Shown piece by piece: positions 1 to 64,000 of a DNA stretch of 64,000 nt. A program made the position numbers and the translations under genes. Origin of the DNA: Actinomycetota bacterium (GTDB taxonomy: Bacteria; Actinomycetota; Thermoleophilia; Miltoncostaeales; Miltoncostaeaceae); contig CAUJCX010000020.1 of the NCBI GenBank assembly GCA_963169235.1, positions 124,001 to 188,000 on the forward strand, in the 5' to 3' direction. Below the pieces are notes generated by a model. The model was not told where the DNA came from and did not search any database. It was given only the letters and a program-made list of their open reading frames with translations. Numbering within the stretch: the first letter of the stretch is position 1; each line of letters starts with the position of its first letter.

Positions 1-341
1 CCCCGGCCCGCCGCGCCGGCATCCACGTGGCGTCGCGCCTGCTGTCGGCCGCCACGGGGCAGCGCTTCACCGACGTCACGTCGGGCCTGCGCGCCGTCGG
101 CCCCCGCGGCATCGCCCTGTTCGCCACGCGCTACCCGTGCGACTACGTCGAGGTGGAGGCGCTGTTCCTGGCGGCCCGCCACGGCCTCCGCATCGCCGAG
201 GTGCCGGTGATGATGCGCTCGCGCGTCGCGGGCCGCTCGACCATCGGCCCGATGCACTCGGCGGTGTACGGGGTGCGCATGGCGTGGGGCGTCGCGGCCC
301 TGATGGCCGACCGGCGCGCCCTGGCGAAGGCCGCGCTGTGA
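1..341 (+). CDS. Glycosyltransferase family 2, C-terminal part (cut by window edge)
   Basis: The reading frame is open from base 3 and has no credible start, so the gene begins before the window. The visible ~113 residues match the C-terminal half of polyprenol-phosphate-type GT2 enzymes: an ASRLLS-x-ATGQRFTDVTSG stretch, then a DYVEVEAL segment and VPVMMRSRVAGRSTIGP. In this family that part follows the catalytic GT-A fold and helps bind acceptor. It probably transfers a sugar from a nucleotide donor to a lipid or saccharide on the cytoplasmic side of the membrane. Its stop overlaps the next start (GTGA), so the two are likely co-translated. Donor and acceptor cannot be told from this fragment. 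Confidence 0.8.
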   Translation, partial: PARRAGIHVASRLLSAATGQRFTDVTSGLRAVGPRGIALFATRYPCDYVEVEALFLAARHGLRIAEVPVMMRSRVAGRSTIGPMHSAVYGVRMAWGVAALMADRRALAKAAL

Positions 342-1441
342 GCGACGCCCCCCGGGCAGGGGACCTGAGCGTCGGGTTCGACACCACCCCCCAGGTGCTC
401 GGCAACGCCGGGGTCGCACGGTACACGCGCGAGCTGGGGGCCACGCTGGCGCACGAGCCGGGCGTCACGCTGCACCGGCTGGGCACCACCCGCGAGCGCA
501 CCGCGTCGCCCATGCGCAACGCCGAGCGCGCCATCCGGCAGCTGGCCGCGTACCCGCTGGCGCTGGGGCGCGAGGCGGCGGGCCAAGGCGTCGACCTGAT
601 CCACTGCCCCGCCCCCATCGTGCCGGTGCGCAGCAAGCTGCCACTGGTGCTGACGCTGCACGACCTGCTGGCGTGGCACGACGACCACGGCCGCGGCCGC
701 GTGGCGCTGGCCCGCGAGAAGGTGTTCACCCGGCGCCTGGCCAAGCAGGCCCGGCGCGTGCTGGTGCCGTCCGAGTTCCTGCGCGAGGAGGCCATCACGT
801 TCCTGGGGCTCGATCCCGACCGGGTGGCGGTGGTGCCGCACGGCGTCGACGCCCGCTTCGGGCCGACCCAGATCAACCTGGTGGGACGCGCCCAGCGCTT
901 CGGCATCCCGCCCGGCCCGTTCGTGATGTGGGTGGGCACCACCGAGCCCCGCAAGAACCTGGCGGTGGTGGTGCAGGCGTTCGCCCTGCTGCGGCAGCGC
1001 CGCCCCGACCTCAACCTGGTGCTGGTGGGCGAGTGGGGCCTGGCGCCGGACGAGGTCGAGCGCGACATCGTCGCCCTCGGCTCGTGCGTCATCCGCCCCG
1101 GCTACGTGCGTGATCCCGAGCTGGCCCAGCTCTACTCGCAGACAGACTGCTTCGTCTTTCCGTCGCTGTACGAGGGATTCGGGCTGCCGGTGCTCGAGGC
1201 GATGGCCTGCGGCGCGCCGGTGGTGACGTCCGATCGCGGGGCGCTGCGGGAGGTGGCGGGCGACGCCGCCGTGCTGGTGGAACCCGCCGACGTGTCGGCC
1301 GTGGTGGACGCCGTGGACGCCATCGTGGGCTCGCCCGCACGCAAGAGCGACCTGCGCCAGGCGGGCCTCGAGCGATCGCATGCGTTCACGTGGCAGGCCT
1401 CCGCCGAGGCGACCGTCGCGCAGTACCGTGAGGCACTCTAG
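338..1441 (+). CDS. Glycosyltransferase family 4 (GT-B fold)
   Basis: A 367-residue GT4 enzyme. The GTG start overlaps the preceding stop (GTGA), which fixes the N-terminus at SDAPRAGDLSVGF. The N-domain has the LVLTLHDLLAWH acceptor-side motif. The C-domain opens with WVGTTEPRKNL near residue 195 and carries the EGFGLPVLEAM retaining-GT motif near residue 278, whose two glutamates contact the donor nucleotide sugar in this family. The role is probably a sugar transfer in cell-surface polysaccharide assembly, given the neighbours (GT2, RmlC and four more GT4 genes). The substrate is unknown. Confidence 0.9.
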   Translation: MSDAPRAGDLSVGFDTTPQVLGNAGVARYTRELGATLAHEPGVTLHRLGTTRERTASPMRNAERAIRQLAAYPLALGREAAGQGVDLIHCPAPIVPVRSKLPLVLTLHDLLAWHDDHGRGRVALAREKVFTRRLAKQARRVLVPSEFLREEAITFLGLDPDRVAVVPHGVDARFGPTQINLVGRAQRFGIPPGPFVMWVGTTEPRKNLAVVVQAFALLRQRRPDLNLVLVGEWGLAPDEVERDIVALGSCVIRPGYVRDPELAQLYSQTDCFVFPSLYEGFGLPVLEAMACGAPVVTSDRGALREVAGDAAVLVEPADVSAVVDAVDAIVGSPARKSDLRQAGLERSHAFTWQASAEATVAQYREAL

Positions 1442-1461
1442 ATCCGACAGGAGGATGGCCC

Positions 1462-2037
1462 ATGCAGGTCGACAGCACCCGGCTGCCGGGAGTGCTGCTG
1501 GTGAAGCCCGTGGTGCACGGCGACGCGCGGGGCTTCTTCGCCGAGACGTTCCGCGACGACGCGATGGCGGCCGCGGGCATCACCACCCGCTGGGTGCAGG
1601 ACAACCACTCGCGGTCCGGGCAGGGGGTGCTGCGGGGCATGCACTTCCAGACCCACCCGGGGCAGGAGAAGCTGGTGCGCTGCGCGCGGGGGCGCATCCT
1701 CGACGTGGTGGTGGACGTCCGCCGGGGGTCGCCCACGTTCGGGCAGTGGGAGGGGTTCGAGCTGGACGATCGGCAGCTGCACGCGCTGTACGTGCCCATC
1801 GGGTTCGCGCACGGGTTCTGCGTGCTGTCCGACGTCGCGGACGTGGTCTACAAGTGCTCCAACTACTACGACCCGGTGACCGAGGCGGGCTTCGCCTGGG
1901 ACGACCCGGACGTACGCATCGCGTGGCCCGAGGACATCGACGTGCAGGTGTCGCAGCGCGACGCCGAGGCGCCGCGCCTGCACGACATCAGCGACGGCCT
2001 GCCGTTCGTCTGGACCGGGCCGCCCGCAGCACCGTGA
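1462..2037 (+). CDS. rfbC: dTDP-4-dehydrorhamnose 3,5-epimerase
   Basis: A 191-residue RmlC cupin that epimerises C3 and C5 of dTDP-4-keto-6-deoxyglucose on the way to dTDP-L-rhamnose. Family signatures are clear: GDARGFFAETF near residue 15, QDNHSRS, RGMHFQ with the catalytic histidine, VDVRRGSPTFG, and YVPIGFAHGF followed by KCSNYYDP. The ATG start has a CAGGAGG ribosome site at 1448-1454. It sits 20 nt after the upstream GT4 gene and looks co-transcribed. rmlA, rmlB and rmlD are not in the window, so the rest of the pathway must lie elsewhere. Its 3' end overlaps the convergent glycosyltransferase by 50 nt. Confidence 0.95.
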   Translation: MQVDSTRLPGVLLVKPVVHGDARGFFAETFRDDAMAAAGITTRWVQDNHSRSGQGVLRGMHFQTHPGQEKLVRCARGRILDVVVDVRRGSPTFGQWEGFELDDRQLHALYVPIGFAHGFCVLSDVADVVYKCSNYYDPVTEAGFAWDDPDVRIAWPEDIDVQVSQRDAEAPRLHDISDGLPFVWTGPPAAP

Positions 2038-3109
2038 GGTAACGCTCGGCGCACGTCGCCCACGAGTAGCGCTCGCGGGCGACGGCCGCCGCGGCCGCCC
2101 CCAGGCGCCGCCGCCGGGGCGCGTCGGCGGCCAGCGCGGCCAGCGCGTGCGCGAGCCCCTCGGCGCCCTCCGCGATGGGGAACGTGGCGGCCGTCCCCGC
2201 CGTCGCCTCGAGGTTCGGGGCGTGGTCGGACACCAGCATGCACGCGCCCGCCGCCATCCCCTCGATGATCACGGGGTGGGTGCCGCCCACCTCGGTGGGG
2301 GCGCACATGACGCCGCAGCGATGCACCAGCTCGGCGTACCCGTCGCCGAACATGTAGCCGGTGAAGATGACGTCGGCGCCTTCGCCCGCCGCGTGCAGCT
2401 CGCGCACGTACCCCTCGGCGTACGGCGCGTCGCCCACGATCACCAGCGGCCACCCGGTGGCGGCCCGGCGGTGCGCGTTGATCAACAGATGGGCGTTGTT
2501 CTCGGGCACCAGGCGGCCGACGAACAGGGTGAACCGGCCGGGCGTGACGCCCAGCCGGGCGCACAGCCCCGAGTCGCCGGGATCGGGCAGCGCCGCGCCG
2601 TACGGGATGGCGGGGATGCGCCGCCCGTAGTGCGCCTCCAGGGCGTCCGCCACCTGCTGGGAGTCGGTGATGGTGATGTCGGCCACCGACGGTGCCCAGC
2701 GCTCGCAGCCGCGGATGAACGCGCGGGCGGGGGCCGGCCACTTGGCGCGTTCGCTGTCGAGCCCGTCGATCTGGAACACCGTGGGCACCCGGGCCAGGCC
2801 CGCGAGCGGCACCACGGGCGCGTTGCCCGAGATGAAGTACAGGGCGACGTCGGGGCGCTCGCGCGTGACGGCGTGGGCCGTCGACACCAGCGTGTGCACC
2901 ATCGTGTCGAGGTACTTGTTGCGCACGGTCGGCAGGTGCACCAGGCGCGCGCCGGCGTGGTGGTCGCGGCGCTCGGTCATGTGGGGGCGGCAGTAGACCA
3001 CGACCTCGTGGCCGCGCGCCGCGAACTCGCGCGACAGGTTCTCCACCGCGGTCTCGAAGCCGCTGTACGCGGCCGGGATGCCGCGCGTGCCGAGCATGGC
3101 GATCTTCAC
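1988..3109 (-). CDS. DUF1972-type GT4 glycosyltransferase, possible rhamnosyltransferase
   Basis: A 373-residue protein, last of a four-gene leftward operon. The GTG start overlaps the stop of the gene before it (GTGA). The N-terminus MLGTRGIPAAYSGFETAVEN is the hallmark of the DUF1972 N-domain found in WchF/Cps2T-like rhamnosyltransferases. The C-domain has FVGRLVPENN and an EVGGTHPVIIEGMAAG donor motif. With RmlC next door, rhamnose is a reasonable donor, but this is inference. The final 50 nt overlap rfbC on the other strand, so the two transcripts are complementary at their ends. Confidence 0.88.
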   Translation of the reverse strand: MKIAMLGTRGIPAAYSGFETAVENLSREFAARGHEVVVYCRPHMTERRDHHAGARLVHLPTVRNKYLDTMVHTLVSTAHAVTRERPDVALYFISGNAPVVPLAGLARVPTVFQIDGLDSERAKWPAPARAFIRGCERWAPSVADITITDSQQVADALEAHYGRRIPAIPYGAALPDPGDSGLCARLGVTPGRFTLFVGRLVPENNAHLLINAHRRAATGWPLVIVGDAPYAEGYVRELHAAGEGADVIFTGYMFGDGYAELVHRCGVMCAPTEVGGTHPVIIEGMAAGACMLVSDHAPNLEATAGTAATFPIAEGAEGLAHALAALAADAPRRRRLGAAAAAVARERYSWATCAERYLTVLRAARSRRTAGRR

Positions 3110-4176
3110 GTCTCCCCCGCCCCTGCCCGCAGCGCCTGCCACGCCTGGCGGCCCATGGCGGCGGGCGAGTAGACCGCGGCCCGCACCGGGCCGGCGGCGC
3201 GCAGGGCGGCGCTCGTGGTGGGCTCCAGGGCGGCCCGCAGGCCGTCGGCGAGCCCCTGCGGGGTGGGCGGCACCACCAGCGCCGCGTCGCCCACCACCTC
3301 GGGCAGCGCGCCGCGATCGCTCACCACCAGCGGGCATCCCGACGCCATGGCCTCGACGGCGGGCAGACCGAACCCTTCGTGCAGCGAGGGGAACGCGGTC
3401 ACCGCGGCGGCGCGGTACAGGTCGGCCAGGGTGGCGTCGTCGGTGCGCCCCAGCCATCGCACGCGATCGCGCGTCGCGGGCCCCGTGCCCCGCGGCGCGT
3501 CGCCCACCAGAACCAGCTCCAGGCCGGGCGCGTCGAGGCGCGTCACCGCCTCGATCAGCGCGGGGATGTTCTTGCGGGGGTTGAGGTCGCCCACGGCGAG
3601 GCAGTACTTCTCGAGGCCGAAGCGGTCGAACACGCGGCCCGCCGCCGCGTCGTCGGGCCGGAACAGGGGCGCGACGCCGGGGCTGACCACGTGGATGTCG
3701 CCGGGGTCCACCCCCAGCGCCTCGCAGATCTCGGCGGCCGCGGAGTGCGACAGGGCCCACACGTGGCGGGCGCGCCGGATGCTCAGTGGCACCATGTGGC
3801 GCAGCATGATGCGGGCCCTCGGCGCCAGCCATTGCGGGTGGGTGATGAACGAGGCGTCGTGCACGGCCAGGGCCACCGGGGTGGCGCCGCGCATGGGCGC
3901 GACGTACGTGAACACGGCCCGGTCGGCCCGGATGGCGCGAAGGGCGCGGGGCGCGCTGTTGAGCAGGCGCCGCACGTTGCTGTGGGGCACCCCCGCGTAC
4001 CGCACGCGCCGGTCGAGCGTGGCGATCACCGATGGCTCGGCGATGAGGGCCCAGCAGTCGTCGCCGGGCTCGGCGGTGGCGGCCAGGGCCGCGGTGAGCG
4101 TGACGGCGTAGCGGCCGTTGCCGGCGTCGCCGGGCCGCGGGGAGCCCGCCATGTGACAGTCGACGGCGACCCTCAC
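3106..4176 (-). CDS. Glycosyltransferase family 4
   Basis: A 356-residue GT4 enzyme, third in the leftward operon. The GTG start lies in a GTGA overlap with the preceding gene, and its own stop forms another GTGA with the next. Conserved points are AVHDASFITHPQW in the N-domain, AVGDLNPRKNIPALIEA at the interdomain start, FPSLHEGFGLPAVEAMASG at the donor site and SDRGALPEVVGDAA after it. Length and motifs are normal for a retaining sugar transferase acting at the cytoplasmic membrane face. The specific sugar and acceptor cannot be read from sequence. Confidence 0.9.
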   Translation of the reverse strand: MRVAVDCHMAGSPRPGDAGNGRYAVTLTAALAATAEPGDDCWALIAEPSVIATLDRRVRYAGVPHSNVRRLLNSAPRALRAIRADRAVFTYVAPMRGATPVALAVHDASFITHPQWLAPRARIMLRHMVPLSIRRARHVWALSHSAAAEICEALGVDPGDIHVVSPGVAPLFRPDDAAAGRVFDRFGLEKYCLAVGDLNPRKNIPALIEAVTRLDAPGLELVLVGDAPRGTGPATRDRVRWLGRTDDATLADLYRAAAVTAFPSLHEGFGLPAVEAMASGCPLVVSDRGALPEVVGDAALVVPPTPQGLADGLRAALEPTTSAALRAAGPVRAAVYSPAAMGRQAWQALRAGAGET

Positions 4177-5264
4177 CGGTGCCGGTCCCCGGTCGTGCCG
4201 ACGCGCGCGTAGACGGCCAGCGTGTCGTCGATGCACCGCTGCCAGCCGAATCGCCGGGCGTGCGACACGCCACGCGCGCCCCGCCGCGCCAGGTCGTCCG
4301 TGTCGCGCGTGGCGTCGCCCAGCGCCCTGCTCACGGCGGCCGCGTCGCAGGGCGGCGGGATGACGAGGGCGTCCTCACCGCCGGCCTCCCGCAGCGCCGG
4401 GGTGTCGGCCACCAGCACCGGGCAGCCGGCGTGCAGCGCCTCGGCGACGGGCAGGCAGAACCCCTCCCAGCGCGATGCCGACACCAGCAGGGCCGCCCGC
4501 CGGTACAGCGAGTGCAGCTCGCGGTCGCCGACGAAGCCGGCCATCTCCACCGCATCCGCACCGCGGGCGGCGGCGGCGACCGCGTCCGCGTCGGAGCCGC
4601 CCCGGCCGGCCAGCACCAGGCGCCAGCCCTCCCCGCCCGGCGTCGCGCGGAAGGCGCGGAAGCCCTCGACCAGGGCGGGCACGCGCTTGCGCGGCTCGAA
4701 CTCGCCCACGTGCAGCACCATCCGTTCGCGGCTGGGGTCGGGCGGGGCGGCGGGATCGTCGATGCCGTCGATGCCCGTGTACACGACGTCGATGCGCCCG
4801 GGATCGGCGCCGTACAGCTCCACCAGGTCGTCGGCGGTGGCCTTCGACACCGCGATGACGCGCGCGGCCGTGCGCACCGACAGGCGGGTGAAGATCTGCG
4901 CGAAGCGGCGGAAGCCACCGGGATACGCCTCCGGTGCGCGCTCCCACGACAGGTCGTGCACGGTGACCACGACCGGGCACGGGGCCCACACGGGTGCCCA
5001 GTTGAACGTGCAGTGGATCGCGGCGGCCCGGTGGCGGGCGGCCAGCGCGGGCAGGGTGACGTGGGTGTGCACCAGGTCGAGCAGCAGGTTCGCCAGCGAC
5101 GTCAGGACGTTGCGGCGCGGCAGGGGCGGGGGGCCCATGGCGACGCGCACCGGCGGCGCGCCCGGCGTCCGGGGCAGGCGCTCGGCCAGCTCGCGGGCGT
5201 AGCGCGCCCCGCCGGTCTCGCGGCGGCGGGCGATGCGGCAGTCGAGCACCACGGGGCGGCTCAC
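4173..5264 (-). CDS. Glycosyltransferase family 4
   Basis: A 363-residue GT4 enzyme, second gene of the leftward operon, with GTGA overlaps at both ends that decide its start. It has a VTVHDLSWERAPEAYP segment in the N-domain, VGEFEPRKRVPALVEGF in the middle, and SRWEGFCLPVAEALHAGCP as donor motif. Here Cys replaces the usual Gly after EGF, a common variation. It probably acts in sequence with its three operon partners on one surface glycan repeat. Substrates are unknown. Confidence 0.9.
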   Translation of the reverse strand: MSRPVVLDCRIARRRETGGARYARELAERLPRTPGAPPVRVAMGPPPLPRRNVLTSLANLLLDLVHTHVTLPALAARHRAAAIHCTFNWAPVWAPCPVVVTVHDLSWERAPEAYPGGFRRFAQIFTRLSVRTAARVIAVSKATADDLVELYGADPGRIDVVYTGIDGIDDPAAPPDPSRERMVLHVGEFEPRKRVPALVEGFRAFRATPGGEGWRLVLAGRGGSDADAVAAAARGADAVEMAGFVGDRELHSLYRRAALLVSASRWEGFCLPVAEALHAGCPVLVADTPALREAGGEDALVIPPPCDAAAVSRALGDATRDTDDLARRGARGVSHARRFGWQRCIDDTLAVYARVGTTGDRHR

Positions 5265-6373
5265 ACCATCACCTCGCGGTACACGTCGGCCAGCCGCTCG
5301 GCGGTGGCCTTCCACGCGAACAGGGCGGCGCGGGCGCGCCCGTCGCGGGCCAGGCGCTGCCGCGCGCCGGCGTCGTCCACCAGCGCGTCCAGGGCGTCCG
5401 CCCACGCGCCCGCGTCGTGCGGGTCCACGGCGGGGCACGCCCCGCCCGACACCTCCACCAGCGCCGGTGCGGTGCTGCACACCACCGGTACTCCCGCCGC
5501 CATCGCCTCGAGCACCGGCAGGCCGAAGCCCTCGCTGAGCGACGGCACGGCGACGCCCACGGCGCCCTTCCGCAGCGCGGCGAGCTGGGGGGCGGTGACG
5601 TGGCCCATCAGGTCGACGCGGGCGGTGAGGCCGGCCGCGTCGATGCGTCCGCACAGGTCGGCCAGGCGCCGCCGCGACCACGGGCCGGTGAGGCGCAGGC
5701 GCAGGGCCGGGTGACGCGAGCGGCCGAGGGCGTCCACCAGCAGGCCGACGTTCTTGTGGGGCTCCACCGACCCGCTGTACAAGATGTACGGATCGGTCTG
5801 TGCGGGCGGTTCGGCGACACTCTCGGCGATGGGGGGGACGGCCAGCGGCACCACGCGGACGCGCCGCCCGTCGACCCCGGCCAGGTTGACGACGTCGCGC
5901 GCCACGGCGTGGGTGTTCACCACCACCCGCGCGGCATGCCGCAGGCGGCGCAGGTAGCGGTCGTACGCGCGTCGCTCCAGCACCCGCCGCGGCCCCGCCA
6001 GGTACTCGCCGGGGAACAGCAGGGGGATGAGGTCGTAGCAGGTCTCCACGCACGTCATGCCGCGCGCGGCTTCCAGCCCCGGCTGCGTGGCGTGGAACAC
6101 CTCGAACGCGTGGCCGGCAAGCGCCCGGCGGGCGCGACGCGCGGGGCGGGGATCGGGGACCCCGGCCCGGGCCAGGCGCCACGGCCCAAGCGTCAGGTCG
6201 ACGCGGCGGAACCCGGTGTGCACGGTCTCGTCCACGCGCGTCAGCAGGGCCGGCCGCTCGGCCTCGGGCAGCTGGGCGAACCCCTCGATGACCCCCGCGG
6301 TGGCGGCACCGATGCCACGTCCCCCGTGCCCACCGCCCAGCGGGGTCGCGTCCATGATCACCGGCAAGCCCAT
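5261..6373 (-). CDS. Glycosyltransferase family 4, first gene of four-gene operon
   Basis: A 370-residue GT4 enzyme that opens the leftward operon 6373-1988. The ATG at 6373 is taken as start. An in-frame ATG six codons later (before DATPLGGG) is possible, and no strong ribosome site decides between them. Motifs are CVETCYDLIPLLFPGEY in the N-domain, YSGSVEPHKNVGLLVDAL, and SLSEGFGLPVLEAMAAGVP with both donor-site glutamates. The repeated N-terminal layout (MDATPLGGG in this gene, LDCRIARRRETGG in the next) suggests these paralogues arose by duplication. Donor and acceptor are unknown. Confidence 0.9.
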   Translation of the reverse strand: MGLPVIMDATPLGGGHGGRGIGAATAGVIEGFAQLPEAERPALLTRVDETVHTGFRRVDLTLGPWRLARAGVPDPRPARRARRALAGHAFEVFHATQPGLEAARGMTCVETCYDLIPLLFPGEYLAGPRRVLERRAYDRYLRRLRHAARVVVNTHAVARDVVNLAGVDGRRVRVVPLAVPPIAESVAEPPAQTDPYILYSGSVEPHKNVGLLVDALGRSRHPALRLRLTGPWSRRRLADLCGRIDAAGLTARVDLMGHVTAPQLAALRKGAVGVAVPSLSEGFGLPVLEAMAAGVPVVCSTAPALVEVSGGACPAVDPHDAGAWADALDALVDDAGARQRLARDGRARAALFAWKATAERLADVYREVMV

Positions 6374-6393
6374 GTCCGGTGGAATCTAGTCGA

Positions 6394-6422
6394 GTGCCGC
6401 GCGGGAGACCCCCACGCGGCAC
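6394..6422 (-). terminator. Inverted repeat, candidate terminator
   Basis: Perfect 8-bp arms GTGCCGCG (6394-6401) and CGCGGCAC (6415-6422) around a 13-nt loop, in the short gap between the secreted protein at 6468-6839 and the glycosyltransferase operon. It would end the transcript of the secreted protein. There is no U-tract, as is usual in this GC-rich DNA, so the function is inferred from position. Confidence 0.4.
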
Positions 6423-6467
6423 GTCGTCCGCGATCGACGGCGGTTCAGCGACGTCCCGCCGGTGACG

Positions 6468-6839
6468 TCACCAGCGGTACGTGCTCTCGCGGCTGATGAA
6501 GAAGCCGTGGCCGGTGTGGCTGCTGCGGCACTGCATCCCGCTGGTCATGCTTTGGCACGAGAACGTCGAGCGGCGCCACACGCGGCCGTAGCCCAGCACG
6601 TAGCCCGCGGGCAGGCCGCGGCGGGTCCACCCGACCCACGAGTTGCCGAACGAGCGCAGCGTGGCGATGCGGCCGTTGTGGCGCATGTAGCACGCGACGC
6701 CGACCTGGTTGGTGTAGGCGCAGCGGATGTTGCCCGAGGGCGACTGCCACACCTCGGCCGCCGACGCGCTGCCGGTGGCCATCGGCAGCGCCATCGCCAG
6801 CGCGGCGACCGCTCCGAGTGCGATACGGGAAGGCGACAC
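6468..6839 (-). CDS. Small secreted protein, DUF6636-like
   Basis: A 123-residue protein with a signal peptide (Arg at residue 5, hydrophobic core, ASA-A cleavage near residue 28). The mature part has WQSPSGNIRCAY, a second cysteine in VACYM, then GRVWRRSTFSCQ, MQCRSS and TGHGFFIS. The SPSGNI-C and C-x-GHGFF pattern with four cysteines resembles the DUF6636 family of exported actinobacterial proteins. Two disulfides are likely. The GTG start has a strong AGGAGG site at 6847-6852, spacing 7 nt. It lies 100 bp downstream of the two secreted proteins led by the sigma-factor gene and may share their export context. Biochemical role unknown. Confidence 0.8.
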   Translation of the reverse strand: MSPSRIALGAVAALAMALPMATGSASAAEVWQSPSGNIRCAYTNQVGVACYMRHNGRIATLRSFGNSWVGWTRRGLPAGYVLGYGRVWRRSTFSCQSMTSGMQCRSSHTGHGFFISRESTYRW

Positions 6840-6939
6840 CCTTCAACCTCCTGTTCGGGGCCGACACGCGCCGGCGGTTACCTTCATCGTCGGCACCGCG
6901 CCCAGGTAGCGAGACGATGAGCGAAATAATGCCTACTCG

Positions 6940-8094
6940 TCACCGCACATGCACCCGGAACTCGCGGGACACGGCGGGGTGGAAGATCCACCCGCGATCG
7001 CGCGGCACGGCGGCCCGGATGCGCAGGGTGAACGGTGCGACGCCCGGTGCCCGGGGCAGGGCCCGCCCCACGTGGAACACGCCTCCCGGGTGGGTGCGGG
7101 TCTGGCGCCACAGCCGCCATCCCCGGTGGGGGTCGAGGTACTGCAGCTCGACGATCTTGCCGGTGACGGCGGGCTCGATGCGCCCGCGCATCGCGACGAC
7201 GCCGGGCCGGGTCGTGGCGCGTGTGGCGCTCAGCCCGAGCATGCGCGGGGCCACGTCCACCTGCACCGGCATGCGGGCGCCGCCGGCCTGCACGATCCAC
7301 GTTCCCGGACGCTGCGCCCGGGCGGTGACCGTGAACGCGCCGTCGCCGCGGGTGCGGCCCGAGCCCGCCGTCGTGCCCAGCGGGTCGCGCAGCAGCACCT
7401 TGGTGCCGCCCTCGCCCGACTGCAGCGTGCCCACCACCCGCACCGCCCGCCGGTACTGGGTCACCAGGTGGCGCGTGCGCGCGACGATGCGCACGGTGTC
7501 CACCACCGGTGCGGGGATGGTGCCCCACGGCGCCGCCGGAGTCACCGGCCACGACGGGACGTAGCCCGCGGGCGACGCCGGCAGGGGGCCCGGCGCCGGG
7601 CCGGGTGCGACCCCGGACGGTGCGACGGCGGGTGCCGGCTGGGGGGACGGGGCCGCGGGCGGCGGCTCCGGCGTGGTGGGGGGCGCCGCGGGCGGCAGGG
7701 GCGTCACGGTGCTCCCGGGCGGCAGCACGTCGCGCACGTACGGGCTGGGTGCGCTCTGCACGGTGGCCGGCCCGGCGTTCGTCTGCACGCTGGTGACCAC
7801 GCGCAGCGACACGCCCAGGTCGGCGGCGGCAGGCGTGTACGACGATCCGGATGCGCCCGGGATGGCTATGCACGTCGCCGTGCACCGCTGCCAGTGGTAC
7901 GCCGTGGACGTCGCCGACGGGAGCCACAGGCCGTCGAGCACCCGGATCGGGTAGCCCACCACCGGGGCGTAGCCGGTGGAGGCCATGTCCATCTGGGGTT
8001 CGACCACCATCTCGGGCGACTCCGCCGCCACGCCGGGAGAGGCCAGGCAGGCCGCGACGACGAGCGCCGCGGCCGGTGCCCGTCGCGGGCTCAT
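6940..8094 (-). CDS. Secreted Pro-rich protein with beta-sandwich C-terminus
   Basis: A 384-residue exported protein. The ATG sits in an ATGA overlap with the upstream gene. After the signal peptide comes a domain with YHWQRC-x3-CIAIPGA and SSYTP, like the sequence around paired cysteines in Ig-like surface repeats. A Pro/Ala linker follows at about residues 135-200. The C-terminal ~180 residues contain repeated RVVGTL and RGDGAFTVTARA patterns resembling carboxypeptidase-regulatory or surface beta-sandwich repeats. No catalytic motif is seen. A cell-surface structural or adhesive role is likely but not proven. It belongs to the sigma-led leftward operon. Confidence 0.8.
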   Translation of the reverse strand: MSPRRAPAAALVVAACLASPGVAAESPEMVVEPQMDMASTGYAPVVGYPIRVLDGLWLPSATSTAYHWQRCTATCIAIPGASGSSYTPAAADLGVSLRVVTSVQTNAGPATVQSAPSPYVRDVLPPGSTVTPLPPAAPPTTPEPPPAAPSPQPAPAVAPSGVAPGPAPGPLPASPAGYVPSWPVTPAAPWGTIPAPVVDTVRIVARTRHLVTQYRRAVRVVGTLQSGEGGTKVLLRDPLGTTAGSGRTRGDGAFTVTARAQRPGTWIVQAGGARMPVQVDVAPRMLGLSATRATTRPGVVAMRGRIEPAVTGKIVELQYLDPHRGWRLWRQTRTHPGGVFHVGRALPRAPGVAPFTLRIRAAVPRDRGWIFHPAVSREFRVHVR

Positions 8095-9923
8095 CGCGCC
8101 ACCGGGCGCACCTGTACCCGCACGCCGGCGCCGCCGGTGGTGCGCAGCACCGTCACGGCCTCCCGCGCCCGCACGGGGACCCGCAGCACGAGGCCGCCGT
8201 CCTGCCGCACGCGGCCCGAGGCGACGATGATCCCGGCGCTGTCGCGCACGCGCACCCGGGTGCCCGCCGGCACGGCCTGGCGACCGGCCATCAGGCGTCC
8301 CCGCAGCTGGGCCCGGGTGCCGACGCGGCCCCGCACCACCACGGGCCGCCACCAGCGAAGCGCCGCGGCGTTGCTCCGGGCGGTGGTGGCGGCGGTCGTC
8401 GCCGTCGTCGTCGCAGCGCTGCCGTCCCGCCCGTCCCTACCGTCGCGCCCGTCCTTGCCCGCCGTCGACGCCGGAGCGCCGGCGCTGGCCGGGCCTCCCG
8501 TCGCCGGTGCCGCGCCCTTGGTCGCCGCGCCCGGAGAGGCGGGCGTCGGCGCCTTCGACGCGGCGGGCGGGGCGGGCGGCGTCCACGACACGAAGGACGT
8601 CTTGCGCGTCTCGTTGCCCGCCCCGTCGGTCACCTGGATGATCACCGTGTAGGCGCCCGCGGGCATCTGGGCCATCGGCACGGTGAAGTCGTGCCCGTCC
8701 TGGAGGCTGGCGGCGCTTCCCGACAGCAGGCTGACCACCGACGATCCGGTTGCGTTGCGCATCTCGATCACCGCGCGGCCGAGGCCCGAGCCCCCCTGAT
8801 CGGTGGCGGACGCACGGATCCGCAGGGTGTCGCCGCCGGAGAACGACATGGCGGGGACGGGCACGGCGGGCGGAGTGCGGTCGATGCGGATGCTGGCGGG
8901 GTCGGACGGGGCCGAGACATGCCCGGCGGCGTCGACGGCGCGCGCGCGGATGGCGTGCGATCCGGCCGACGAGAACGGGAAGTCGGTGGGACTGTCGATC
9001 CACTCGCCGCCGTCGATCTGGAACTGGTTGCGGTTCCAGCCGCTACCGGTGCCGTCCCCGGTGGGGGTCGAGTGCACCAGCACCCCGGCGGCGTTGGTCC
9101 AGTTGCTGTCGCCGACGACCACGACGGGCGCCGACGGCGGGTTGTGGTCGACGCGGAACGTCGCGGAGCCGGCCGCGTCGGCCCAGCCGTTCGCGCGGCG
9201 GATGACCGTGAACGTGTGGGTTCCGTCGGCAAGGCCGCGGATGTCGGTGTCGGCGGGCAGATAGCCGTTGGGCGGGTCGGACGGGGGCGTCTCGGGCCCG
9301 CCGTCGATCTGGACGCTGGCGGGGCCACGGTTGAAGTCGTTGTCGCTGGTGACGACCGAGAACGGCATGCGCTCACCGGTCTGCCAGTCGCCGGGGACCC
9401 AGACGTCGCGCACGGCCGGCCCCTGAAGGTCGCGCACCTCGACCGTGTTGAGGTCGAGCGTCCAGGCGGCCGCGGTCGCGAGCCTCGCGCGGGCCACCAT
9501 CTTCACCCCGAAGCACGCGCTCGGCGCCATGGCGTAGCTGCCCGTGCCGGGGCCGAACCCGTTGATGACGCGGTACGGAAGCGAGGAGTCGGCGCGGAAC
9601 TCCACCGTGCCGTTGCTGGTGTCCTCCTGCAGCACCGCGTCGTTGCCGAGGCTGTTGTGCCAGCGGGCGGCGTGGTAGTTGAACCCGACGACCTCGGTGT
9701 TCACCCACGGCGTGCACCACCCCAGGGTGGCCCACGCGCCGCCCGGCGTGCCGCCCTCCGCCGTCATGGACGCCAGGGTGGGGATGGAGATCCCGTGGGC
9801 GTCACCGCTGGTGAAGTCGGCGGCGATGGTGAACGTGGGGCGGTCACCGAGCGCCACGGCGGGCGCGACCAGGGTGGCGGCGACGGCGGCGAGTGCGGTG
9901 GTGCGGGAGCGCGTGGGACGCAT
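8091..9923 (-). CDS. Secreted Ig-like repeat protein with collagen-like GRDG run
   Basis: A 610-residue exported protein: signal peptide to about residue 25 (ALG-D), a ~150-residue N-domain with FGPGTGSYAMAP, then three Ig/cadherin-like repeats. The repeats carry the bacterial big-repeat phrases IDGG, GTHTFTV, DHNPPSAPVVVV and DAAGHVSAPSDPASIRID. A low-complexity Ala/Pro/Thr region follows, containing GKDGRDGRDGRDG, then a basic C-terminal beta domain. The ATG start has GGAAGGA about 8 nt upstream. It begins only 24 nt after the sigma-factor gene and overlaps the next gene (ATGA), so all three should be one transcript. The likely role is a cell-surface or matrix protein. There is no LPXTG motif or C-terminal anchor. 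Confidence 0.85.
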   Translation of the reverse strand: MRPTRSRTTALAAVAATLVAPAVALGDRPTFTIAADFTSGDAHGISIPTLASMTAEGGTPGGAWATLGWCTPWVNTEVVGFNYHAARWHNSLGNDAVLQEDTSNGTVEFRADSSLPYRVINGFGPGTGSYAMAPSACFGVKMVARARLATAAAWTLDLNTVEVRDLQGPAVRDVWVPGDWQTGERMPFSVVTSDNDFNRGPASVQIDGGPETPPSDPPNGYLPADTDIRGLADGTHTFTVIRRANGWADAAGSATFRVDHNPPSAPVVVVGDSNWTNAAGVLVHSTPTGDGTGSGWNRNQFQIDGGEWIDSPTDFPFSSAGSHAIRARAVDAAGHVSAPSDPASIRIDRTPPAVPVPAMSFSGGDTLRIRASATDQGGSGLGRAVIEMRNATGSSVVSLLSGSAASLQDGHDFTVPMAQMPAGAYTVIIQVTDGAGNETRKTSFVSWTPPAPPAASKAPTPASPGAATKGAAPATGGPASAGAPASTAGKDGRDGRDGRDGSAATTTATTAATTARSNAAALRWWRPVVVRGRVGTRAQLRGRLMAGRQAVPAGTRVRVRDSAGIIVASGRVRQDGGLVLRVPVRAREAVTVLRTTGGAGVRVQVRPVAR

Positions 9924-9947
9924 CGGTAGTTCCTTCCGTGGACGTGT

Positions 9948-11270
9948 CTATGGGCCTGAGGGGCCGATGGAGATGGACGCGGCGCCCGCCGCGTCGGCGT
10001 TGGCAGGTGGTGCGGAGGGGGGCGGGGGCGCGGCCGGCGCCGCCGGGGCGGGGTGCGCGACCACGGGCGCGGCGGGGCGGTACCCCGCGCTGGGGCGGGA
10101 CGCGGGGGGAGCCGCGGGGCGGGCCAGCGAGGCCACCCGGGTGAAGCCGGCGGCGGTGACGGTGCGCTTGGCCACCGCGACGGGCGCCGCGGGGCGCACG
10201 ACCGCCCGTACGGGGGCGGCACGGGTGGGCTCGGGAGCGGCCTTCGCGGGGGCCACCGCCGCCGGTCGCACCGGGCGGCGCGGCGCCGGGGCGGCGGGCG
10301 CGGAGGCGGCGACGCGGGCCGCGGCGGTGGGACGGGCGGCGGTGTGAAGGCCCTCGTCGCCGGTGCCCGCCGTGAGCAGCGGTCCGCCGACGCCCACGAC
10401 GGCCGCCGCGGCCACCACGGAGGCGGCCGCCTTGGTCATCACCGAGCCGGGCATCTCGATGAGCATCTGCACCGTGTTGCCGGCGCGCACCGTGCCCGAC
10501 GTGGACGCCCGCTCGAACCAGTTGAGGAAGGGGCCGGGGTCGGGTGGCGTCAGGTCGACCAGGTTGGGCACCAGGCACGTGGGGGCCAGCGCACCCATGG
10601 CGCCCACGCGCCGCCGCCGCTGGCGCAGCAGCGTGCGGCAATGGCCGCAGTGGCGCACGTGGCGCTCCACCCGCATGCGCTCGCGCCGGTCGCAGTCGCC
10701 CGCGATGAGGTCATCCAGCGACGCGCGCACGCGCACGCACGCCTCGCCGGTGTCGACCTGGTGCTCCCACGAACGCAGCGCCTCGCGCCCCTCCAGGATG
10801 GCCCGCTCGACCTTGCGCCGCGAGAAGCCCGTGGCCTCGGTGATGTCGACGTACGAGGCGCCCCGGGCCTGCAAGATGAGGCACACGCGCTGCGCGTCGG
10901 TGAGGCGACCGAACGCCTCGACCACGATGAGGTAGCGGTGCCGCCAGTCGTCGATGCCCTCGTTGCCCGAGCCCAGGCGGTCGGCCGTGTCGGCCGCGTC
11001 CTCGCCGGCCCCCGGGCACTCGCGCTGGCGCCGCTCGGCGATGCTGAGGGCCTCGTTGCGCAGCACGGTGCGCAGCCACGCCATGAACCGCTCGTTCTCC
11101 ACCACGGGCGCCGAGCGCAGCGCGATCTCCATGGCCCGCTGGTACGCGTCCTCGGCGTCGTCGAGGTTGCGTGTGATGCGTGCGGCGTACCGCACCAGCC
11201 GGGGGGAGGCCGCCACGGCGCGGCACACGGCGGCGCGGCGTTCGTCGTTTGTGGGTGTGGCGGTACTCAT
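9948..11270 (-). CDS. ECF-like sigma factor fused to zinc-finger and membrane segment
   Basis: A 440-residue protein. Residues ~24-80 form sigma region 2 (DDAEDAYQRAMEIAL, then FMAWLRTVLRNEAL). Residues ~115-170 form region 4 (LTDAQRVCLIL, then a helix-turn-helix in VDITEATGFSRRKVERAIL). Next comes a zinc-finger-like H-x3-C-x2-C (His204, Cys208, Cys211) of the kind found in anti-sigma factors, one hydrophobic segment at ~280-300, and an Ala/Pro-rich tail of ~140 residues. ECF sigma and anti-sigma are normally separate proteins, so this looks like a self-regulated, membrane-attached sigma factor. It is co-transcribed with two secreted proteins, its probable outputs. The ATG at 11270 begins the conserved region. 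Confidence 0.85.
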   Translation of the reverse strand: MSTATPTNDERRAAVCRAVAASPRLVRYAARITRNLDDAEDAYQRAMEIALRSAPVVENERFMAWLRTVLRNEALSIAERRQRECPGAGEDAADTADRLGSGNEGIDDWRHRYLIVVEAFGRLTDAQRVCLILQARGASYVDITEATGFSRRKVERAILEGREALRSWEHQVDTGEACVRVRASLDDLIAGDCDRRERMRVERHVRHCGHCRTLLRQRRRRVGAMGALAPTCLVPNLVDLTPPDPGPFLNWFERASTSGTVRAGNTVQMLIEMPGSVMTKAAASVVAAAAVVGVGGPLLTAGTGDEGLHTAARPTAAARVAASAPAAPAPRRPVRPAAVAPAKAAPEPTRAAPVRAVVRPAAPVAVAKRTVTAAGFTRVASLARPAAPPASRPSAGYRPAAPVVAHPAPAAPAAPPPPSAPPANADAAGAASISIGPSGP

Positions 11271-11568
11271 GCGAATCGAACGAAATCCCCAACGGGCTGT
11301 GGAACCTGTGGTTAACGATCCCTCTCGAGGGGCCGCATTCGGTAGATGGCCGAACGAACGGTTTTCACCCCCCTCGCCGCGAAAAAAGACAGACGGCGCA
11401 GTTCCGCGACACATGAAGGTTTCGTGAGGTTCTGGCGATTGGCGTGCGTGCGTCACCCTCCCCGCTCGGACGGCCACGCACACGCCGGCCGCCGCCGGGC
11501 GTCCTATCCCTCCGGGCGGGGCCGGCGGCGGCGGACCCGTCACCGGCGGCGTCGGCGAAGATGCGCCG
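11271..11568. other. Divergent intergenic region between sigma factor and azlC
   Basis: About 300 bp without a gene. It is visibly less GC-rich than its surroundings and contains GTTAAC (11311-11316), a run of six A at 11392-11397 and a CCCTC/GAGGG inverted repeat near 11320. These are suitable for divergent promoters, including autoregulation by the sigma factor, but no promoter could be assigned with confidence. Confidence 0.4.
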
Positions 11569-12264
11569 GTGACCGAGGCCCGCGACCCGTCGACCTCCCC
11601 CGCCGCCCGCCGGGCCGTGCTGCGTCAGGCCGCCTCCATCGGCCTGGCGACCGGCGCGTACGGCCTCAGCTTCGGCGCGCTGGCCGTGACGGCGGGGCTC
11701 GACATCTGGCAGACCATGGTGCTGTCGCTGCTGCTGTTCAGCGGCGGCTCGCAGTTCGCGGTGGTGGGGGTGCTGGGCGACGGCGGGTCGGGGCAGGCCG
11801 CCGTGGCCACGTCGACCCTGTTGGGCGTACGCAACGGGCTGTACGGCCTGGAGACCGCGCAGATCCTTCGTCCCTCCGGCTGGCGGCGCCTGGCGGCGGC
11901 CCACCTGACCATCGACGAGTCCACGGCCGTGGCGGTGGGCCAGCCCACCCCGGGCCTCGCGCGCCTGGGGTTCTGGGCCACGGGCTTGGCCGTGTTCGTG
12001 GGCTGGAACGCGCTGACGTTCGCGGGCGCCGTGCTGGGCAACGCCGTGGGCGACCCCCGCCGGTTCGGCCTGGACGCGGCCGCTGCCGCCGCGTTCTGCG
12101 CGCTGGTATGGCCGCGGCTGAAGGTCACCGACGCGCGGCTGGTGGCGGTGGGCGCCGTGCTGATCGCGCTCACCATGGCCCCGCTGGCCCCCGCGGGCGT
12201 GCCGGTGCTGGCGGCCGTGGCCGCCGCGGTGGTGGTGGGGGTCGGCCGCTGGGGATCGCCGTGA
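11569..12264 (+). CDS. azlC: AzlC family branched-chain amino acid exporter, large subunit
   Basis: A 231-residue integral membrane protein with about five hydrophobic segments. The AzlC core is clear: ATGAYGLSFGALAVTAGL, SLLLFSGGSQFAVVGVL, LLGVRNGLYGLE and a DESTAVAVGQ stretch. AzlC and AzlD together export branched-chain amino acids or analogues such as azaleucine across the cytoplasmic membrane. The GTG start has no strong ribosome site. It is translationally coupled to azlD (GTGA). No regulator is adjacent. Confidence 0.93.
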   Translation: MTEARDPSTSPAARRAVLRQAASIGLATGAYGLSFGALAVTAGLDIWQTMVLSLLLFSGGSQFAVVGVLGDGGSGQAAVATSTLLGVRNGLYGLETAQILRPSGWRRLAAAHLTIDESTAVAVGQPTPGLARLGFWATGLAVFVGWNALTFAGAVLGNAVGDPRRFGLDAAAAAAFCALVWPRLKVTDARLVAVGAVLIALTMAPLAPAGVPVLAAVAAAVVVGVGRWGSP

Positions 12265-12572
12265 ACGGCTGGACCACCGTCATCCTGGCGGGCGTGCTGT
12301 CGCTCGCCGTGAAGCTGGCGGGCTACGTGGTGCCCCACCGCTGGTTCTCCCACCCCCGCCTGGCGCGGGCGACGGGGCTGATGCCGGTGGCGCTCTTGAG
12401 CGCCCTGGTGGCGGTGCAGGCGTTCACCAGCGCCGGGCGCCTGGTGATCGACGCGCGGGCCGCGGGCGTGGCGGTGGCGTTCGCCGCGCTGGCCCTGCGG
12501 GCCCCGTTTCTGGTGGTGATCACCCTGGCCGCGGTGGCCGCCGCCCTGCTGCGGGCACGGGGTATCGGCTAG
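12261..12572 (+). CDS. azlD: AzlD family branched-chain amino acid transport protein, small subunit
   Basis: A 103-residue protein with three to four hydrophobic segments. The GTG start is set by the GTGA overlap with azlC. The AzlD pattern is present: a start helix VILAGVLSLAVKLAGYVVP, PVALLSALVAVQAF in the middle and AALALRAPFLVVI near the end. It partners AzlC in the two-component exporter. Length and spacing are normal. Confidence 0.92.
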   Translation: MNGWTTVILAGVLSLAVKLAGYVVPHRWFSHPRLARATGLMPVALLSALVAVQAFTSAGRLVIDARAAGVAVAFAALALRAPFLVVITLAAVAAALLRARGIG

Positions 12573-12600
12573 CCGGGCGGCCGCACGCACGCCGCGGGTC

Positions 12601-12606
12601 TAGACT
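12601..12606 (+). promoter_or_regulatory. TAGACT box 7 nt before ATG (leaderless-type -10)
   Basis: TAGACT lies 7 nt before the thioesterase ATG at 12614 and no ribosome site is present. A -10 box in this place would put the transcription start at or next to the A of ATG, giving a leaderless mRNA. No clear -35 is visible. Confidence 0.45.
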
Positions 12607-12613
12607 CGCCCGC

Positions 12614-13042
12614 ATGCAACCGCCGCACGTACACCGGCACGAGTTCCGCATCGCCATGGGCGAGGTGGACGTGGCCCAGATTCACTTCACCACGCTGTTC
12701 TCGTGGATGGACCGGGGGCTCAGCGAGTGGCTGGCAGCGGTGGGCCGCCCGTTCACGCGCCTGCTGGACGAGGGCCCCGGCATCCCCATCGTCGACGTGC
12801 ACGTGGCCATCCGCGAGCGCATCCACCTGGACGACATCCTGGTGCTCGAAACCTGGGCGGCCGCCGTGGGCAACACGTCGTTTCGCACCCGCCACCGCTT
12901 CACCCGCCACGGCACGCTGGTGGCCGAGGGGGAGCTGGTGCACGTGTGCGTCGAGCGCGAGAGCCGCGCCACCCAGCCCGTGCCGGAGTGGGTGCGTGCG
13001 GTGGCGGCCGACGGCGACTGGACGCCCCCGCGGTCGCCCTGA
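12614..13042 (+). CDS. Acyl-CoA thioesterase, 4HBT hotdog family
   Basis: A 142-residue single-domain hotdog protein. The EVDVAQIHFTTLFSWMDRGLSEWL segment near residue 16 matches the catalytic-helix region of 4-hydroxybenzoyl-CoA-type thioesterases, with Asp in the usual acid position. VDVHVAIRERIHLDDILVLETW and RTRHRFTRHGTLVAEGELVHVCV form the later strands. It should hydrolyse an acyl-CoA thioester. The acyl chain is unknown. It sits alone between azlD and the glycosylphosphotransferase. Confidence 0.85.
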   Translation: MQPPHVHRHEFRIAMGEVDVAQIHFTTLFSWMDRGLSEWLAAVGRPFTRLLDEGPGIPIVDVHVAIRERIHLDDILVLETWAAAVGNTSFRTRHRFTRHGTLVAEGELVHVCVERESRATQPVPEWVRAVAADGDWTPPRSP

Positions 13043-13068
13043 CCGCGCGGCCCGCCGCTCAGGGGCGA

Positions 13069-13074
13069 TAAAGT
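13069..13074 (+). promoter_or_regulatory. TAAAGT box 7 nt before GTG (leaderless-type -10)
   Basis: TAAAGT is followed after 7 nt by the GTG start at 13082, with no ribosome site between. It is the same arrangement as at 12601 and 24071 in this window, suggesting a leaderless transcript for the glycan gene set that follows. Confidence 0.45.
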
Positions 13075-13081
13075 CGGCCCT

Positions 13082-14578
13082 GTGAGCAGCAGCCCTCCTC
13101 GCGTGTCGTCCGATTCGCGCACCCGCGCCCGCCGGGTGCGGCGCGACATGCGCTCGTTGCCCCTGCTCAGCGGGCCCGCGGGGGCGCAGCGCCTGCGGCG
13201 GGCCCTGTCGGTGCTGTCGCTGCTGGCCGTCGACGTGGCGGCGACGTTCCTCGGTATCTACCTGGCGTTCGCCGCCAAGCTGATGCTGTCGGGGCAGCCC
13301 ATCGACTCGGCCGCCATCTGGCGCCTGGAGCAGCAGATCCTCCCCACCGCCACCGTGGTGCTGGTGCTGGTGTTCGCCAAGAACCGGCTGTACGCGCCCC
13401 GCGAGTCGCGTTCCGGCTCGGCCACGGTGCTGTCGTCCACCACGCTGGCCGCCCTGGCGGTGCTGCTGTTGCTGGTGGCGTCCGGGTGGCACTTCCAGAC
13501 GTACTACATGATCTACGCGTCGTGGTTCTTCGTCAGCGTGCTGGTGATCGCACTTCGGGCCAGCTACGAGAGCATCACCACGCTGGTGCTGGACGCGTCG
13601 CACTACGAGCGCCGGGCGCTGCTGGTGGGCTCCGACGCGTCGGCGGCCCGTGTGGAGGCCGCCCTCGACCACACGTCCAACCGCCGCGGGGTGCCGTACC
13701 GCGTCACCGGCAACATCGCGCTGGAGCACCTGCCCGCCGAGTGGGACGGCGACGAGGGCACGACGCTGCTGGACCCCTCGCAGGTGGACGAGGTCATCTT
13801 CACCGAGGCCGAGGGCCTCAGCGACCAGGTGGTGCTGAGCCTGCTGCAGGTGTGCCGCCGCCGCGGCATCGCCGTGCGCCTGGCGCCCACCACGGTGGAG
13901 ATGCTGTCGCACACCATCGAGGCCGTCCCCGCGCCCGGATTCCCCCTGTTCTCGGTGCACCCGCCGGTGCTGGGGCTGGTGCAGTTCTGGGCCAAGCGCC
14001 TGTTCGACGTGGTGGTGGGGGTGCTGCTCACGCTGCTGGTGGCCCCGTTCGTGGGCCTGATGATGCTGCTGATCCGCCTGGAGGACGGCGGCCCCGTGTT
14101 TCACCGCAGCCGCCGGGTGGGCGTCGACGAGACCACGTTCGACTGCCTGAAGCTGCGCACCATGTACGTGGGCGCCGAGCAGATGCAGACCGAGGTGGAG
14201 CACCTCAACGAGGCCGACGGGGCCCTGTTCAAGATCCGCGAGGACCCCCGCGTCACCCGCGTCGGGGCGTTCCTGCGCCGCTACTCGCTGGACGAGCTGC
14301 CGCAGCTCATCAACGTGCTGCGCGGTGAGATGTCGCTGGTGGGCCCGCGGCCGCTGCCGGTGCGCGACTTCGAGATGCTCGACGCCGTGCAGCGCAAGCG
14401 GTACCTGGTGCTTCCCGGCATGACGGGCCTGTGGCAGGTGAGCGGGCGGTCCGACCTGTCGTTCGACGAGCTGATCCGGCTCGACTTCTATTACATCGAG
14501 ACGTGGTCCATCTGGCTGGACTTCGTGATCCTGTTCCGCACCATCCCGGTGGTGCTGGGCCGCAAGGGCGCGTTCTGA
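13082..14578 (+). CDS. Undecaprenyl-phosphate sugar phosphotransferase (polyprenyl glycosylphosphotransferase)
   Basis: A 498-residue WbaP/EpsL-type initiating enzyme. Four N-terminal membrane helices (residues ~40-160) lead to a Rossmann-like CoA-binding-type domain (LLVGSDASAARVEAAL). A fifth membrane segment at ~305-330 (KRLFDVVVGVLLTLLVAPFVG) starts the catalytic domain. That domain has FHRSRRVGVDETTFDCLKLRTM, the DELPQLINVLRGEMSLVGPRP core and PGMTGLWQVSGRS. It transfers a sugar-1-phosphate from a nucleotide sugar to undecaprenyl phosphate, the first step of a surface glycan. Its stop may form a CTGA overlap with the next gene. Confidence 0.95.
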   Translation: MSSSPPRVSSDSRTRARRVRRDMRSLPLLSGPAGAQRLRRALSVLSLLAVDVAATFLGIYLAFAAKLMLSGQPIDSAAIWRLEQQILPTATVVLVLVFAKNRLYAPRESRSGSATVLSSTTLAALAVLLLLVASGWHFQTYYMIYASWFFVSVLVIALRASYESITTLVLDASHYERRALLVGSDASAARVEAALDHTSNRRGVPYRVTGNIALEHLPAEWDGDEGTTLLDPSQVDEVIFTEAEGLSDQVVLSLLQVCRRRGIAVRLAPTTVEMLSHTIEAVPAPGFPLFSVHPPVLGLVQFWAKRLFDVVVGVLLTLLVAPFVGLMMLLIRLEDGGPVFHRSRRVGVDETTFDCLKLRTMYVGAEQMQTEVEHLNEADGALFKIREDPRVTRVGAFLRRYSLDELPQLINVLRGEMSLVGPRPLPVRDFEMLDAVQRKRYLVLPGMTGLWQVSGRSDLSFDELIRLDFYYIETWSIWLDFVILFRTIPVVLGRKGAF

Positions 14579-14862
14579 GCCCCTCCGACGACGCGCTGCG
14601 CCGCCTGCGGGACGCGGCCGGTGACGCGCCCCTGGCGCCGCTGCGCATCGAGACGGGCGGCGGGTCCACCCGTCCGGGGCCCGTGGGCGCGGCCGTCAAC
14701 CGCGCGCGCGGCGCCGTGGTGCGGCTGCTCACCCCGCCGCTGGCCGAGCTGCTGGCGCAGCTCGAGCGCGACCGCCACCGCACGCGCAGCGAGATCGCCG
14801 ACCTGCGGCGGCGGGTGTCCGAGCTCGAGCAGGCGGAGAAGCGCGACCGGCCCCAGGCGTAG
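14575..14862 (+). CDS. Small coiled-coil protein in glycan operon, possible CTG start
   Basis: A ~95-residue open frame between two glycosylation genes. Composition is basic and Arg/Leu/Glu-rich, with AVNRARGAVVRLLTPPLAELL followed by a helical, coiled-coil-like tail (LERDRHRTRSEIADLRRRVSELEQ). Similar short Arg/Leu-rich proteins occur between glycosyltransferases in related actinobacteria (my recollection, not checked). No ATG, GTG or TTG lies at the expected place; CTG at 14575 overlaps the upstream TGA as CTGA, mirroring the GTGA overlaps elsewhere. The next gene begins 3 nt after its stop. It may be a chaperone or scaffold for the membrane glycan machinery. Confidence 0.6.
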   Translation: MSPSDDALRRLRDAAGDAPLAPLRIETGGGSTRPGPVGAAVNRARGAVVRLLTPPLAELLAQLERDRHRTRSEIADLRRRVSELEQAEKRDRPQA

Positions 14863-14865
14863 CGG

Positions 14866-16026
14866 GTGCGCGTCGCATTCTGCGTGCAGCGCTTCGGTGC
14901 CGACGTGGCCGGCGGAGCCGAGGCCCTGTGCCGCCGCACCGCCCACGCCCTGGCCGCGGCGGGCGACGAGGTGGTGGTCTACACCACCACGGCCCGCGAC
15001 TACCTCACGTGGCGGCCCCACTACCCCGAGGGGTGGAGCGACGACGACGGGGTGCAGGTGCGCCGCCACGCCGTGCAGCCCGCCCGGCCCGCCGAGGCCG
15101 CGGCGCTGGCCCGGCGCTTGTCGCTCGACCCCGGTGATGCCGACGCCGAGCGCGCGTGGGCGCTTGCGCAGGGGCCGGTGAGCCCGGGCCTTGTGGCCGA
15201 CCTTGCCACGGCGGCGTCCCGCCACGAGGCGGTGGCGTTCTGGACGTACCTGTACGCCACGGCCCAGATGGGGCTCCCACTCGTCGCCGACCGGGCGGTG
15301 CTGGTGCCGCTGGCGCACGACGAGCCGATGCTGCGGTTCGCGCTGAGCCGGGGCCTCACGCGCAGCGCCGCGGGGTTCGCGTTCATGACGCCCGAGGAAG
15401 CCCTGCTGGTGGACGACATGCACGGCATCGGCGACCGCCCGTGGCAGATCGTGGGCACCGGGGTGGAGCCCCCGCCGCCGGCCGCGTCGGCGCCGGCCGG
15501 GCCCGGCGACTACGTGCTGTACGTCGGCCGCGTCGATCCGGCCAAGGGGGTGCGTGATCTGGTGGACGCGCACGCGCGCTACCGCGCCACCGGTGGACGC
15601 CTGCGCCTGGTGCTGGCGGGGCGGGCCACCACCCCGCTGGCGCTGCCTCCGTGGGTCACCACCACGGGGTTCATCGACGACGCCCGCCGCGACGACCTGC
15701 TGGCGGGGGCGGTGGCCGTGGCGCTGCCGTCGCGCTACGAGAGCCTGTCGCTGGTGGCGCTGGAGGCGTGGCGCGCGGGTCGTCCCACGCTCACGACGGC
15801 CGCGTGCGAGGTGGTGGTGGGCCAGACGCGCCGCTCGGGTGGTGGTGGCTGGTACGCCGACCACGACGACTACGCGCGGCAGCTGCACGCCCTGGAGGGC
15901 GATCCGGCCGCCGCCGCGGCGCTGGGGGCGGCGGGACGTGCGTGGGTGGCGACGCTGACGTGGCCCGCGGCCGTGCGGCGCTGGCGGCGCCTGCTGGCGC
16001 AGGTGGCGCGGCCGCTGGCCGCCTGA
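14866..16026 (+). CDS. Glycosyltransferase family 4
   Basis: A 386-residue GT4 enzyme. The GTG start is directly downstream of the small coiled-coil gene. The N-domain begins VAFCVQRFGADVAGGAEAL-C, a nucleotide-sugar GT4 start with the Gly-Gly-Ala-Glu loop. The C-domain has YVLYVGRVDPAKGVRDLVDAH and LPSRYESLSLVALEAWRAGRP, where the glutamates of the donor site are kept but the usual EGFG is replaced by ESLS. It probably extends the lipid-linked glycan begun by the phosphotransferase upstream. Confidence 0.9.
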   Translation: MRVAFCVQRFGADVAGGAEALCRRTAHALAAAGDEVVVYTTTARDYLTWRPHYPEGWSDDDGVQVRRHAVQPARPAEAAALARRLSLDPGDADAERAWALAQGPVSPGLVADLATAASRHEAVAFWTYLYATAQMGLPLVADRAVLVPLAHDEPMLRFALSRGLTRSAAGFAFMTPEEALLVDDMHGIGDRPWQIVGTGVEPPPPAASAPAGPGDYVLYVGRVDPAKGVRDLVDAHARYRATGGRLRLVLAGRATTPLALPPWVTTTGFIDDARRDDLLAGAVAVALPSRYESLSLVALEAWRAGRPTLTTAACEVVVGQTRRSGGGGWYADHDDYARQLHALEGDPAAAAALGAAGRAWVATLTWPAAVRRWRRLLAQVARPLAA

Positions 16027-16094
16027 GCGCGCAGTCGCTGCACGGGTGCGGCGCCGCGGTTACCCTTGGGGGAAGCGACATCGGGGGGATCGAG

Positions 16095-17342
16095 GTGCCG
16101 GACGTCATCGTGATCGGGGCGGGGCTTGCCGGCCTGGCGTGTGCCCGCGCCCTCACCGACGCGGGCATCGCGTGCGCGGTGTGGGAGGGCTCCGACGACA
16201 TCGGCGGCCGCGTGCGCACCGACGTGGTGGACGGCTTCCGGTGCGATCGCGGCTTCCAGGTGCTGAACCCGGCGTACCCCGCCGTGAAGCGGCACGTCGA
16301 CGTGCGGGCCCTGGGCCTCGGGCGGTTCGATCGCGGTGTCGCCGTGCGCACCGACGACGGCCTGCATGCCATCGCCATCGATCCGCGTCACCCGGCCGAG
16401 CTCTTCCACGCCGCCCGCGCCACCGGCATCGGCCTGGGGTCGGTGGTGCCGCTGGCGCGCTGGTTCGCCCCCACCCTGCGGCCGCCGCGTTCGTGGCTGG
16501 GGCAGCCCGACCGCTCGCTGGGCGAGGGCCTGGCCGACAGCGGCGTGATGGCGCCGGCGCGGGATCGCCTGCTGGTGCCGTTCCTGTCCGGCGTCGTGCT
16601 GGGTGATCCGCTGGCGGCCTCAGAGCAGTTCGTGCGGCTGGTGGTGCGGTCGATGGCGCTGGCCGCGCCGGGTGTTCCGGCGCAGGGCATGACCGCGCTG
16701 CCCCATCAGCTCGCGGCCGGGTTGGCCGAGGCGGTGGAGCTCAACCGCGTGGTCCGCGGTGTGGCTCGCGACGGCGAGGGCTGGCGCGTGCAGGCGGACG
16801 ATGCGTCCGAGGTCGCGAAGGCGGTGGTGATCGCCACCGACGCCCGGGCGGCGGGTGAGCTGGCGGGCACGCCGGTGCCGGCGATGCACGGCTGCGTGAC
16901 CGACTGGTTCGCGTGCCCCGCCGCGCCGTCGCCCACGCGCCTGGTGTGCATCGATTCCCGGGCGGGGGCCGTGCTGGCCAACACCGCGGTGATGAGCAAC
17001 GTGGCGCCGTCGTACGCGCCGGCCGGGGGGCACCTGGTGCAGGCGACGTGCGTGTGGCGCGATGGGGAGGCTCCGCCCTCGGTGGCCGACGTGCAGCACG
17101 CGGCGGGCGACGTGTACCAGGCCGATCCGTCGGCGTGGCGCCACCTGGTGCGGCACGAGATCCGGGACGCCCTGCCGGCGCAGCCGCCCCCTCTGGAGCC
17201 ACGCCGCGACGTGGCCCTGGGCGACGGCCGCTTCGTGTGCGGCGATCACCGCGACACCGCGTCCATCCAGGGCGCCTTGGTCAGCGGTCGACGGACGGCG
17301 GCCGCGGTCGCGGCCCACCTGGGGCGTCCGCTCCCGGGCTGA
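16095..17342 (+). CDS. FAD-dependent amine-oxidase/desaturase-type oxidoreductase
   Basis: A 415-residue flavoprotein. The GTG at 16095 follows a GGGGGGAT ribosome site. The Rossmann dinucleotide motif VIVIGAGLAGLACARAL and the second FAD motif DDIGGRVRTD sit at the N-terminus. A C-terminal GDHRDTASIQGALVSGRRTA holds the last FAD contact. The layout is that of the phytoene-desaturase/amine-oxidase superfamily. The substrate is not evident and the gene has no carotenoid neighbours. It may be unrelated to the preceding glycan genes. Confidence 0.85.
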   Translation: MPDVIVIGAGLAGLACARALTDAGIACAVWEGSDDIGGRVRTDVVDGFRCDRGFQVLNPAYPAVKRHVDVRALGLGRFDRGVAVRTDDGLHAIAIDPRHPAELFHAARATGIGLGSVVPLARWFAPTLRPPRSWLGQPDRSLGEGLADSGVMAPARDRLLVPFLSGVVLGDPLAASEQFVRLVVRSMALAAPGVPAQGMTALPHQLAAGLAEAVELNRVVRGVARDGEGWRVQADDASEVAKAVVIATDARAAGELAGTPVPAMHGCVTDWFACPAAPSPTRLVCIDSRAGAVLANTAVMSNVAPSYAPAGGHLVQATCVWRDGEAPPSVADVQHAAGDVYQADPSAWRHLVRHEIRDALPAQPPPLEPRRDVALGDGRFVCGDHRDTASIQGALVSGRRTAAAVAAHLGRPLPG

Positions 17343-17432
17343 GGCACGGAGGGGCCCGTAGGCCGCGCGTCCCCCCGCGGCGACCAGCGAGAACCGCCTG
17401 CTCGCCCATGCATTGCGGAAGCCTCGACCGGG

Positions 17433-17504
17433 GTGATGTTCTTCTGCGGGCTCTATTTCGCCAGGATGTGTGCCCGCCGCTGGGGCAACAAGCGTCTGTG
17501 GTGA
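17433..17504 (+). pseudogene. C-terminal remnant of a paralogue of the protein at 17861-18580
   Basis: The 23 codons before the TGA at 17502-17504 read VMFFCGLYFARMCARRWGNKRLW. The end of the intact protein at 18580 reads VAFFGGIGLMALCVRRWGNKRLW. The last nine residues are identical and the DNA is nearly identical there, yet the upstream frame here no longer resembles the protein. This is the leftover 3' end of a second copy, most likely after a recombination or deletion event. Confidence 0.75.
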
Positions 17505-17860
17505 ATGCTCGTGCTGCCGGCACGCCGTGAGCCGTCGCTGCAAGGCTACTGGCGTGGCGCCTTGATGCTGTCACGGCCAACGAGGGGCGTAGTCACGCCA
17601 ACCGCTGAGGGCCAACAAGCAGATGGGTCGGGTGGGTCGGGTCTGCTGCACTCGCAGAGTGACGACAACCTGTCACCAGAACGTGCAGCAGACCCGTCGT
17701 GCGCGGGGGCGCCTGCGGTGCTCGGGACTCGGGCGGCGCGCGCCGATACCACCGATAACGTGCACACGAGCGATCGCCACGACCCGTACGGCACCCATTC
17801 AGCGGCCCCCTGCCTCAGCGCAGCGGTCACGCGGGGTTTCCGGGTTCGCGTGGGGGCACG
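17505..17860. other. Gene-free stretch with atypical composition
   Basis: About 355 bp with lower GC and less periodic codon structure than the flanks. The open frames here show no domain-like pattern and were not called. The only strong element is the inverted repeat at 17638-17696. It looks like scar DNA between the paralogue remnant and its intact relative. Confidence 0.5.
17638..17696. repeat. 14-bp perfect inverted repeat with inner stem
   Basis: CGGGTCTGCTGCAC (17638-17651) pairs exactly with GTGCAGCAGACCCG (17683-17696). Inside the 31-nt loop a second pair, GTGAC (17659-17663) and GTCAC (17672-17676), can form. It may be a terminator, a structured RNA or the end of a lost mobile element. 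No gene ends directly in front of it. Confidence 0.6.
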
Positions 17861-18580
17861 GTGAACCCCACCCGCATGAGCAGGAACACCCGGGTCGTTC
17901 TGAGCCGCCTCTGCGCCGCGCTCGCCATCGCGGCGGGGTTCGGCGCCAGCCACGGCGCCGCGTGGCTGATCGCGGTGGGCGCGCTCCTCGGGGGCGTGGC
18001 GGTGTGGCTCAGGCTCCCGGAGATCCGCGCGCGGCTGGCCCGGATCAGAGAGTGGGAGGACGCGCGCGCCGTTGACGATACCGCCGGGCTGCCCGGTTTG
18101 ATCAGCAAGCGATCCCGTGTCCTCCTGAGCCGCATCGCCGTCGGGGTGGGCATCGCGAGCGGCGTCGCCGCCAACCGCGGCATTGAAGCCCTGATCCCGG
18201 TCGCCACGTTCTCGATGGTCGCGGCCGTGTGGTTGGTGGTCCCGGAGATCCGTGAACACCTCGCTCGGATGGCCGAGCCGGCATCTCCGAGCCCCCCGAG
18301 CATCGACCCGGAGTCACCGGCTGACGATGCCGCCGACGAGCCAGGCATACACGCGGCCCGGCCCGTCGCCAAGAATCGCGGCGTCCGCATCGCATCCACC
18401 GTCGTCGGGGGCGTCGCCGCGGTGTTCCTGATCCTCTGGACGACGCTGTGGCTCCCCCACGACACGCACCCCGTGTGGCTCGCGTTCACGCTCGACCGTC
18501 TCCTCGCGGTCGCGTTCTTCGGCGGCATCGGCCTCATGGCGCTCTGCGTCCGCCGCTGGGGGAACAAGCGCCTGTGGTGA
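17861..18580 (+). CDS. Membrane protein of unknown function with internal duplication
   Basis: A 239-residue protein (GTG start; the ATG at 17876 is an alternative). Residues ~6-63 and ~82-139 are repeats of one another: both open with a Ser-Arg-Val-x-Leu-Ser-Arg pattern, contain two hydrophobic helices, and end in LPEIRARLARI or VPEIREHLARM. A charged Pro/Ser/Asp linker follows, then two more membrane segments and the C-terminal RRWGNKRLW. That makes about six membrane helices. I do not recognise the family. A truncated copy of its C-terminus lies 360 bp upstream. Confidence 0.75.
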   Translation: MNPTRMSRNTRVVLSRLCAALAIAAGFGASHGAAWLIAVGALLGGVAVWLRLPEIRARLARIREWEDARAVDDTAGLPGLISKRSRVLLSRIAVGVGIASGVAANRGIEALIPVATFSMVAAVWLVVPEIREHLARMAEPASPSPPSIDPESPADDAADEPGIHAARPVAKNRGVRIASTVVGGVAAVFLILWTTLWLPHDTHPVWLAFTLDRLLAVAFFGGIGLMALCVRRWGNKRLW

Positions 18581-18700
18581 GCGCCACGCCGAGTCAACCT
18601 GGCGGCCGCCCGCCCTCTGCGCCAGGCCGCCGGGCGTAGCAGCGTCCGTGCCGCAACCCTCGCAGCGGATCGCACTGCGACGTAACTCGCCCTCGACGGC

Positions 18701-19840
<1,140 letters not shown>

Positions 19841-19877
19841 GATCGTCCGGCTGCTGGGCCACCCGGGGCCGGGGTGG

Positions 19878-20192
19878 CTACTGAGTCTCGCGCGGCTGCC
19901 GACTGATGAACCGGGCCATGTTGGGCACGGTGAAAGCGATCTTGCCGTGCTCGGGCGCGTAGATGAGTCCCTTGCGTATGAGGCTCTGGCGGGCGGGGCT
20001 GAGGGAACCCGCTTTCCTTCCCATTCTCCGCGCCAGCTCCCCAACCTGGCTGGGGCCCTCTCCATCGTGGGCCATGGCACGGAGGTAATCCTTCTCGGCT
20101 CGGGTGGCCCGGTCCCAACGCGCGCGGCTGGATGAAGTACGGGGAGCCGCCGGACGCATCGGAGACGTGGCCGACGCGTTCGGATCCCCCAC
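19878..20192 (-). pseudogene. C-terminal remnant of an ATP-binding (AAA/archaeal-type ATPase) protein
   Basis: The 104-codon frame has RWDRATRAEKDYLRAMAHDGEGP, a winged-helix-like middle (VGELARRMGRKAGSLSPARQ) and a tail SLIRKGLIYAPEHGKIAFTVP. These are characteristic of the C-terminal end of large AAA-family ATP-binding proteins of about 400 residues. The P-loop and Walker regions are missing. In another frame just upstream (~20130-20185) ERVGHVSDASGGSPYFIQ fits an earlier part of the same family, so the gene seems both truncated and frameshifted. It lies between the two glnA-tail repeats. Confidence 0.65.
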
Positions 20193-20301
20193 CTCTCGGG
20201 ATTGCTAGTGCAGTCTCGCGTTTCCCTCGTGCCCCGTATATATCGCTCGCGAGGTCTCTGGGCCGGCAACGTCGGCACGCGCTACCGCGACGGGCGGGGG
20301 C
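20193..20301. other. Short AT-richer gap before the glnA end
   Basis: This contains CCCCGTATATATCGCTCGCG (20235-20254), one of the few AT-rich spots here. It could be a fossil promoter of the ATPase fragment. Nothing else is recognised. Confidence 0.3.
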
Positions 20302-20355
20302 GTTACAAGAGCGGCAGGTAGCGGGCGCGTTCCCACTCGGTCACGTGGCCGTGGA
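20302..20355 (-). repeat. glnA-tail copy inside the intact gene
   Basis: This is the intact member of the 54-bp direct repeat described at 19787-19840. It covers the glnA stop codon and the last 17 codons. Conserved gene 3' ends are typical integration targets because the element restores the gene end on insertion. Confidence 0.8.
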
Positions 20356-21625
20356 ACTCCCTCCACTCCTCGCGTTTGAGCTCGATCAGACGCGAGTGGA
20401 TGTGCTCGCCGAACGAGGTCAGCAGCAGCTCGCTGGCGGCGGCCAGCTCGGCGGCCTCCCCCAGCGTGGGGGGCAACGTCTCGACCCCGGCCCGCAGCCG
20501 CTCCTCGTGCGACAGGTGGTAGAGGTTCGCCTCCATCGGCGGGGGCAGCGTCGCCTGGCGCTCGATGCCGTCGAGGCCCGCGTGCAGCAGGGCGGCGAAC
20601 GCCAGGTACGGGTTGCACGCCGGGTCGGGGCTGCGCAGCTCGGGCACCGGCGCGTCCTCCCCGCCGGCCGGGTGACCCGCCACGCGCACGATCGACGACC
20701 GGTTGCGGCCGCTCCAGCCCACGTACACGGGCGCCTCGAACCCGGGCACCAGGCGCTTGTACGAGTTGACCCACTGCGCGAACACCACGCACGTCTCGCG
20801 GGCCGCCTCGAGCACACCCGCCACGAACGCCTTGCCCGTGGGCGACAGCGCGTGCTCGTCGGCGGGGTCGTGGAACGCGTTGCGCCCGTCGCGGCGCAGG
20901 TGGAAGTGCATGTGCATGCCCGAGCCGTTCTCGCCCGCCATCGGCTTGGGCATGAACGTCGCGTACCACCCGTGGGCGAGCGCGATCTCCTTCACCACGG
21001 TGCGGTACGTCATCACGTCGTCGGCCAGCTTCAGCACGCCCGCTCCGGCGATGTCGATCTCGTGCTGGCTGGGTCCGCTCTCGTGGTGCGAGAACGCCAC
21101 GTCGATGCCCAGGCCCTCCAGCGTCAGCACCGTCTCGCGGCGCACGTCGCTGGCGGCGTCCAGCGTGGTGAGGTCGAAGTACCCGCCCCGGTCCAGCGGC
21201 TCGGTCCCGGCCGCGTCGCGGAAGTAGAAGAACTCCATCTCGGGCGCCACGTGGAAGTCGTCGAAGCCCATGTCGCGGGCGCGTTGCTCGGCCCGCCGCA
21301 GCACGTACCGCGGGTCGCCCTCGTACGGGCGGCCGTCGGGCGTGCGGATGTCGCAGATCACCCGCGCCACCGCCTGCTCGGCGGGGCGCCACGGCAGCAC
21401 GGCGAACGTCGAGACGTCCGGCACCGCCACCATGTCGCTCTCCTCCACGGGGTTGAACCCCGTGATGGACGATCCGTCGAACCGCAGGCCGTGCTCGGCC
21501 ACCCGCGGCCACTGCTGCGACGGGATCGCCACGCTCTTCAACCGCCCCAGGATGTCGGTGAACCACAGGCGGATGAACTTCACGTCGTGCTCGCGCATCG
21601 CGGCGAGCACCTGCTCGTTGGTCAT
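20303..21625 (-). CDS. glnA: Glutamine synthetase type I
   Basis: A 440-residue GSI enzyme that makes glutamine from glutamate, ammonia and ATP. Signatures are DGSSITGFNPVEESDM, APEMEFFYF with the metal-binding glutamates, HHESGPSQHEID, PKPMAGENGSGMHMHFHL at the ATP site and NRSSIVRV. The NLYHL tyrosine corresponds to the adenylylation site region of the family. The ATG at 21625 is preceded by GAGGAA; an in-frame extension to 21688 is rejected. It lies 73 bp downstream of a type III synthetase on the same strand, with a hairpin between. Its final bases are duplicated beyond the gene. Confidence 0.95.
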   Translation of the reverse strand: MTNEQVLAAMREHDVKFIRLWFTDILGRLKSVAIPSQQWPRVAEHGLRFDGSSITGFNPVEESDMVAVPDVSTFAVLPWRPAEQAVARVICDIRTPDGRPYEGDPRYVLRRAEQRARDMGFDDFHVAPEMEFFYFRDAAGTEPLDRGGYFDLTTLDAASDVRRETVLTLEGLGIDVAFSHHESGPSQHEIDIAGAGVLKLADDVMTYRTVVKEIALAHGWYATFMPKPMAGENGSGMHMHFHLRRDGRNAFHDPADEHALSPTGKAFVAGVLEAARETCVVFAQWVNSYKRLVPGFEAPVYVGWSGRNRSSIVRVAGHPAGGEDAPVPELRSPDPACNPYLAFAALLHAGLDGIERQATLPPPMEANLYHLSHEERLRAGVETLPPTLGEAAELAAASELLLTSFGEHIHSRLIELKREEWREFHGHVTEWERARYLPLL

Positions 21626-21652
21626 GGGCTCGGGTTCCTCGGGGCGCTCCCG

Positions 21653-21685
21653 CCCGGAGGTCGCCGTGGGGCGACGGCCTCCGGG
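21653..21685 (-). terminator. Stem-loop between the two glutamine synthetase genes
   Basis: CCCGGAGG (21653-21660) pairs with CCTCCGGG (21678-21685), and TCGCC (21661-21665) with GGCGA (21670-21674), giving a 13-bp stem with a 3-nt bulge and a 4-nt loop. It follows the type III gene and precedes glnA on the same strand. It may terminate, or reduce read-through and stabilise the upstream message. There is no U-tract. Confidence 0.5.
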
Positions 21686-21698
21686 CACCTTCAGGGGG

Positions 21699-23852
21699 CT
21701 AGCGGATGAACAGCATCTCGGAGTACTTGGGCAGCGGCCACAGGTCGTCCGCCACGATGCGCTCCAGGCGGTCGGCCAGCAGGCGCACCCCGTTCATCGC
21801 CGGGATCACCGTGTCGCGCATGTAGAAGACCTCGTCCTCCACCTTCTCGGGGTGCACGGCGTTGGCCTTCGCCAGCTGGTTGACGGCACTGACGAAGTCC
21901 TCCACCAGCGGCTTGACGTCGCCGATCGCGCCGGCGACGCCGGACTGCTGGATGACGGCCAGATAGCGCAGGGCGGCCGGCAGCAGCATGGTGCGGGCGA
22001 TGTCGGCAGCCGTCTCGGCCTCGATGTTGATGTGGGCGATGTACTGCTCGAGGCCCACCTCGTACCGGGCGTGCATCTCGCGCTCGTTCAGCACCCCGTA
22101 GTTGGAGAACGTGGCCAGCGCGGTCTCCGACACGATCTGCGGCAGCGCGTCCGGCGTGGTGCGCAGGTTCAGCAGGCCGCGGCGGGCGGCCTCCTCGTGC
22201 CACTCCTGCGAGTAGCCGTCGCCGGCGAACACGATGCGGCTGTGCTTCTTGTACGTGCGACCCACCACGATGGCCACGGCCTCGTCGATGCGCGCCTTGC
22301 CCTTGCTGTCCGACTTGGCGATCTCGGCCTCGACGTCCTCGCGCAGCGCGTCGATGGACTCCGCGACGATGGTGTTGAGCACCGTGTTGGGGAAGCTGGT
22401 CGACTGGCTGGCGCCCAGGGCCCGGAACTCGAACTTGTTGCCGGTGAACGCAAACGGGCTGGTGCGGTTGCGGTCGCCCGGGTCCAACGGCAGGTCGGGC
22501 AGCACCTGGCTGCCGAGGCCCATGAACTTGCCGCGCGAGGTCACGTACACCTCGCCGTCCGCGAAGCCCTGGAACACGCGCGCCAGCTCGCCGCCGAGGA
22601 AGATGGAGATGATCGCGGGCGGGGCCTCGTTGGCTCCCAGGCGGTGGTCCTGGCCCGCCGTCGCCACGGTGGCGCGCAGGAGGCCCTGGTGCACGTCGAC
22701 GGCGCGGATCACCGCGGCGGCGAAGAACAGGAACTGGAGGTTGTCGTGCGGCGTCGCGCCCGGCTCCAGCAGGTTCTCGCCCGTGTCCGTGCTGAGCGAC
22801 CAGTTGTTGTGCTTGCCCGAGCCGTTGACGCCCTGGAACGGCTTCTCGTGCAGCAGGCACACCAGGCCGTACTTCGGGGCCTCGCGCTTGAGGATGGTCA
22901 TGAGCAGCTGCTGGTGATCGCAGCCCAGGTTGGTGGTCTCGAACACCGGCGCGATCTCGTACTGGCCGGGCGCCACCTCGTTGTGCCGCGTCTTGACGGG
23001 CACGCCCAGGCGCATCAGCTGCTCCTCGGTGTCCATCATGTACGCCAGCACGCGCTCGGGGATGGTGCCGAAGTAGTGGTCGTCCAGCTCGTGGCCCTTC
23101 GGGGGCTTGGCGCCGAACAACGTGCGGCCCGTGTTCACCAGGTCGGGGCGCTGGTAGTAGTAGTTCTGATCGATCAGGAAGTACTCCTGCTCGGCGCCCA
23201 TCGTGGTCGACACGCGTCCCACGCCCCGCCGGCCCAGCACCTCCAGGGCCTTCCCTGACGCCTTGCCGATGGCCTCCAGCGAGCGCAAGAGCGGGATCTT
23301 GTGGTCGAGCGCCTCACCCGTCCACGACGTGAACGCCGTCGGGATGCACAGCGTCACGCCGTTGGGGTTGCGCATCAGGAACGCGGGGCTGGTGGGGTCC
23401 CACGCCGTGTAGCCGCGGGCCTCGAACGTCGCCCGGATGCCGCCGGTGGGGAAGCTCGACGCGTCCGGCTCGCCCCGCACCAGCTGCTTGCCGCTGAAGC
23501 TGGCCAGGCTGGTGCCGCCCTCCACCGGGTCGAAGAACGAGTCGTGCTTCTCGGCCGTCGAGTTGGTGAGCGGCTGGAACCAGTGCGTGTAGTGCGTCGC
23601 GCCGTGCTCGAGGGCCCAGTCCTTCATGGCCTGGGCGACCGAGTCGGCGATACCGGGGTCCAGCGAGTCGCCGCGCTCCACGGTGTTCTGGAGCACCTTG
23701 TAGATCTCCTTGGGCAGGCGCTTGCGCTGCTCGGACGAGCCGAAGACGTCGTCGCCGAAGTGCGACTCGGTGACCGCACCGGGCGCGCGCCGGCGCGCGG
23801 GGTCGGGCACCCACTGCACGGCGCTGACGTTGGCGAGCCGGATCTTCGGCAT
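21699..23852 (-). CDS. glnN: Glutamine synthetase type III
   Basis: A 717-residue GSIII enzyme, the large hexameric or dodecameric form of glutamine synthetase. Conserved points are [18 protein letters not shown] near the N-terminus, [14 protein letters not shown] with metal-binding glutamates, [37 protein letters not shown], and [16 protein letters not shown]. Length matches the family (~700-730). The ATG at 23852 has AAGGGA upstream; the frame extends further but without a ribosome site. It is divergent from a PucR-type regulator that may control it, and is followed by glnA, so two isozymes lie side by side. Confidence 0.95.
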
Positions 23853-24017
23853 GTGGTGACGTCCCTTCGTAGAGATCAAGCGGGAGGAGCGGCGACGCGC
23901 ACGTGCCGTTGGGTCACGGCTCGGGACGTGGACGTCCGCTTCGGGGGTGAGACGAAATGTAGGGCAGGCGCCCGCCACGCTCGACCGACGCGCGCACAAG
24001 ATGCCGGGCCGCGGTTT

Positions 24018-24036
24018 GGACCTGCGTACAAGGTCC
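24018..24036. promoter_or_regulatory. GGACCT-N7-AGGTCC palindrome, candidate operator
   Basis: GGACCT (24018-24023) and AGGTCC (24031-24036) flank GCGTACA in the divergent region between the type III glutamine synthetase and the PucR-type gene. It is about 35 bp upstream of the TATCCT box, a good place for a regulator controlling both genes. Which protein binds is unknown. Confidence 0.4.
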
Positions 24037-24070
24037 GCTTGCGCGCCGTCGCCGCCGGGCCGAACCGTTC

Positions 24071-24076
24071 TATCCT
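24071..24076 (+). promoter_or_regulatory. TATCCT box 7 nt before GTG (leaderless-type -10)
   Basis: TATCCT is 7 nt before the GTG at 24084, with no ribosome site between. It fits a leaderless message for the PucR-type regulator. Confidence 0.45.
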
Positions 24077-24083
24077 GTCACAG

Positions 24084-25697
24084 GTGAACCCCCGTTCCGG
24101 ACATCGCGACACGCCGCGCGGCGCGCCCGCGGTGGCGTCCCCCACGCTGGGCGACCTGGGCGGCGTGCTGGCGGACAGCGTCGCGGCCCTGACCGCGTCC
24201 CAGCGCGCGTTGCGCATCGACGGGGTGCGGCTGGCCGACGCGGGCGACGAGGGCGGCGACCGCGATGTGCTGGTGGCCCACGTCGCCCCCGAGCGCGTCC
24301 CCCGCGGCGTGGTGGCCGTGGTGGCGCGCCGCGGGTCGTCCGAGCGCGTGCCGGTGCTGGTGCCGCCCGACGGCGTGCCGTGGGGAGCGGTGCTCGCCGA
24401 CGTCGTGGACGCCATCGACGTGACGCCGCGCCGCGCCGCCGAGCGCGCGCGGGCCGCCCTGCGCGTGCCGCTGGTGGAAGGTGGCGGCTGGGACCGCCTC
24501 GCGGACGTCGCGTCGCAGTTGCTGGGCGCCGGCGTCGCCGTGGTCGACGACCACCTGGACGTGCTTGCCGCCGCGGCACCGTCCGGCGACGGCGGCGACC
24601 TGCGCACCGAGCTGCCCGGCGACGCCACCACGCTGCGCGGGTTCCTCGAAGCCGACGCGGCCGGGCAGCTGCGCGTGGGCGTGCCCGGCGCCGGCGAGCG
24701 GCCGGTGGCCGCGGTGGTCGTGCGGGGCGAGGCCCCCCTGCCGCGCTCGCACGCGGCGGTGCTCGACGAGCTGGTCGCTGCGTGCGCCATCGAGTGGAGC
24801 CGGCAGGAGCTGCGCACCGCCACCGAGTCGCAACTGCGGGGCGACCTCATCCGCGAGCTGATGGCGGGCGAGTCGATCAGCCGCGAGTCGCTCATCCGGC
24901 GGGCCCGCCACCTGGGGGCCGACCTGGCGGGAGGGGCGGTCGCGGTGCTTGGCGCGGTGGGCGACCCGGCCACGGCCGAGCCCCCCGACGACCGGGTCAC
25001 GCGGCGGCTGGTGCGCCTGGCGCGCGGGGTGATCGACCTGCACTGGCCCCAGGCCCTCGTCGACTGGGACGGCGCGCGCCTGCTGCTGTTGCTGCCCGGC
25101 CCCCGCGACGACGCCGACGTCGACCGCGCGGCCGTGGAGCAGCGCGCGCACGCCCTCACCACCCGGCTCGTCGCCGCCGCGTCCGAATCGGTGCCCGGGC
25201 TCACCCTGGCGATCTCGCGCTTCACCCCCGACCCCGAGCGGCTGGGGGCGGCGCTCGAGGAGGCCGGCCTGGCGCTGGCCATCGGGGCGCGGCTGGGGCG
25301 CTCGGGCGACGTGATCACGTTCGAGGAGACCGGCACGTACAAGCTGCTGTTCCAGATCTTCGCCGAGCGGCCCGAGGAGCTGTCGGGTTTCTACCAGCAG
25401 ACCATCGCGCCGCTGGTGCGCTACGACGAGCAGTACCAGACCGAGCTGGTCGGCACGATGTCGACGTACCTCGAGCTCGACTGCAACCTGTCGGCGACGG
25501 CCGCCACGCTGTTCACCCACCGCCACACCGTGCGCTACCGCCTCGACCGCATCGCGGAGCTCTCGGGGCTCGAGATCGGCCGCACCGAGGACCGCGAGCA
25601 GCTGACCTTGGGCCTCAAGGCCATGCGCCTCCTGGGCAAGGCCATCCCGGTGCCGCTGGCCAAGGAGGCCAACCTGCGGGCCCCGCGCCCGGGATAG
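24084..25697 (+). CDS. PucR family transcriptional regulator
   Basis: A 537-residue regulator. The GTG at 24084 is favoured over the long upstream extension because of the TATCCT box. Residues 1-~350 form a loosely conserved sensory part with purine-catabolism-regulator character. A GGDEF-like middle region follows (LTLAISRFTPDPERLGAALEEAG). The C-terminus has the PucR helix-turn-helix (YLELDCNLSATAATLFTHRHTVRYRLDRI near residue 470). PucR proteins often control nitrogen or purine genes, consistent with the divergent glutamine synthetase. The inducer is unknown. Confidence 0.88.
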   Translation: MNPRSGHRDTPRGAPAVASPTLGDLGGVLADSVAALTASQRALRIDGVRLADAGDEGGDRDVLVAHVAPERVPRGVVAVVARRGSSERVPVLVPPDGVPWGAVLADVVDAIDVTPRRAAERARAALRVPLVEGGGWDRLADVASQLLGAGVAVVDDHLDVLAAAAPSGDGGDLRTELPGDATTLRGFLEADAAGQLRVGVPGAGERPVAAVVVRGEAPLPRSHAAVLDELVAACAIEWSRQELRTATESQLRGDLIRELMAGESISRESLIRRARHLGADLAGGAVAVLGAVGDPATAEPPDDRVTRRLVRLARGVIDLHWPQALVDWDGARLLLLLPGPRDDADVDRAAVEQRAHALTTRLVAAASESVPGLTLAISRFTPDPERLGAALEEAGLALAIGARLGRSGDVITFEETGTYKLLFQIFAERPEELSGFYQQTIAPLVRYDEQYQTELVGTMSTYLELDCNLSATAATLFTHRHTVRYRLDRIAELSGLEIGRTEDREQLTLGLKAMRLLGKAIPVPLAKEANLRAPRPG

Positions 25698-25783
25698 CGG
25701 GTGCCGAAGCTCCCCGCGTGAAAAGTGTCGTTCCGCCCCACACACGCGGACGCATTTGGGCTATCGTCGTACCCGCAATCAGC

Positions 25784-25797
25784 TTAGGGCGACCTAA
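25784..25797 (+). promoter_or_regulatory. TTAGG-GCGA-CCTAA palindrome, candidate metal-regulator operator
   Basis: TTAGGGCGACCTAA is a perfect 5-bp inverted repeat just before the ribosome site (AAAGGA) of the Cys-rich gene at 25813. A TATCGT box lies at 25762-25767, so the site would fall in the early transcribed region. A related shorter palindrome overlaps the ferritin-like gene promoter. Together with the adjacent Fur-family gene this suggests iron- or peroxide-responsive control, but the match to a known box is partial. Confidence 0.45.
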
Positions 25798-25812
25798 AGG
25801 AACGCACCCCGC

Positions 25813-25992
25813 ATGGGTAAGACCCTCGCCGCGAAGAAGACGTGCTGCGGAGACCGCCCCCGGTGCCGCAACTGTCCCGTGGTGCTGCAGCGGCTCGAGG
25901 ACGCCGGCATGACCGAGCGCGTGGGCAAGCGCCGCTGGCGGGTGGTGGAGCCGCCGTCGAAGCTGCAGCTGATGGCCGCGAGGGTGCGATGA
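25813..25992 (+). CDS. Small Cys-rich protein (59 aa), possible zinc-binding
   Basis: Begins MGKTLAAKKTCCGDRPRCRN and has a CC-x5-C-x2-C arrangement followed by PVVLQRLEDAG and a basic C-terminus. The motif, adjacent basic residues and ~60-residue length fit a family of short actinobacterial proteins of unknown role, probably metal-binding (family recall, not checked). AAAGGA precedes the start. Its stop overlaps the next gene (ATGA), and the palindrome TTAGGGCGACCTAA lies upstream. Confidence 0.75.
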   Translation: MGKTLAAKKTCCGDRPRCRNCPVVLQRLEDAGMTERVGKRRWRVVEPPSKLQLMAARVR

Positions 25993-26174
25993 CGCGCGAA
26001 CCAGACTTTCCCGTCCACGGCGCCCGCGCGCGCCTGCTGGCCCGCTTCGACCGCGACTTCCGGGCCTGGCTCGACACGCCCCAGGGGCGTTTCGCCGTGT
26101 GGGAGGCGCGCGTGCCGTGCTGGGTGCAGGCCGCGCGCGAACGCGCCCAGAACCAGGTGCCGACCGAGCGTTAG
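25989..26174 (+). CDS. Small basic/aromatic protein (61 aa), unknown
   Basis: The ATG lies in an ATGA overlap with the Cys-rich gene. Sequence is rich in Arg, Ala and aromatic residues (ARLLARFDRDFRAWLDTPQG, RFAVWEARVPCWVQAARERA). It has no signal peptide, membrane segment or known motif. Its 3' end overlaps the Fur-family gene on the other strand by 4 bp. The pair with the Cys-rich gene looks like one operon. Function unknown. Confidence 0.65.
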   Translation: MTREPDFPVHGARARLLARFDRDFRAWLDTPQGRFAVWEARVPCWVQAARERAQNQVPTER

Positions 26175-26620
26175 GCGGCGCGTGGCGTCGCCGCGCACAC
26201 GGCGCACACCCCGCGCACGACCACCTGGGTGTCGTCGGGTATGAAGCCCATGCTCTCGGCGGCGCGCAGCAGCTCGGCGCTGTCGACCGTAGCGTCGATG
26301 TCGACGATGGCACCACAGCGGCGGCACGCGACGTGGTGGTGCGCGTCGGTGCGGGTGTCGAACACGGCGGCCCCGCCCTCGGTGGCGACGCGGCGCAGCA
26401 GGCCGACGTCCTCCAGCAGATCGAGCGTGGCGTACACCGTCGGCAGCGAGATGCCCGGCACCCGGTCGCTGGCCAGCGCGAACACCTCGTCCACCGTCAC
26501 GTGGCGGCGCCCCAGGCTCTCGACGACGGCGTTGATGGCCAGCCGCTGCGGCGTGACCCGCTGGCCGCGCCGGCGCAGCTCGTCGCGCAGCCGGGTGGTG
26601 GTGGTGGTGGCGTCGCTCAT
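26171..26620 (-). CDS. Fur/PerR family transcriptional regulator
   Basis: A 149-residue metal-dependent repressor. The N-terminal winged helix is RGQRVTPQRLAINAV, with SLPTVYATLDLLEDVGLLRRV as recognition region. DAHHHVACRRCG supplies the metal-site histidines and first CxxC, and CAVCAATP the second CxxC of the structural zinc site. Such proteins repress iron-storage or peroxide-stress genes when metallated. It is divergent from the ferritin-like gene, with an operator-like palindrome between. Which metal it senses cannot be told. Confidence 0.92.
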   Translation of the reverse strand: MSDATTTTTRLRDELRRRGQRVTPQRLAINAVVESLGRRHVTVDEVFALASDRVPGISLPTVYATLDLLEDVGLLRRVATEGGAAVFDTRTDAHHHVACRRCGAIVDIDATVDSAELLRAAESMGFIPDDTQVVVRGVCAVCAATPRAA

Positions 26621-26661
26621 CTCTCCCCAAAGCTACACCAATGTCAACGCTGTTACGAGCC

Positions 26662-26690
26662 TTGCGTTATCTTTAGCGACTAAGTAGAGT
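26662..26690 (+). promoter_or_regulatory. Promoter of ferritin-like gene with overlapping TTAG-CGA-CTAA palindrome
   Basis: TTGCGT (26662-26667) and TAGAGT (26685-26690) are separated by 17 nt, an ideal spacing for a -35/-10 pair. The spacer contains TTAGCGACTAA (26673-26683), an inverted repeat resembling the TTAGGGCGACCTAA site at 25784. The divergent Fur-family gene starts 40 bp away. A repressor bound here would block polymerase. Confidence 0.6.
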
Positions 26691-26724
26691 GCTCGGCACA
26701 CACGGCGAGGAAAGGGCACGACCC

Positions 26725-27225
26725 ATGGCCACGAAGTCCAAGGTCTCCGCGGGCATCCTGTCCGACGCGCAGGCCGACAAGCGGGGCGAGATCGTCACGC
26801 TGCTCGAGCGGGCGTACTGGATGGAGATGGAGACGGTGATGAACTACCTCGCCATCTCCGAGACGCTCGACGGCATCCGCGCCCACCAGGTGGCGGAGTC
26901 GCTGGCGTCCGACGTGAAGGACGAGCTCGGCCACGCGCAGGCGTTCGCCGCGCGCATCAAGGACCTGTACGGCACGCCGCCCGGCTCGATGGACTTCACG
27001 GCCGACCAGACGTACCTGCAGCCGCCGGCCGACCCCACCGATGTCGTCTCGGTGATCAAGGGCGTCATCCAGGCCGAAGCGGGCGCCATCGAGCACTACA
27101 TGCACGTCATCGAGGTGTGCGACGGCGTCGACTGGGCCACGCAGGACATGGTCATCGAGATCATGCGCGACGAGGAGGGCCACCTGCGCGAGTTCGAGCG
27201 CTTCCTCAAGGAGTACGACAAGTAG
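26725..27225 (+). CDS. Ferritin-like/bacterioferritin-type protein
   Basis: A 166-residue four-helix protein with a GAGGAAAGG ribosome site ~13 nt upstream of ATG 26725. Diiron-type positions are visible: ERAYWMEMETVMNYL (Glu), KDELGHAQAF (Glu-x2-His), QAEAGAIEHYMHV (Glu) and RDEEGHLREFERFL (Glu-x2-His). That gives two Glu-x2-His pairs and extra glutamates as in the ferritin superfamily. It probably stores or oxidises iron. The promoter carries a Fur-type palindrome. It ends at a hairpin against the convergent pabC. Confidence 0.85.
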   Translation: MATKSKVSAGILSDAQADKRGEIVTLLERAYWMEMETVMNYLAISETLDGIRAHQVAESLASDVKDELGHAQAFAARIKDLYGTPPGSMDFTADQTYLQPPADPTDVVSVIKGVIQAEAGAIEHYMHVIEVCDGVDWATQDMVIEIMRDEEGHLREFERFLKEYDK

Positions 27226-27240
27226 CACTAGCGGCGGGCG

Positions 27241-27262
27241 GGCCCCCGGCTTTGCGGGGTCC
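27241..27262. terminator. Hairpin between convergent genes
   Basis: GGCCCCCG (27241-27248) and CGGGGTCC (27255-27262) form a stem with one mismatch around a 6-nt loop, between the convergent ferritin-like and pabC genes. It probably terminates both. Confidence 0.5.
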
Positions 27263-27279
27263 GCCGGGGCGCGCCCGGG

Positions 27280-28068
27280 TCAGCCGGGTGAATGCGCGGC
27301 GAACAGGCCGGCCGCGCGGCGCGTGACCGGGCCCGGCGTGCCCCCGCCCACCTCTGCGTCGTCGATGGCGACGACGGCGCCCACGCCCGCCAGGGCGCTG
27401 ACCACGAACACCTCGGAGGCGCGCTGCCACGCCTCGCGGTCGGCGGCACGCTCGACGACCTCGGGCATCAGCTCGCGCACCAGCGCGCGGCCGACGCCCG
27501 GCAGGATGCCCCGCACGGGAGCCGTCAGCGTCTCGCCGTCGCTCACGACGAACACCGACGCGTGCAGGGCCTCGCCCATGCGGCCGGCGCCGTCCAGCAA
27601 GAGCGCGGTGTCCATGCCCGCCGCCCGCACGAGCCGCGCGGAATGGGCGTGATGCGCCCGGCTGGCGGTCTTGTGCTGGGCCGGCCACCACGACGGCACC
27701 CAGCCGCCGGGCACCGTCATGGCCGTCACCAGGCGCGGCGCGGGCGACAGGGCCGACGTGGGCACGGCCTCCGTCCACCGGAGCCCCGATGGGCTGACGC
27801 ACGTGCGCACGCGCAGGTCGCCGGGGCCTGCGGCCGCCAGCACGCGGTCGAGGTCGCGTTCCACCAGGGCCATGTCGAGCGCCGCGTACCCCAGAGCCGC
27901 CACCGAGCCCGCCAGGCGGGCCATGTGACGGGTGCGGGCGCGTACGGCCCCGTCGCGGGCGCGCATCGTCTCGATGAGGCCGTCGCCCGCCCGGGCCAGG
28001 GGATCGTCGGCGGGCACGGTCGCGGCCGCGGGGTCCACCAGCTCCCCGTTGAGGCACACCACGCTCAC
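27280..28068 (-). CDS. pabC: Aminodeoxychorismate lyase / branched-chain aminotransferase-like (class IV)
   Basis: A 262-residue PLP enzyme of aminotransferase class IV. The GTG start is set by the GTGA overlap with the pabB-like gene. Motifs are DDPLARAGDGLIETMRA near the N-terminus, PAQHKTASRAHHA with the Schiff-base lysine, and VFVVSDGETLTAPVRGILPG. Because it follows pabB directly, 4-amino-4-deoxychorismate lyase (folate synthesis) is more likely than a branched-chain aminotransferase, but the families are similar. Confidence 0.8.
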   Translation of the reverse strand: MSVVCLNGELVDPAAATVPADDPLARAGDGLIETMRARDGAVRARTRHMARLAGSVAALGYAALDMALVERDLDRVLAAAGPGDLRVRTCVSPSGLRWTEAVPTSALSPAPRLVTAMTVPGGWVPSWWPAQHKTASRAHHAHSARLVRAAGMDTALLLDGAGRMGEALHASVFVVSDGETLTAPVRGILPGVGRALVRELMPEVVERAADREAWQRASEVFVVSALAGVGAVVAIDDAEVGGGTPGPVTRRAAGLFAAHSPG

Positions 28069-29342
28069 GCCCCGATCGCCTCCAGGAACGGGGCGGCCTT
28101 CGCCATGGCCTCCGCGTGCTCGGCGCGCGGTTCGGAGTCCCACGTGACGGCGCCGCCGCACCAGTAGCGGGACTCGTCGCCCGTGAGCCACGCGGTGCGG
28201 ATGAGGATCGAGGCGTCCAGCTCGCCGTCGGGCGTGGCCACGAGGACGCTTCCGAACGCCGGCCCGCGGTTGACGGGCTCGAGGTCGTGGATCACCTCCA
28301 TCGCGCGCACCTTAGGGCAGCCGGTCACGGAGCCCCCCGGGAACAGCGCCCAGATGAGGTCCGCGGCGGTCGCCCCGGGCGCCACCGCACCGCGCACCGT
28401 GCTGACCATGTGGTCCACGTACCCCGTGTGAAGCGGCGCCATCAGCCGCGGCACCGACACCGTGCCCGCCGGCGCCAGGCGGCCCAGGTCGTTGCGCACC
28501 AGGTCGACGATCATCACGTGCTCCGCCCGGTCCTTGGCGCTGGCGGCCAGCTGGTCGAACCGGCCGGCCGCGATGGTGCCCTTGATCGGCTCGCTCTCGA
28601 CGACGCCGTCGCGCACCCGCACCAGCCGCTCCGGGCTGGCGCTCACCAGCGTCCCCTCGTCGAGGCCCAGGTACGCCCGCAGCGGGGGGCGGCGCGCGGC
28701 TCGCCACAGGCGCTCCGCGAACGCGAACGCGTCGCCGGGCGCGTCCGCCACCAGCCGCTGGGTCAGGTTCACCTGGTAGCAGTCGCCCGCGCGGATGAGG
28801 TCGCGGATCGCGTCCACCCGCTGCACGTACTCACGGGGCGCAAGCGACGTCGACCACGCCGGCGACGCCGCGTCCGCGGCCGGCGTGGTCCCCGGCGGCG
28901 CGGCCGGCGGCCGTTCAGGGGCGAACGCGGGGTCGACGCTCAGCACCCGCACGCCCGCGGCGGAGTACTCGGTGACTGTCTCGTAGCGGGCGAGGAACGC
29001 CCGCGGCGGGCCGCCGGGGTCGGGTCGCGGCGTCGGCAGCATCTCGATGGCGGTGCCCAGGTCGTACGACAACAGGCCCATCCACCAGCCGTCCCCGGGG
29101 CCGCCGCCGTCGAGGGGGATGCGGCCCAGCGCGTCCCACACCGCCCGCCCGGTCACCACCTCCACCGGGTCGGTCGCGACGAACACCCGCGCCCCGGCGC
29201 ACGCCAGAACCGGGTAACGTCGGTGCAGCACCGCGCCCAGAAGGCGCTCCGGTTCGTCCGGCAGGCCGTCGGACCACTCCCGGCGTGTGAGAATGGCGGG
29301 CGACGTTATCGAGGCGTGACGTGCCGACGGGGGTTCGCCCAT
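28065..29342 (-). CDS. pabB: Aminodeoxychorismate synthase component I (PabB-like)
   Basis: A 425-residue chorismate-utilising enzyme. The C-terminal two-thirds carries the family core: IRAGDCYQVNLTQRL, SASPERLVRVRDG, ESEPIKGTIAAG, AEHVMIVDLVRNDLGRLA and ALFPGGSVTGCPKVRAMEVI. The PIKGT motif and the linked pabC argue for PabB rather than TrpE. No glutamine amidotransferase (PabA) is nearby. It makes 4-amino-4-deoxychorismate. The ATG start at 29342 has only a weak ribosome site. Confidence 0.88.
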   Translation of the reverse strand: MGEPPSARHASITSPAILTRREWSDGLPDEPERLLGAVLHRRYPVLACAGARVFVATDPVEVVTGRAVWDALGRIPLDGGGPGDGWWMGLLSYDLGTAIEMLPTPRPDPGGPPRAFLARYETVTEYSAAGVRVLSVDPAFAPERPPAAPPGTTPAADAASPAWSTSLAPREYVQRVDAIRDLIRAGDCYQVNLTQRLVADAPGDAFAFAERLWRAARRPPLRAYLGLDEGTLVSASPERLVRVRDGVVESEPIKGTIAAGRFDQLAASAKDRAEHVMIVDLVRNDLGRLAPAGTVSVPRLMAPLHTGYVDHMVSTVRGAVAPGATAADLIWALFPGGSVTGCPKVRAMEVIHDLEPVNRGPAFGSVLVATPDGELDASILIRTAWLTGDESRYWCGGAVTWDSEPRAEHAEAMAKAAPFLEAIGA

Positions 29343-29376
29343 CGGCCCACGCTACCAGCGGATCCAGAGAGAGAGC

Positions 29377-29889
29377 ATGGTCCAGCAGATCTCCTTTCAG
29401 GCAACCCACTTCGGCGTGCAGACGGTCGAGGTCGACCTCGAAGCCCTGCGCGAGCAGATGGGTCCCGACGCGCCGCCCCCCGACATGGACGAGCTCCCCG
29501 TCGCGGCGCTGATCTTCAACGGCGGGCCGCAGCTGGCCCTCAACATCGCGGTGTCGCGGCAGGCGGCCGAAGGCGTGATGAACGCGTTCACGCAGGCCGA
29601 GGGCGCCCGCGGCAACATCCCCAAGATCGACTGGCAGCCCACCCCGGCGTTCATGCCGGGTCTCACCATGGTGCTGTCGCCCGCGCTCGTGTCGCTGGAG
29701 GTCACTCCTCCGCACGAGGGTCCCGAGGGCGTGCTGCCGTACTGGTCGCTGGCCGTCGTCGACCCCGAGGGCAGCCAGGTGCAGGTGCAGTTCTCGGACG
29801 CCATGAGCGTGCAGGTGGTGCGCGCGCTGGCCCAGATCGCCCACGGCGAGCTGGACACGGGCAGCGACGACGAGGACGACGACGACTGA
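29377..29889 (+). CDS. Hypothetical protein with acidic C-terminus
   Basis: A 170-residue soluble protein. No known domain was recognised. The N-terminal half has FQATHFGVQTVEVDLEALRE and IFNGGPQLALNI, the middle is Pro-rich, and the last residues are a run of Asp/Glu after GELDTGS. There is no signal peptide or membrane segment. It lies divergent from pabB by 34 bp, so the start region is shared with that promoter. Confidence 0.65.
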   Translation: MVQQISFQATHFGVQTVEVDLEALREQMGPDAPPPDMDELPVAALIFNGGPQLALNIAVSRQAAEGVMNAFTQAEGARGNIPKIDWQPTPAFMPGLTMVLSPALVSLEVTPPHEGPEGVLPYWSLAVVDPEGSQVQVQFSDAMSVQVVRALAQIAHGELDTGSDDEDDDD

Positions 29890-29899
29890 CATCGCGCCG

Positions 29900-29972
29900 C
29901 GGTGACGCGCCTCGGCGCGCGTCGCCGAGGGCACTTCGACGGGCGTCACCGGCTGCGGCCGGGCGGCGCCCG
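29900..29972 (+). terminator. Nested stem-loops after hypothetical gene
   Basis: An outer 9-bp stem (29900-29908 with 29943-29951) surrounds an inner 8-bp stem (29910-29917 with 29923-29930). A second hairpin (CGGGC-GGC-GCCCG, 29960-29972) is followed by TTTT at 29979-29982. The first gene before it ends at 29889, so this is a likely terminator region. Confidence 0.55.
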
Positions 29973-30016
29973 TCGCCGTTTTCGGGGGTCGCGGGGCGGG
30001 TGTTGCGGACGGGGAC

Positions 30017-30054
30017 GAGACAAAGTCTCTAATCCCAGTGGGTTATGTGATAAT
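30017..30054 (+). promoter_or_regulatory. Palindromes and -10-like box before the sulfite/nitrite reductase
   Basis: GAGAC-AAA-GTCTC (30017-30029) and CCCAGTGGG (30034-30042) precede GATAAT (30049-30054). The region is AT-rich compared with its surroundings. The reductase starts 65 bp further on. Two palindromes next to a good -10 suggest a regulated promoter, possibly by sulfur or nitrogen status. Confidence 0.45.
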
Positions 30055-30119
30055 TTGGCCGCCGGCCACGCACGAGGCCGACGTCCGACCGCCCACGACC
30101 CCCCAAGGTTCACGACGCC

Positions 30120-32375
30120 ATGAGCTCACGCGCCGACTGGAGAGCCCACCTGGCTCCCTCCATGCCCGCCGAACTGGCCGAGGAGATCGACGTCTTCGAG
30201 GCCCAGATGGAGCTGCGCCAGCAGGGCCGCATCGACGAGCGCGTCTTCGCCGAGACGCGCCTTCGCCGCGGCGCCTACGGCCAGCGCTACGACAACGGCC
30301 TGCGCCACGACGGTGACGGGCAGAAGCAGCTTCGCTACCCCGGCGACAACCTCACCAAGGGACCCGACACGCTCTGGGACGCGCCCGGCATGCTGCGCAT
30401 CAAGCTGCCGTACGGCGGGATGACGCCCGAGCAGTTCGAGGTGATCGCGCAGTGCGCCGAGGAGCACTCCGACGGCATCCTGCACATCACCACCCGCCAG
30501 GACGTGCAGCTGCACTACGTCCACATCGAGGACGCCGTCACCGTGATGCGCCGCATCGGCGCGGTCGGCATCACCACGCGCGAGGCGTGCGGAAACGGCG
30601 TGCGCAACATCACGGGCTGCCCGGTGGCGGGCGTCTGCTCGACCGAGGCGTTCGACGTGACGCCGTACGCCGACGCGATGTTCCGCTTCCTGCTGGGGCA
30701 CCCCGACTGCCAGGACTTCGGGCGCAAGTTCAAGATCGCGTTCTCGGGCTGCCCGGGCGAGGCCTGCGGGCTGGTGATGCTGCACGACTTCGGCGCCATC
30801 GCCGAGGTGCGCGACGGCGTGCGCGGCTTCTCGCTGTGGGTCGGCGGCGGGCTGGGTCCCACCCCGCGGCAGGCCAAGCGGATGTACGACTGGGTGCCGG
30901 CCGCCGAGCTGCTGCCGCTGGCGCAGGCCGTCGGACGCGTGTTCGCCCGCCTGGGCGAGAAGAAGAACCGCAACCGCGCGCGCGTCAAGTTCCTCATGGA
31001 GAAGCTCGGCGTCGAGGAGTTCCGGCGCCTGGTGGACGAGGAGCGCGCCATCCTCCCCCACGACGACCGCTGGACGTCGTACCTGCCCGCCGCCGAGGTG
31101 TGGAAGGACAACCCCACCAAGGCCCCCGCCCCGCTGCGCGACGACGCCGAGCTGCCCGCCGGGTACGCCGAGTGGGCGCGCACCAACGTGCAGGCCCAGC
31201 GTCAAGAGGGCTACAGCGTGGCCACCATCGCGCTGCCGCTGGGGGACATCACGTCCGAGCAGAGCCGCCGCCTGGTGGACGTCGCCCGCCGCTACGTGGG
31301 CGACAACATCCGCACGACGGTGGAGCAGAACGTCGTGCTGCGGTACGTGCCCGACGCCGACCTGCCCGCGCTGTACCGCGACCTGGACGAGGTGGGCCTG
31401 GCCGCCCCGGGCGCCGGCACCATCCTGGACGTGACGTCGTGCCCCGGCACCGACACGTGCAAGCTGGGCATCGCGTCGTCACGCGGCCTGGCCAACGAGC
31501 TGCGCCGGCGGCTGGCCGCGGCGTCGTACATCGGCGACGCGTCCATCGAGGGCCTGCGCATCAAGGTGTCCGGCTGCTTCAACAGCTGCGGCCAGCACCA
31601 CGTGGCCGACATCGGCTTCTTCGGCAACAACCGCAAGGTCGGCGGGTTCTCGGTGCCGCACTTCCAGGTGGTGCTGGGCGGGCGCTGGCGTGAGAACGCC
31701 GGCTCGTACGGCATGGCGGTGGGCGCGATCCCGTCGAAGCGCATCCCCGAGGTGGTCGAGACCATCACCACCACGTTCGCGTCCGAGCGCGCCGAGGACG
31801 AGACGTTCCAGGACTGGATCGCCCGCCTGGGCAAGAAGGAGATCGGGGTGCTGCTGGAGGGCCTCAAGTCCATCCCCGGCTACGACGAGGACCGCAGCTT
31901 CTACGTCGACTGGGCCGACGCCCGGGAGTACTCGGTGCGCGACATCGCCCAGGGCGAGTGCGCGGGCGAGGTCATCTCCCGCACCGAGCTGATGCTGACC
32001 GAGGCCGAGGGCACCGCGTTCGACGCGCAGGTGGCGCTGGAGGACGGCGATCTGCTGCGGGCCGACGAGCTGTCGTACCGCGCGCTGCTGCAGGCCGCGC
32101 GGGCGCTGGTGCGCTCGGAGGACAGCGACATCCCCGACGACCCCGACACCATCGTGCGGGAGTTCCGGGAGCGGTTCTACGACACCGAGCGCTTCTTCGA
32201 CCGCTTCTCGGGCGGCAAGTTCGCCCGCCCGCTGTTCGTGCGCCACGCCGACGGCCCCCCGGAGCAGCCGGACGCCGAGGACATCCGCACGCTGGCCGAC
32301 GAGACCGCGCTGTTCATCGACGCGGTGCACCAGTACGAGATCCGCCAGGCCGGCGCCACCGGCGCCACCGTCTGA
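30120..32375 (+). CDS. Ferredoxin-type nitrite/sulfite reductase (siroheme, 4Fe-4S)
   Basis: A 751-residue reductase with the CysI/NirA two-repeat layout: N-terminal ferredoxin-reductase-like repeat, siroheme domain, then a second repeat. The cluster ligands are CPGTDTC (Cys441, Cys447) and CFNSC (Cys486, Cys490). The N-half contains ITGCPVAGVCSTEAFD and SGCPGEACG. After the core, ~110 extra residues (from about 630) form an all-alpha segment ending in HADGPPEQPD, longer than plain NirA/CysI. It reduces sulfite or nitrite by six electrons. No cysH, cysN/D or nitrate genes are near, so the substrate is undecided. Confidence 0.92.
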   Translation: MSSRADWRAHLAPSMPAELAEEIDVFEAQMELRQQGRIDERVFAETRLRRGAYGQRYDNGLRHDGDGQKQLRYPGDNLTKGPDTLWDAPGMLRIKLPYGGMTPEQFEVIAQCAEEHSDGILHITTRQDVQLHYVHIEDAVTVMRRIGAVGITTREACGNGVRNITGCPVAGVCSTEAFDVTPYADAMFRFLLGHPDCQDFGRKFKIAFSGCPGEACGLVMLHDFGAIAEVRDGVRGFSLWVGGGLGPTPRQAKRMYDWVPAAELLPLAQAVGRVFARLGEKKNRNRARVKFLMEKLGVEEFRRLVDEERAILPHDDRWTSYLPAAEVWKDNPTKAPAPLRDDAELPAGYAEWARTNVQAQRQEGYSVATIALPLGDITSEQSRRLVDVARRYVGDNIRTTVEQNVVLRYVPDADLPALYRDLDEVGLAAPGAGTILDVTSCPGTDTCKLGIASSRGLANELRRRLAAASYIGDASIEGLRIKVSGCFNSCGQHHVADIGFFGNNRKVGGFSVPHFQVVLGGRWRENAGSYGMAVGAIPSKRIPEVVETITTTFASERAEDETFQDWIARLGKKEIGVLLEGLKSIPGYDEDRSFYVDWADAREYSVRDIAQGECAGEVISRTELMLTEAEGTAFDAQVALEDGDLLRADELSYRALLQAARALVRSEDSDIPDDPDTIVREFRERFYDTERFFDRFSGGKFARPLFVRHADGPPEQPDAEDIRTLADETALFIDAVHQYEIRQAGATGATV

Positions 32376-32392
32376 CCGCAAAGGAGACGAAG

Positions 32393-32986
32393 ATGAGTGA
32401 CGTTCCCGCGCGCATCACCGCGAGGTTCTTCTTGGCGGCGCCCGACGCCGCCGATCCGGGCTCGCTGATCCCGGTGTTCCACGACTGGATCCGTCGCGGC
32501 GATGTCGTCGACGGCCTGCTGATCGACGTGGCCGACTACCACCACGTGCCCGACGGGCCCGGGGTGCTACTGATCGGCCACGAGTGGGACCGCGCCGTGG
32601 CCTTCGACGGCGACCGGCCGGCCGTCGTGTCGGTCAGCAAGCGCGGCCTGGAGGGTGACCTCGCGACGCGCGTGCAGGCCGTCGTGGCGGACGCCCTGCA
32701 CGTGGCGGCGTCCCTCGCGGACGACCCGGCCACCGGCTGGGCCGAGGTGGCGCTGGACGAGGTCGAGATCGGCATCCCCGACCGGCTGTTCGCGCCCAAC
32801 ACCCCCGAGTCGCTGGCGGCGATCGGCGGGGAGATCGCCGCCGCGCTGGCGCCCCTGAACGACGGCGCCACGCCGGCGCTCGAACAACACGGCGACACCC
32901 GCCGCCCGTTCCGCGTGCGGGTGTCGCTCAGCGGGTCGCTGGGCGTGCGGGACGCGGCGGACGCGCTGCGCGCCGTCGCGGCCTGA
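32393..32986 (+). CDS. Hypothetical protein linked to the reductase
   Basis: A 197-residue cytosolic protein, 17 nt after the reductase stop with an AAAGGAG site, so surely co-transcribed. No known domain is seen. Phrases that may identify relatives are ADYHHVPDGPGVLLIGHEWD, DLATRVQAVVADALHVA and EIGIPDRLFAPNTPESLAA. A possible helper or maturation factor for the reductase; this is only positional inference. Confidence 0.7.
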   Translation: MSDVPARITARFFLAAPDAADPGSLIPVFHDWIRRGDVVDGLLIDVADYHHVPDGPGVLLIGHEWDRAVAFDGDRPAVVSVSKRGLEGDLATRVQAVVADALHVAASLADDPATGWAEVALDEVEIGIPDRLFAPNTPESLAAIGGEIAAALAPLNDGATPALEQHGDTRRPFRVRVSLSGSLGVRDAADALRAVAA

Positions 32987-33003
32987 CGTCGCTACCGGTG
33001 CAT

Positions 33004-33037
33004 CCCGGGCGGTGGCGGGTCGCCGCCACCGCCCGGG
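33004..33037. terminator. 15-bp perfect stem, bidirectional terminator
   Basis: Bases 33004-33018 and 33023-33037 are perfect complements with a 4-nt loop (GTCG). The hairpin lies between the end of the hypothetical reductase partner (+) and the small ORF (-). It is one of the strongest structures in the window. Confidence 0.8.
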
Positions 33038-33045
33038 TGCGCTCT

Positions 33046-33249
33046 TCAGCGGGTGATGACCGCGCGCAGCGCCGTCATCTCGTCGGACAGCTCGCCCAGG
33101 AGGTGCGGGCAGCCGATGCCGAGGCGCCGCGCGAAGTCGGCGGCCTCGCGGTAGTGGGCGGCGGCGCGGATGAGCCGGACCGTCGCGAGCAGTTCGGTAT
33201 CGGACATGGGGGCTCGTGACCTTTCCTGGAGGAGATGGGCGGACGACAT
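33046..33249 (-). CDS. Small protein of unknown function (67 aa)
   Basis: The ATG at 33249 is preceded by GAGGGAG. A second ATG at 33207 is possible. Composition is Arg/Ala/Leu-rich with one Cys (GIGCPHLLGELSDEMTAL). No signal peptide or membrane segment. It stands alone and ends at the strong hairpin. Real but unknown. Confidence 0.5.
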   Translation of the reverse strand: MSSAHLLQERSRAPMSDTELLATVRLIRAAAHYREAADFARRLGIGCPHLLGELSDEMTALRAVITR

Positions 33250-33337
33250 GTCTCCCTCTCTCTAACGGCGCGACGAGCCGAAACCGGTACCCGCACAAGA
33301 GCGTACTTACCGATCGTCAACACACTCGGCGCGCCAC

Positions 33338-33958
33338 TCAGGCCGCGGTGGCGCCGCCCAGCAGCAGGTAGATGACGCCGGTCACGGGGCCGTGCGTCGC
33401 CGCCACGCGCGGGCGCCGGCGCAGCCAGCGCCCCACGCTGCCGGCGGTGGTCGCCACGAACACGTCCCCGGCCAGGCCCACCGCCACGAAGATGGCACCC
33501 AGCACGCCCACCTGCACCGGGATCGGCCCCGCGCCCGGGTGGATGAACTGGGGGAAGAAGGCCAGGAAGAACACGGCCACCTTGGGGTTGGTGATGCCCA
33601 CGACGAAGCCATCCCACAGGCCGCGCCGGGCGCCCGCGGGGGCGGCGCGGTCGCCGTCCAGCCGCAGCCCCTCCCGTGAGCGCAGGGCCTTCACGCCCAG
33701 GTACACCAGGTACGCGGCGCCCACGTAGCGGATGACCGAAAGCGCCACGGCCGACGACGCGATGATGGCCGTCAGGCCGAACGCCGTCGCGGCCACGAAC
33801 ACCAGCGACGACAGCTCGACGCCGACGGCCGCGGCCAGGGCGTCGCGGCGCCCGCGGCCGATGCCGCGCGCCAGCAGGAACAGCATGCCCGGGCCGGGCA
33901 TGGCCACCAGCAGGGCCGTGGCGATGGTGAACGAGGCGAGGGTGGTGAGCGTGGGCAT
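33338..33958 (-). CDS. LysE/RhtB family amino acid exporter
   Basis: A 206-residue membrane protein with about six helices. The ATG at 33958 has GGAGG 8 nt upstream. The family N-terminus ALLVAMPGPGMLFLLARGIG, the GVELSSLVFVAATAFGL stretch and the GITNPKVAVFFLAFFPQF motif are clear. LysE/RhtB proteins export amino acids or small amines. A palindrome of TetR-operator type lies about 53 bp upstream, suggesting an inducible exporter. No regulator gene adjoins. Confidence 0.92.
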   Translation of the reverse strand: MPTLTTLASFTIATALLVAMPGPGMLFLLARGIGRGRRDALAAAVGVELSSLVFVAATAFGLTAIIASSAVALSVIRYVGAAYLVYLGVKALRSREGLRLDGDRAAPAGARRGLWDGFVVGITNPKVAVFFLAFFPQFIHPGAGPIPVQVGVLGAIFVAVGLAGDVFVATTAGSVGRWLRRRPRVAATHGPVTGVIYLLLGGATAA

Positions 33959-34010
33959 GCGACGACCTCCGGCGTGCGGTGGCGCGCGCCCCTCATCGGG
34001 CCGCGCGGGC

Positions 34011-34028
34011 GCGGACCGAACGGTCCGC
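34011..34028. promoter_or_regulatory. 18-bp TetR-type operator
   Basis: GCGGACCGAACGGTCCGC is a perfect 8-bp inverted repeat around AA. Many TetR-family regulators bind sites of this pattern. It lies 53-70 bp upstream of the LysE-type exporter start, so it probably controls it. No TetR gene lies in the immediate vicinity. Confidence 0.6.
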
Positions 34029-34270
34029 ACGGAACAAGGACGGGCACCGGTCATCGACCGATCCCTGTCTCGGCGCCGTGCGAGGGGTCCCCACGGGTCC
34101 ATCGGTACCACTGGTTCGCCGTCACCTGTACTGCACGCCGCGACAGCGTCAAAGCGGCGGCCACCGCCCACAGCGGTGGCGTCCTTCACACCCTACATCG
34201 GCGCGGGCGTCACAGGGCTTGAGCGCGCTGCCGCGCCCCGGTGGCGTCCGACGTGTGGTGAAAGGGGTCC

Positions 34271-34303
34271 GGGCGCGCCGCGACGGGTGGTCGCGACGCG
34301 CCC
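34271..34303 (-). terminator. Stem-loop after the hydrolase homologue
   Basis: GGGCGCG (34271-34277) pairs with CGCGCCC (34297-34303). After one mismatch, CGCGA (34279-34283) pairs with TCGCG (34291-34295). It follows the leftward gene ending at 34314. Confidence 0.6.
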
Positions 34304-34313
34304 GGGTCGAGCG

Positions 34314-35012
34314 TCAGGCGGCGACGGCGGTGAGGCTCTCGAGCCGCTCCAGCCGCGTGACGGCCGAGCGCAGCACCTGCGGCGCCTCGGTGAAGACGTC
34401 GCGACCGCTGTCGATCACCAGGAACCGCGCACGCGGGGCCCACACCGCCAGCTCGCGCTGGTGCGCGGCGGGCATGGCCTTGTCGTGTGCGGCGGCGATC
34501 ACCAGCGCCGGGGCCGACAGCTGCGACAGCGCCCCGCGCCAGTCGGGACGACCGCCGAGCGCCTCGGTGGCCAGGGCCCAGCCTTCGCGGTCACGCTCAC
34601 GCAGGGCACCGGCGACCCGGTCCCAGCGCTCGCGGCCCTCGGGCTCCTCGGCGCGCGGGCTGAGGCCCGTCAGCACGAGGCCGGCGACGAGGCCGGGGTG
34701 ACCCAGCGCGACGGCGAGCGCCGCGGCGGCGCCGAGGCCCTGACCGACGAGGATGGCGTTGCCGCCGTGGCTGGAGACCACGCGCGCGGCGTCGGATGCG
34801 ATGTCGTCGATGCTCCACGGGCCGTTGGGCGTGGGGGAGTCGCCGTGACCGCGCAGGTCAGGCGCGACGACGTGGCGCCCACCGCGGGCCAGGGGCCCCA
34901 GCGCCTTCATCGCCCGCGTTCCATCGCACGTCAGATCGTGCAGGCCTACCACGAGGATCCCCCCGCCCTTTTCGTGGACGTGGAGGTCGATTGCGGGTGG
35001 CAGTGAGGGCAT
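34314..35012 (-). CDS. Alpha/beta-hydrolase homologue lacking the catalytic serine and histidine
   Basis: A 232-residue alpha/beta-hydrolase fold. The core strands are there (HVVAPDLRGHGDS, APALVIAAAHDKAM), but the nucleophile elbow reads GQGLG (Gly92 where Ser is expected). The catalytic histidine of the usual GHxxxxEAP stretch is replaced (SGRDVFTEAP, Arg204). The acid Asp177 remains. It is therefore probably not a classical esterase; a binding, regulatory or non-hydrolytic role is more likely. It diverges from a complete hydrolase 145 bp away. ATG at 35012. Confidence 0.85.
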   Translation of the reverse strand: MPSLPPAIDLHVHEKGGGILVVGLHDLTCDGTRAMKALGPLARGGRHVVAPDLRGHGDSPTPNGPWSIDDIASDAARVVSSHGGNAILVGQGLGAAAALAVALGHPGLVAGLVLTGLSPRAEEPEGRERWDRVAGALRERDREGWALATEALGGRPDWRGALSQLSAPALVIAAAHDKAMPAAHQRELAVWAPRARFLVIDSGRDVFTEAPQVLRSAVTRLERLESLTAVAA

Positions 35013-35144
35013 TCGTGCGGAACCTCACAAATAGATGGTGGGCAGGACTATTTACCGGTGAATGTTAGAGCCGCACGGGTGTTGTGTCAACGGTCACGAC
35101 GGCCGTCTTCGCCGACCGTTCACCAGCGTCCGCGACGTCGCCGC

Positions 35145-35150
35145 TAGGCT
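35145..35150 (+). promoter_or_regulatory. TAGGCT box 6 nt before ATG (leaderless-type -10)
   Basis: TAGGCT ends 6 nt before the ATG at 35157, and no ribosome site is present. It fits the leaderless pattern seen elsewhere in the window. Confidence 0.4.
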
Positions 35151-35156
35151 TTCCCC

Positions 35157-35891
35157 ATGCCTGCCGGAACCGCACTGGTGCTGCTGCACCCCTTCCCCTT
35201 CGATGCCTCGTTCTGGGACGGCGCGATCGGCGCGCTGACCCGTGCCGACGTCTGCGCGTACGAGGCCCCGGGCTTCGGCGGGCGCCCCGTGCCCATCGGC
35301 TGGCAGATCGCCGACTGGGCCGACGACGTGGCCGACCGCATCGCGGCGACCGACGCGCGCTCGGCGGTCGTCTGCGGGCTCTCCATGGGCGGGTACGCGG
35401 CGCTGGCGCTGGCCGACCGCCGCCCCGAGGTGGTGGCCGGGCTGGTGCTGGCCGACACCCGGGCCGAGGCCGACACGCCCGACGCCCGCGCGGGCCGCGA
35501 CGCCGGCATCGCCCGCATCGAGGCCGGCGACTACGCAGGCTGGGCCGACGACCTGCTGGGCAAGGTGGTGTCCCCCACGGCGGCAGACGACGTCCGCGGC
35601 GCGCTGAGGATGCAGATGCGCCGGCAGGACGCCGCGGCCGTGTGCGAAGCGCTCAAGGCCCTGCGGGATCGTCCCGACCGCACCGGCGACCTGGCCCGCG
35701 TGACGGTGCCGACGCTGGTGGTGGTGGGCGCCGACGACGCGGTCACGCCGCCCGCGGCGGCGGCGACGCTGCACGAGGGCATCCCGGGCGCGCGGCTCGA
35801 GGTGCTGGCGGACGCCGGGCACCTGTCGGCCGCCGAGCGCCCCGAGGCGTTCGCCGCCGTCGTGGACGACTTCCTGAAGGGCCTCGGTTGA
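35157..35891 (+). CDS. Alpha/beta hydrolase
   Basis: A 244-residue hydrolase with complete triad signs: GLSMGG (Ser76), VVGADDAVTPP (Asp) and ADAGHLSAAERP (His). The N-terminal oxyanion strand is ALVLLHPFPFDASFW. It may hydrolyse an ester or C-C bond; the substrate is unknown. The stop forms a TTGA overlap with the downstream glycosyltransferase, so both are co-translated. It diverges from a serine-less homologue. Confidence 0.9.
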   Translation: MPAGTALVLLHPFPFDASFWDGAIGALTRADVCAYEAPGFGGRPVPIGWQIADWADDVADRIAATDARSAVVCGLSMGGYAALALADRRPEVVAGLVLADTRAEADTPDARAGRDAGIARIEAGDYAGWADDLLGKVVSPTAADDVRGALRMQMRRQDAAAVCEALKALRDRPDRTGDLARVTVPTLVVVGADDAVTPPAAAATLHEGIPGARLEVLADAGHLSAAERPEAFAAVVDDFLKGLG

Positions 35892-36667
35892 GCACCGCGG
35901 GCGGGGCCGCCCTGGGGGCCGTCTGGGTGGTGCTGCCGACCTACCAGGAGGCCGAGAACGTCGAGGCCATGCTGGCCGCGGTGCTCGGCGTCTTCGACCG
36001 CACAGGCATGGACGGCCACGTGCTGGTGGTGGACGACGGCTCCCCCGACGGCACGGCCGACCTGGCCGCGGCCGTGGCCACCCGCGACGGGCGCGTGGAG
36101 GTGCTGCGCCGCGCCGCCAAGGAGGGCATCGGCCCGGCGTACCGCGCGGGCTTCCGCCACGCCCTCGACCGCGGCGCCGACCGCGTGGTGGAGATGGACT
36201 GCGACTTCTCGCACGACCCCAACGACCTCCCCCGCGTGGTGGACGCCACGCGCGACGCCGACCTGGCGCTGGGCAGCCGCTACGTGGCCGGGGGCGGCGT
36301 GGCCCGGTGGGGCCTCGTGCGCCGCCTCATCTCCCGCGGCGGCTGCGTGTACGCCAAGCGCGTGCTGGGCGTCGACGTGGAGGACCTCACCGGCGGCTTC
36401 AAATGCTTCCGGCGCGCCGTGCTGGAGGCGATCCCGCTCGATCAGGTGGCCGCGGCGGGGTACGGGTTCCAGGTGGAGATGACGTACCGGGCGCTGCTCC
36501 TGGGCTTCCGGGTGGTGGAGGTGCCCATCACGTTCTCGGAGCGCGAGCGGGGCACGTCCAAGATGAGCCACCGCATCGTTCTGGAGGCCGCCGTGCTGGT
36601 GCCGAAGCTGCGGCGCACGCTGGGACGCCGGCGGCCGGTGACCTCACCGGGGCTCCGGCCCGGGTAG
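35888..36667 (+). CDS. Polyprenol monophosphomannose/glucose synthase (GT2)
   Basis: A 259-residue GT2 enzyme. The TTG start is set by the TTGA overlap with the hydrolase. Catalytic signatures are VVLPTYQEAENVEAML, VVDDGSPDGTADLA, VVEMDCDFSHDPNDLPRVV (metal-binding Asp-x-Asp in MDCD), GSRYVAGGGV and DLTGGFKCFRRAVL. It transfers mannose or glucose from a nucleotide sugar to polyprenyl phosphate at the cytosolic membrane face, giving the donor for extracytoplasmic GT-C enzymes. The C-terminal membrane domain of Ppm1-type enzymes is absent, so this is the soluble catalytic form. Confidence 0.93.
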   Translation: MSTAGGAALGAVWVVLPTYQEAENVEAMLAAVLGVFDRTGMDGHVLVVDDGSPDGTADLAAAVATRDGRVEVLRRAAKEGIGPAYRAGFRHALDRGADRVVEMDCDFSHDPNDLPRVVDATRDADLALGSRYVAGGGVARWGLVRRLISRGGCVYAKRVLGVDVEDLTGGFKCFRRAVLEAIPLDQVAAAGYGFQVEMTYRALLLGFRVVEVPITFSERERGTSKMSHRIVLEAAVLVPKLRRTLGRRRPVTSPGLRPG

Positions 36668-38509
36668 GCGCTCGCTGTGCGGGTCGAGGCGGGCCACCTG
36701 CCTCCACGCCGCCCGGGCCTCCCGCGCGCTGCGGGCACGCTCCGCCGCCGCCGCCAGGCGTGTCCACGCCTCCGGGTTGTCGGGCTGCCTGCGGGTGGCC
36801 TCGCGCAGCACCGCCCGCTCGCCCGCCGTGTCGCCCCCCGCCTGGCGGGCCCGGGCCTCGGCGAACAGCGGGTCGAGGGCCAGGGGGTTGAGCGACCCGG
36901 CCCGCTGCGCCGAGCGCAGGGCCGCGCTGGCGTCGCCGCGCACCAGGGCGTCCTCGGAGGCGAGCGCGGCCCGTGCGCTGAGGAACGGCAGCCACGCGGA
37001 CGCCACCAGCGCCGTGGCGGTGACGGCGAGCCCGGCGGCCGCCACCGTGCGCGCCGCGTGCGCCGCCGGGCGCGTCCGCCCCCGTCGGCGCGTCGCCACC
37101 ACGAGCCCCAGCGCCGCCGCCGCCGGGACGGCCGCGGCGGGCCACGACAGCACCCAGTCCGACTGGGCCTGGCCCAGCGCGGCCAGCGGCACGGCCGCGA
37201 GCCCCGGGGGCAGCGCCGACCAGCGACGCGTGATGCGCCACAGGCCCAGTCCCCACATGGCGCCCAGCAGCGCCACGCCCACCAGACCCGTGGCGGACGC
37301 CGCCTCCAGCCACATCTCGTGCGGGTCGCGCGTGGTCAGCAGGTCGTTGCCGTCGCGCCGCTCGCGCCGTTCGACCAGCGGGAACGAGCCCGCCCCGTTG
37401 CCGGCGACGGGCGCCGCGCGCCAGCCCCCGTACGCCTCGCACCACCACGCTCCGCGCTGGTTGCTCGACAGCGACGTCACCCGGGCGGTGGCGTTGTCGA
37501 CGAAACCCCGCCCGCAGTCCCACGTGGCGGGCTGCGCCAGCGCCACCGCCCCGGGTGCCGCGGCGCACGCCACCCCCAGCACCACCGCGACCCGTCGCGC
37601 CGCCCCCGCGCGCCCCGTGCCGCGGGGGATCGCGCGCATCGCGCGGGGGACCAGCCACGCCGCCGCCGCGGCCCCCGCCACGAGTGCCAGCCCGAACCGG
37701 GCGCCCGCCCCCGCGCGGGCCGATGCGTCCAGGCCGTCCGCGGTGAACGCGTCCGCGCTGAGCGCCACGACGACGGCCGGCACGGCACCCAGCGCGGCCG
37801 TGATGGCACGCCCGACCGCGGCGCGCGGCCGGTCGGCCGTCGCCAGCGTCAGCAGCACGGCCGTCGCCGCCGCCGCATAGCCACCACGCGAGAGCGTCAG
37901 CGCGACGGTGGCGATGCAGGCCGACGCCCACGCCGTCAGCCACGGCCCGGTGGGCAGGCCACGCGCGGTGCGGGGCCCGACCAGCGCGCCGGGCAGCGCC
38001 AGCGCCGCCACCAGCGCCAGCACGTTGGGGTGGCCAATCGGATCGGTGAGGCGCCCGTCGGCGCCGTCGACGCCCAGCAGGCCGGGCAGCGCCGCGGTGG
38101 CGAGCGCGGCCCCCACCGGAACCACCGCCGCCACCGACAGCGCCACGGGGAACGCGCGCACGGCGCGCGGCACGGCGACGGCCACCGCGGCGCCCACCGC
38201 GACGGCCGCGGCGACCATCGCGGCCCGGTTCGTCGCCAGCCAGGCGAGCCCCGCGTCGGGCGCCCAGACGGCCGACAGCCCGCTCCACGCCGCCAGACCC
38301 CACGCCGCCGCCAGCACGACCCGCGTGATGGCGTCGCCCCGGCGGGCGCCCTGCCACAGCGCCCAGGCGCCCAGGGGGGCGAGCACCATGAGCATCAGCA
38401 CGGCCCCCCGCGGGCCCGCGGTGCCGGGGTTGTTGCCGAGGTCCATCGCCCCGCCCCACGTGGTCGCGCACGCCCACGCCACCAGGCACGCGATGCCCAC
38501 CAGAGCCAC
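36644..38509 (-). CDS. O-antigen ligase-like membrane protein with TPR-like tail
   Basis: A 621-residue protein with ~12 hydrophobic segments. DPIGHPNVLALVAAL, LTLSRGGYAAAATA and GAGSFPLVER are the typical WaaL/RfaL pieces. HEMWLEAASATGLVGVALLG follows near residue 390. The last ~110 residues are soluble and helical with Ala/Arg/Asp repeats (AALRSAQRAGSLNPLALDPL, NPEAWTRLAAAAERA), like a tetratricopeptide tail. It probably ligates a polysaccharide or glycan unit on the outer face. The GTG start has no strong ribosome site. Its 3' end overlaps the upstream GT2 gene by 24 nt (convergent). Confidence 0.88.
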   Translation of the reverse strand: MALVGIACLVAWACATTWGGAMDLGNNPGTAGPRGAVLMLMVLAPLGAWALWQGARRGDAITRVVLAAAWGLAAWSGLSAVWAPDAGLAWLATNRAAMVAAAVAVGAAVAVAVPRAVRAFPVALSVAAVVPVGAALATAALPGLLGVDGADGRLTDPIGHPNVLALVAALALPGALVGPRTARGLPTGPWLTAWASACIATVALTLSRGGYAAAATAVLLTLATADRPRAAVGRAITAALGAVPAVVVALSADAFTADGLDASARAGAGARFGLALVAGAAAAAWLVPRAMRAIPRGTGRAGAARRVAVVLGVACAAAPGAVALAQPATWDCGRGFVDNATARVTSLSSNQRGAWWCEAYGGWRAAPVAGNGAGSFPLVERRERRDGNDLLTTRDPHEMWLEAASATGLVGVALLGAMWGLGLWRITRRWSALPPGLAAVPLAALGQAQSDWVLSWPAAAVPAAAALGLVVATRRRGRTRPAAHAARTVAAAGLAVTATALVASAWLPFLSARAALASEDALVRGDASAALRSAQRAGSLNPLALDPLFAEARARQAGGDTAGERAVLREATRRQPDNPEAWTRLAAAAERARSAREARAAWRQVARLDPHSERLPGPEPR

Positions 38510-38572
38510 AGGCCCGAGGGCGCTGCTGCTACGATCGGCGTCGCTTCCGGTCGTCCCGTCCCCGCGTCCTCG

Positions 38573-38998
38573 GTGGTTGTCCTGGCTCGTCGTCTGCTCG
38601 TCTCCCTGCTCGTCGCGGCCTGCGCGAGCCTAATCATTGCGGCGCCGTTGAGTGCGACCGGGCAGGACGTCATCAACGACTACATGAGCGGCCCCAACGG
38701 CGGTGGCACCATCGAGAGCTGCTACTCGCCCAAGGAGTTCCAGCAGGCGCTCGTCATCGCCCGGCGCGACAAGGCCCAGTACAGCGGGGCCGTCGAGACG
38801 ATCCAGGACAAGCAGGCCGAGTGCCGCAACCAGCCGGCCGCGTCCACCGTGCCCGCCAAGGAGTCCGGCGGCGGGTCGGCGATGCTGTGGGTGGTCGGTG
38901 GACTGCTGCTGGTGGCCGCGGTGGCCGCCGCCGCCGTCGTGGGGCGCAAGCGCCAGCACGACGACCAGTTCGCGGACGACGACAGCGACGACGAGTAG
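38573..38998 (+). CDS. Secreted/membrane protein of unknown function
   Basis: A 141-residue protein. The GTG at 38573 starts a signal peptide or anchor (LARRLLVSLLVAACASLIIA, then APLSA). A soluble part with one cysteine pair follows (ESCYSP, EC). It ends with a second membrane segment (AMLWVVGGLLLVAAVAAAAVVG) and an acidic C-terminus. It precedes signal peptidase I by 6 nt and is probably co-transcribed. No family was recognised. Confidence 0.65.
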   Translation: MVVLARRLLVSLLVAACASLIIAAPLSATGQDVINDYMSGPNGGGTIESCYSPKEFQQALVIARRDKAQYSGAVETIQDKQAECRNQPAASTVPAKESGGGSAMLWVVGGLLLVAAVAAAAVVGRKRQHDDQFADDDSDDE

Positions 38999-39004
38999 CG
39001 ACCG

Positions 39005-39580
39005 GTGCGGCGCTTCGCGCGCGAGCTCTTGCTGCCCGCCATGGTGGCCCTGGGTCTCGCCTTCGTGATCCAGAGCGCCGTGGCGAAGCCGTACGAGATC
39101 CCCACGGGGTCGATGATCCCGACCATCGAGGAACACGACCGGGTGATCGCGAACCGGCTGATCTACCGCTTCCGCGACGTCCGCCGCGGTGACGTCATCG
39201 TGTTCCAGCCGCCCCCGGCCGCGATCGAGACGTGCGGCCAGGCGGCCGGCAACGTGCCGTTCGTCAAGCGCGTCGTCGGCCTTCCGGGCGACGTGGTGCG
39301 CGTGGTCGATTCGGCCGTCACCATCGTGAACGGCCACCGCCTCGACCTCACCGGTCCGCACCGCGACCCGGCCCTGCAGCCCTACACGCGCCAGTTCGTG
39401 GCCGTGCCCGCCGACCACCTGCTGGTGCTGGGAGACAACCGCGACAACTCGTGCGACTCGAGCCAGTGGAAGTCGGCCGGCGGCAACCCCGCGGTCGACC
39501 CGTTCGTGCCCATGTCCAGCGTCATCGGCCAGGCCGAGGTGACGTACTGGCCGATCAACCGCTGGGGCTTCCTCAACTAG
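39005..39580 (+). CDS. lepB: Signal peptidase I
   Basis: A 191-residue membrane-bound serine protease that removes signal peptides from exported proteins. One N-terminal anchor (LLLPAMVALGLAFVIQS). The catalytic serine is in PTGSMIPT (Ser36), the lysine in FVKRVVGLPGD (Lys88), and box E is GDNRDNSCDS. Start is GTG 39005. The length is typical of the short actinobacterial/Gram-positive form. The window has several exported proteins it could process. Confidence 0.95.
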   Translation: MRRFARELLLPAMVALGLAFVIQSAVAKPYEIPTGSMIPTIEEHDRVIANRLIYRFRDVRRGDVIVFQPPPAAIETCGQAAGNVPFVKRVVGLPGDVVRVVDSAVTIVNGHRLDLTGPHRDPALQPYTRQFVAVPADHLLVLGDNRDNSCDSSQWKSAGGNPAVDPFVPMSSVIGQAEVTYWPINRWGFLN

Positions 39581-39758
39581 CCACGCACGCGCGGGCGCGG
39601 ACGGATTAACCCCGCTCTTTCCGGGGGCGTGGGGTGCCGCGGGGCGGTTCTGGCGGTCGGCGCGCTTGCCTCTTGTGTCGATCCGGGCAAGAATGCCGCC
39701 GCGGACGCTGAATATGGTGTCCAGGGCACGCAACTGACACCAGGGATAGCGTTTCGGA

Positions 39759-40395
39759 ATGATCTGTCCGTTCTGCGAACACACCGAGCACCGCGTCGTC
39801 GAGTCCCGCGTCTCCGACACGAAGGACGCCATCCGGCGCCGTCGGGAATGCCTCGAATGCAAGGGCCGGTTCACCACGTACGAGCGCGTCGAGGAGATCG
39901 CGATCACCGTGGTGAAGTCCAGCGGCGAGCGCGAGCCGTTCGACCGCGACAAGCTGTTCGCCGGCCTCCAGCGGGCGTGCCACAAGCGCTCGGTTCCGAC
40001 CGCGCTGTTGAGCATGGCCGTGCGCGACATCGAGGCCGAGCTGCGCAACCGGCTGCGACAGGAGGTCGGCAGCAAGGTCATCGGCGAGCTGGCGCTGCGG
40101 CGCCTGAAGGAGATCGACCAGGTGGCCTACGTGCGGTTCGCGTCGGTCTACCGGCAGTTCGCCGACGTGGAGGAGTTCGAGGAGGAGCTGTCCCGTCTGG
40201 AGCGCGAGCCCCCGTTGCCCCGCGGCCAGGCCGTGCTTGACGAACAGATGTTCGAGGCGCTTGACTTCCCCGTGCGGCCGTTCGGCCGGACGCGCCTGAG
40301 GGCGCTGCGGGGCGGGCGCGACGACTCCGGCACCACGGCGCCCGAGTCCACCGACGACAAGCAGTTGACACACACCGGATCCCGGGAGGTTCCCG

Positions 40396-40406
<11 letters not shown>
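39759..40406 (+). CDS. nrdR: Transcriptional repressor NrdR
   Basis: A 215-residue zinc-ribbon/ATP-cone repressor of ribonucleotide reductase genes. The ribbon cysteines are Cys3, Cys6, Cys31 and Cys34; the ATP-cone follows at ~49-139 (FDRDKLFAGLQRAC, RFASVYRQFADVEEF). It is ~60 residues longer than usual, with a basic and then Ser/Thr-rich C-terminal extension. The last 11 nt overlap the start of nrdJ. It senses dATP/ATP and represses nrd operons at NrdR boxes; no clear box was located here. Confidence 0.95.
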
Positions 40407-43185
<2,779 letters not shown>

Positions 43186-43214
43186 CCGCAGCCACGGTTC
43201 CACGGCACCCCCAC

Positions 43215-43240
43215 GGGGCCCGGCGCATCCGCCGGGCCCC
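43215..43240 (+). terminator. 11-bp perfect hairpin after nrdJ
   Basis: GGGGCCCGGCG (43215-43225) and CGCCGGGCCCC (43230-43240) pair completely around a 4-nt loop. It lies 30 bp downstream of the nrdJ stop. No U-tract follows. Confidence 0.8.
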
Positions 43241-43354
43241 ACGGGTATCGGGGCGGCGAGACGTCTTAACCGCACACCCACCGATCGGATGATGGCGATC
43301 CGGGGCAACCCGGGTACCCTTCCCGCAGCGGTATCTCATCCGACAAGGAGTCCC

Positions 43355-44104
43355 ATGAGCAGCCAGAGGCCCGACGAGGGCAACTTCCGCTACGAGCGCC
43401 CCATGCCGCCGCCGCCTCCTCCGGGGTACCACGGCACCACGGGATACACCGGGCCGGGTTCGACCAGCGCGGTCATCTCGCGTTCCGACACGCGGGCCGT
43501 GTTCGGCCAGGTGATGTTCATGGTGGCCATCGCGCTGGGCTTCACCGCCGGTGGCGCGTACATCGGCCGCGACCTGTCCACCGGCATCAGCTTCGTGGCC
43601 TGGGGCGGCGCGTTCGCGCTCATCCTGGGCATGTCGTTCGCCCGCAAGGCCCAGAAGGGCCAGCTGGGCATGGTGCTGCTGTACGGCGTCGCGCTGCTGC
43701 TGGGTATCTCGGTGGGTCCCGCCATGGCGGCGTACGCGTCGGCCCCGGGCGGCGGCACCATCATCGCGCAGGCGGCCGGCCTCACCGCGCTGTTCATCGG
43801 CGGTCTCGGCGCGTTCGGCTACGCCACCAAGCGCGATCTGTCGGGCCTGGGGCGCATCTGCTTCTGGGCACTTCTGGGCCTCATCGCGGCGTCCATCATC
43901 GCCATGTTCGTGGCGATCCCCGGCTTCAACATCCTGTGGTCGGTGATCGGCCTGGTGATCTTCGCCGGCTTCACGATGTTCGACTTCCAGCGCCTGCGTC
44001 ACGCCAGCGAGGACGACGCGGTGATGATCGCCCTCAGCATCTTCCTGGACGTGTTCAACGTGTTCCTCATGATCCTGAACCTGCTGGGCGCGACGCGCGA
44101 CTAG
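43355..44104 (+). CDS. Bax inhibitor-1/YccA family membrane protein
   Basis: A 249-residue protein with AAGGAG before ATG 43355. A Pro-rich cytosolic N-terminus (MPPPPPPGYHG) precedes about seven helices. The typical C-terminal motif is VIGLVIFAGFTMFDFQRLRHA, with DDAVMIALSIFLDVFNVFLMIL near the end. BI-1/YccA proteins are proton/calcium-leak-type membrane proteins or interact with FtsH in other bacteria. The in-frame ATG at 43289 lacks a ribosome site. Confidence 0.93.
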   Translation: MSSQRPDEGNFRYERPMPPPPPPGYHGTTGYTGPGSTSAVISRSDTRAVFGQVMFMVAIALGFTAGGAYIGRDLSTGISFVAWGGAFALILGMSFARKAQKGQLGMVLLYGVALLLGISVGPAMAAYASAPGGGTIIAQAAGLTALFIGGLGAFGYATKRDLSGLGRICFWALLGLIAASIIAMFVAIPGFNILWSVIGLVIFAGFTMFDFQRLRHASEDDAVMIALSIFLDVFNVFLMILNLLGATRD

Positions 44105-44126
44105 GCCCGCGACGCATGTGTCACCC

Positions 44127-44153
44127 CACCCGCGGGCCACACGCCCGCGGGTG
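44127..44153 (+). terminator. 11-bp perfect hairpin after YccA-family gene
   Basis: CACCCGCGGGC (44127-44137) and GCCCGCGGGTG (44143-44153) pair fully, with a 5-nt loop, 22 bp after the stop. The following gene starts only 19 bp further on, so it may act as a partial terminator or attenuator. Confidence 0.75.
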
Positions 44154-44171
44154 TGAGAATGTGGGCGCCTG

Positions 44172-44888
44172 ATGCTGGGCGCCGATCCCGTCTCGTTCTC
44201 CGTCGTGTTCGCTGCGGGCTTCGTCTCGTTCGCGTCGCCCTGCGTGCTGCCCCTGGTGCCCGGATACCTGGGCTTCGTGTCGGGCGTGGGCTTCGACGAC
44301 CTGGCCGACCAGCGCCGCGCGGTCACCGTCCCCACCGTGGCGTTCGTCGCCGGCATGGCGCTCGCGTTCACCGCGCTGGGCGCGTCGGTGGGCCTGTTCG
44401 GGGGCGTCGTCACCGATCATCGCCGCACCCTCGAGATCGTCGGCGGCGTGTTCGTGATCCTCATGGGCCTGGTGCTGCTGGGCCGGGGGCTGCCGATGTT
44501 CGTGCAGCGCGACCGGCGGGTGCACCTGGCCACACGCCCCACGACGCTGGCCGGGGCCGCGCTTGCCGGGGCGGCGTTCGGGGTGGGCTGGACGCCGTGC
44601 ATCGGTCCCACGCTGGGGGCCGCGCTGACGCTGGCCGCCCGCAGCGGCAGCGCCTGGCTGGGCGGTTCCCTGCTTCTGGTCTACGCCCTCGGCCTGGGCA
44701 TCCCGTTTCTGCTGGCCGGCCTGTTCTTCCAGCAGGCCACCCGCGCGATCGGAGGCCTCAAGCGCCACATCCGCGCCATCAACGTGGCCGGGTCCGTGGT
44801 GCTCATCATCTTCGGCGTGCTCATCCTCACCGGTGAGATGAGCCGCATCACGCAGGAACTCCAGCGACTCGGGACCCCCGCCCTGTGA
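44172..44888 (+). CDS. ccdA: CcdA/DsbD-type thiol-disulfide transmembrane protein
   Basis: A 238-residue membrane protein with six helices. The two redox-active cysteines characteristic of CcdA are in SPCVLPLVPGY (Cys24) and GWTPCIGPT. It passes reducing equivalents from cytosolic thioredoxin to extracytoplasmic partners, for cytochrome c maturation or disulfide handling. It ends in a GTGA overlap with lgt. The matching thioredoxin-like partner is not in the window. Confidence 0.9.
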   Translation: MLGADPVSFSVVFAAGFVSFASPCVLPLVPGYLGFVSGVGFDDLADQRRAVTVPTVAFVAGMALAFTALGASVGLFGGVVTDHRRTLEIVGGVFVILMGLVLLGRGLPMFVQRDRRVHLATRPTTLAGAALAGAAFGVGWTPCIGPTLGAALTLAARSGSAWLGGSLLLVYALGLGIPFLLAGLFFQQATRAIGGLKRHIRAINVAGSVVLIIFGVLILTGEMSRITQELQRLGTPAL

Positions 44889-45751
44889 TCTCACTGCTGC
44901 CCGACCTGTCCACCCTCGCGGCGTCCATCCCGGCGCCCGGGGGCAAGCAGTTCCACGTCGGCCCCCTTCTGATCCGCGCGTACGCCCTGTGCATGCTCGC
45001 CGGCATCGCCGCGGCCACGTGGATGACGCACCGCCGCTGGACCCGGCGGGGCGGCGACGGCGAGCTGGTGCTGGAGGTCGCCCTGTGGGGCAGCATCGCG
45101 GGCGTGCTGGGCGGGCGCCTGTACCACGTCATCACCAGCTGGAACGAGCTCGGCCCCGAGTGGTGGGCGCCGTTCGCGATCTGGAAGGGCGGCCTCGGCA
45201 TCTGGGGCGGCATCACGTGCGGCGTGCTGGCAGGCGCGTGGGTGGTGCACCGCGCGGGCATGTCCGTACCCCACTTCATGGACGCCGCCGCGCCCGGCAT
45301 CGTGCTGGGCCAGGCCATCGGCCGGCTGGGCAACTGGTTCAACCAGGAGCTCTTCGGCGGGCCGTCCAACCTGCCGTGGGCGCTGGAGGTGGACCCCGCG
45401 TACCGCCCGGCCGGCGAGGCCGACCAGGCTACGTTCCACCCGACGTTCGCGTACGAGGGGCTGTGGAACCTGGCGACGTGCGCGGTGCTGCTGTACCTGG
45501 GGCATCGCTACCGCACCCGGCTGCGCGCCCCCGCGCTGTTCTGCCTGTACGTCGCGCTCTACACGCTGGGCCGCGTGTTCTGGGAGCTCCTGCGCGTGGA
45601 TCCGTCCAACCACATCCTGGGCCAGCGCATCAACTTCTGGGTGTCGCTGATCGTGTTCGCCGGGGCCGTGGTGGCGTTCGTGATGGTGCAGCGGCGCGGT
45701 CCCGCCCACGACGCCGACCTGCCCATCCGCCGACCGACGAGGACCGCATGA
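44885..45751 (+). CDS. lgt: Prolipoprotein diacylglyceryl transferase
   Basis: A 288-residue membrane enzyme that transfers diacylglycerol from phosphatidylglycerol to the lipobox cysteine of prelipoproteins. The Lgt signature is GRLGNWFNQELFGGP, with AYALCMLAGIAAATWMTHRR in the N-terminus and ALYTLGRVFWELLRVD in the C-terminus. Start GTG is set by GTGA overlap with the ccdA-like gene. It ends in an ATGA overlap with the glgB-like gene. Substrates in this window include the lipoprotein at 62659-63939. Confidence 0.95.
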   Translation: MISLLPDLSTLAASIPAPGGKQFHVGPLLIRAYALCMLAGIAAATWMTHRRWTRRGGDGELVLEVALWGSIAGVLGGRLYHVITSWNELGPEWWAPFAIWKGGLGIWGGITCGVLAGAWVVHRAGMSVPHFMDAAAPGIVLGQAIGRLGNWFNQELFGGPSNLPWALEVDPAYRPAGEADQATFHPTFAYEGLWNLATCAVLLYLGHRYRTRLRAPALFCLYVALYTLGRVFWELLRVDPSNHILGQRINFWVSLIVFAGAVVAFVMVQRRGPAHDADLPIRRPTRTA

Positions 45752-47541
45752 CCGAGCCCGTGACCGAGCCCCGCATCGACGGCATGGGCGCGCTCGTGTA
45801 CGACGGCGGCGTGGCGTTCCGCGTGTGGGCGCCGCATGCCGAGTCGGTCGCCGTGCGCGGCGACTTCAACGAGTGGCACGGCGACCGCACGGTGCTGGCG
45901 AGCGAGGGGGACGGCTACTGGTACGGCGTCGCCCCGGGGGCGACGGTCGGCCAGGAATACCTCTACGCCATCACGCACGCCGGTGACACGTTCGACCGCA
46001 TCGACCCGTACGCCCGCCAGGTGACGAACTCGGTGGGCAACGGCGTGGTGTACGACCACGGCGCGTTCGACTGGGAGGGCGACGCGTTCACCCTCGCGCC
46101 GCATCACGAGCTGGTCATCTACGAGCTGCACGTCGGGTCGTTCTTCCGCGAATGGGACGACGCACCCGGTCGCTTCGACCTGGTGGCCCAGAAGTTCGAT
46201 CACCTGGCGTCGCTGGGCGTCAACGCGCTGCAGATCATGCCGGTGGCCGAGTTCGCCGGCGACTCGTCGTGGGGCTACAACCCCGCCCACATCTTCGCGG
46301 TCGAGAGCGCGTACGGCGGTCCCGACGCCCTCAAGGGGCTCATCCGCGAGGCGCACCGGCGGGGACTCGCCGTGCTTTTGGACGTGGTCTACAACCACTT
46401 CGGCCCCAGCGATCTCGACCTGTGGCGCTTCGACGGCTGGTCCGAGAACGACAAGGGCGGCATCTACTTCTACAACGACCACCGCTCGGCCACGCCGTGG
46501 GGCGACACCCGGCCGGACTACGGCCGCGACGAGGTGCGCCGCTTCATCCACGACAACGCGATGATGTGGCTGCACGACTACCACGTCGACGGGCTGCGCT
46601 TCGACATGACGCCGTACATGCGCAGCGTCGCGGGCATGGGCGTCGACCTGCCGGACGGCTGGGACCTGATGCGCTGGATCAACATGTCGATGCGCGAGCA
46701 GTTCCCCGGCCGCATCGCGATCGCCGAGGACATGCAGCGCGACCCCCGCATCTCGCAGGTGGAGGACGACGGCGCCGCCTTCCACGCGCAGTGGGACGGT
46801 GCGTTCGTGCACCCCGTACGCCGGGCCGTCGAGGCCCTCGACGACGGCGAGAGGGTGTTCGACGAGGTGCTGGACGCGCTCACCACCCGCTACAACGGCG
46901 ACGCGTTCCAACGGGTCATCTACACCGAGTCCCACGACGAGGTCGCCAACGGGCAGGGGCGGGTGCCGCAGGAGATCAACCCGGACGACCCGGACGGATG
47001 GCACGCGCAGAAGCGCTCCACCCTGGGCGCCGCACTGGTGATGACCGCCCCCGGCATCCCGATGCTGTTCCAGGGGCAGGAGTTCCTGCAGGGCGGCTAC
47101 TTCCGCGACGACGTCCCGCTCGACTGGGACCGTGACGAGCACTTCCGCGGCATCGTGGTGATGTACCGCGACCTCATCCGGCTGCGGCGCAACCTCGACG
47201 GCACGACGCGCGGGCTCACCGGCCACAACGTGCAGCTGACGCACGTGAACCGCGACATGAACGTGGTGGTGATGCACCGCTGGCAGGACGGCGGGCCCGG
47301 CGACGACGTGCTGGTTGTCGTCAACCTGGGCCACGAGGCGCGCGGCGGCTACCGCATCGGCGTGCCGTCCGAGGGCGTGTGGGCGCTCGCGTTCAACAGC
47401 GACGCCGACGTCTACAACGCCGACTTCAGCGACACGCCGGCCGGCGACCTGCACGCGGAGCCCGACGACTACGACGGCCTGGGTGCGTCAGGCACCGTCG
47501 ACATCGGCCCGTACGCGGTGCTCATCTACCACCGCACCTGA
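45748..47541 (+). CDS. GH13 glycosidase, 1,4-alpha-glucan branching-enzyme-like
   Basis: A 597-residue protein. The ATG start lies in an ATGA overlap with lgt. The N-terminal CBM48-type beta domain (FRVWAPHAESVAVRGDFNEW) leads into a GH13 barrel with DVVYNHFG, GLRFD (nucleophile Asp286), IAIAED (acid/base Glu327) and ESHDEV (stabilising Asp397). Motif set and length match glycogen branching enzymes or related amylolytic enzymes. The alternative trehalohydrolase-like assignment cannot be ruled out. It is coupled to a lipoprotein enzyme, an unusual partner. Confidence 0.85.
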   Translation: MTEPVTEPRIDGMGALVYDGGVAFRVWAPHAESVAVRGDFNEWHGDRTVLASEGDGYWYGVAPGATVGQEYLYAITHAGDTFDRIDPYARQVTNSVGNGVVYDHGAFDWEGDAFTLAPHHELVIYELHVGSFFREWDDAPGRFDLVAQKFDHLASLGVNALQIMPVAEFAGDSSWGYNPAHIFAVESAYGGPDALKGLIREAHRRGLAVLLDVVYNHFGPSDLDLWRFDGWSENDKGGIYFYNDHRSATPWGDTRPDYGRDEVRRFIHDNAMMWLHDYHVDGLRFDMTPYMRSVAGMGVDLPDGWDLMRWINMSMREQFPGRIAIAEDMQRDPRISQVEDDGAAFHAQWDGAFVHPVRRAVEALDDGERVFDEVLDALTTRYNGDAFQRVIYTESHDEVANGQGRVPQEINPDDPDGWHAQKRSTLGAALVMTAPGIPMLFQGQEFLQGGYFRDDVPLDWDRDEHFRGIVVMYRDLIRLRRNLDGTTRGLTGHNVQLTHVNRDMNVVVMHRWQDGGPGDDVLVVVNLGHEARGGYRIGVPSEGVWALAFNSDADVYNADFSDTPAGDLHAEPDDYDGLGASGTVDIGPYAVLIYHRT

Positions 47542-47565
47542 CGGCGCGGCGCCGGCGGCGTCAGG
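47537..47565. terminator. Bidirectional terminator enclosing both stop codons
   Basis: CCTGACG (47537-47543) and CGTCAGG (47559-47565) are complementary. The stop of the GH13 gene (47539-47541) and the stop of the convergent gene (47561-47563) both lie inside the arms. The middle can fold further through CGGCGCCG. Confidence 0.65.
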
Positions 47566-47953
47566 AACGCAGCCGCGCCACCAGCCGCTCCCACCCCGGA
47601 CCCACGTGGGAACCGCTGTCGATGCAGATCTTCAGCTCGTCGGCCAGCAGCCCGGGCACGGCACCCAGCTCCACCTCGCCCTCCCCGGACGGTGCGGGGA
47701 CCGCGGCCGCCGGCGTGCGCTTGGAGGCCCGCACCAGCGCGTCCGCGATCCTGATGGTGTTGATGGGCATCAGGCGGGTGGTGTCCGGGCACTTCCCGCC
47801 GGCGATGGACGGGGCGATGGCGGCGACGGCGTCCTCGACGATCTGCGTCTGCCCCGGGTTCTTCTCACGCTCGCCGCTGACCGCGAACGACAGCGCCATC
47901 ATGACGGCGAGGAGGACGAGGCCGGCGGCCGCCGCCGTGATGTGGCGTCGCAC
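47561..47953 (-). CDS. Small exported/membrane-anchored protein of unknown function
   Basis: A 130-residue protein, GTG start at 47953. An N-terminal hydrophobic stretch (ITAAAAGLVLLAVMMALSFA) is a likely anchor or signal peptide. The rest is soluble, with KCPD near residue 54, an Ala/Pro-rich linker and ICIDSG. It is downstream of, and probably co-transcribed with, a tiny membrane protein. No family was recognised. Confidence 0.65.
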   Translation of the reverse strand: MRRHITAAAAGLVLLAVMMALSFAVSGEREKNPGQTQIVEDAVAAIAPSIAGGKCPDTTRLMPINTIRIADALVRASKRTPAAAVPAPSGEGEVELGAVPGLLADELKICIDSGSHVGPGWERLVARLRS

Positions 47954-47968
47954 CCCAGCCCGCCGGCG

Positions 47969-48145
47969 TCAGTGCTTTTCGTCGGCCAGAACGCCCTTCG
48001 CAGCGGCAAGGGTGAACACGGCCCACAGGATCCCCATCGCGAACGGCAGGTAGCCCGCGTGGTGGCGCTCGTCCCAGCCGACCCAGATCATGAGGACGGA
48101 CAGCACGGCGAGACAGACGACCAGCCAGGGCGGCAGACGGCGCAA
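47969..48145 (-). CDS. Small two-helix membrane protein (58 aa), TTG start
   Basis: Too short for routine gene finding. The frame after TTG (48145) reads a basic N-terminus, a hydrophobic helix (WLVVCLAVLSVLMIWVGW), a short charged turn (DERHHAGYLP) and a second helix (FAMGILWAVFTLAAA). It ends in KGVLADEKH. A GGAGG site stands 9 nt before the TTG. It is followed after 15 nt by the exported-protein gene. Function unknown; the spacing and ribosome site favour a real gene. Confidence 0.6.
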   Translation of the reverse strand: MRRLPPWLVVCLAVLSVLMIWVGWDERHHAGYLPFAMGILWAVFTLAAAKGVLADEKH

Positions 48146-48231
48146 CGGGACGAACCTCCACGAAAAAGGACGAGGTACACACCAAAATACACGCCACGCA
48201 CCGGAAGGGCGCAGGCCGGGGACGCGCTTGC

Positions 48232-48237
48232 TAGAGT
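48232..48237 (+). promoter_or_regulatory. TAGAGT box 8 nt before GTG (leaderless-type -10)
   Basis: TAGAGT ends 8 nt before the GTG at 48246 of the STAS gene, and no ribosome site precedes it. Confidence 0.45.
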
Positions 48238-48245
48238 CCGAAACC

Positions 48246-48575
48246 GTGTCCGATCAGGTTTCCGTCATCGTGGTCTCGCGCACCCAGGCGGTCGTCGTCA
48301 CCGTGGAAGGCGTCGTCGACGCCGTCTCGCTGACCGACGTCTCGCGTGCGCTGAGCGACGCCCAGCAGGGCGCCATCCCCGTCGTCATCGACCTCTCGGG
48401 GGTGACGTTCATGGATAGCCGCGGCCTCGGCGCGCTGCTGGCCGCGAACGAGCGCACCCGCGAGGGCGCTGCGCCGCTCTGGATCCACCGGCCCAGCGAC
48501 CCGGTGCGCCGTCTCCTCGACGTCTCGGGCGTCGGCCAGGTGCTGGTCGAGGTCAGCGAGATCCCGGAAGGGTGA
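48246..48575 (+). CDS. STAS domain anti-sigma factor antagonist
   Basis: A 109-residue single STAS domain. The pattern VVIDLSGVTFMDSRGLGALLA includes Ser58, the usual phosphorylation site of SpoIIAA/RsbV-like antagonists. These proteins release sigma factors from an anti-sigma kinase when unphosphorylated. No RsbW-type kinase or phosphatase lies in the window. It overlaps the next gene (GTGA), an unrelated lyase-family protein, which is unusual. Confidence 0.9.
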   Translation: MSDQVSVIVVSRTQAVVVTVEGVVDAVSLTDVSRALSDAQQGAIPVVIDLSGVTFMDSRGLGALLAANERTREGAAPLWIHRPSDPVRRLLDVSGVGQVLVEVSEIPEG

Positions 48576-50098
48576 CCGCCGGACCCGGCGAGGGTTCCGG
48601 GCGCTATCTGGGTGAGGGCGGGCGCCTCACGGGCGGCCCCGCGGCCGAGCTCGTCGCGTCCGGGTACGCGCAGGAGATCTCCCACGCCCCGGCGCTGGCC
48701 GCGGCCATGTCGTGGGCCGACACCGCGCACGCGGTGGCGCTGGCCGAATGCGGGGCCATCGACCCGCCCACCGCCGCGCGTCTGCTGGACGGTCTGGCGC
48801 AGCTTGACGCCATCCCGGCCGAGGACTTTCCCTGGGACGCGGGCCGCGGCGACGCGTTCAACTCCCGCGAGGCCGAGCTGACGCGGCGCGTGGGTCCCGC
48901 GGCCGCCGGGTGGCTGTCGGCGGGACGCCCCCGCCGCGAGGCGTTCCGGGTGGCCGTGCGCCTGGTGGCGCGCGCCGGTGCCGCCGACCTGCACGACGCA
49001 CTCCTCGACCTGGCCGACGCGCTGGCACGCCTCGCGGGTCGGCATCGCGACGCGCTGGCCGCCGACTACACGTACCTCCAGCCGGCGCAGCCCACCACGG
49101 CCGGCCACCTGCTGCTGGCGTACGCCTACCCGGCGCTGCGCGACGCGCAGCGGATGCGGCGCGTCCACGCCGAGCTGGGGCGCAGCGTCGCCGGTGCCGG
49201 CGGCAGCGCGGGTTCCCGGTGGCCGGTCGATCGCGACCGCCTGGCGGCGCTGCTGGGGTGCGACGGTCTGGTGCTGCACGCCAAGGACGCCGCGTGGCAG
49301 GCCGACGTGTACGTGGAGCTCGCGTCCGCGACGGCCATCGCGCTGACCCATGCCTCGCAGCTGGCGCAAGACCTCGAGATCTTCGCCAGCCAGGAGTTCG
49401 GCATCGCGACCCTGGCCGACCGGCACAGCCGCGCCAGCGCCTTGATGCCGCAGAAGCGCAACCCGTACGCCCTGGCCGTGGTGCGGGCGATGGCGGGGAC
49501 GGCGGCCGGTGAGCTGACGTCGCTGCTGGTGTCGCTGCACACGGGGTCGGCGCGCACCGACCACTTCCACGTGATCAACGGGGCGATCCCGCGCCTCATG
49601 CACGAGGCGGTGGCCGTGATGCGGTTGATGGCCGCGGTGGCCGACGGCCTCACGCTGGACGTGGCGCGCATGGCGCAGGTGGCGCGCGACGGGTTCACCG
49701 TCGCGGCGGACGTGGCCGACGTGGTCGCGCAGCACGCCGGGCTCGACTACCGCACCGCCCACCACGTGGTGGGCCGCGCCGTGCGGGACGCCCTCGAGGC
49801 CGGACGTGCGGCGGACGCGCTGTCGGCCGCCGACATCACGGCCGCCGCCGCGGCCACCGGTGCGGGCGACGTGGCCATCGACGACGACGTCCTGGCCGCC
49901 GCCCTGGACCCTGCGCGCTGCGCCACCGAGCGCCACCAGCCGGGTTCGTCGGCCCCCGCCGAGATGGAGCGGATGCTGCAGGACGTCGCCGGCGGGATTG
50001 GCGATGGACGAACCTGGTCGCGCGACGCGCGCGCGGGGGTGGCGGCCGGCAGGGGGCTGCTCGACGCCGCGGTCGCGACGGTGCGGGCCACCGCCTGA
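48572..50098 (+). CDS. Fumarase/aspartase (ArgH-like) superfamily protein with altered active site
   Basis: A 508-residue protein coupled to the STAS gene (GTG in a GTGA overlap). It has ArgH-like architecture with the signature SALMPQKRNP (Ser289 onward). The family usually has a His in the T-H-L-Q stretch; here YTYLQPAQP has Tyr168 in its place. The usual GSS before MPQK is AS-A here, so the catalytic serine position may be Ala. N-terminal SGRYLGEGGRL resembles ArgH. It could be a lyase with a new substrate, or catalytically impaired. It should not be taken as argininosuccinate lyase without support. Confidence 0.8.
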   Translation: MTAGPGEGSGRYLGEGGRLTGGPAAELVASGYAQEISHAPALAAAMSWADTAHAVALAECGAIDPPTAARLLDGLAQLDAIPAEDFPWDAGRGDAFNSREAELTRRVGPAAAGWLSAGRPRREAFRVAVRLVARAGAADLHDALLDLADALARLAGRHRDALAADYTYLQPAQPTTAGHLLLAYAYPALRDAQRMRRVHAELGRSVAGAGGSAGSRWPVDRDRLAALLGCDGLVLHAKDAAWQADVYVELASATAIALTHASQLAQDLEIFASQEFGIATLADRHSRASALMPQKRNPYALAVVRAMAGTAAGELTSLLVSLHTGSARTDHFHVINGAIPRLMHEAVAVMRLMAAVADGLTLDVARMAQVARDGFTVAADVADVVAQHAGLDYRTAHHVVGRAVRDALEAGRAADALSAADITAAAAATGAGDVAIDDDVLAAALDPARCATERHQPGSSAPAEMERMLQDVAGGIGDGRTWSRDARAGVAAGRGLLDAAVATVRATA

Positions 50099-50193
50099 AC
50101 CGTCTGGCGCGTGGTGCGCCGCGCGGCTCAAGTCGCGTCCCCGCCGTGCCGAGGATGGCCGCACTGAACCCCTGCCGCCAGGAGCTCGGCGCG

Positions 50194-50592
50194 ATGCACG
50201 ACACCCCCACCATCCTGATCGCCGACGACGACGAGGACGTCCGTGAGCTCGTCGCGTTCCGGCTCTCCCGCGCCGGATACCGCACGCTGCTGGCCGCCGA
50301 CGGGCGCTCGGCGCTGTCGCTGGCCGTCACCCGCATGCCCGGGCTGTGCATCCTCGACGTGGCGATGGCCGGCGCGGACGGCCTGGAGGTGACGCGCGCA
50401 CTGCGGCGCAACCCCGCCACCGCGACGATGCCGGTGATCCTCCTGACCGCCCTGTCGCAGGAGCGCGACGTTCGCGCCGGCATCATGGCGGGCGCAGACG
50501 CGTACATCCGCAAGCCTTTCAGTCATCGGGAGCTGCGGGACCGGGTGACGGCACTGGTCGGCCCGCCCAGCGAAGTGACGCTCTCCGTCTGA
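50194..50592 (+). CDS. Single-domain response regulator (receiver only)
   Basis: A 132-residue CheY-like receiver. The ATG at 50194 has AGGAG 9 nt upstream; a GTG at 50146 is less likely. DDDE at the acidic pocket, Asp55 (CILDVAMAGADG) as phosphoacceptor, Thr85 (ILLTAL) and Lys107 (YIRKPF) are all intact. There is no output domain and no histidine kinase nearby. The partner is unknown. Confidence 0.92.
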   Translation: MHDTPTILIADDDEDVRELVAFRLSRAGYRTLLAADGRSALSLAVTRMPGLCILDVAMAGADGLEVTRALRRNPATATMPVILLTALSQERDVRAGIMAGADAYIRKPFSHRELRDRVTALVGPPSEVTLSV

Positions 50593-50818
50593 ACGCACGG
50601 CACCGGCGCCGAGATGTGAGGTTTTGGCGCCTTTCGGGCAACTCGTTGCGTTTCGCAACTACTATGAGGGCCGACTTCGCGCGGTTCGGCAACCGGGTGA
50701 CCCACCGCCCGCCACCGTACGACGAAACTGCGCGACCCGGAACGGGGGTTGCGACCGCGCCACGAGAGTGGACGGCCGTCGAGCGAGGTCATCTCCGTGA
50801 CGACGAAGGGACGCTGGC

Positions 50819-51445
50819 ATGTCCGCGCAACAGGCGGCAACGGTGACACCGATGGCACAGTACGACGACGACGGGCGGGCCGAGCTTCTCGACCCCACCG
50901 AGGCGCGCAGCCTCATCGGCTCGGCCTCGAGCCGGGCACCCACGGGCATCCGCAACCGCGCGCTGGTCGTGGCGATGTACCGGGCGGGGCTGCGTCCCGG
51001 CGAGGCCCTCGGCCTCGATTTCAACGACGTCGACCTCACCACCCGCACCATCACGGTGCCGGCCCGCAAGGGGGGCACGTCGCGGGTGATCGGCATCGAC
51101 GCGGGCTCCAGCGATCTGCTGCAGCGCTGGGCCACGCGACGTGAAAAGCAGGGCATCACGCCCGACGCCCCGTTCTTCTGCACGCTCAGCGGTGAGACGC
51201 TGAAGGCCGCCTACGTACGCGAGCTACTGCCGCGCCTGGCCCGCAAGGCGGGCATCGCCAAGCGCGTCCACCCCTTGAGCCTGCGTTACACGTGCGCGTC
51301 CGAGATGGCCGCCGAGGGCCTGCCGACGGCGCTCATCGAGAAGCACCTGGGCGTGGCCGTCAGCGGCAGCGCGCGCCGCTACCTGCGCAGCTTCACCGAC
51401 GACGAGGTCATCGCGGCCGCCCAGGAGCGGGAGTGGCGCCTCTAA
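50819..51445 (+). CDS. Compact tyrosine recombinase/integrase
   Basis: A 208-residue catalytic domain only. ATG 50819 has AAGGGA upstream. Active-site positions are Arg59 (AGLRPGEAL), Lys84 (PARKGGTS), His151-x4-Arg156 (HPLSLRYT) and Tyr188 (ARRYLRS). The usual second histidine (LGH before the tyrosine) is Val179 (HLGVAVSGS). The normal N-terminal SAM-like core-binding domain is absent. It could be a domesticated or minimal integrase or a chromosome-dimer-type enzyme. It stands between a response regulator and an NlpC/P60 gene, with no adjacent mobile-element genes. Confidence 0.85.
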   Translation: MSAQQAATVTPMAQYDDDGRAELLDPTEARSLIGSASSRAPTGIRNRALVVAMYRAGLRPGEALGLDFNDVDLTTRTITVPARKGGTSRVIGIDAGSSDLLQRWATRREKQGITPDAPFFCTLSGETLKAAYVRELLPRLARKAGIAKRVHPLSLRYTCASEMAAEGLPTALIEKHLGVAVSGSARRYLRSFTDDEVIAAAQEREWRL

Positions 51446-52782
51446 CGGCGTAGCCCCCGGCGCTCGGCGCTGGTCATCTGCGGCGGCGTCCCGAAGGGCG
51501 CCGGGCGCCGGGCGCGGGCCTGCCCCGTCGTCCAGTAGGTGGCCAGCGACGAGATCGTCACGCCGGCGCGCGAGCCCGACGAGTGCACCATCCAGCGTCC
51601 GCCGAGGGCCATGCCCACGTGGCTGATGTCGCCGCGGGCCGTGCGCATGCCGCGGTCACCGAAGAACACCAGGTCGCCGGGGGCCACCGCCGACAGCGCG
51701 ACGCGCTCCCGCGGCGCTTCGAACGCCATCGCGTCGGCCGTGCGTCCCACCAGGTCGTCTCCCAGCCCGGCGGCCGCGCTGCGCTGGTCGCCCTTGAACG
51801 CCATCCACACCAGCCCGGAGCAGTCGAAGCCGCCTTGCGCCTGGTAGCCCCACGGGGAGGACCCGGTGGGCCAGTCGCCGCCCCAGATGTACGGCATGCC
51901 GACCTGCGTGAACGCGGCCTGCACCACCGTGCGCTGGGCGTCCGACATCACGGGCAGGCGGATGGAGCGGTAGCGGGCGGCGGCGGAACGGGCGAACAAG
52001 TCAAGCGACCGGGCCCGATCGGTCATGGCCACCAGGTCGGCGACGCGTATCGGGGCGGCGTCGGGCCGCTCGAGCGCCTCGTCGGCCGCGGGGTAGTTGT
52101 GGCGTAGGCGCAGCTCGCGCGCCAGCACGGCGGCCGGGAACCCGGGCGGCGTCGCGAACCGGGCGCCGTCGGCGGTGCCGATGCGGGCCAGGCCCGCCAG
52201 CGACGGGCGCAGGCCCAGCACCCGCAGCACGGTGGTCTGGGCGGTGCGGGCGCTGACGGGCGCGTCCGGCGCGAACGCGCCGCCGGGCGCCTGCATCCAG
52301 CGACGTGCGACGGCCACCGAGATGGCCCCCGCGGCCGGATCCTGCGCAGCGACGTCGGTGGGGAGCGGCGCGCTTCCCCCCGTGGCCCGCGGGGCCAGCG
52401 CGTGGAGCGCGCGGGCCAGGTCGCGGCGGGTGGCGTCGCGTCCCAGGTCGTCGGCCGCGTCCCACAGCCCGTCGCGCGCCAGCGCGGCCCGGGCGGGCGC
52501 GGCCCACGCGAACGGCGAGCGCGGCGGGGCCCGGTGCACCGCGGGCGCGTCCGGGGTGACGGGCGTGGTCGCGGGGCTGGTCGCGGTGGGAGCCGGGGCA
52601 GGCGCGGCGACTGGGGCGGGCGCGGGGGTGGTGGTGACGGGGGCGGTGGCCGTGAGCGCCGGCGCCGGTGCGGGGGGCGGGGTGGGACGAGGAGCGGGCA
52701 CGGCGGCAAGCGCGCCCGGCGCGACGGCCATCGCGCCCGCGACGGCGGTGAGAACGCGGCGGGGTGTGAGGCGGAGGCTCAT
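51442..52782 (-). CDS. Secreted NlpC/P60 (C40) peptidoglycan hydrolase
   Basis: A 446-residue exported protein. A signal peptide (RVLTAVAGAMAVAPGALA) is followed by a long Ala/Pro/Thr linker, a central alpha-helical domain with two repeats like SLH-type segments, then a C-terminal NlpC/P60 domain. Its residues are Cys321 (GGFDCSGLVW), His388 (DISHVGMA) and His400 (WMVHSSG). It should cleave the D-Glu to diamino-acid peptide bond of peptidoglycan stems. Start ATG 52782. It ends in a 4-bp overlap with the recombinase. It is the downstream gene of the sortase fusion, with a terminator between. Confidence 0.92.
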   Translation of the reverse strand: MSLRLTPRRVLTAVAGAMAVAPGALAAVPAPRPTPPPAPAPALTATAPVTTTPAPAPVAAPAPAPTATSPATTPVTPDAPAVHRAPPRSPFAWAAPARAALARDGLWDAADDLGRDATRRDLARALHALAPRATGGSAPLPTDVAAQDPAAGAISVAVARRWMQAPGGAFAPDAPVSARTAQTTVLRVLGLRPSLAGLARIGTADGARFATPPGFPAAVLARELRLRHNYPAADEALERPDAAPIRVADLVAMTDRARSLDLFARSAAARYRSIRLPVMSDAQRTVVQAAFTQVGMPYIWGGDWPTGSSPWGYQAQGGFDCSGLVWMAFKGDQRSAAAGLGDDLVGRTADAMAFEAPRERVALSAVAPGDLVFFGDRGMRTARGDISHVGMALGGRWMVHSSGSRAGVTISSLATYWTTGQARARRPAPFGTPPQMTSAERRGLRR

Positions 52783-52833
52783 GTTGTCGGCAGGATCGGC
52801 GGCCGGGTGCCCGTCCTTGAACGGGCGGGGTCC

Positions 52834-52869
52834 CGGGCGGTGAAACGGCAACATCCGTTCCACCGCCCG
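52834..52869 (-). terminator. Stem-loop after the sortase-fusion gene
   Basis: CGGGCGGTG (52834-52842) pairs with CACCGCCCG (52861-52869), and inside AACGG (52844-52848) pairs with CCGTT (52855-52859) around CAACAT. It is just downstream of the 52875 stop on the minus strand. Confidence 0.75.
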
Positions 52870-52874
52870 CGGCG

Positions 52875-55619
52875 TCACGACCGCACGGCCGTCACCACCA
52901 CGTTGTCCCGGTAGTGGCCGATGGCGCGATCGAACGGGCCACCGCACGTCACCAGGGTGAGGCGCTCCCGTCCCGTGACGGAGTAGACGTTGAGGGGCAG
53001 CGCCGCCTTGGGCATCGTCCGCACCGACGTGACGCGGTATGTGTGCGTGCGGCCGCCCGCCGTCACCGCCACGCGCATGCCCGCACGGGCGTCCTTCAGG
53101 CGGAAGAACGCCCCCGGGCCGCGGCGGGCGCTGTCGACGTGTCCGGCGATCAGCACGCTGCCGTTGCCGTCGCCGGGCGCCGCGCCGTCACGCCACCAGC
53201 CGGTGCGCGCGATGTTGTCGGGAGCGTTCAGCTCGCCGGCCGCGACGTCGATGCCCACGGCCGAGACCGGCGCGTTGATGCCGAGCGCCGCGACGGTGAC
53301 CCGGGTGGGCGCGTCGCCGGAGCCCTGGGCCTGGCGCACGGGCCGCGCCGGGACGGGTGCCCGTCCCGTCTGGATGGCCGGCGCGCCCAGCGACGTCTCG
53401 GCGGCCTCGCCGCACTGTCCCTGGGTGGCCGTCACGAACGCGCTGCCCGCGATGCGCTCACGGTACGTGTAGAAGCCGGCCTTCTGGATCCGCACGGGTT
53501 CGGACGCGTACGTGCCGTCGCCCTTGGCGGCGTCGACCGTGCCGTGCCAGTACGGCGTGCCGGTGCAGCGCATGGCCGCCTTGGTCGCGAACGGGCCGTA
53601 CAGCGCCAGCTCGATCTGCAGCGGCGTGGTGCCGGCACCGGTGACCTTCAGCCGGTCGAACAGCGCGTCGCCCGGGCGCAGCACCGCGCTGGAGGCCTGG
53701 GTCACCACCTCGGGGTTGGCCTTCGCGATGGTGGTCTCGGCCGCGACGCCGCACTCACCCTGGTGCGCGTCGTTCTGCGGCATCTCGCTGATGCGCTCGC
53801 GGTACGTGTAGTACCCCACCTTGGTCAGGCGCACCTCCGGCGTGGTGTACGTGCCGTCGCCCTTGGCCTCCACCGTGCCCGACCACGCGGGCGGACCCGA
53901 GCACACCATCTGGTCGGTCGACTCGTACGGCCCGTACAGCTCCACGTTGACGGTGGCGGTGAGGCTTCCGAGCCCCGTCACCACCAGCGTGTCGTGGATG
54001 GTGCCTCCGGGGGTCGTCTCCTGCGCGCTGACCTGCGTGACCACCTTGGGGCTGCCCACCACGATGGCGGTTTCGAGCGGATCGCCGCACGCGATCTCGG
54101 ACTTCTCCACCAGCTCGTTGCCCGAGATGCTCTCGCGGAACACGTAGAAGCCCGGCGTCGTCAGCGTGACGGGGGGCGTCGTGTACGTGCCGTCGCCCGT
54201 CGCCGTCAGCGTCTGCGTCTGGATGGCGGGGCCCTGGCAGTTCATCGCCTCGCGGGTGGGGTACGGCCCGAACAGCTCCACCGTGATGGGGGCGGTCTCG
54301 CCCGTGAGCCCCTTGACCGTGACGGCCGTGGTGAGGCCCTCGTTCGGCCGCACGCGTTCCTTGTTGACCTGGCTTGTCATCACGGGCTTCGCGATCACCC
54401 GGAACGTCTCGCTGGGCTCACCGCACGGCGTGGTGAAGGCCTCGTACTGCGGCGAGTCGGGCACCGACATCTGGTACGAGTACCAGCCCGGCGTGTCGAG
54501 CTTGACGGGGTCGGTGCTGAACACCGTGCGGCCGTCCGTGGACACCTGGCCCGCCGCGGCCGGCGTGCCCGTGCACACCACCTGCGCCTTGGTGCGGAAC
54601 GGCCCGAACAGTTTCACGCCGATGGTCGCCCGGATGCCGGCCGAGCCCCCGATGATGGACACGCGGTCGCGGCTGTTGCCGCCCGTCGGCACCACGGTGG
54701 GGAACGCCCGGGTCCTGATGGCGATGCTGCCGCGCCCCACCGGGCGCGCCACCGACTGCTCGACCGCTTCGCCCTGCGGTGCCGCGAGGCGCTGGCCGTT
54801 GCGGGAGGCGGCCGCCGTGCTGGGCTGGAAGAGCTTGGGGCGCGGGGCCGCCAGCGGCTCGGTGCGCGCGTTGATGCTGATCTGCCCGCGGGTGCCCGGC
54901 GTGAACGTCGCGGTCGCGACGCCCTTCGCGTTGGTGCGCACCTTGCCGGCGAGGCCCGTCACGTCGTCCGAGTCGAGCGTGACGTCCACGCCGGACATCG
55001 GGGCCCCGGTGGCCGACACCACCTTCACCGCGACCGTCGCCTCCTGGGCCACCGTGAGGCGGGACGCCATGCTCATCTGCACCCGGTACGGGCCGCGCAG
55101 GCGCTGTGCGTCCCGCGCGATGTCGTCGTACACGCTCTCCACCCGCGCCCCGACGGCGTCCTTGGCCACCTCGCCGGGCGCCCCGTCCCTCATGAGGCCG
55201 TGTACGTACAGCATGGTCGCGGCCTGGCGATCGGTGGTGTTCGAGCGCCCGTAGTTCCAGATGGCGTACGACATCTTGGCCAGGTCGCGCTCGCTGATGG
55301 TCGCGCCCTCGCGGTTGCGGAACACCGGGGGGTCGATCTCGCGGTACGCGAACTGCTTGCCCGGATACCAGTAGCGCAGGTCCAGGCAGAACGTGGCCAC
55401 CCGCCCCAGCGAGGGAATGGCGCCGCGGTAGTCGCCGAACCAGCGCAGGCCGTAGCGGTAGCGCTGGTACGAGCCGACGCCGGTGGTGCCGCACGTGTTG
55501 CGACCGGCCTTGCCGCACGGGTCGTTCTGGTTCGGAGGCTCGGCCGACATCGCGGGGACGGCGGACACGAGCGTCGCGACGGCAGCCGTGGCGACGAGAT
55601 GAGAGAGGCGGATGCGCAT
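52875..55619 (-). CDS. Surface adhesin with thioester-like domain, four Cys repeats and fused sortase
   Basis: A 914-residue secreted protein (start ATG 55619 before the signal peptide; ATGs at 55628 and 55631 are alternatives). After the signal (~25 residues) comes a domain with FCLDL (Cys78) and DRQAATMLYVHG (Gln132), like the Cys-Gln pair of thioester adhesion domains. An Ig-like segment at ~185-260 follows. Then come four ~110-residue repeats with E-L-x-GP-x2-T-x3-M-x-C-x-G, GDGTY-x-T and CG-x3-ET, each having two cysteines. Residues ~774-914 form a sortase domain with His827 (IAGHVDS), Cys892 (LVTCGGP) and Arg904 (YRDNVVV). The fusion implies a self-attaching or self-processing surface protein. 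Confidence 0.88.
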   Translation of the reverse strand: MRIRLSHLVATAAVATLVSAVPAMSAEPPNQNDPCGKAGRNTCGTTGVGSYQRYRYGLRWFGDYRGAIPSLGRVATFCLDLRYWYPGKQFAYREIDPPVFRNREGATISERDLAKMSYAIWNYGRSNTTDRQAATMLYVHGLMRDGAPGEVAKDAVGARVESVYDDIARDAQRLRGPYRVQMSMASRLTVAQEATVAVKVVSATGAPMSGVDVTLDSDDVTGLAGKVRTNAKGVATATFTPGTRGQISINARTEPLAAPRPKLFQPSTAAASRNGQRLAAPQGEAVEQSVARPVGRGSIAIRTRAFPTVVPTGGNSRDRVSIIGGSAGIRATIGVKLFGPFRTKAQVVCTGTPAAAGQVSTDGRTVFSTDPVKLDTPGWYSYQMSVPDSPQYEAFTTPCGEPSETFRVIAKPVMTSQVNKERVRPNEGLTTAVTVKGLTGETAPITVELFGPYPTREAMNCQGPAIQTQTLTATGDGTYTTPPVTLTTPGFYVFRESISGNELVEKSEIACGDPLETAIVVGSPKVVTQVSAQETTPGGTIHDTLVVTGLGSLTATVNVELYGPYESTDQMVCSGPPAWSGTVEAKGDGTYTTPEVRLTKVGYYTYRERISEMPQNDAHQGECGVAAETTIAKANPEVVTQASSAVLRPGDALFDRLKVTGAGTTPLQIELALYGPFATKAAMRCTGTPYWHGTVDAAKGDGTYASEPVRIQKAGFYTYRERIAGSAFVTATQGQCGEAAETSLGAPAIQTGRAPVPARPVRQAQGSGDAPTRVTVAALGINAPVSAVGIDVAAGELNAPDNIARTGWWRDGAAPGDGNGSVLIAGHVDSARRGPGAFFRLKDARAGMRVAVTAGGRTHTYRVTSVRTMPKAALPLNVYSVTGRERLTLVTCGGPFDRAIGHYRDNVVVTAVRS

Positions 55620-55785
55620 GCCGTGCATCATTGCCGCCCGCGTGCGCAGCAGGTAACCCCCGGGGGGCGGGATGTACCAGTCAGACTGGTACATATGTCC
55701 TCCTCCCAGGCCGTGCGCAGGGATTTCTTACGCCCAACGTCGCCGCACCCGCGGTGTTGGTGGGCTCCGCTAGCCTGGCGTCATC

Positions 55786-56820
55786 GTGCAGCCGGCCAGG
55801 ATTCCCGCGGACGCGTCCTGGGCGTGCCCCGCGTGCGGTGACGCCCGCGTGGCCGGGGTTCTCGACGTGCGCGAGGGCATGTTCGGGTCGGGCGAGACGT
55901 TCACGTACGTGCGCTGCGCCCCGTGCGGCACGCTGCGCATCGCCCACGTCCCGGGTGACCTCGGCCGGCACTACCCGCCGCACTACTACAGCCGCGCCGT
56001 CGACCCGGTGCGCGCGCTGCGCGGGCCCGCGGGCCGCCTGGCCGCGGCGGTGGTGCGCTCGGGCCTCGGTGGACGCGGGCGGGTGCTGGCGCTCGCCGCC
56101 CGGGCGCCGCACCGCGAGGTGCGCGGCCTCTGCGCCGCCGTGCGCGGGCTGGCGCGGGCCGGCGCGGGCCCGCGGGCGACGGTGCTGGACGTGGGCGGCG
56201 GCGCGGGCGTGCTGGTGCACGCGCTGGCCCTGGCCGGGTTGCCGTCCCCACTGGCGGTGGATCCGTACGCCGCGCCCCGCGCGCTGCCCAGCGGCGCGCG
56301 CGTGGCGGCCGGCGACGCCGCGTCCGTCACCGGGCGGTTCGACGTGGTGGCGTTCCATCACAGCCTCGAGCACATGGTCGACCCCGTCGGCGCCCTGGCG
56401 GGTGCCCTCCCGCGCCTGGCACCCGGCGGGCGGGCGCTGGTGAGATGCCCCACGGCATCGTCCCGCGCGTTCGCGCGCTACGGGGCCGACTGGGTGGCGC
56501 TGGACGCGCCCCGGCACCTGTTCGTGCCCACCCGCGCGGGGATGGAGGCGCTGGCGGCGCGGGCCGGATGGGCCGTGGAGGCGGTGGCCGACGACGCGAC
56601 GACGCTGCAGTGCTGGGGCAGCCGCCAGAACCGGCGGGGCGTGGCGCTGATGAGCCCGGCGTCGCGCATGCGCACGCCGTGGCGTCCCCGGGTGGACTGG
56701 CTGCGGATGCCGTGGTGGGCGTGGCGCACCCGGCGCGACAACCGGGCCTGCCGCGGTGACCAGGCATGCTGGATCCTGCGCCCGGCCGCTGCGGCGAAAC
56801 GCACAACCGAAGGGTTGTAG
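55786..56820 (+). CDS. SAM-dependent methyltransferase with N-terminal zinc ribbon
   Basis: A 344-residue class I methyltransferase. GTG 55786. The N-terminus has CPACGDARV and later CAPCGTLRI, a four-cysteine zinc ribbon. The SAM site is VLDVGGGAGVLVHALALA. FHHSLEHMVDPVGALAG and LAPGGRALVRCPTASS are the later family stretches. It resembles enzymes that methylate sugars or lipid-linked glycans. TAGCCT stands 9 nt before the start. Substrate unknown. Confidence 0.88.
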   Translation: MQPARIPADASWACPACGDARVAGVLDVREGMFGSGETFTYVRCAPCGTLRIAHVPGDLGRHYPPHYYSRAVDPVRALRGPAGRLAAAVVRSGLGGRGRVLALAARAPHREVRGLCAAVRGLARAGAGPRATVLDVGGGAGVLVHALALAGLPSPLAVDPYAAPRALPSGARVAAGDAASVTGRFDVVAFHHSLEHMVDPVGALAGALPRLAPGGRALVRCPTASSRAFARYGADWVALDAPRHLFVPTRAGMEALAARAGWAVEAVADDATTLQCWGSRQNRRGVALMSPASRMRTPWRPRVDWLRMPWWAWRTRRDNRACRGDQACWILRPAAAAKRTTEGL

Positions 56821-56823
56821 AGT
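56818..56823 (+). promoter_or_regulatory. TAGAGT box 8 nt before ATG (leaderless-type -10)
   Basis: TAGAGT overlaps the methyltransferase stop codon and ends 8 nt before the ArsR-type ATG at 56832. No ribosome site is present between. Confidence 0.45.
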
Positions 56824-56831
56824 TGTCGGTG

Positions 56832-57206
56832 ATGGCGACGCCCACCTCGACCACGACGCCCCGGCCGCTGCCCGACGCGCTCGTCGAGCTGGTGGCCGAG
56901 CGCTTCCGCATCATCGGCGAGCCGATGCGCATCCGCCTCCTGGACCGCCTGCGCGAGGGGCCCAGCGGCGTCGGCGAGCTGGCCGAGGCGCTGGGCGCGT
57001 CGCAGCAGAACGTGTCGAAGCACCTGTCCACGTTGCACCGCGGCGGAGTGGTGGGGCGCCACAAGGAGGGAAACCGCGTGGTCTACACCGTCACCGACCC
57101 GTCGGTGTTCGCCCTGTGCGACGCCGTGTGCGGGGGCCTGCGCGAACGCGTCGCGGCGCTGGCGCAGATCGTGGCGGACGCCCCGGGGCCCGGGACGTCC
57201 GCGTGA
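56832..57206 (+). CDS. ArsR family transcriptional regulator
   Basis: A 124-residue winged-helix regulator. The core is FRIIGEPMRIRLLDRLREGP and the recognition helix VGELAEALGASQQNVSKHLSTLHRGG, followed by EGNRVVYTV. No cysteine-rich metal motif of the classical ArsR type is present apart from a Cys pair near the end (LCDAVCGG). It overlaps the DUF952 gene (GTGA), so it may regulate that operon. Ligand unknown. Confidence 0.92.
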   Translation: MATPTSTTTPRPLPDALVELVAERFRIIGEPMRIRLLDRLREGPSGVGELAEALGASQQNVSKHLSTLHRGGVVGRHKEGNRVVYTVTDPSVFALCDAVCGGLRERVAALAQIVADAPGPGTSA

Positions 57207-57529
57207 GGATCTTCCACATCGCGACGGCCGCCGACTGGCGCGGCGCGCTGGCCACCGGCGAATACACGACGTCCAGCCGCGGGGTGAGCCTGGCCGACGA
57301 GGGGTTCATCCACGCCAGCCGCGCCGACCAGCTGGCGGGCGTCTACGCGCGCTACTACGCCGACTGCGACGAGCCGCTGGTGCTGCTGCACGTCGACACC
57401 GACCGCCTGCGGGTGCCGTGGCGCGAGGACCCGGTCGGCGACGACAGCTATCCCCACGTCTACGGCCCCATCCACCCCGAGGCGGTGGTGGACGCGACGC
57501 CCCTGGACGGACCGCCGGCGCCGCCCTGA
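57203..57529 (+). CDS. DUF952 family protein
   Basis: A 108-residue protein. GTG 57203 is set by the GTGA overlap. RIFHIATAADW, SLADEGFIHASRADQLAGV, LVLLHVDTDRL and PHVYGPIHPEAVV follow the DUF952 pattern closely. The function of DUF952 is unknown; the conserved His residues suggest a small hydrolase or ligand-binding fold. Confidence 0.92.
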   Translation: MRIFHIATAADWRGALATGEYTTSSRGVSLADEGFIHASRADQLAGVYARYYADCDEPLVLLHVDTDRLRVPWREDPVGDDSYPHVYGPIHPEAVVDATPLDGPPAPP

Positions 57530-57553
57530 CGGGCGACGCGGGCGGCGGGGGGA

Positions 57554-57973
57554 TCACCCTCCGGTGACCTCCTTGGTGGTCTCGCCCACGTCCTCGGCGG
57601 GCAGGCGGGCGGCGATGTCCTGGCGCGAGATGATGCCGACGATCTGATCGCCCGTCATCACGGCCAGGCGCCCGATCTGCTGGGCGCCCATCACCTCGAG
57701 CGCGCTGGCGGCGGGCGCGTCGGCGTCGACCCCGTGCACCCCGCGGGTGGCGGCCTCACCGGCCGTCGCCGTGGCCGGGTCCTTGCCCTCGGCGACGACC
57801 CTCAGCACGATGTCGCGGTCGGTGAGCATGCCGACGAGCTCACCCTCCTCGGCGACGGGCAGGCACCCGACGTCGAGGTCGCGCATGGCCTTCGCGGCGT
57901 CGCGGACGGACGTGGCGGCGTCGATGACGGTGACGCCGTCGGTCATCACGTCGCGGGCGGTGCGTGGGGACAT
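57554..57973 (-). CDS. CBS domain pair protein
   Basis: A 139-residue cytosolic protein of two CBS motifs (VTVIDAATSVRDAAKAMRDL and EVMGAQQIGRLAVM, each followed by VGMLTDRDI or VGIISRQDI). CBS pairs bind adenosyl ligands and often sense energy charge. The ATG at 57973 has AAGGAG upstream. It stands alone and convergent to the DUF952 operon; target unknown. Confidence 0.92.
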   Translation of the reverse strand: MSPRTARDVMTDGVTVIDAATSVRDAAKAMRDLDVGCLPVAEEGELVGMLTDRDIVLRVVAEGKDPATATAGEAATRGVHGVDADAPAASALEVMGAQQIGRLAVMTGDQIVGIISRQDIAARLPAEDVGETTKEVTGG

Positions 57974-58165
57974 CGGGTCTCCTTCGGGAGTCAGCGGAGG
58001 CGTACCGGAGTGGTGAGGTCATACTCCCCCGGCCCCGCCGCCGCGCGGCGCCCGGTGCCACGGCGACCCCGCCGCGCGGTGCCGCGGGCCTCAACCCACG
58101 CGTCCCACATGCCGAGAAGAGGGGACGCGCCCCGGTCCCCGGGGCCCCGTCGAGGGTGATCGTCC

Positions 58166-59743
58166 GTGTCCGCACCCCTGAGGTTGAGACTGGCCCTCGT
58201 GGCCCTCGTCGCGACGATCCAAGTGGTCAGCGTGGCGGCGGTGCTGATGGTGCAGAACGGCGTGGCCGAGCGCGCGATGCTCGAGCGCGGCCGCGCGCAG
58301 ATGGCCGACCAGACGTACAACGTCCGCAGCGCGCTGGAGGAGTCGGTCGGCGAGTTCCGCGCCACGACGGAGACGGTCGCCCTCAGCGTGCAGGGCCTGC
58401 CGTGGGTGCGCAGCCGCACCGACGCCCCCATACGCGATGCGGCGATGCTGCTGCTGGGGGCGCTCATCCGCAACCCCGACGTCGAGTCGGCCACGCTGGC
58501 GTTCGACGCCGGCGGCGCGCTCGAGATGCGCCGCGGCGGCCCCTCGGGCTTCGAGTTCTTCACGAGCGACGGCCGGTACGCCATGGTGGGCGACGCCACC
58601 ATCAGCGGCAAGGGTTCGCTGGTGCTCACCCAGCGGGGGACGCCGCCTCCCGAGGATCTGTGGGCGCGCCCGGCCTACAAGGAGGCCCTCGGCCTGCCGC
58701 GGGTGGTGCTGGGCTACGACCGCTCCACCGGGGCGCTGATCGCCGCCCGCCGGTTGACCGCGGGGCCCGCGGCGGTGGGGGTGGTGGCACTGCGCGCGCG
58801 CACGTCGATGCTGTCGTCCCTCGTGGAGGAGAAGCCCATCACGGGCGGCGGGTTCGCCGCGCTCCTGCCCTACGAGGGAGGCCTGCCCGGGTGGTTCGCA
58901 TCGGGAGCGCGCGGCGACGAGCTGACGCTCGACCGGGGCCGCGAACTGCGCCGGGCGCTGCGCGACGGTGCCCGCCACGGAGGCTCCGAACGCCTGGTGA
59001 CCCTGCGCTACCGGGGTCGCGAGACGTCGGCGTCGGTGGTGCCGTTCCATGAGGCTGACTTCACGGGCAGCATCGTGGTGGCGTCGCCCACGGCCGAGCT
59101 GACGGCCGGGGCGGGCTCGGTGGTGCGCAGCTGGTCGCTGGCCCTCCTGGCCGGCCTCATCGCCGGCATCGTGGTGCTGCCGCTGGTCTACCGCGCCACC
59201 CGGCCCGTCGGCGCCCTGCACCGGCGCGCGACCCTCGACGCGCTGACCGGCCTGGCCAACCGCGACGAGCTGATGCGCGGCGGCACGCGCCTCTTGGCCC
59301 GGGCGCGGCGCCGGGCGCGGCCGATGGCCGTCGCCGTGCTCGACCTGGACGGCTTCAAGGAGATCAACGACCGCCACGGGCACCACGCCGGCGACGAGGT
59401 GCTGCGGGCGTTCGCCCAGAGATTGCGCGGCGCGGTGCGGCGTGACGACCTGGTGGCCCGCCTCGGCGGCGACGAGTTCGTGGTGATCCTGGCCGGTGAC
59501 GGCCTCGTGGCCGCCGAGGTGTTCGAGCGGCTGCTCGAGGACCTCACGCGGGAACCGGTGCGCTCATCGGCGGGCGTCCACCGCGCGCTGTGCACCGTCG
59601 GCCTTGCCCTCGCCGCACCCGACGAGTCGGTGGAGGCCGTACTGGCCCGCGCCGACGCCGCGCTCATCACGGGCAAGGCGACGGCGAAGGGCAGCGTCTA
59701 CCTGGCGGGCGCGCAGGCCACCGCGGACGCGGTGCACGCGTAG
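58166..59743 (+). CDS. Membrane diguanylate cyclase with extracytoplasmic sensor
   Basis: A 525-residue protein. GTG 58166. Two membrane segments (RLALVALVATIQVVSVAAVL and SWSLALLAGLIAGIVVLPLV) enclose an extracytoplasmic region of ~270 residues with a dCache-like look. The C-terminal GGDEF domain has an intact GGDEF at residue 434, with RRDD five residues before it (an inhibitory I-site). It should make cyclic-di-GMP on an extracellular signal and may influence surface structures. No EAL protein is in the window. Confidence 0.9.
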   Translation: MSAPLRLRLALVALVATIQVVSVAAVLMVQNGVAERAMLERGRAQMADQTYNVRSALEESVGEFRATTETVALSVQGLPWVRSRTDAPIRDAAMLLLGALIRNPDVESATLAFDAGGALEMRRGGPSGFEFFTSDGRYAMVGDATISGKGSLVLTQRGTPPPEDLWARPAYKEALGLPRVVLGYDRSTGALIAARRLTAGPAAVGVVALRARTSMLSSLVEEKPITGGGFAALLPYEGGLPGWFASGARGDELTLDRGRELRRALRDGARHGGSERLVTLRYRGRETSASVVPFHEADFTGSIVVASPTAELTAGAGSVVRSWSLALLAGLIAGIVVLPLVYRATRPVGALHRRATLDALTGLANRDELMRGGTRLLARARRRARPMAVAVLDLDGFKEINDRHGHHAGDEVLRAFAQRLRGAVRRDDLVARLGGDEFVVILAGDGLVAAEVFERLLEDLTREPVRSSAGVHRALCTVGLALAAPDESVEAVLARADAALITGKATAKGSVYLAGAQATADAVHA

Positions 59744-59796
59744 GAGCCGTCCGGTCGCGCGGAACGGCGCCGAGGCTTACGCAGCCGTCGTGATTG

Positions 59797-61431
59797 TCAC
59801 CACGGTCCACGGTCCACGGCCCGGTCCGGTCCCCTCACGACAGCGGGTGACCCTTGCGAGCCGTCCAGCGCCGTGAGCGTGATCTCCGGGTTGCGCCGGG
59901 CGAAGAACGCGAACTGCTGCTCGTTCTCGAACACCGCCATCACGGCACCATCCGCGCGCTCGTACAGCGGGACGCCGCTGCGGTTGAGCGCGTCCGCCTG
60001 GCCGGGGTCGATGCGCCGGGCCACGCCGCCGCGCGGGGGGTCGAACGCCACGTCGGCCCGGAACTCGTCGCGCAGCCGGTGCAGGGCGACCTCGAACTGC
60101 AGGGGGCCGACGGCGGCCAGCACGGGGGCGGGGTCGACGCGGCCCGCGCGGTGCAAGACCTGCACGACGCCCTCCTCCTCCAGCTGCTGCAGGCCCTTGG
60201 TGAACTGCTTGTACCGCGAGCTGTCCTGGTTGCGCGCCACCGTGAAGTGCTCGGGCGCGAACATCGGCACGGGCGGGAACTCCACGGCGGGACCGTCGTA
60301 GAGCGTGTCGCCCACCCGCGTCTCGCCGGCGTTCACCAGGCCCACCACGTCACCGGGGAACGCGTCTTCGAGCTCCAGCCGCTCGCGGCCGAACGGAAGG
60401 TGCGCGTAGCGGGTGGTCAGCTGCTTGCCGGTGCGGTGGATGGTCAGCGGCATGCCGCGCGTGAACCGCCCCGTGCACACGCGCAGGTACGCGATGCGGT
60501 CGCGGTGGGCGCGGTCGGCGTTGGCCTGGATCTTGAACACGAACCCGCTGAACGGCGCGTCCACCGGCCGCGCGTCGCCGTCGACCGATGGCCAGGCCGC
60601 CGGGGACGGGGCCAGATCGACCAGCGCGTCGAGGATGTGTCGCACGCCGAAGTTCGCGAGCGCCGAGCCGAAGAACACGGGGGTCATGCGGGCGGCCAGG
60701 AACTCGTCGCGGTCGATGCGGGCGTCGATGGCGTCCAGCAGGTCGATCTCGTCGCGGGCGGCGGCGCGGGCCACGTCGTCGACGGCGGCGTCCGCCCAGG
60801 GCGTGCGCTCCTCGTCGGACACCGTCGCCCCGCGCGCCGAGCGGGTGAAGCGGATGAAGTCGCCGCTGGCGCGCTCGACGAGGCCCTCGAACTCGGCGGT
60901 CGACCCCACCGGCCACGTGATGGGCACGGGCGTCATGCCGAGCTCATCCTCGATCTGGTCGAGCAGGGCCAGCGGCTCGATGCCCGGCCGGTCCACCTTG
61001 TTGGCGAAGCTGATCACCGGCAGGCCGCGCCGCCGGCACACGGCCAGCAGCTTGCGCGTCTGCTCCTCGACGCCCTTGGCCGCGTCCAGCACCATCAGGG
61101 CCGCATCGCACGCCGTCAGCACCCGGTACGTGTCCTCCGAGAAGTCCTTGTGGCCCGGGGTGTCCAGCAGGTTCAGCACCGTGTCCCGGAACTCGAACCG
61201 CAGCACGGTGGAGCTCACCGAGATACCGCGCTCCTGCTCGATGCCCATCCAGTCGGAGGCCGTTCCGCGATGGCCCCGTCGGGCCTTGACCGCCCCGGCG
61301 AGGTCGATGGCGCCCCCGTACAGAAGCAGCTTCTCGGTGAGCGTCGTCTTACCGGCGTCCGGGTGGCTGATGATGGCGAACGTGCGTCGGCGCGCCGCCT
61401 GGCGGCGGATCTCGGGGGAGGTGGTGGCCAT
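59797..61431 (-). CDS. prfC: Peptide chain release factor 3
   Basis: A 544-residue GTPase that recycles class-I release factors after termination. The P-loop is SHPDAGKTTLTEKLL, with switch II DTPGHKDFSEDTYRVLT and NKVD in FANKVDRPG. Domain 2 has GMPLTIHRTGK and the C-terminus GPLQFEVALHRL. Length fits the family. ATG at 61431. The C-terminal codons carry a small GPDRAVDRGPW repeat pattern. Confidence 0.95.
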   Translation of the reverse strand: MATTSPEIRRQAARRRTFAIISHPDAGKTTLTEKLLLYGGAIDLAGAVKARRGHRGTASDWMGIEQERGISVSSTVLRFEFRDTVLNLLDTPGHKDFSEDTYRVLTACDAALMVLDAAKGVEEQTRKLLAVCRRRGLPVISFANKVDRPGIEPLALLDQIEDELGMTPVPITWPVGSTAEFEGLVERASGDFIRFTRSARGATVSDEERTPWADAAVDDVARAAARDEIDLLDAIDARIDRDEFLAARMTPVFFGSALANFGVRHILDALVDLAPSPAAWPSVDGDARPVDAPFSGFVFKIQANADRAHRDRIAYLRVCTGRFTRGMPLTIHRTGKQLTTRYAHLPFGRERLELEDAFPGDVVGLVNAGETRVGDTLYDGPAVEFPPVPMFAPEHFTVARNQDSSRYKQFTKGLQQLEEEGVVQVLHRAGRVDPAPVLAAVGPLQFEVALHRLRDEFRADVAFDPPRGGVARRIDPGQADALNRSGVPLYERADGAVMAVFENEQQFAFFARRNPEITLTALDGSQGSPAVVRGPDRAVDRGPW

Positions 61432-61444
61432 GGGGTCGTCGAGC

Positions 61445-62662
61445 CTAGCGTTGCGCCGGGGGCGGCGCCGCGGGCACCACCGTGCGCACGCGCGGCCACA
61501 CCAGCCACGTGATCACCACCAGCAGCGCGTCCCGGGCCGCAAGCACCAGCACCGGGCCCGCGGCGAAGTCTTCGGTCAGCGCGCGGTACGCGCCGGGGAA
61601 CACCACCTGCGACAGCGCCAGCGCCGCCACCATGGCGGCCGCGGCCGCCACCCAGCGCGGTGCCGCCAGCACCACCAGCGGCACCAGCCACAGCAGGTAC
61701 TGGGGCGACAGCACCTTGCCGGTGGCCGTGGTGCCCGCCAGCGTCGCCGCGATGGCCGACACCGCCAGATAGCCGCGGTGCGGCTGCGGCAGGCGCCCCG
61801 CCCGCACCACCGTCACCAGCACGGCCACCAGCACCGCCAGGCTGACCAGGCCGCTGACCGACGCCACCAGCGCGGCGGGCCCGCCCTCGAGGTTGTCGCT
61901 GCCGAACGACGTGACGTGGTAGACCGGTACGTCCACCACCAGGCGGGCGGTCAGGAGGAGCGCCGCGCCCAGCGATTCGATCTGCAGCGGGCGGTCCAGG
62001 TGGTACGCCAGCACCTGCCACAGGCCGGACGGCGACAGCCAGAGAAACGGCGCCAGCACCGCCACCACGACGGCGGCGCCGGGCACCATCGTGCGCAGCG
62101 CCCGCGCAGGTGGATGCCGCCGCAGCTGGATGGCCAGAAGGCACGGCCCGGCCAGCAGCGGCACCAGCTTGGCCACGATCGCCACCCCCATCAGCGTCCA
62201 CACCAGGGTCCAGCGGTCGGTGGCGGCGGCGTACGCCAGCCACGCCACCAGCGCGGCGATCAGCACGTCGTAGCGGGTCTGCGTCAGCGTCCCCATCAAC
62301 GCGGGAGCGAGCGCCACCAGGCCCACGGCCGTCGCGGTCACGCCGCGGGTGGCGCCCAGCGCGCACGCCGTCTTCCACGTGCCCACCATGGCCGCCACGA
62401 GCCCCAGCAGCATCAGCATCGAGAACGCCAGGCCGTACGAACCCGGAAGCCAGCCCGCCAGCCAGAACACGGCGGCGGCAAGCGGGGGGTACTCCAGCCG
62501 GAAGTCGCGGTACGGCATTAGGCCCAGGTCGATGAGCCGGTACGTGTGCTCGTAGGTGGGCAGGTCTCCGAGGCCCTGCCCCAGCCACGTCCGCAGCTGC
62601 ACCAGCCACACGGCCACGGCCACGCCGCACGCGACGGCCAGGATGTCGGCGCGGTTCCTCAC
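61445..62662 (-). CDS. GT-C type membrane glycosyltransferase (DUF2029-like)
   Basis: A 405-residue integral membrane protein of about ten helices. GTG 62662 is set by a GTGA overlap. The first extracytoplasmic loop reads DLPTYEHTYRLIDLGLMPYRDF, then RLEYPPLAAAV, the usual acceptor/donor loop of polyprenol-phosphate-dependent mannosyl- or arabinosyltransferases. LSPQYLLWLVPLVVL is the conserved C-terminal region. It probably uses polyprenyl-phosphate sugar made by an enzyme like the one at 35888. It sits directly after the lipoprotein gene. Confidence 0.85.
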   Translation of the reverse strand: MRNRADILAVACGVAVAVWLVQLRTWLGQGLGDLPTYEHTYRLIDLGLMPYRDFRLEYPPLAAAVFWLAGWLPGSYGLAFSMLMLLGLVAAMVGTWKTACALGATRGVTATAVGLVALAPALMGTLTQTRYDVLIAALVAWLAYAAATDRWTLVWTLMGVAIVAKLVPLLAGPCLLAIQLRRHPPARALRTMVPGAAVVVAVLAPFLWLSPSGLWQVLAYHLDRPLQIESLGAALLLTARLVVDVPVYHVTSFGSDNLEGGPAALVASVSGLVSLAVLVAVLVTVVRAGRLPQPHRGYLAVSAIAATLAGTTATGKVLSPQYLLWLVPLVVLAAPRWVAAAAAMVAALALSQVVFPGAYRALTEDFAAGPVLVLAARDALLVVITWLVWPRVRTVVPAAPPPAQR

Positions 62663-63939
62663 CCGCAGCCCCGCGCGACGCTGGCGGCGACCCCGCCCGT
62701 GTTGGAGTTCTGCCACGCCACCAGCGTGCCGTCCCCGACCGGGGCTGCGCTGGGCGCGCTCGCCTCCACCCGCGGGGGTGACGCCACGGCGCAGCAGGTG
62801 CTCGTACCGTCCCGCCCGACCGCCACCCGCAGGGCGGATCCCCGCAGCTCCTCGAACGCCACGACCCCGCCGTCGGCCATGGCGGGCCACCCGGACGACG
62901 GCGCGTCGCCGACGGGACGGGGTGCGCTCCACGCGCCACCGGCGTGCCGGCTGACCATCGCGGTCTGCTGCCCGCCGCCCTGCCCCTGCGACCAGGCGGC
63001 CACGGCGGCGTCGCCGTCGGCGGCCAGCGACGGGCCGGTGGTGGGCGGTCCCGGCGGGCGGGGAAGTCCCAGGGCGCGGGGTGCGACGGGCGCCAGCGTC
63101 ACCGCGGACCCCCAGGCGTCGCCGCGGGTCGTGGCGGCGCGGACGATCTCGTGGTCCTCGTCGGGGCGCACGGTCCAGACCGCGGCGAAGCCCGCGCCCA
63201 CCGCGGCGATGCGCGGCGCGCTGACCACGTCGGCGCGGGCCGAGAGGTCCTCCGGGGCCGTCCACTCTCCGCCGGGCCGCCGCAGCGCCGTCAGCAGCGG
63301 CCGCCCGGACGCGACGGTCGCCGACCACGTCACGGCCACCAGGCCGCCCCGCCCCACGGCGACGTCCAGCTCGAACACGCTGTGCGCGCCGGGAACGGAG
63401 TCTTCGCTCCATGTGCCTCCCGGCGTCCGCACGGCGACGCCCAGCCCGCGCCGCGTGCGCCACGCGACGGCCACGGTGCCGTCGGCGCCCGCGGCGATGC
63501 GTGGTTTCAGCGGCGACGATCCCTCGGGCGTGCCCAGGGCGGTCGCCGGCGCCCACGTGCCGTTGCGCTCTCCCGCCACCTCAACCTGGGAGCGGCCACC
63601 CGGGCCGGGCGCGTCCCACACGGCCACCGCCCCCTGGGGGGACATCGCGACGCGCGGTGCGGCGGCGCCCCGCCCGGACAACGTGTGCGACGGGCTCCAG
63701 GCGCCGTCGGGCGCGCGCACCGCCGCCATCACCGGCCCCCCGACCGAGGACTCCCACGCCACGACGGCGCGACCGTCGCGGGACGCCGCCACCGGTGCCC
63801 GCGCGCCGGTGCCGGCCAGCGCGTGCACGGCCGCCGCGGGCCCGCAGCCGGTGCCGGCCGGCTGCTGGGAGCATCCCGCCGCCAGCACCGCGACGCAGGC
63901 GAGCGCGGGGGCGGCGCACAGGGGGCGCGACGCGGTCAG
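62659..63939 (-). CDS. Lipoprotein with beta-propeller-like repeats, possible CTG start
   Basis: If translation starts at the CTG at 63939, which overlaps the upstream stop as CTGA, the protein has 426 residues and a complete lipoprotein signal: a basic start, a hydrophobic run PALACVAVLAAG and the lipobox cysteine (LAAG-C). A GTG at 63888 would delete nearly all of the signal. The rest is built from ~50-60-residue repeats with VAVAWRT, VAVWDA and AAWSQ elements, as in beta-propeller-like sensors. It is coupled to the GT-C gene (GTGA). It is probably anchored on the outer face of the membrane. Confidence 0.8.
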   Translation of the reverse strand: MTASRPLCAAPALACVAVLAAGCSQQPAGTGCGPAAAVHALAGTGARAPVAASRDGRAVVAWESSVGGPVMAAVRAPDGAWSPSHTLSGRGAAAPRVAMSPQGAVAVWDAPGPGGRSQVEVAGERNGTWAPATALGTPEGSSPLKPRIAAGADGTVAVAWRTRRGLGVAVRTPGGTWSEDSVPGAHSVFELDVAVGRGGLVAVTWSATVASGRPLLTALRRPGGEWTAPEDLSARADVVSAPRIAAVGAGFAAVWTVRPDEDHEIVRAATTRGDAWGSAVTLAPVAPRALGLPRPPGPPTTGPSLAADGDAAVAAWSQGQGGGQQTAMVSRHAGGAWSAPRPVGDAPSSGWPAMADGGVVAFEELRGSALRVAVGRDGTSTCCAVASPPRVEASAPSAAPVGDGTLVAWQNSNTGGVAASVARGCG

Positions 63940-64000
63940 GCCCCGACGCGGGAGCTGATCGCCGCCCCCGACGTGTCGACGCCCAGGTCGCGCAGCGCGG
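63936..64000 (-). CDS. C-terminal end of an unidentified gene (cut by window edge)
   Basis: The last 20 codons read ALRDLGVDTSGAAISSRVGA and end at TGA 63936-63938. The gene continues beyond the window. Nothing in this tail is diagnostic. Its stop forms the CTGA overlap with the following lipoprotein gene, so both appear to be one operon. Confidence 0.6.
   Translation of the reverse strand, partial: ALRDLGVDTSGAAISSRVGA

What the first reader, a model, noticed from the sequence alone, without database searches (positions are those of the whole stretch)
25784..26690. Shared palindromes near a Fur-family gene and a ferritin-like gene
TTAGGGCGACCTAA before the Cys-rich gene (25784-25797) and TTAGCGACTAA inside the ferritin-like promoter (26673-26683) share a TTAG...CTAA inverted-repeat form. 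Both flank the Fur/PerR-type gene. The second site sits between a TTGCGT and TAGAGT pair with 17-nt spacing, an ideal repression point. They may define the operator of this regulator and place the tiny Cys-rich protein in a metal regulon.
Basis: partly seen in the sequence, partly recalled or inferred. Interest (0 to 1): 0.58.

Follow-up and report, generated by a model that had tools for sequence, protein, structure and literature searches.

The report
Iron box before ferritin-linked small proteins
Two look-alike DNA palindromes turn out to be different things: one looks like an iron-responsive switch of the IdeR/DtxR type in front of two tiny unstudied proteins that travel with iron-storage genes, and the other is probably a chance-perfect piece of the neighbouring ferritin promoter.

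Summary
Both palindromes exist as stated, and TTAG-N1-8-CTAA occurs only twice in the window (0.03 expected). They are not two copies of one Fur operator.

Site 1, TTAGGGCGACCTAA, fits TTAGGNNNNCCTAA, the 14-bp one-dimer consensus proposed for IdeR/DtxR (PMC8464063). The own genome has four exact copies and one near copy, by an ABC ATPase, FTR1, FeoA, a DUF3386 gene and the Cys-rich gene. The motif recurs before homologues of the Cys-rich gene (at least 9 of 10 bases in 30 of 64 loci; 3 of 1291 control windows). In Kribbella it is nearly the full 19-bp IdeR box; in the own genome the overlapping second half is missing.

The Cys-rich ORF (CC-x5-C-x2-C, no Pfam family) and the ORF overlapping its stop form a likely operon. 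The first is divergent from a BfrB-type ferritin in 34 of 64 loci. The second lies near the Dps-like gene in 16 of 30. I infer iron-starvation-induced ferritin partners, perhaps Bfd analogues (about 0.35).

Site 2, TTAGCGACTAA, is in 1 of 30 Dps-gene upstreams. A T-rich block around it is shared by 13 of 30 and may be a Fur/PerR operator.

The parts
25784..25797 (.). Site 1: TTAGGGCGACCTAA, IdeR/DtxR-type one-dimer half-site
   Evidence: consensus from PMC8464063
25813..25992 (+). 59-aa Cys-rich protein, CC-x5-C-x2-C, no Pfam or NCBIfam family
25989..26174 (+). orf2, 61-aa two-helix protein, start overlaps the Cys-rich stop (ATGA); family linked to the Dps-like gene
26171..26620 (-). Fur-family regulator (PF01475), PerR-like metal residues
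26658..26690 (+). Promoter/operator block of the Dps-like gene conserved in 13 of 30 upstreams; includes TTGCGT 26662-26667 and TAGAGT 26685-26690
26673..26683 (.). Site 2: TTAGCGACTAA, perfect palindrome inside that block, not conserved as such
26725..27225 (+). Dps-like ferritin (PF00210)

Best explanation
Site 1 is the operator of an iron-responsive DtxR-family repressor: a single-dimer IdeR half-site (TTAGGN4CCTAA) controlling a likely two-gene operon of small proteins, the Cys-rich protein and orf2. With iron, the metal-loaded repressor sits on the box and blocks transcription; without iron, the operon and the genome's iron genes with the same box are expressed. Shown here by sequence: the motif, its enrichment, its iron-gene neighbours, its conservation before the family, and the ferritin linkage. 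Inferred at about 0.35: the two proteins act on ferritins (BfrB-type and Dps-like), the Cys4 protein as a redox or iron-release partner comparable to Bfd. Site 2 is a separate matter: it lies in a conserved Dps promoter block that may hold the operator of the adjacent Fur/PerR-type regulator, but the perfect palindrome is peculiar to this genome. The confidence given is for the regulatory part.
For: TTAGGN4CCTAA: 4 exact sites in the own genome and 1 near site, 0.28 expected for exact ones, beside ABC_tran+TOBE_2, FTR1, FeoA, DUF3386 and the Cys-rich gene. Same consensus proposed for one IdeR dimer (PMC8464063). At least 9 of 10 bases upstream of the Cys-rich gene in 30 of 64 named loci, 3 of 1291 control windows. 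19-mer scores of 15-16 of 19 in 12 of 12 Kribbella-type loci. 109 copies against 1 backwards control in 20 genomes that I selected. Of 16 sampled sites elsewhere, 7 lie by clear iron genes, 3 ambiguous, 6 not assigned; one lies 72 nt before a DtxR-family gene (L143). Two PF02742 regulators in the genome. Ferritin divergent within 600 nt in 34 of 64; box 12 nt or less before orf2 in 6 of 16.
Against: No binding or expression data. 34 of 64 named loci lack a 9-of-10 box, including 0 of 11 Patulibacter-like loci and the two nearest relatives with Fur and Dps beside the gene (L015, L020), whose genomes have no exact box at all although they carry DtxR-family genes. A Fur-type regulator could in principle also serve iron-uptake genes. 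The best-conserved DtxR paralogue (L007) looks MntR-like rather than IdeR-like.
Confidence: 0.8

Rival explanations
1. Both palindromes are operators of the window's Fur/PerR-type regulator.
For: TTAG...CTAA is rare: 2 in the window against 0.03 expected. The regulator gene lies between them. In near relatives the Cys-rich, Fur-type and Dps-like genes stay together.
Against: The spacings differ (14 and 11 bp) and only the 14-bp form recurs. Site 1 has the published IdeR one-dimer sequence and Kribbella homologues the IdeR 19-mer. The 11-mer is in 1 of 30 Dps upstreams. Recalled Fur and PerR boxes score at shuffle level at both places.
Confidence: 0.06
2. The box is read by the MntR-like DtxR paralogue (L007), so the operon answers to manganese or to both metals.
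For: L007 is the stronger DtxR-family match and is closest in the PDB to 5zr4 'Metal-dependent transcriptional regulator' (5e-45). Orthologues with the same ligand pattern are common in the class.
Against: Neighbouring genes are iron genes. The own Nramp gene has a different palindrome, TTAGCC..GGCTAA. L008-type proteins keep more of the IdeR recognition helix, and one such gene has a box 72 nt upstream.
Confidence: 0.2
3. The Cys-rich protein is a tiny Fe-S or Zn sensing DNA-binding regulator (half of a winged helix plus a Cys4 site), not a ferritin partner.
For: Helix followed by a beta hairpin in a model with mean pLDDT 89. Single weak profile matches to MarR and Crp HTH (0.05, 0.13) and FeoC (0.84). 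Several wHTH chains among weak structural matches, Z 2-3. Strongly basic.
Against: Matches are at noise level: no Foldseek match at E <= 0.001 and the top Z of 3.2 is to a methyltransferase. Linkage is to ferritin genes rather than to one recurring target promoter.
Confidence: 0.25
4. Site 2's palindrome is a chance feature of a conserved promoter that needs no Fur-type operator there.
For: The 11-mer is unique to this genome and its backwards control also occurs once. Of 13 upstreams with the block, 7 have no Fur-type gene found in the fetched locus. Recalled Fur/PerR boxes score at chance.
Against: Conservation reaches beyond the -10 (A-27, TT-18/-17, TTTT and AA near -15 to -10), as an operator would. 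Dpr/Dps under PerR is a known arrangement (PMC7762939 passage).
Confidence: 0.4

Closest known systems
IdeR half-site (TTAGGNNNNCCTAA) of Saccharopolyspora erythraea
   Same: Same 14-bp consensus; iron genes; DtxR-family regulators present
   Different: There it was one case (nuo promoter) beside 19-bp boxes; here all five own-genome sites are half-sites, in another class (Thermoleophilia by inference)
IdeR/DtxR 19-bp iron box of Actinomycetes
   Same: Kribbella homologues of the Cys-rich gene carry 15-16 of 19
   Different: The overlapping second half is absent at the window's site (14 of 19; second dimer half 4 of 10)
Bfd, bacterioferritin-associated [2Fe-2S] ferredoxin
   Same: Small Cys4 protein, gene beside a ferritin gene, expected to be expressed oppositely to it
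   Different: No Fer2_BFD match, Cys spacing CC-x5-C-x2-C, partner would be non-heme BfrB-type or Dps-like ferritin; activity untested
PerR-regulated Dps/MrgA/Dpr pairs
   Same: PerR-like Fur-family gene divergent from a Dps-like gene with a conserved promoter block
   Different: No canonical PerR box; some genomes have IdeR-type boxes before the same gene instead
FeoC [Fe-S]-dependent wHTH protein
   Same: Small, Cys4, iron setting, possible helix plus wing
   Different: Cys cluster lies before the helix, not in the wing; profile match only E = 0.84 in one member

Membership tests
IdeR/DtxR operator | 14-bp one-dimer consensus TTAGGNNNNCCTAA | tested here: met
   10 of 10 fixed bases; consensus from PMC8464063
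IdeR/DtxR operator | Full 19-bp box with a second overlapping half | tested here: not met
   14 of 19; second half 4 or 2 of 10
IdeR/DtxR operator | Recurs at iron genes of the genome | tested here: met
   FTR1, FeoA, ABC ATPase, DUF3386
IdeR/DtxR operator | DtxR-family regulator in the genome | tested here: met
   2 PF02742 matches
IdeR/DtxR operator | Metal-dependent binding | not testable with these tools
   needs gel shift
Fur/PerR operator (site 2) | Canonical Fur or PerR box | tested here: not met
   best 10 of 19 and 8 of 15, p 0.33 and 0.71 (consensus strings recalled)
Fur/PerR operator (site 2) | Conserved block in the promoter of the divergent gene | tested here: met
   13 of 30 upstreams, 6 of them with the Fur-type gene next door
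PerR (window Fur-family protein) | Five metal ligands including the Asp of the CGxIVD motif | tested here: met
   aligned with B. subtilis PerR 2fe3; which residues are ligands is recalled
PerR (window Fur-family protein) | NCBIfam PerR equivalog cut-off | tested here: not met
   70 and 68 bits against 200 and 180
Bfd | Fer2_BFD domain (PF04324) | tested here: not met
   not among Pfam matches of 29 members; none in the own genome
Bfd | [2Fe-2S] cluster and ferritin binding | not testable with these tools
   needs protein
FeoC / wHTH regulators | Winged-helix fold with Cys cluster | tested here: inconclusive
   FeoC model E = 0.84 in 1 of 29; VIA-align Z up to 3.0 to wHTH chains

The most novel reading that the evidence does not exclude
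The class uses IdeR half-sites as its ordinary iron operator, and behind them keeps two undescribed small protein families, a Cys4 protein and a two-helix protein, that are dedicated partners of BfrB-type and Dps-like ferritins: a non-homologous counterpart of Bfd that mobilises stored iron in actinobacteria lacking Bfd.
Probability: 0.33. Interest if true: 0.78.

Novelty: new variant of a known kind. Interest (0 to 1): 0.52.

Why it matters
A 2023 IdeR review says it 'remains to be investigated' whether half-sites occur in other genomes (PMC10317159). Here they appear in another actinobacterial class, at iron genes, with the second half missing at all five own-genome sites checked. The linked small proteins offer a concrete candidate for how ferritin iron could be released where there is no Bfd: the own genome has no Bfd domain hit, and a 2020 review calls the fate of Dps and encapsulin iron unclear (PMC7762939). 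Both ideas can be tested with ordinary laboratory strains.

Tried and rejected
One shared Fur operator: rejected on motif form, genome distribution and conservation. Canonical Fur/PerR boxes at either site: at shuffle level. Assigning the box to one DtxR paralogue by co-occurrence failed: all 21 genomes examined have DtxR-family genes, including those with no exact box. My regex found no protein in 9 of the 31 DtxR loci handled, so that classification is partial and by eye. Fold search of the Cys-rich model: 0 matches at E <= 0.001; 32 of 266 aligned chains with Z >= 2, best 3.2, a methyltransferase; absence of a family there excludes nothing. No fold search was run on the orf2 model, a plain helical hairpin. 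PDB profile searches gave noise: Cys-rich one hit at 0.9, orf2 two near 0.8. Paper searches with nothing to the point: five-term small-protein search, 0 papers; Solirubrobacter + IdeR, 1 unrelated paper; any two of IdeR/half site/Thermoleophilia, 4 papers, two of them the IdeR papers read; Bfd with actinobacteria, and BfrB with Bfd, listings only; PerR/Dps/FurA, listing only; a five-term DtxR/MntR motif search, listing only apart from the two IdeR papers. I claim no wider absence from print. Papers: PMC8464063, PMC10317159 and PMC7762939 were seen as passages only.

Selections and dropped rows: one search used 20 of the 35 other genomes with a Cys-rich match, chosen by me with a leaning to those with boxes. 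One search looked at 41 of 64 named loci. Searches scanned 83 of the 109 neighbour ORFs listed. A1 uses 29 of the 30 loci (L034 dropped: 9 nt upstream only; it counts as a miss). One search used Dps matches with E <= 1e-20, 59 of 78 genomes, copied by hand. One search used the 13 of 30 upstreams in which I saw the -10, anchored by hand. Searches scanned one or two called target ORFs for 12 of the 16 sampled relative sites, not every flanking ORF (L139, L141 had no target called; L145 is the Cys-rich locus itself). Named loci (L073-L136) and unnamed loci (L012-L041) overlap, so their counts must not be added. Fisher p-values ignore phylogeny.

Full report
What is there. The two palindromes are at the stated positions. 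The genes are a PucR-like regulator (24132-25694, +), a 59-aa Cys-rich ORF (25813-25992, +), a 61-aa ORF whose start overlaps that stop as ATGA (25989-26174, +), a Fur-family gene (26171-26620, -) and a Dps-like ferritin gene (26725-27225, +). Site 1 ends 15 nt before the Cys-rich start; site 2 lies in the divergent Fur/Dps promoter region between TTGCGT and TAGAGT. The window is contig C20:124001-188000 of a 2.94-Mb draft genome. Several class mates share contig lengths with Solirubrobacterales, Patulibacter and other Thermoleophilia records, so I take the class to be Thermoleophilia (inference).

Are the two sites one motif? No. Genome-wide, the 14-bp spacing has five TTAGN6CTAA sites (backwards control 0); the 11-bp spacing has one, and its backwards control also one. 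Four of the five are TTAGGNNNNCCTAA, and one more appears with one mismatch (the backwards control has 2 at that tolerance). Base composition predicts 0.28 exact sites. The five TTAGG-type sites lie by an ABC ATPase with a TOBE_2 domain, an FTR1 permease, FeoA, a DUF3386 gene beside a NicO transporter, and the Cys-rich gene. The remaining TTAGN6CTAA site, TTAGCCACGGCTAA, is at the start of an Nramp gene and looks of another kind.

What site 1 is. TTAGGNNNNCCTAA is the consensus that a 2021 study proposed for IdeR after showing that one IdeR dimer binds half of the 19-bp box (PMC8464063, passages). A 2023 review says it remains to be investigated whether such half-sites occur in other genomes (PMC10317159, passages). 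At the own genome's sites and before homologues the overlapping second half scores 0-5 of 10, so these are half-sites. The 14-mer occurs 109 times, against 1 for the backwards control, in 20 class genomes that I picked from those carrying the Cys-rich gene; 16 of 20 have at least one. Of 16 such sites, one per genome, 7 lie by clear iron genes (Peripla_BP_2 twice, one with FecCD; FTR1 twice; a siderophore-type monooxygenase; a DtxR gene; the Cys-rich/ferritin pair), 3 by ambiguous ones (two SBPs, one adenylation enzyme) and 6 by none that I could assign.

The Cys-rich gene. Homologues are in 36 of 299 class genomes, and in 16 of 396 genomes sampled over the phylum, 10 of them outside the class. 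The 64 named loci include Solirubrobacter, Patulibacter, Conexibacter, Kribbella, Phytoactinopolyspora and Tetrasphaera records. Four Cys are invariant in 29 aligned members. No Pfam or NCBIfam family matches convincingly. Upstream of 30 unnamed loci, 12 have the box with at most one mismatch within 200 nt. Of 64 named loci, 30 have at least 9 of 10 bases (14 exact) within about 220 nt, against 3 of 1291 control windows from the same loci, none exact. Of 12 Kribbella-type loci, 10 reach 9 of 10, and all 12 match the IdeR 19-mer at 15-16 of 19 (mean 15.3; the 20 other box-bearing loci average 12.8). Against this, 0 of 11 Patulibacter-like loci have it, and the two near relatives with Fur and Dps beside the gene lack it too (L015, L020).

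Ferritin linkage. In 34 of the 64 named loci a ferritin gene is divergent and within 600 nt; in 17 of these the box reaches 9 of 10 and in 16 it lies between the two starts. That ferritin is closest to M. tuberculosis BfrB (5e-48). In the window's family the Cys-rich gene sits instead beside the Fur-type and Dps-like genes (L012, L015, L020). Of 36 genomes with the Cys-rich gene, 32 have the BfrB-type ferritin (105 of 263 others), 30 the Dps-like gene at E <= 1e-20 (29 of 263), and 36 at least one (113 of 263). These numbers are not corrected for shared ancestry. The own genome's BfrB-type gene is at C47:45227-45718, about 3.4 kb from the FTR1 box.

The second small ORF. It recurs within about 750 nt of the Dps-like gene in 16 of 30 loci, own included. 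In 6 of these 16 a box (5 exact, 1 with one mismatch) ends 3-12 nt before its start codon or overlaps it by one base, with the Dps-like gene 38-174 nt downstream. It has no family match and is predicted as two helices. The box thus goes with orf2 in other genomes independently of the Cys-rich gene, and in the window both stand in one likely operon behind one box.

Site 2. The 11-mer occurs in 1 of 30 Dps upstreams. Aligned on the -10, 13 of the 30 share A-27, TT-18/-17 and T-4 without exception and a TTTTnAAG-like run between; the -10 reads TATAGT in most. Six of the 30 loci have the Fur-type gene divergent next door (L043, L046, L047, L048, L050, L053), all among the 13; the other 7 have none found within the fetched locus. 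In other genomes TTAGGN4CCTAA boxes precede the same gene (8 of 30 with at least 9 of 10 bases within 600 nt). The window's Fur-type protein keeps all five residues aligned with PerR's metal ligands (ligand list recalled), so a PerR-Dps pair is plausible, but no canonical PerR or Fur box is present.

Mechanism. With iron, a DtxR-family dimer occupies the half-site and stops the Cys-rich/orf2 operon; on iron starvation it leaves. Which paralogue reads the box is open. L008 keeps the Ser/Pro/Thr of the IdeR recognition helix (aligned by eye; contact residues from PMC10317159), and an L008-like gene in G211 has a box 72 nt upstream; L007 looks MntR-like. The protein function is inferred: small, Cys4, expected to rise on starvation, beside ferritin. 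[quoted passage not shown] No sequence relation to Bfd was found, and the genome has no Bfd domain hit. A mini winged-helix regulator is the main functional rival.

Verdict. The joint Fur-operator reading is not supported; the metal-regulon reading for the Cys-rich gene is supported, with IdeR/DtxR in place of Fur. The operator is a known kind in an under-described form, and the proteins behind it are not described in the libraries searched.

Noticed in passing
window 21702-25694: A type III glutamine synthetase gene lies divergent from a PucR-type regulator directly upstream of the operon; possibly a nitrogen-control pair, unrelated to the finding.
   Followed up: no
L003 1501-1514 (G000:C21:57047-57060): The own Nramp gene start carries TTAGCCACGGCTAA followed by a second copy-like CTAGCCGCGGCTTT; perhaps the operator of the MntR-like paralogue.
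   Followed up: no
L049 2173-2397 (- strand): This orf2 homologue has a Cys-rich tail (C..C..C..CEHH) that the others lack, as if the two small proteins' features were combined.
   Followed up: no
L004 1647-2309; L075 3264-4037: A DUF3386 gene follows an iron box in the own genome; by eye a similar protein is encoded just downstream of the Cys-rich gene in L075. DUF3386 may be an iron protein.
   Followed up: partly
L044, L045, L049, L051, L052 upstream of the Dps-like gene: In these genomes the orf2-Dps unit is preceded by IdeR-type boxes, while in the window the Dps gene has a Fur/PerR-type neighbour instead: a possible switch of regulator for the same ferritin.
   Followed up: partly
L132 and L087 (record titles): The record titled Bifidobacterium breve MAG (L132) matches Svornostia-type loci in gene order, and 'Streptomyces sp. 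SID13031' (L087) matches Kribbella loci; both titles are probably wrong.
   Followed up: no
L005 1473-1514 (G000:C47): The FTR1 promoter has a second partial box (TTTTAGGTCACGG) about 27 nt before the exact one.
   Followed up: no

What the first reader, a model, noticed from the sequence alone, without database searches (positions are those of the whole stretch)
52875..55619. Surface protein with thioester-like domain, Cys-repeats and a fused sortase domain
One 914-residue secreted polypeptide combines an N-terminal domain with a Cys/Gln pair (Cys78, Gln132) resembling thioester adhesins, four repeats each with two conserved cysteines, and a complete sortase-like catalytic triad (His827, Cys892, Arg904). 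Sortases are normally separate enzymes that anchor other proteins. Fused to an adhesin-like chain, the domain could anchor the protein itself, cross-link copies, or be a dead docking module. An NlpC/P60 hydrolase is the next gene downstream on the same strand. This is the best candidate here for an undescribed system.
Basis: partly seen in the sequence, partly recalled or inferred. Interest (0 to 1): 0.82.

Follow-up and report, generated by a model that had tools for sequence, protein, structure and literature searches.

The report
Adhesin-like protein with built-in sortase
A family of secreted, adhesin-shaped proteins in one class of actinobacteria ends in a protein-anchoring enzyme (a sortase) at the place where relatives carry the tag such an enzyme recognises, which suggests, but does not prove, that the protein attaches itself.

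Summary
The gene is on the minus strand. Its product has a Sec signal peptide, an N-terminal head, a Big_1-like domain, four Ig-like repeats with one Cys pair each, and a C-terminal class F-like sortase domain (Pfam E 3e-20; model matches solved sortases). I found 27 members with this fusion, all in the same bacterial class; 24 tested form one sortase clade (100/99), so the fusion probably arose once. Catalytic His and Cys are kept in 27/27 and Arg in 23/27, so the domain is probably not dead. The thioester claim is weak: Cys78 is kept in 25/25 heads, Gln132 in only 21/25 and in a predicted helix, not on the strand that carries the bonding Gln in known thioester domains; no member tested matches Pfam TED. 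The NlpC/P60 neighbour is kept only within the genus. Relatives with the same repeats but no sortase end in LPxTG-type sorting signals where this family has its sortase. Most likely the protein anchors itself or its copies; cleavage at a conserved PxIxTG site before the sortase is possible but unproven (three members have GG). New variant of a known kind.

The parts
52875..55619 (-). Gene for the 914-residue protein (ATG at 55619; alternative start ATG at 55694 gives 939 residues)
   Evidence: homologues over the full length
55542..55619 (-). Signal peptide, residues 1-26, ending AxA
   Evidence: sequence; the only strongly hydrophobic stretch of the chain; AxA|EPPNQ-like site conserved
55080..55541 (-). 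N-terminal head, residues 27-180, thioester-domain-like; invariant Cys35, Cys43, Cys78, His140
   Evidence: not matched by Pfam TED
54861..55046 (-). Big_1-like Ig domain, residues 192-253
   Evidence: below Pfam cut-off singly, but in 21 of 22 members; intimin D0 by sequence and fold
54387..54722 (-). Ig-like repeat 1, residues about 300-411, C349/C399
54051..54386 (-). Ig-like repeat 2, residues about 412-523, C461/C511
53715..54050 (-). Ig-like repeat 3, residues about 524-635, C573/C623
53382..53714 (-). Ig-like repeat 4, residues about 636-746, C685/C736
53358..53381 (-). Conserved motif PAIQTGRA, residues 747-754 (family: P-[LAG]-[IV]-x-[TG]-G), candidate cleavage site
   Evidence: Gly752 in 27/27, Thr751 in 24/27
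53313..53357 (-). Variable linker, residues 755-769
   Evidence: low conservation and low model confidence
52878..53312 (-). Class F-like sortase domain, residues 770-914; His827 at 53139-53141, Cys892 at 52944-52946, Arg904 at 52908-52910

Best explanation
A fibrillar-adhesin-like surface protein that carries its own attachment enzyme. Shown by sequence comparison: a Sec signal and no other membrane segment; a head and an Ig-like stalk; a C-terminal class F-like sortase with conserved catalytic residues at the place where related proteins carry a sorting signal. Inferred: the stalk holds the head away from the cell; Cys892 attacks a peptide bond in the same chain or another copy, most plausibly T751|G752 after the last repeat, and passes the stalk to an amine on the cell wall or on another copy, leaving the sortase domain behind. 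Activity, site and acceptor are all untested.
For: Sortase fold and residues; His and Cys 27/27, Arg 23/27. One conserved fusion clade, across several families of the class. Relatives with the same repeats but no sortase end in LAHTG, LPATG, LPFTG or VPQTG plus membrane segment and basic tail, so sortase and sorting signal replace each other. In the 10 carriers of the window's order the fused gene is the only PF04203 sortase, and PF00746 finds no LPXTG anchor above its cut-off in nine of them (that model is insensitive to actinobacterial signals). Gly752 invariant at the end of the last repeat, never seen at the matching position of repeats 2-4. Model confidence falls just after it. An independent class F fusion to a chain with sorting-signal-like parts exists (L051).
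Against: No LPxTG, LAxTG or NPxT motif in the chain; Thr751 is Gly in 3 of 27 members, a residue sortases do not usually cut after (general knowledge). PxIxT is inherited from the repeat boundary. Arg904 is lost in 4 members. Most carriers outside the order have a second sortase. No biochemical evidence.
Confidence: 0.4

Rival explanations
1. A sortase that works in trans: head and stalk place or tether the enzyme, which anchors other secreted proteins.
For: Sole sortase in the 10 carriers of the order; all known sortases act on other proteins (general knowledge).
Against: No membrane anchor to hold the enzyme at the export site; no LPXTG anchor over cut-off in the window's genome (insensitive); the frequent PxVTG C-termini also occur in order members without a detected sortase.
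Confidence: 0.27
2. The sortase links copies of the protein into fibres or sheets, as class C sortases do with pilins, rather than to the wall.
For: Repetitive stalk and one enzyme per subunit; the closest solved fold is a pilus-type class C sortase (8t28), though class A is nearly as close.
Against: No conserved acceptor Lys was identified; class C lid features were not tested.
Confidence: 0.13
3. The sortase domain is inactive and serves as a binding or structural module.
For: Arg904 is K, V, L or E in 4 of 27 members.
Against: His and Cys invariant in 27/27. The same Arg position is H or E in two other class F-like proteins (L051, L062), so its loss is not special to the fusion.
Confidence: 0.12

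Closest known systems
Class F sortases (NF033748; first studied in Propionibacterium acnes; physiological roles unknown, PMC13251363)
   Same: Sequence, fold, His-Cys-Arg; the fused clade nests among free class F sortases
   Different: Free ones are short proteins of about 200-500 aa frames, at least one with an N-terminal membrane segment (L066); this one is the C-terminus of a long secreted chain and scores below the class F cut-off
TIE / thioester adhesins with LPXTG anchor (SfbI, BaTIE; PMC4450167, PMC6194298)
   Same: Secreted, N-terminal head with [YFL]C-type Cys motif, Ig-like stalk
   Different: No supported bonding Gln, Cys-paired repeats, and a sortase in place of the LPXTG tail
Actinobacterial repeat proteins with LPxTG/LAxTG tails (L020, L186, L187, L190 here)
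   Same: Same kind of repeats, same position of the terminal signal; L020 also shares the head
   Different: They carry a sorting signal, membrane segment and basic tail and no sortase
Engineered sortase-tag expressed protein ligation (technique named in papers; design from general knowledge)
   Same: Order of parts: cargo, recognition site, sortase
   Different: Man-made, class A sortase, LPXTG site

Membership tests
Sortase superfamily, class F | Matches the sortase profile above cut-off | tested here: met
   PF04203 72.7 bits against 26.6
Sortase superfamily, class F | Matches the class F model above its cut-off | tested here: not met
   NF033748 is the best class model, 114.7 bits against 166; so 'class F-like'
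Sortase superfamily, class F | Sortase fold | tested here: met
   Model pLDDT 84.6, Foldseek E 9.5e-8 to SrtC2
Sortase superfamily, class F | Catalytic His, Cys, Arg | tested here: met
   All three in the window protein; family 27/27, 27/27, 23/27
Sortase superfamily, class F | Membrane anchoring of the enzyme | tested here: not met
   Only a cleavable-looking signal peptide, more than 700 residues from the domain; signal cleavage itself not tested
Sortase superfamily, class F | Transpeptidase activity on a sorting signal | not testable with these tools
   Needs biochemistry
Thioester domain (PF08341) | Matches the Pfam TED profile | tested here: not met
   No match in the window protein or in 22 scanned members
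Thioester domain (PF08341) | [YFL]C-hydrophobic-polar Cys motif | tested here: met
   FCLD; Cys78 25/25
Thioester domain (PF08341) | Conserved bonding Gln on the strand after the helices | tested here: not met
   Gln132 is in a helix and 21/25; position 181 on the next strand is variable
Thioester domain (PF08341) | TED fold | tested here: inconclusive
   Three helices between strands in the model, but no TED structure among the 50 best fold matches, which follow the Ig domain; the head N-terminus is modelled with low confidence
Thioester domain (PF08341) | Intact thioester, about 17 Da mass loss | not testable with these tools
   Needs mass spectrometry
Fibrillar adhesins (PMC9210967) | Long chain, repeat stalk, adhesive head, surface anchor | tested here: inconclusive
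   Long chain and stalk present; adhesion untested; usual anchor absent

The most novel reading that the evidence does not exclude
A natural cis-acting sortase: a surface protein that cuts itself off its own C-terminal sortase and joins itself to the wall or to its copies, so that enzyme and substrate are made as one chain.
Probability: 0.35. Interest if true: 0.8.

Novelty: new variant of a known kind. Interest (0 to 1): 0.58.

Why it matters
The physiological roles of class F sortases are unknown (PMC13251363). A family in which such a sortase was fused to an adhesin-like chain and kept names a likely substrate and makes the question directly testable. If it acts on itself it would be a new way to attach a surface protein and a natural counterpart of engineered sortase fusions.

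Tried and rejected
(1) Co-loss of the PxIxTG motif and Arg904: suggestive in 24 members (both motif deviants were Arg deviants) but not in 27, where two new GG members keep Arg. (2) PxVTG C-termini as substrates of this sortase: they occur also in genomes without a detected sortase. (3) NlpC/P60 as partner: not conserved. (4) Thioester with another conserved Gln: no Gln of the head is kept in over 85% of members; the only invariant Gln of 27-290, Q276, lies beyond the Big_1 domain. (5) The G005 and G006 repeat proteins with LAHTG/VPQTG may lie on contaminating contigs; used only as examples of architecture. (6) The G033 sortase lies beside an LPXTG anchor on a 4.8-kb contig and was not matched by the family profile; set aside. 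(7) Paper searches for a sortase fused to an adhesin or thioester domain found nothing relevant in the open library; most subscription papers are not held. (9) Models gave no coordinates, so distances (Cys78-Gln132, motif to Cys892) were not measured.

Full report
What is there. The coordinates hold a minus-strand gene. From ATG 55619 it encodes 914 residues, the numbering used here; ATG 55694, with GGGAGGAGG just upstream, is a likelier start and only lengthens the stretch before the signal peptide. The chain is: signal peptide 1-26; head 27-180; Big_1-like Ig domain 192-253 (intimin D0 by sequence and fold); four Ig-like repeats, about 300-746; linker; sortase 770-914.

Sortase domain. Pfam Sortase matches 775-913 at E 3e-20. 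The best NCBIfam model is class F, below its cut-off. An AlphaFold2 model of residues 642-914 (mean pLDDT 84.6) matches solved sortases, SrtC2 of Actinomyces oris first (E 9.5e-8). His827, Cys892 and Arg904 are at the expected places.

Family. Searches of the order, class, phylum and two families of the class, and one collection scan, gave 27 members with the fusion, all in the same class; the three records with names are MAGs labelled Thermoleophilia, Patulibacter and Actinobacteria. 25 have the head in the frame used; some have fewer repeats. In a tree of 45 sortase domains the 24 fused ones used form one clade, 100/99. In an evenly drawn phylum sample no full fused protein was found outside the class. 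His and Cys are invariant (27/27), Arg 23/27. In the 10 carriers of the window's order the fused gene is the only PF04203 sortase. Of 17 carriers outside the order most show a second sortase; the one I could read is of another kind, with a membrane segment.

Head domain. Walden et al. (PMC4450167) and Miller et al. (PMC6194298) describe thioester domains with a Cys in a [YFL]C-hydrophobic-polar motif and a bonding Gln on a later strand; the Gln of the helical TQxxPhiW motif is not essential for the bond. Here the Cys motif is present (FCLD; Cys 25/25) and three helices follow, but Gln132 is in the second helix and is T, S, N or A in four members; position 181 on the following strand is variable; no scanned member matches Pfam TED; no thioester-domain structure is among the 50 best fold matches. 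The head resembles that of a repeat protein ending in LAHTG (hhalign 85%, E 6e-6 against that single target). I call it thioester-domain-like, with no support for the bond. Cys35 and Cys43 are invariant and may pair (inference).

Where the sortase sits. Proteins with the same repeats but no sortase end in LAHTG (L020), LPATG (L187), LPFTG (L186) or VPQTG (L190), followed by a membrane segment and basic tail (the repeats of L190 were recognised by eye only). The fused family has instead P-[LAG]-[IV]-x-[TG]-G (one member lacks the Pro), a variable linker and the sortase. P-x-[IV]-x-T also opens repeats 2-4, but Gly at position 752 (27/27) never occurs at the matching position there. Model confidence falls right after it. 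This fits a cleavage site before a flexible linker, but three members have GG, and an interdomain motif elsewhere (NGQR, 274-277) holds equally conserved residues, so I give the exact site about 0.2.

Mechanism. The chain has no membrane segment but its signal. A secreted enzyme that anchored others would be lost unless held; a protein that anchors itself would not. Together with the replacement of the sorting signal, the retained catalytic residues and the absence of other sortases in carriers of the order, self-attachment is the best reading (0.4). A trans role (0.27), polymerisation (0.13) and an inactive module (0.12) remain. A second, independent fusion in G216 (L051: DUF7507/DUF11 repeats, PPETGG and VQTGG, membrane segment, RVRVRRSR, second membrane segment, class F-like sortase; outside the fused clade) shows that substrate-like and sortase parts have been joined more than once.

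Novelty. No paper found describes this architecture, within an open-access library. Every part is of a known kind; the combination and the proposed cis action are what is new. New variant of a known kind.

Noticed in passing
Own genome: L091, L095, L097, L099, L100, L101, L102; relatives: L134, L136-L139, L143, L144, L148-L151: Secreted-looking, mostly DUF11-type proteins end exactly in P-x-V-T-G at the C-terminus, with no membrane segment or basic tail after it: seven in the window's genome and many in its order, including the near-complete genomes G018 and G019 that have no PF04203 sortase. Pfam and NCBIfam do not describe such a tail in the five scanned. It may be an unrecognised C-terminal signal.
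   Followed up: partly
L051:3928-8085 (+): An independent fusion in another genome of the class: DUF7507/DUF11 repeats, PPETGG/VQTGG, membrane segment, basic stretch, second membrane segment and a class F-like sortase in one 1386-residue frame.
   Followed up: partly
window 54789-54800 (-), residues 274-277 (NGQR): Between the Big_1 domain and repeat 1 an NGQRLA stretch holds Gln276 and Arg277, invariant in the members aligned; no explanation.
   Followed up: no
window, residues 78, 140, 145, 150 of the head (-): His140, Asp145 and Glu150 are as invariant as Cys78 in the head; an activity other than a thioester is conceivable.
   Followed up: no
L002 and L003 (own genome contigs C35 and C40): Two other proteins of the genome match Pfam TED (25.7 and 21.6 bits; cut-off 22) and end in PAVTG; they have no sortase domain.
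   Followed up: partly
window 51442-52947 (-): NlpC/P60 protein directly downstream (PF00877 E 1.8e-15); the listed GTG start overlaps the sortase gene, so a later start, for instance at MSLRLTPRR, is likelier.
   Followed up: partly
L053:594-13283 (+): A 4230-residue open frame with many copies related to the stalk repeats, in another genome of the class.
   Followed up: no
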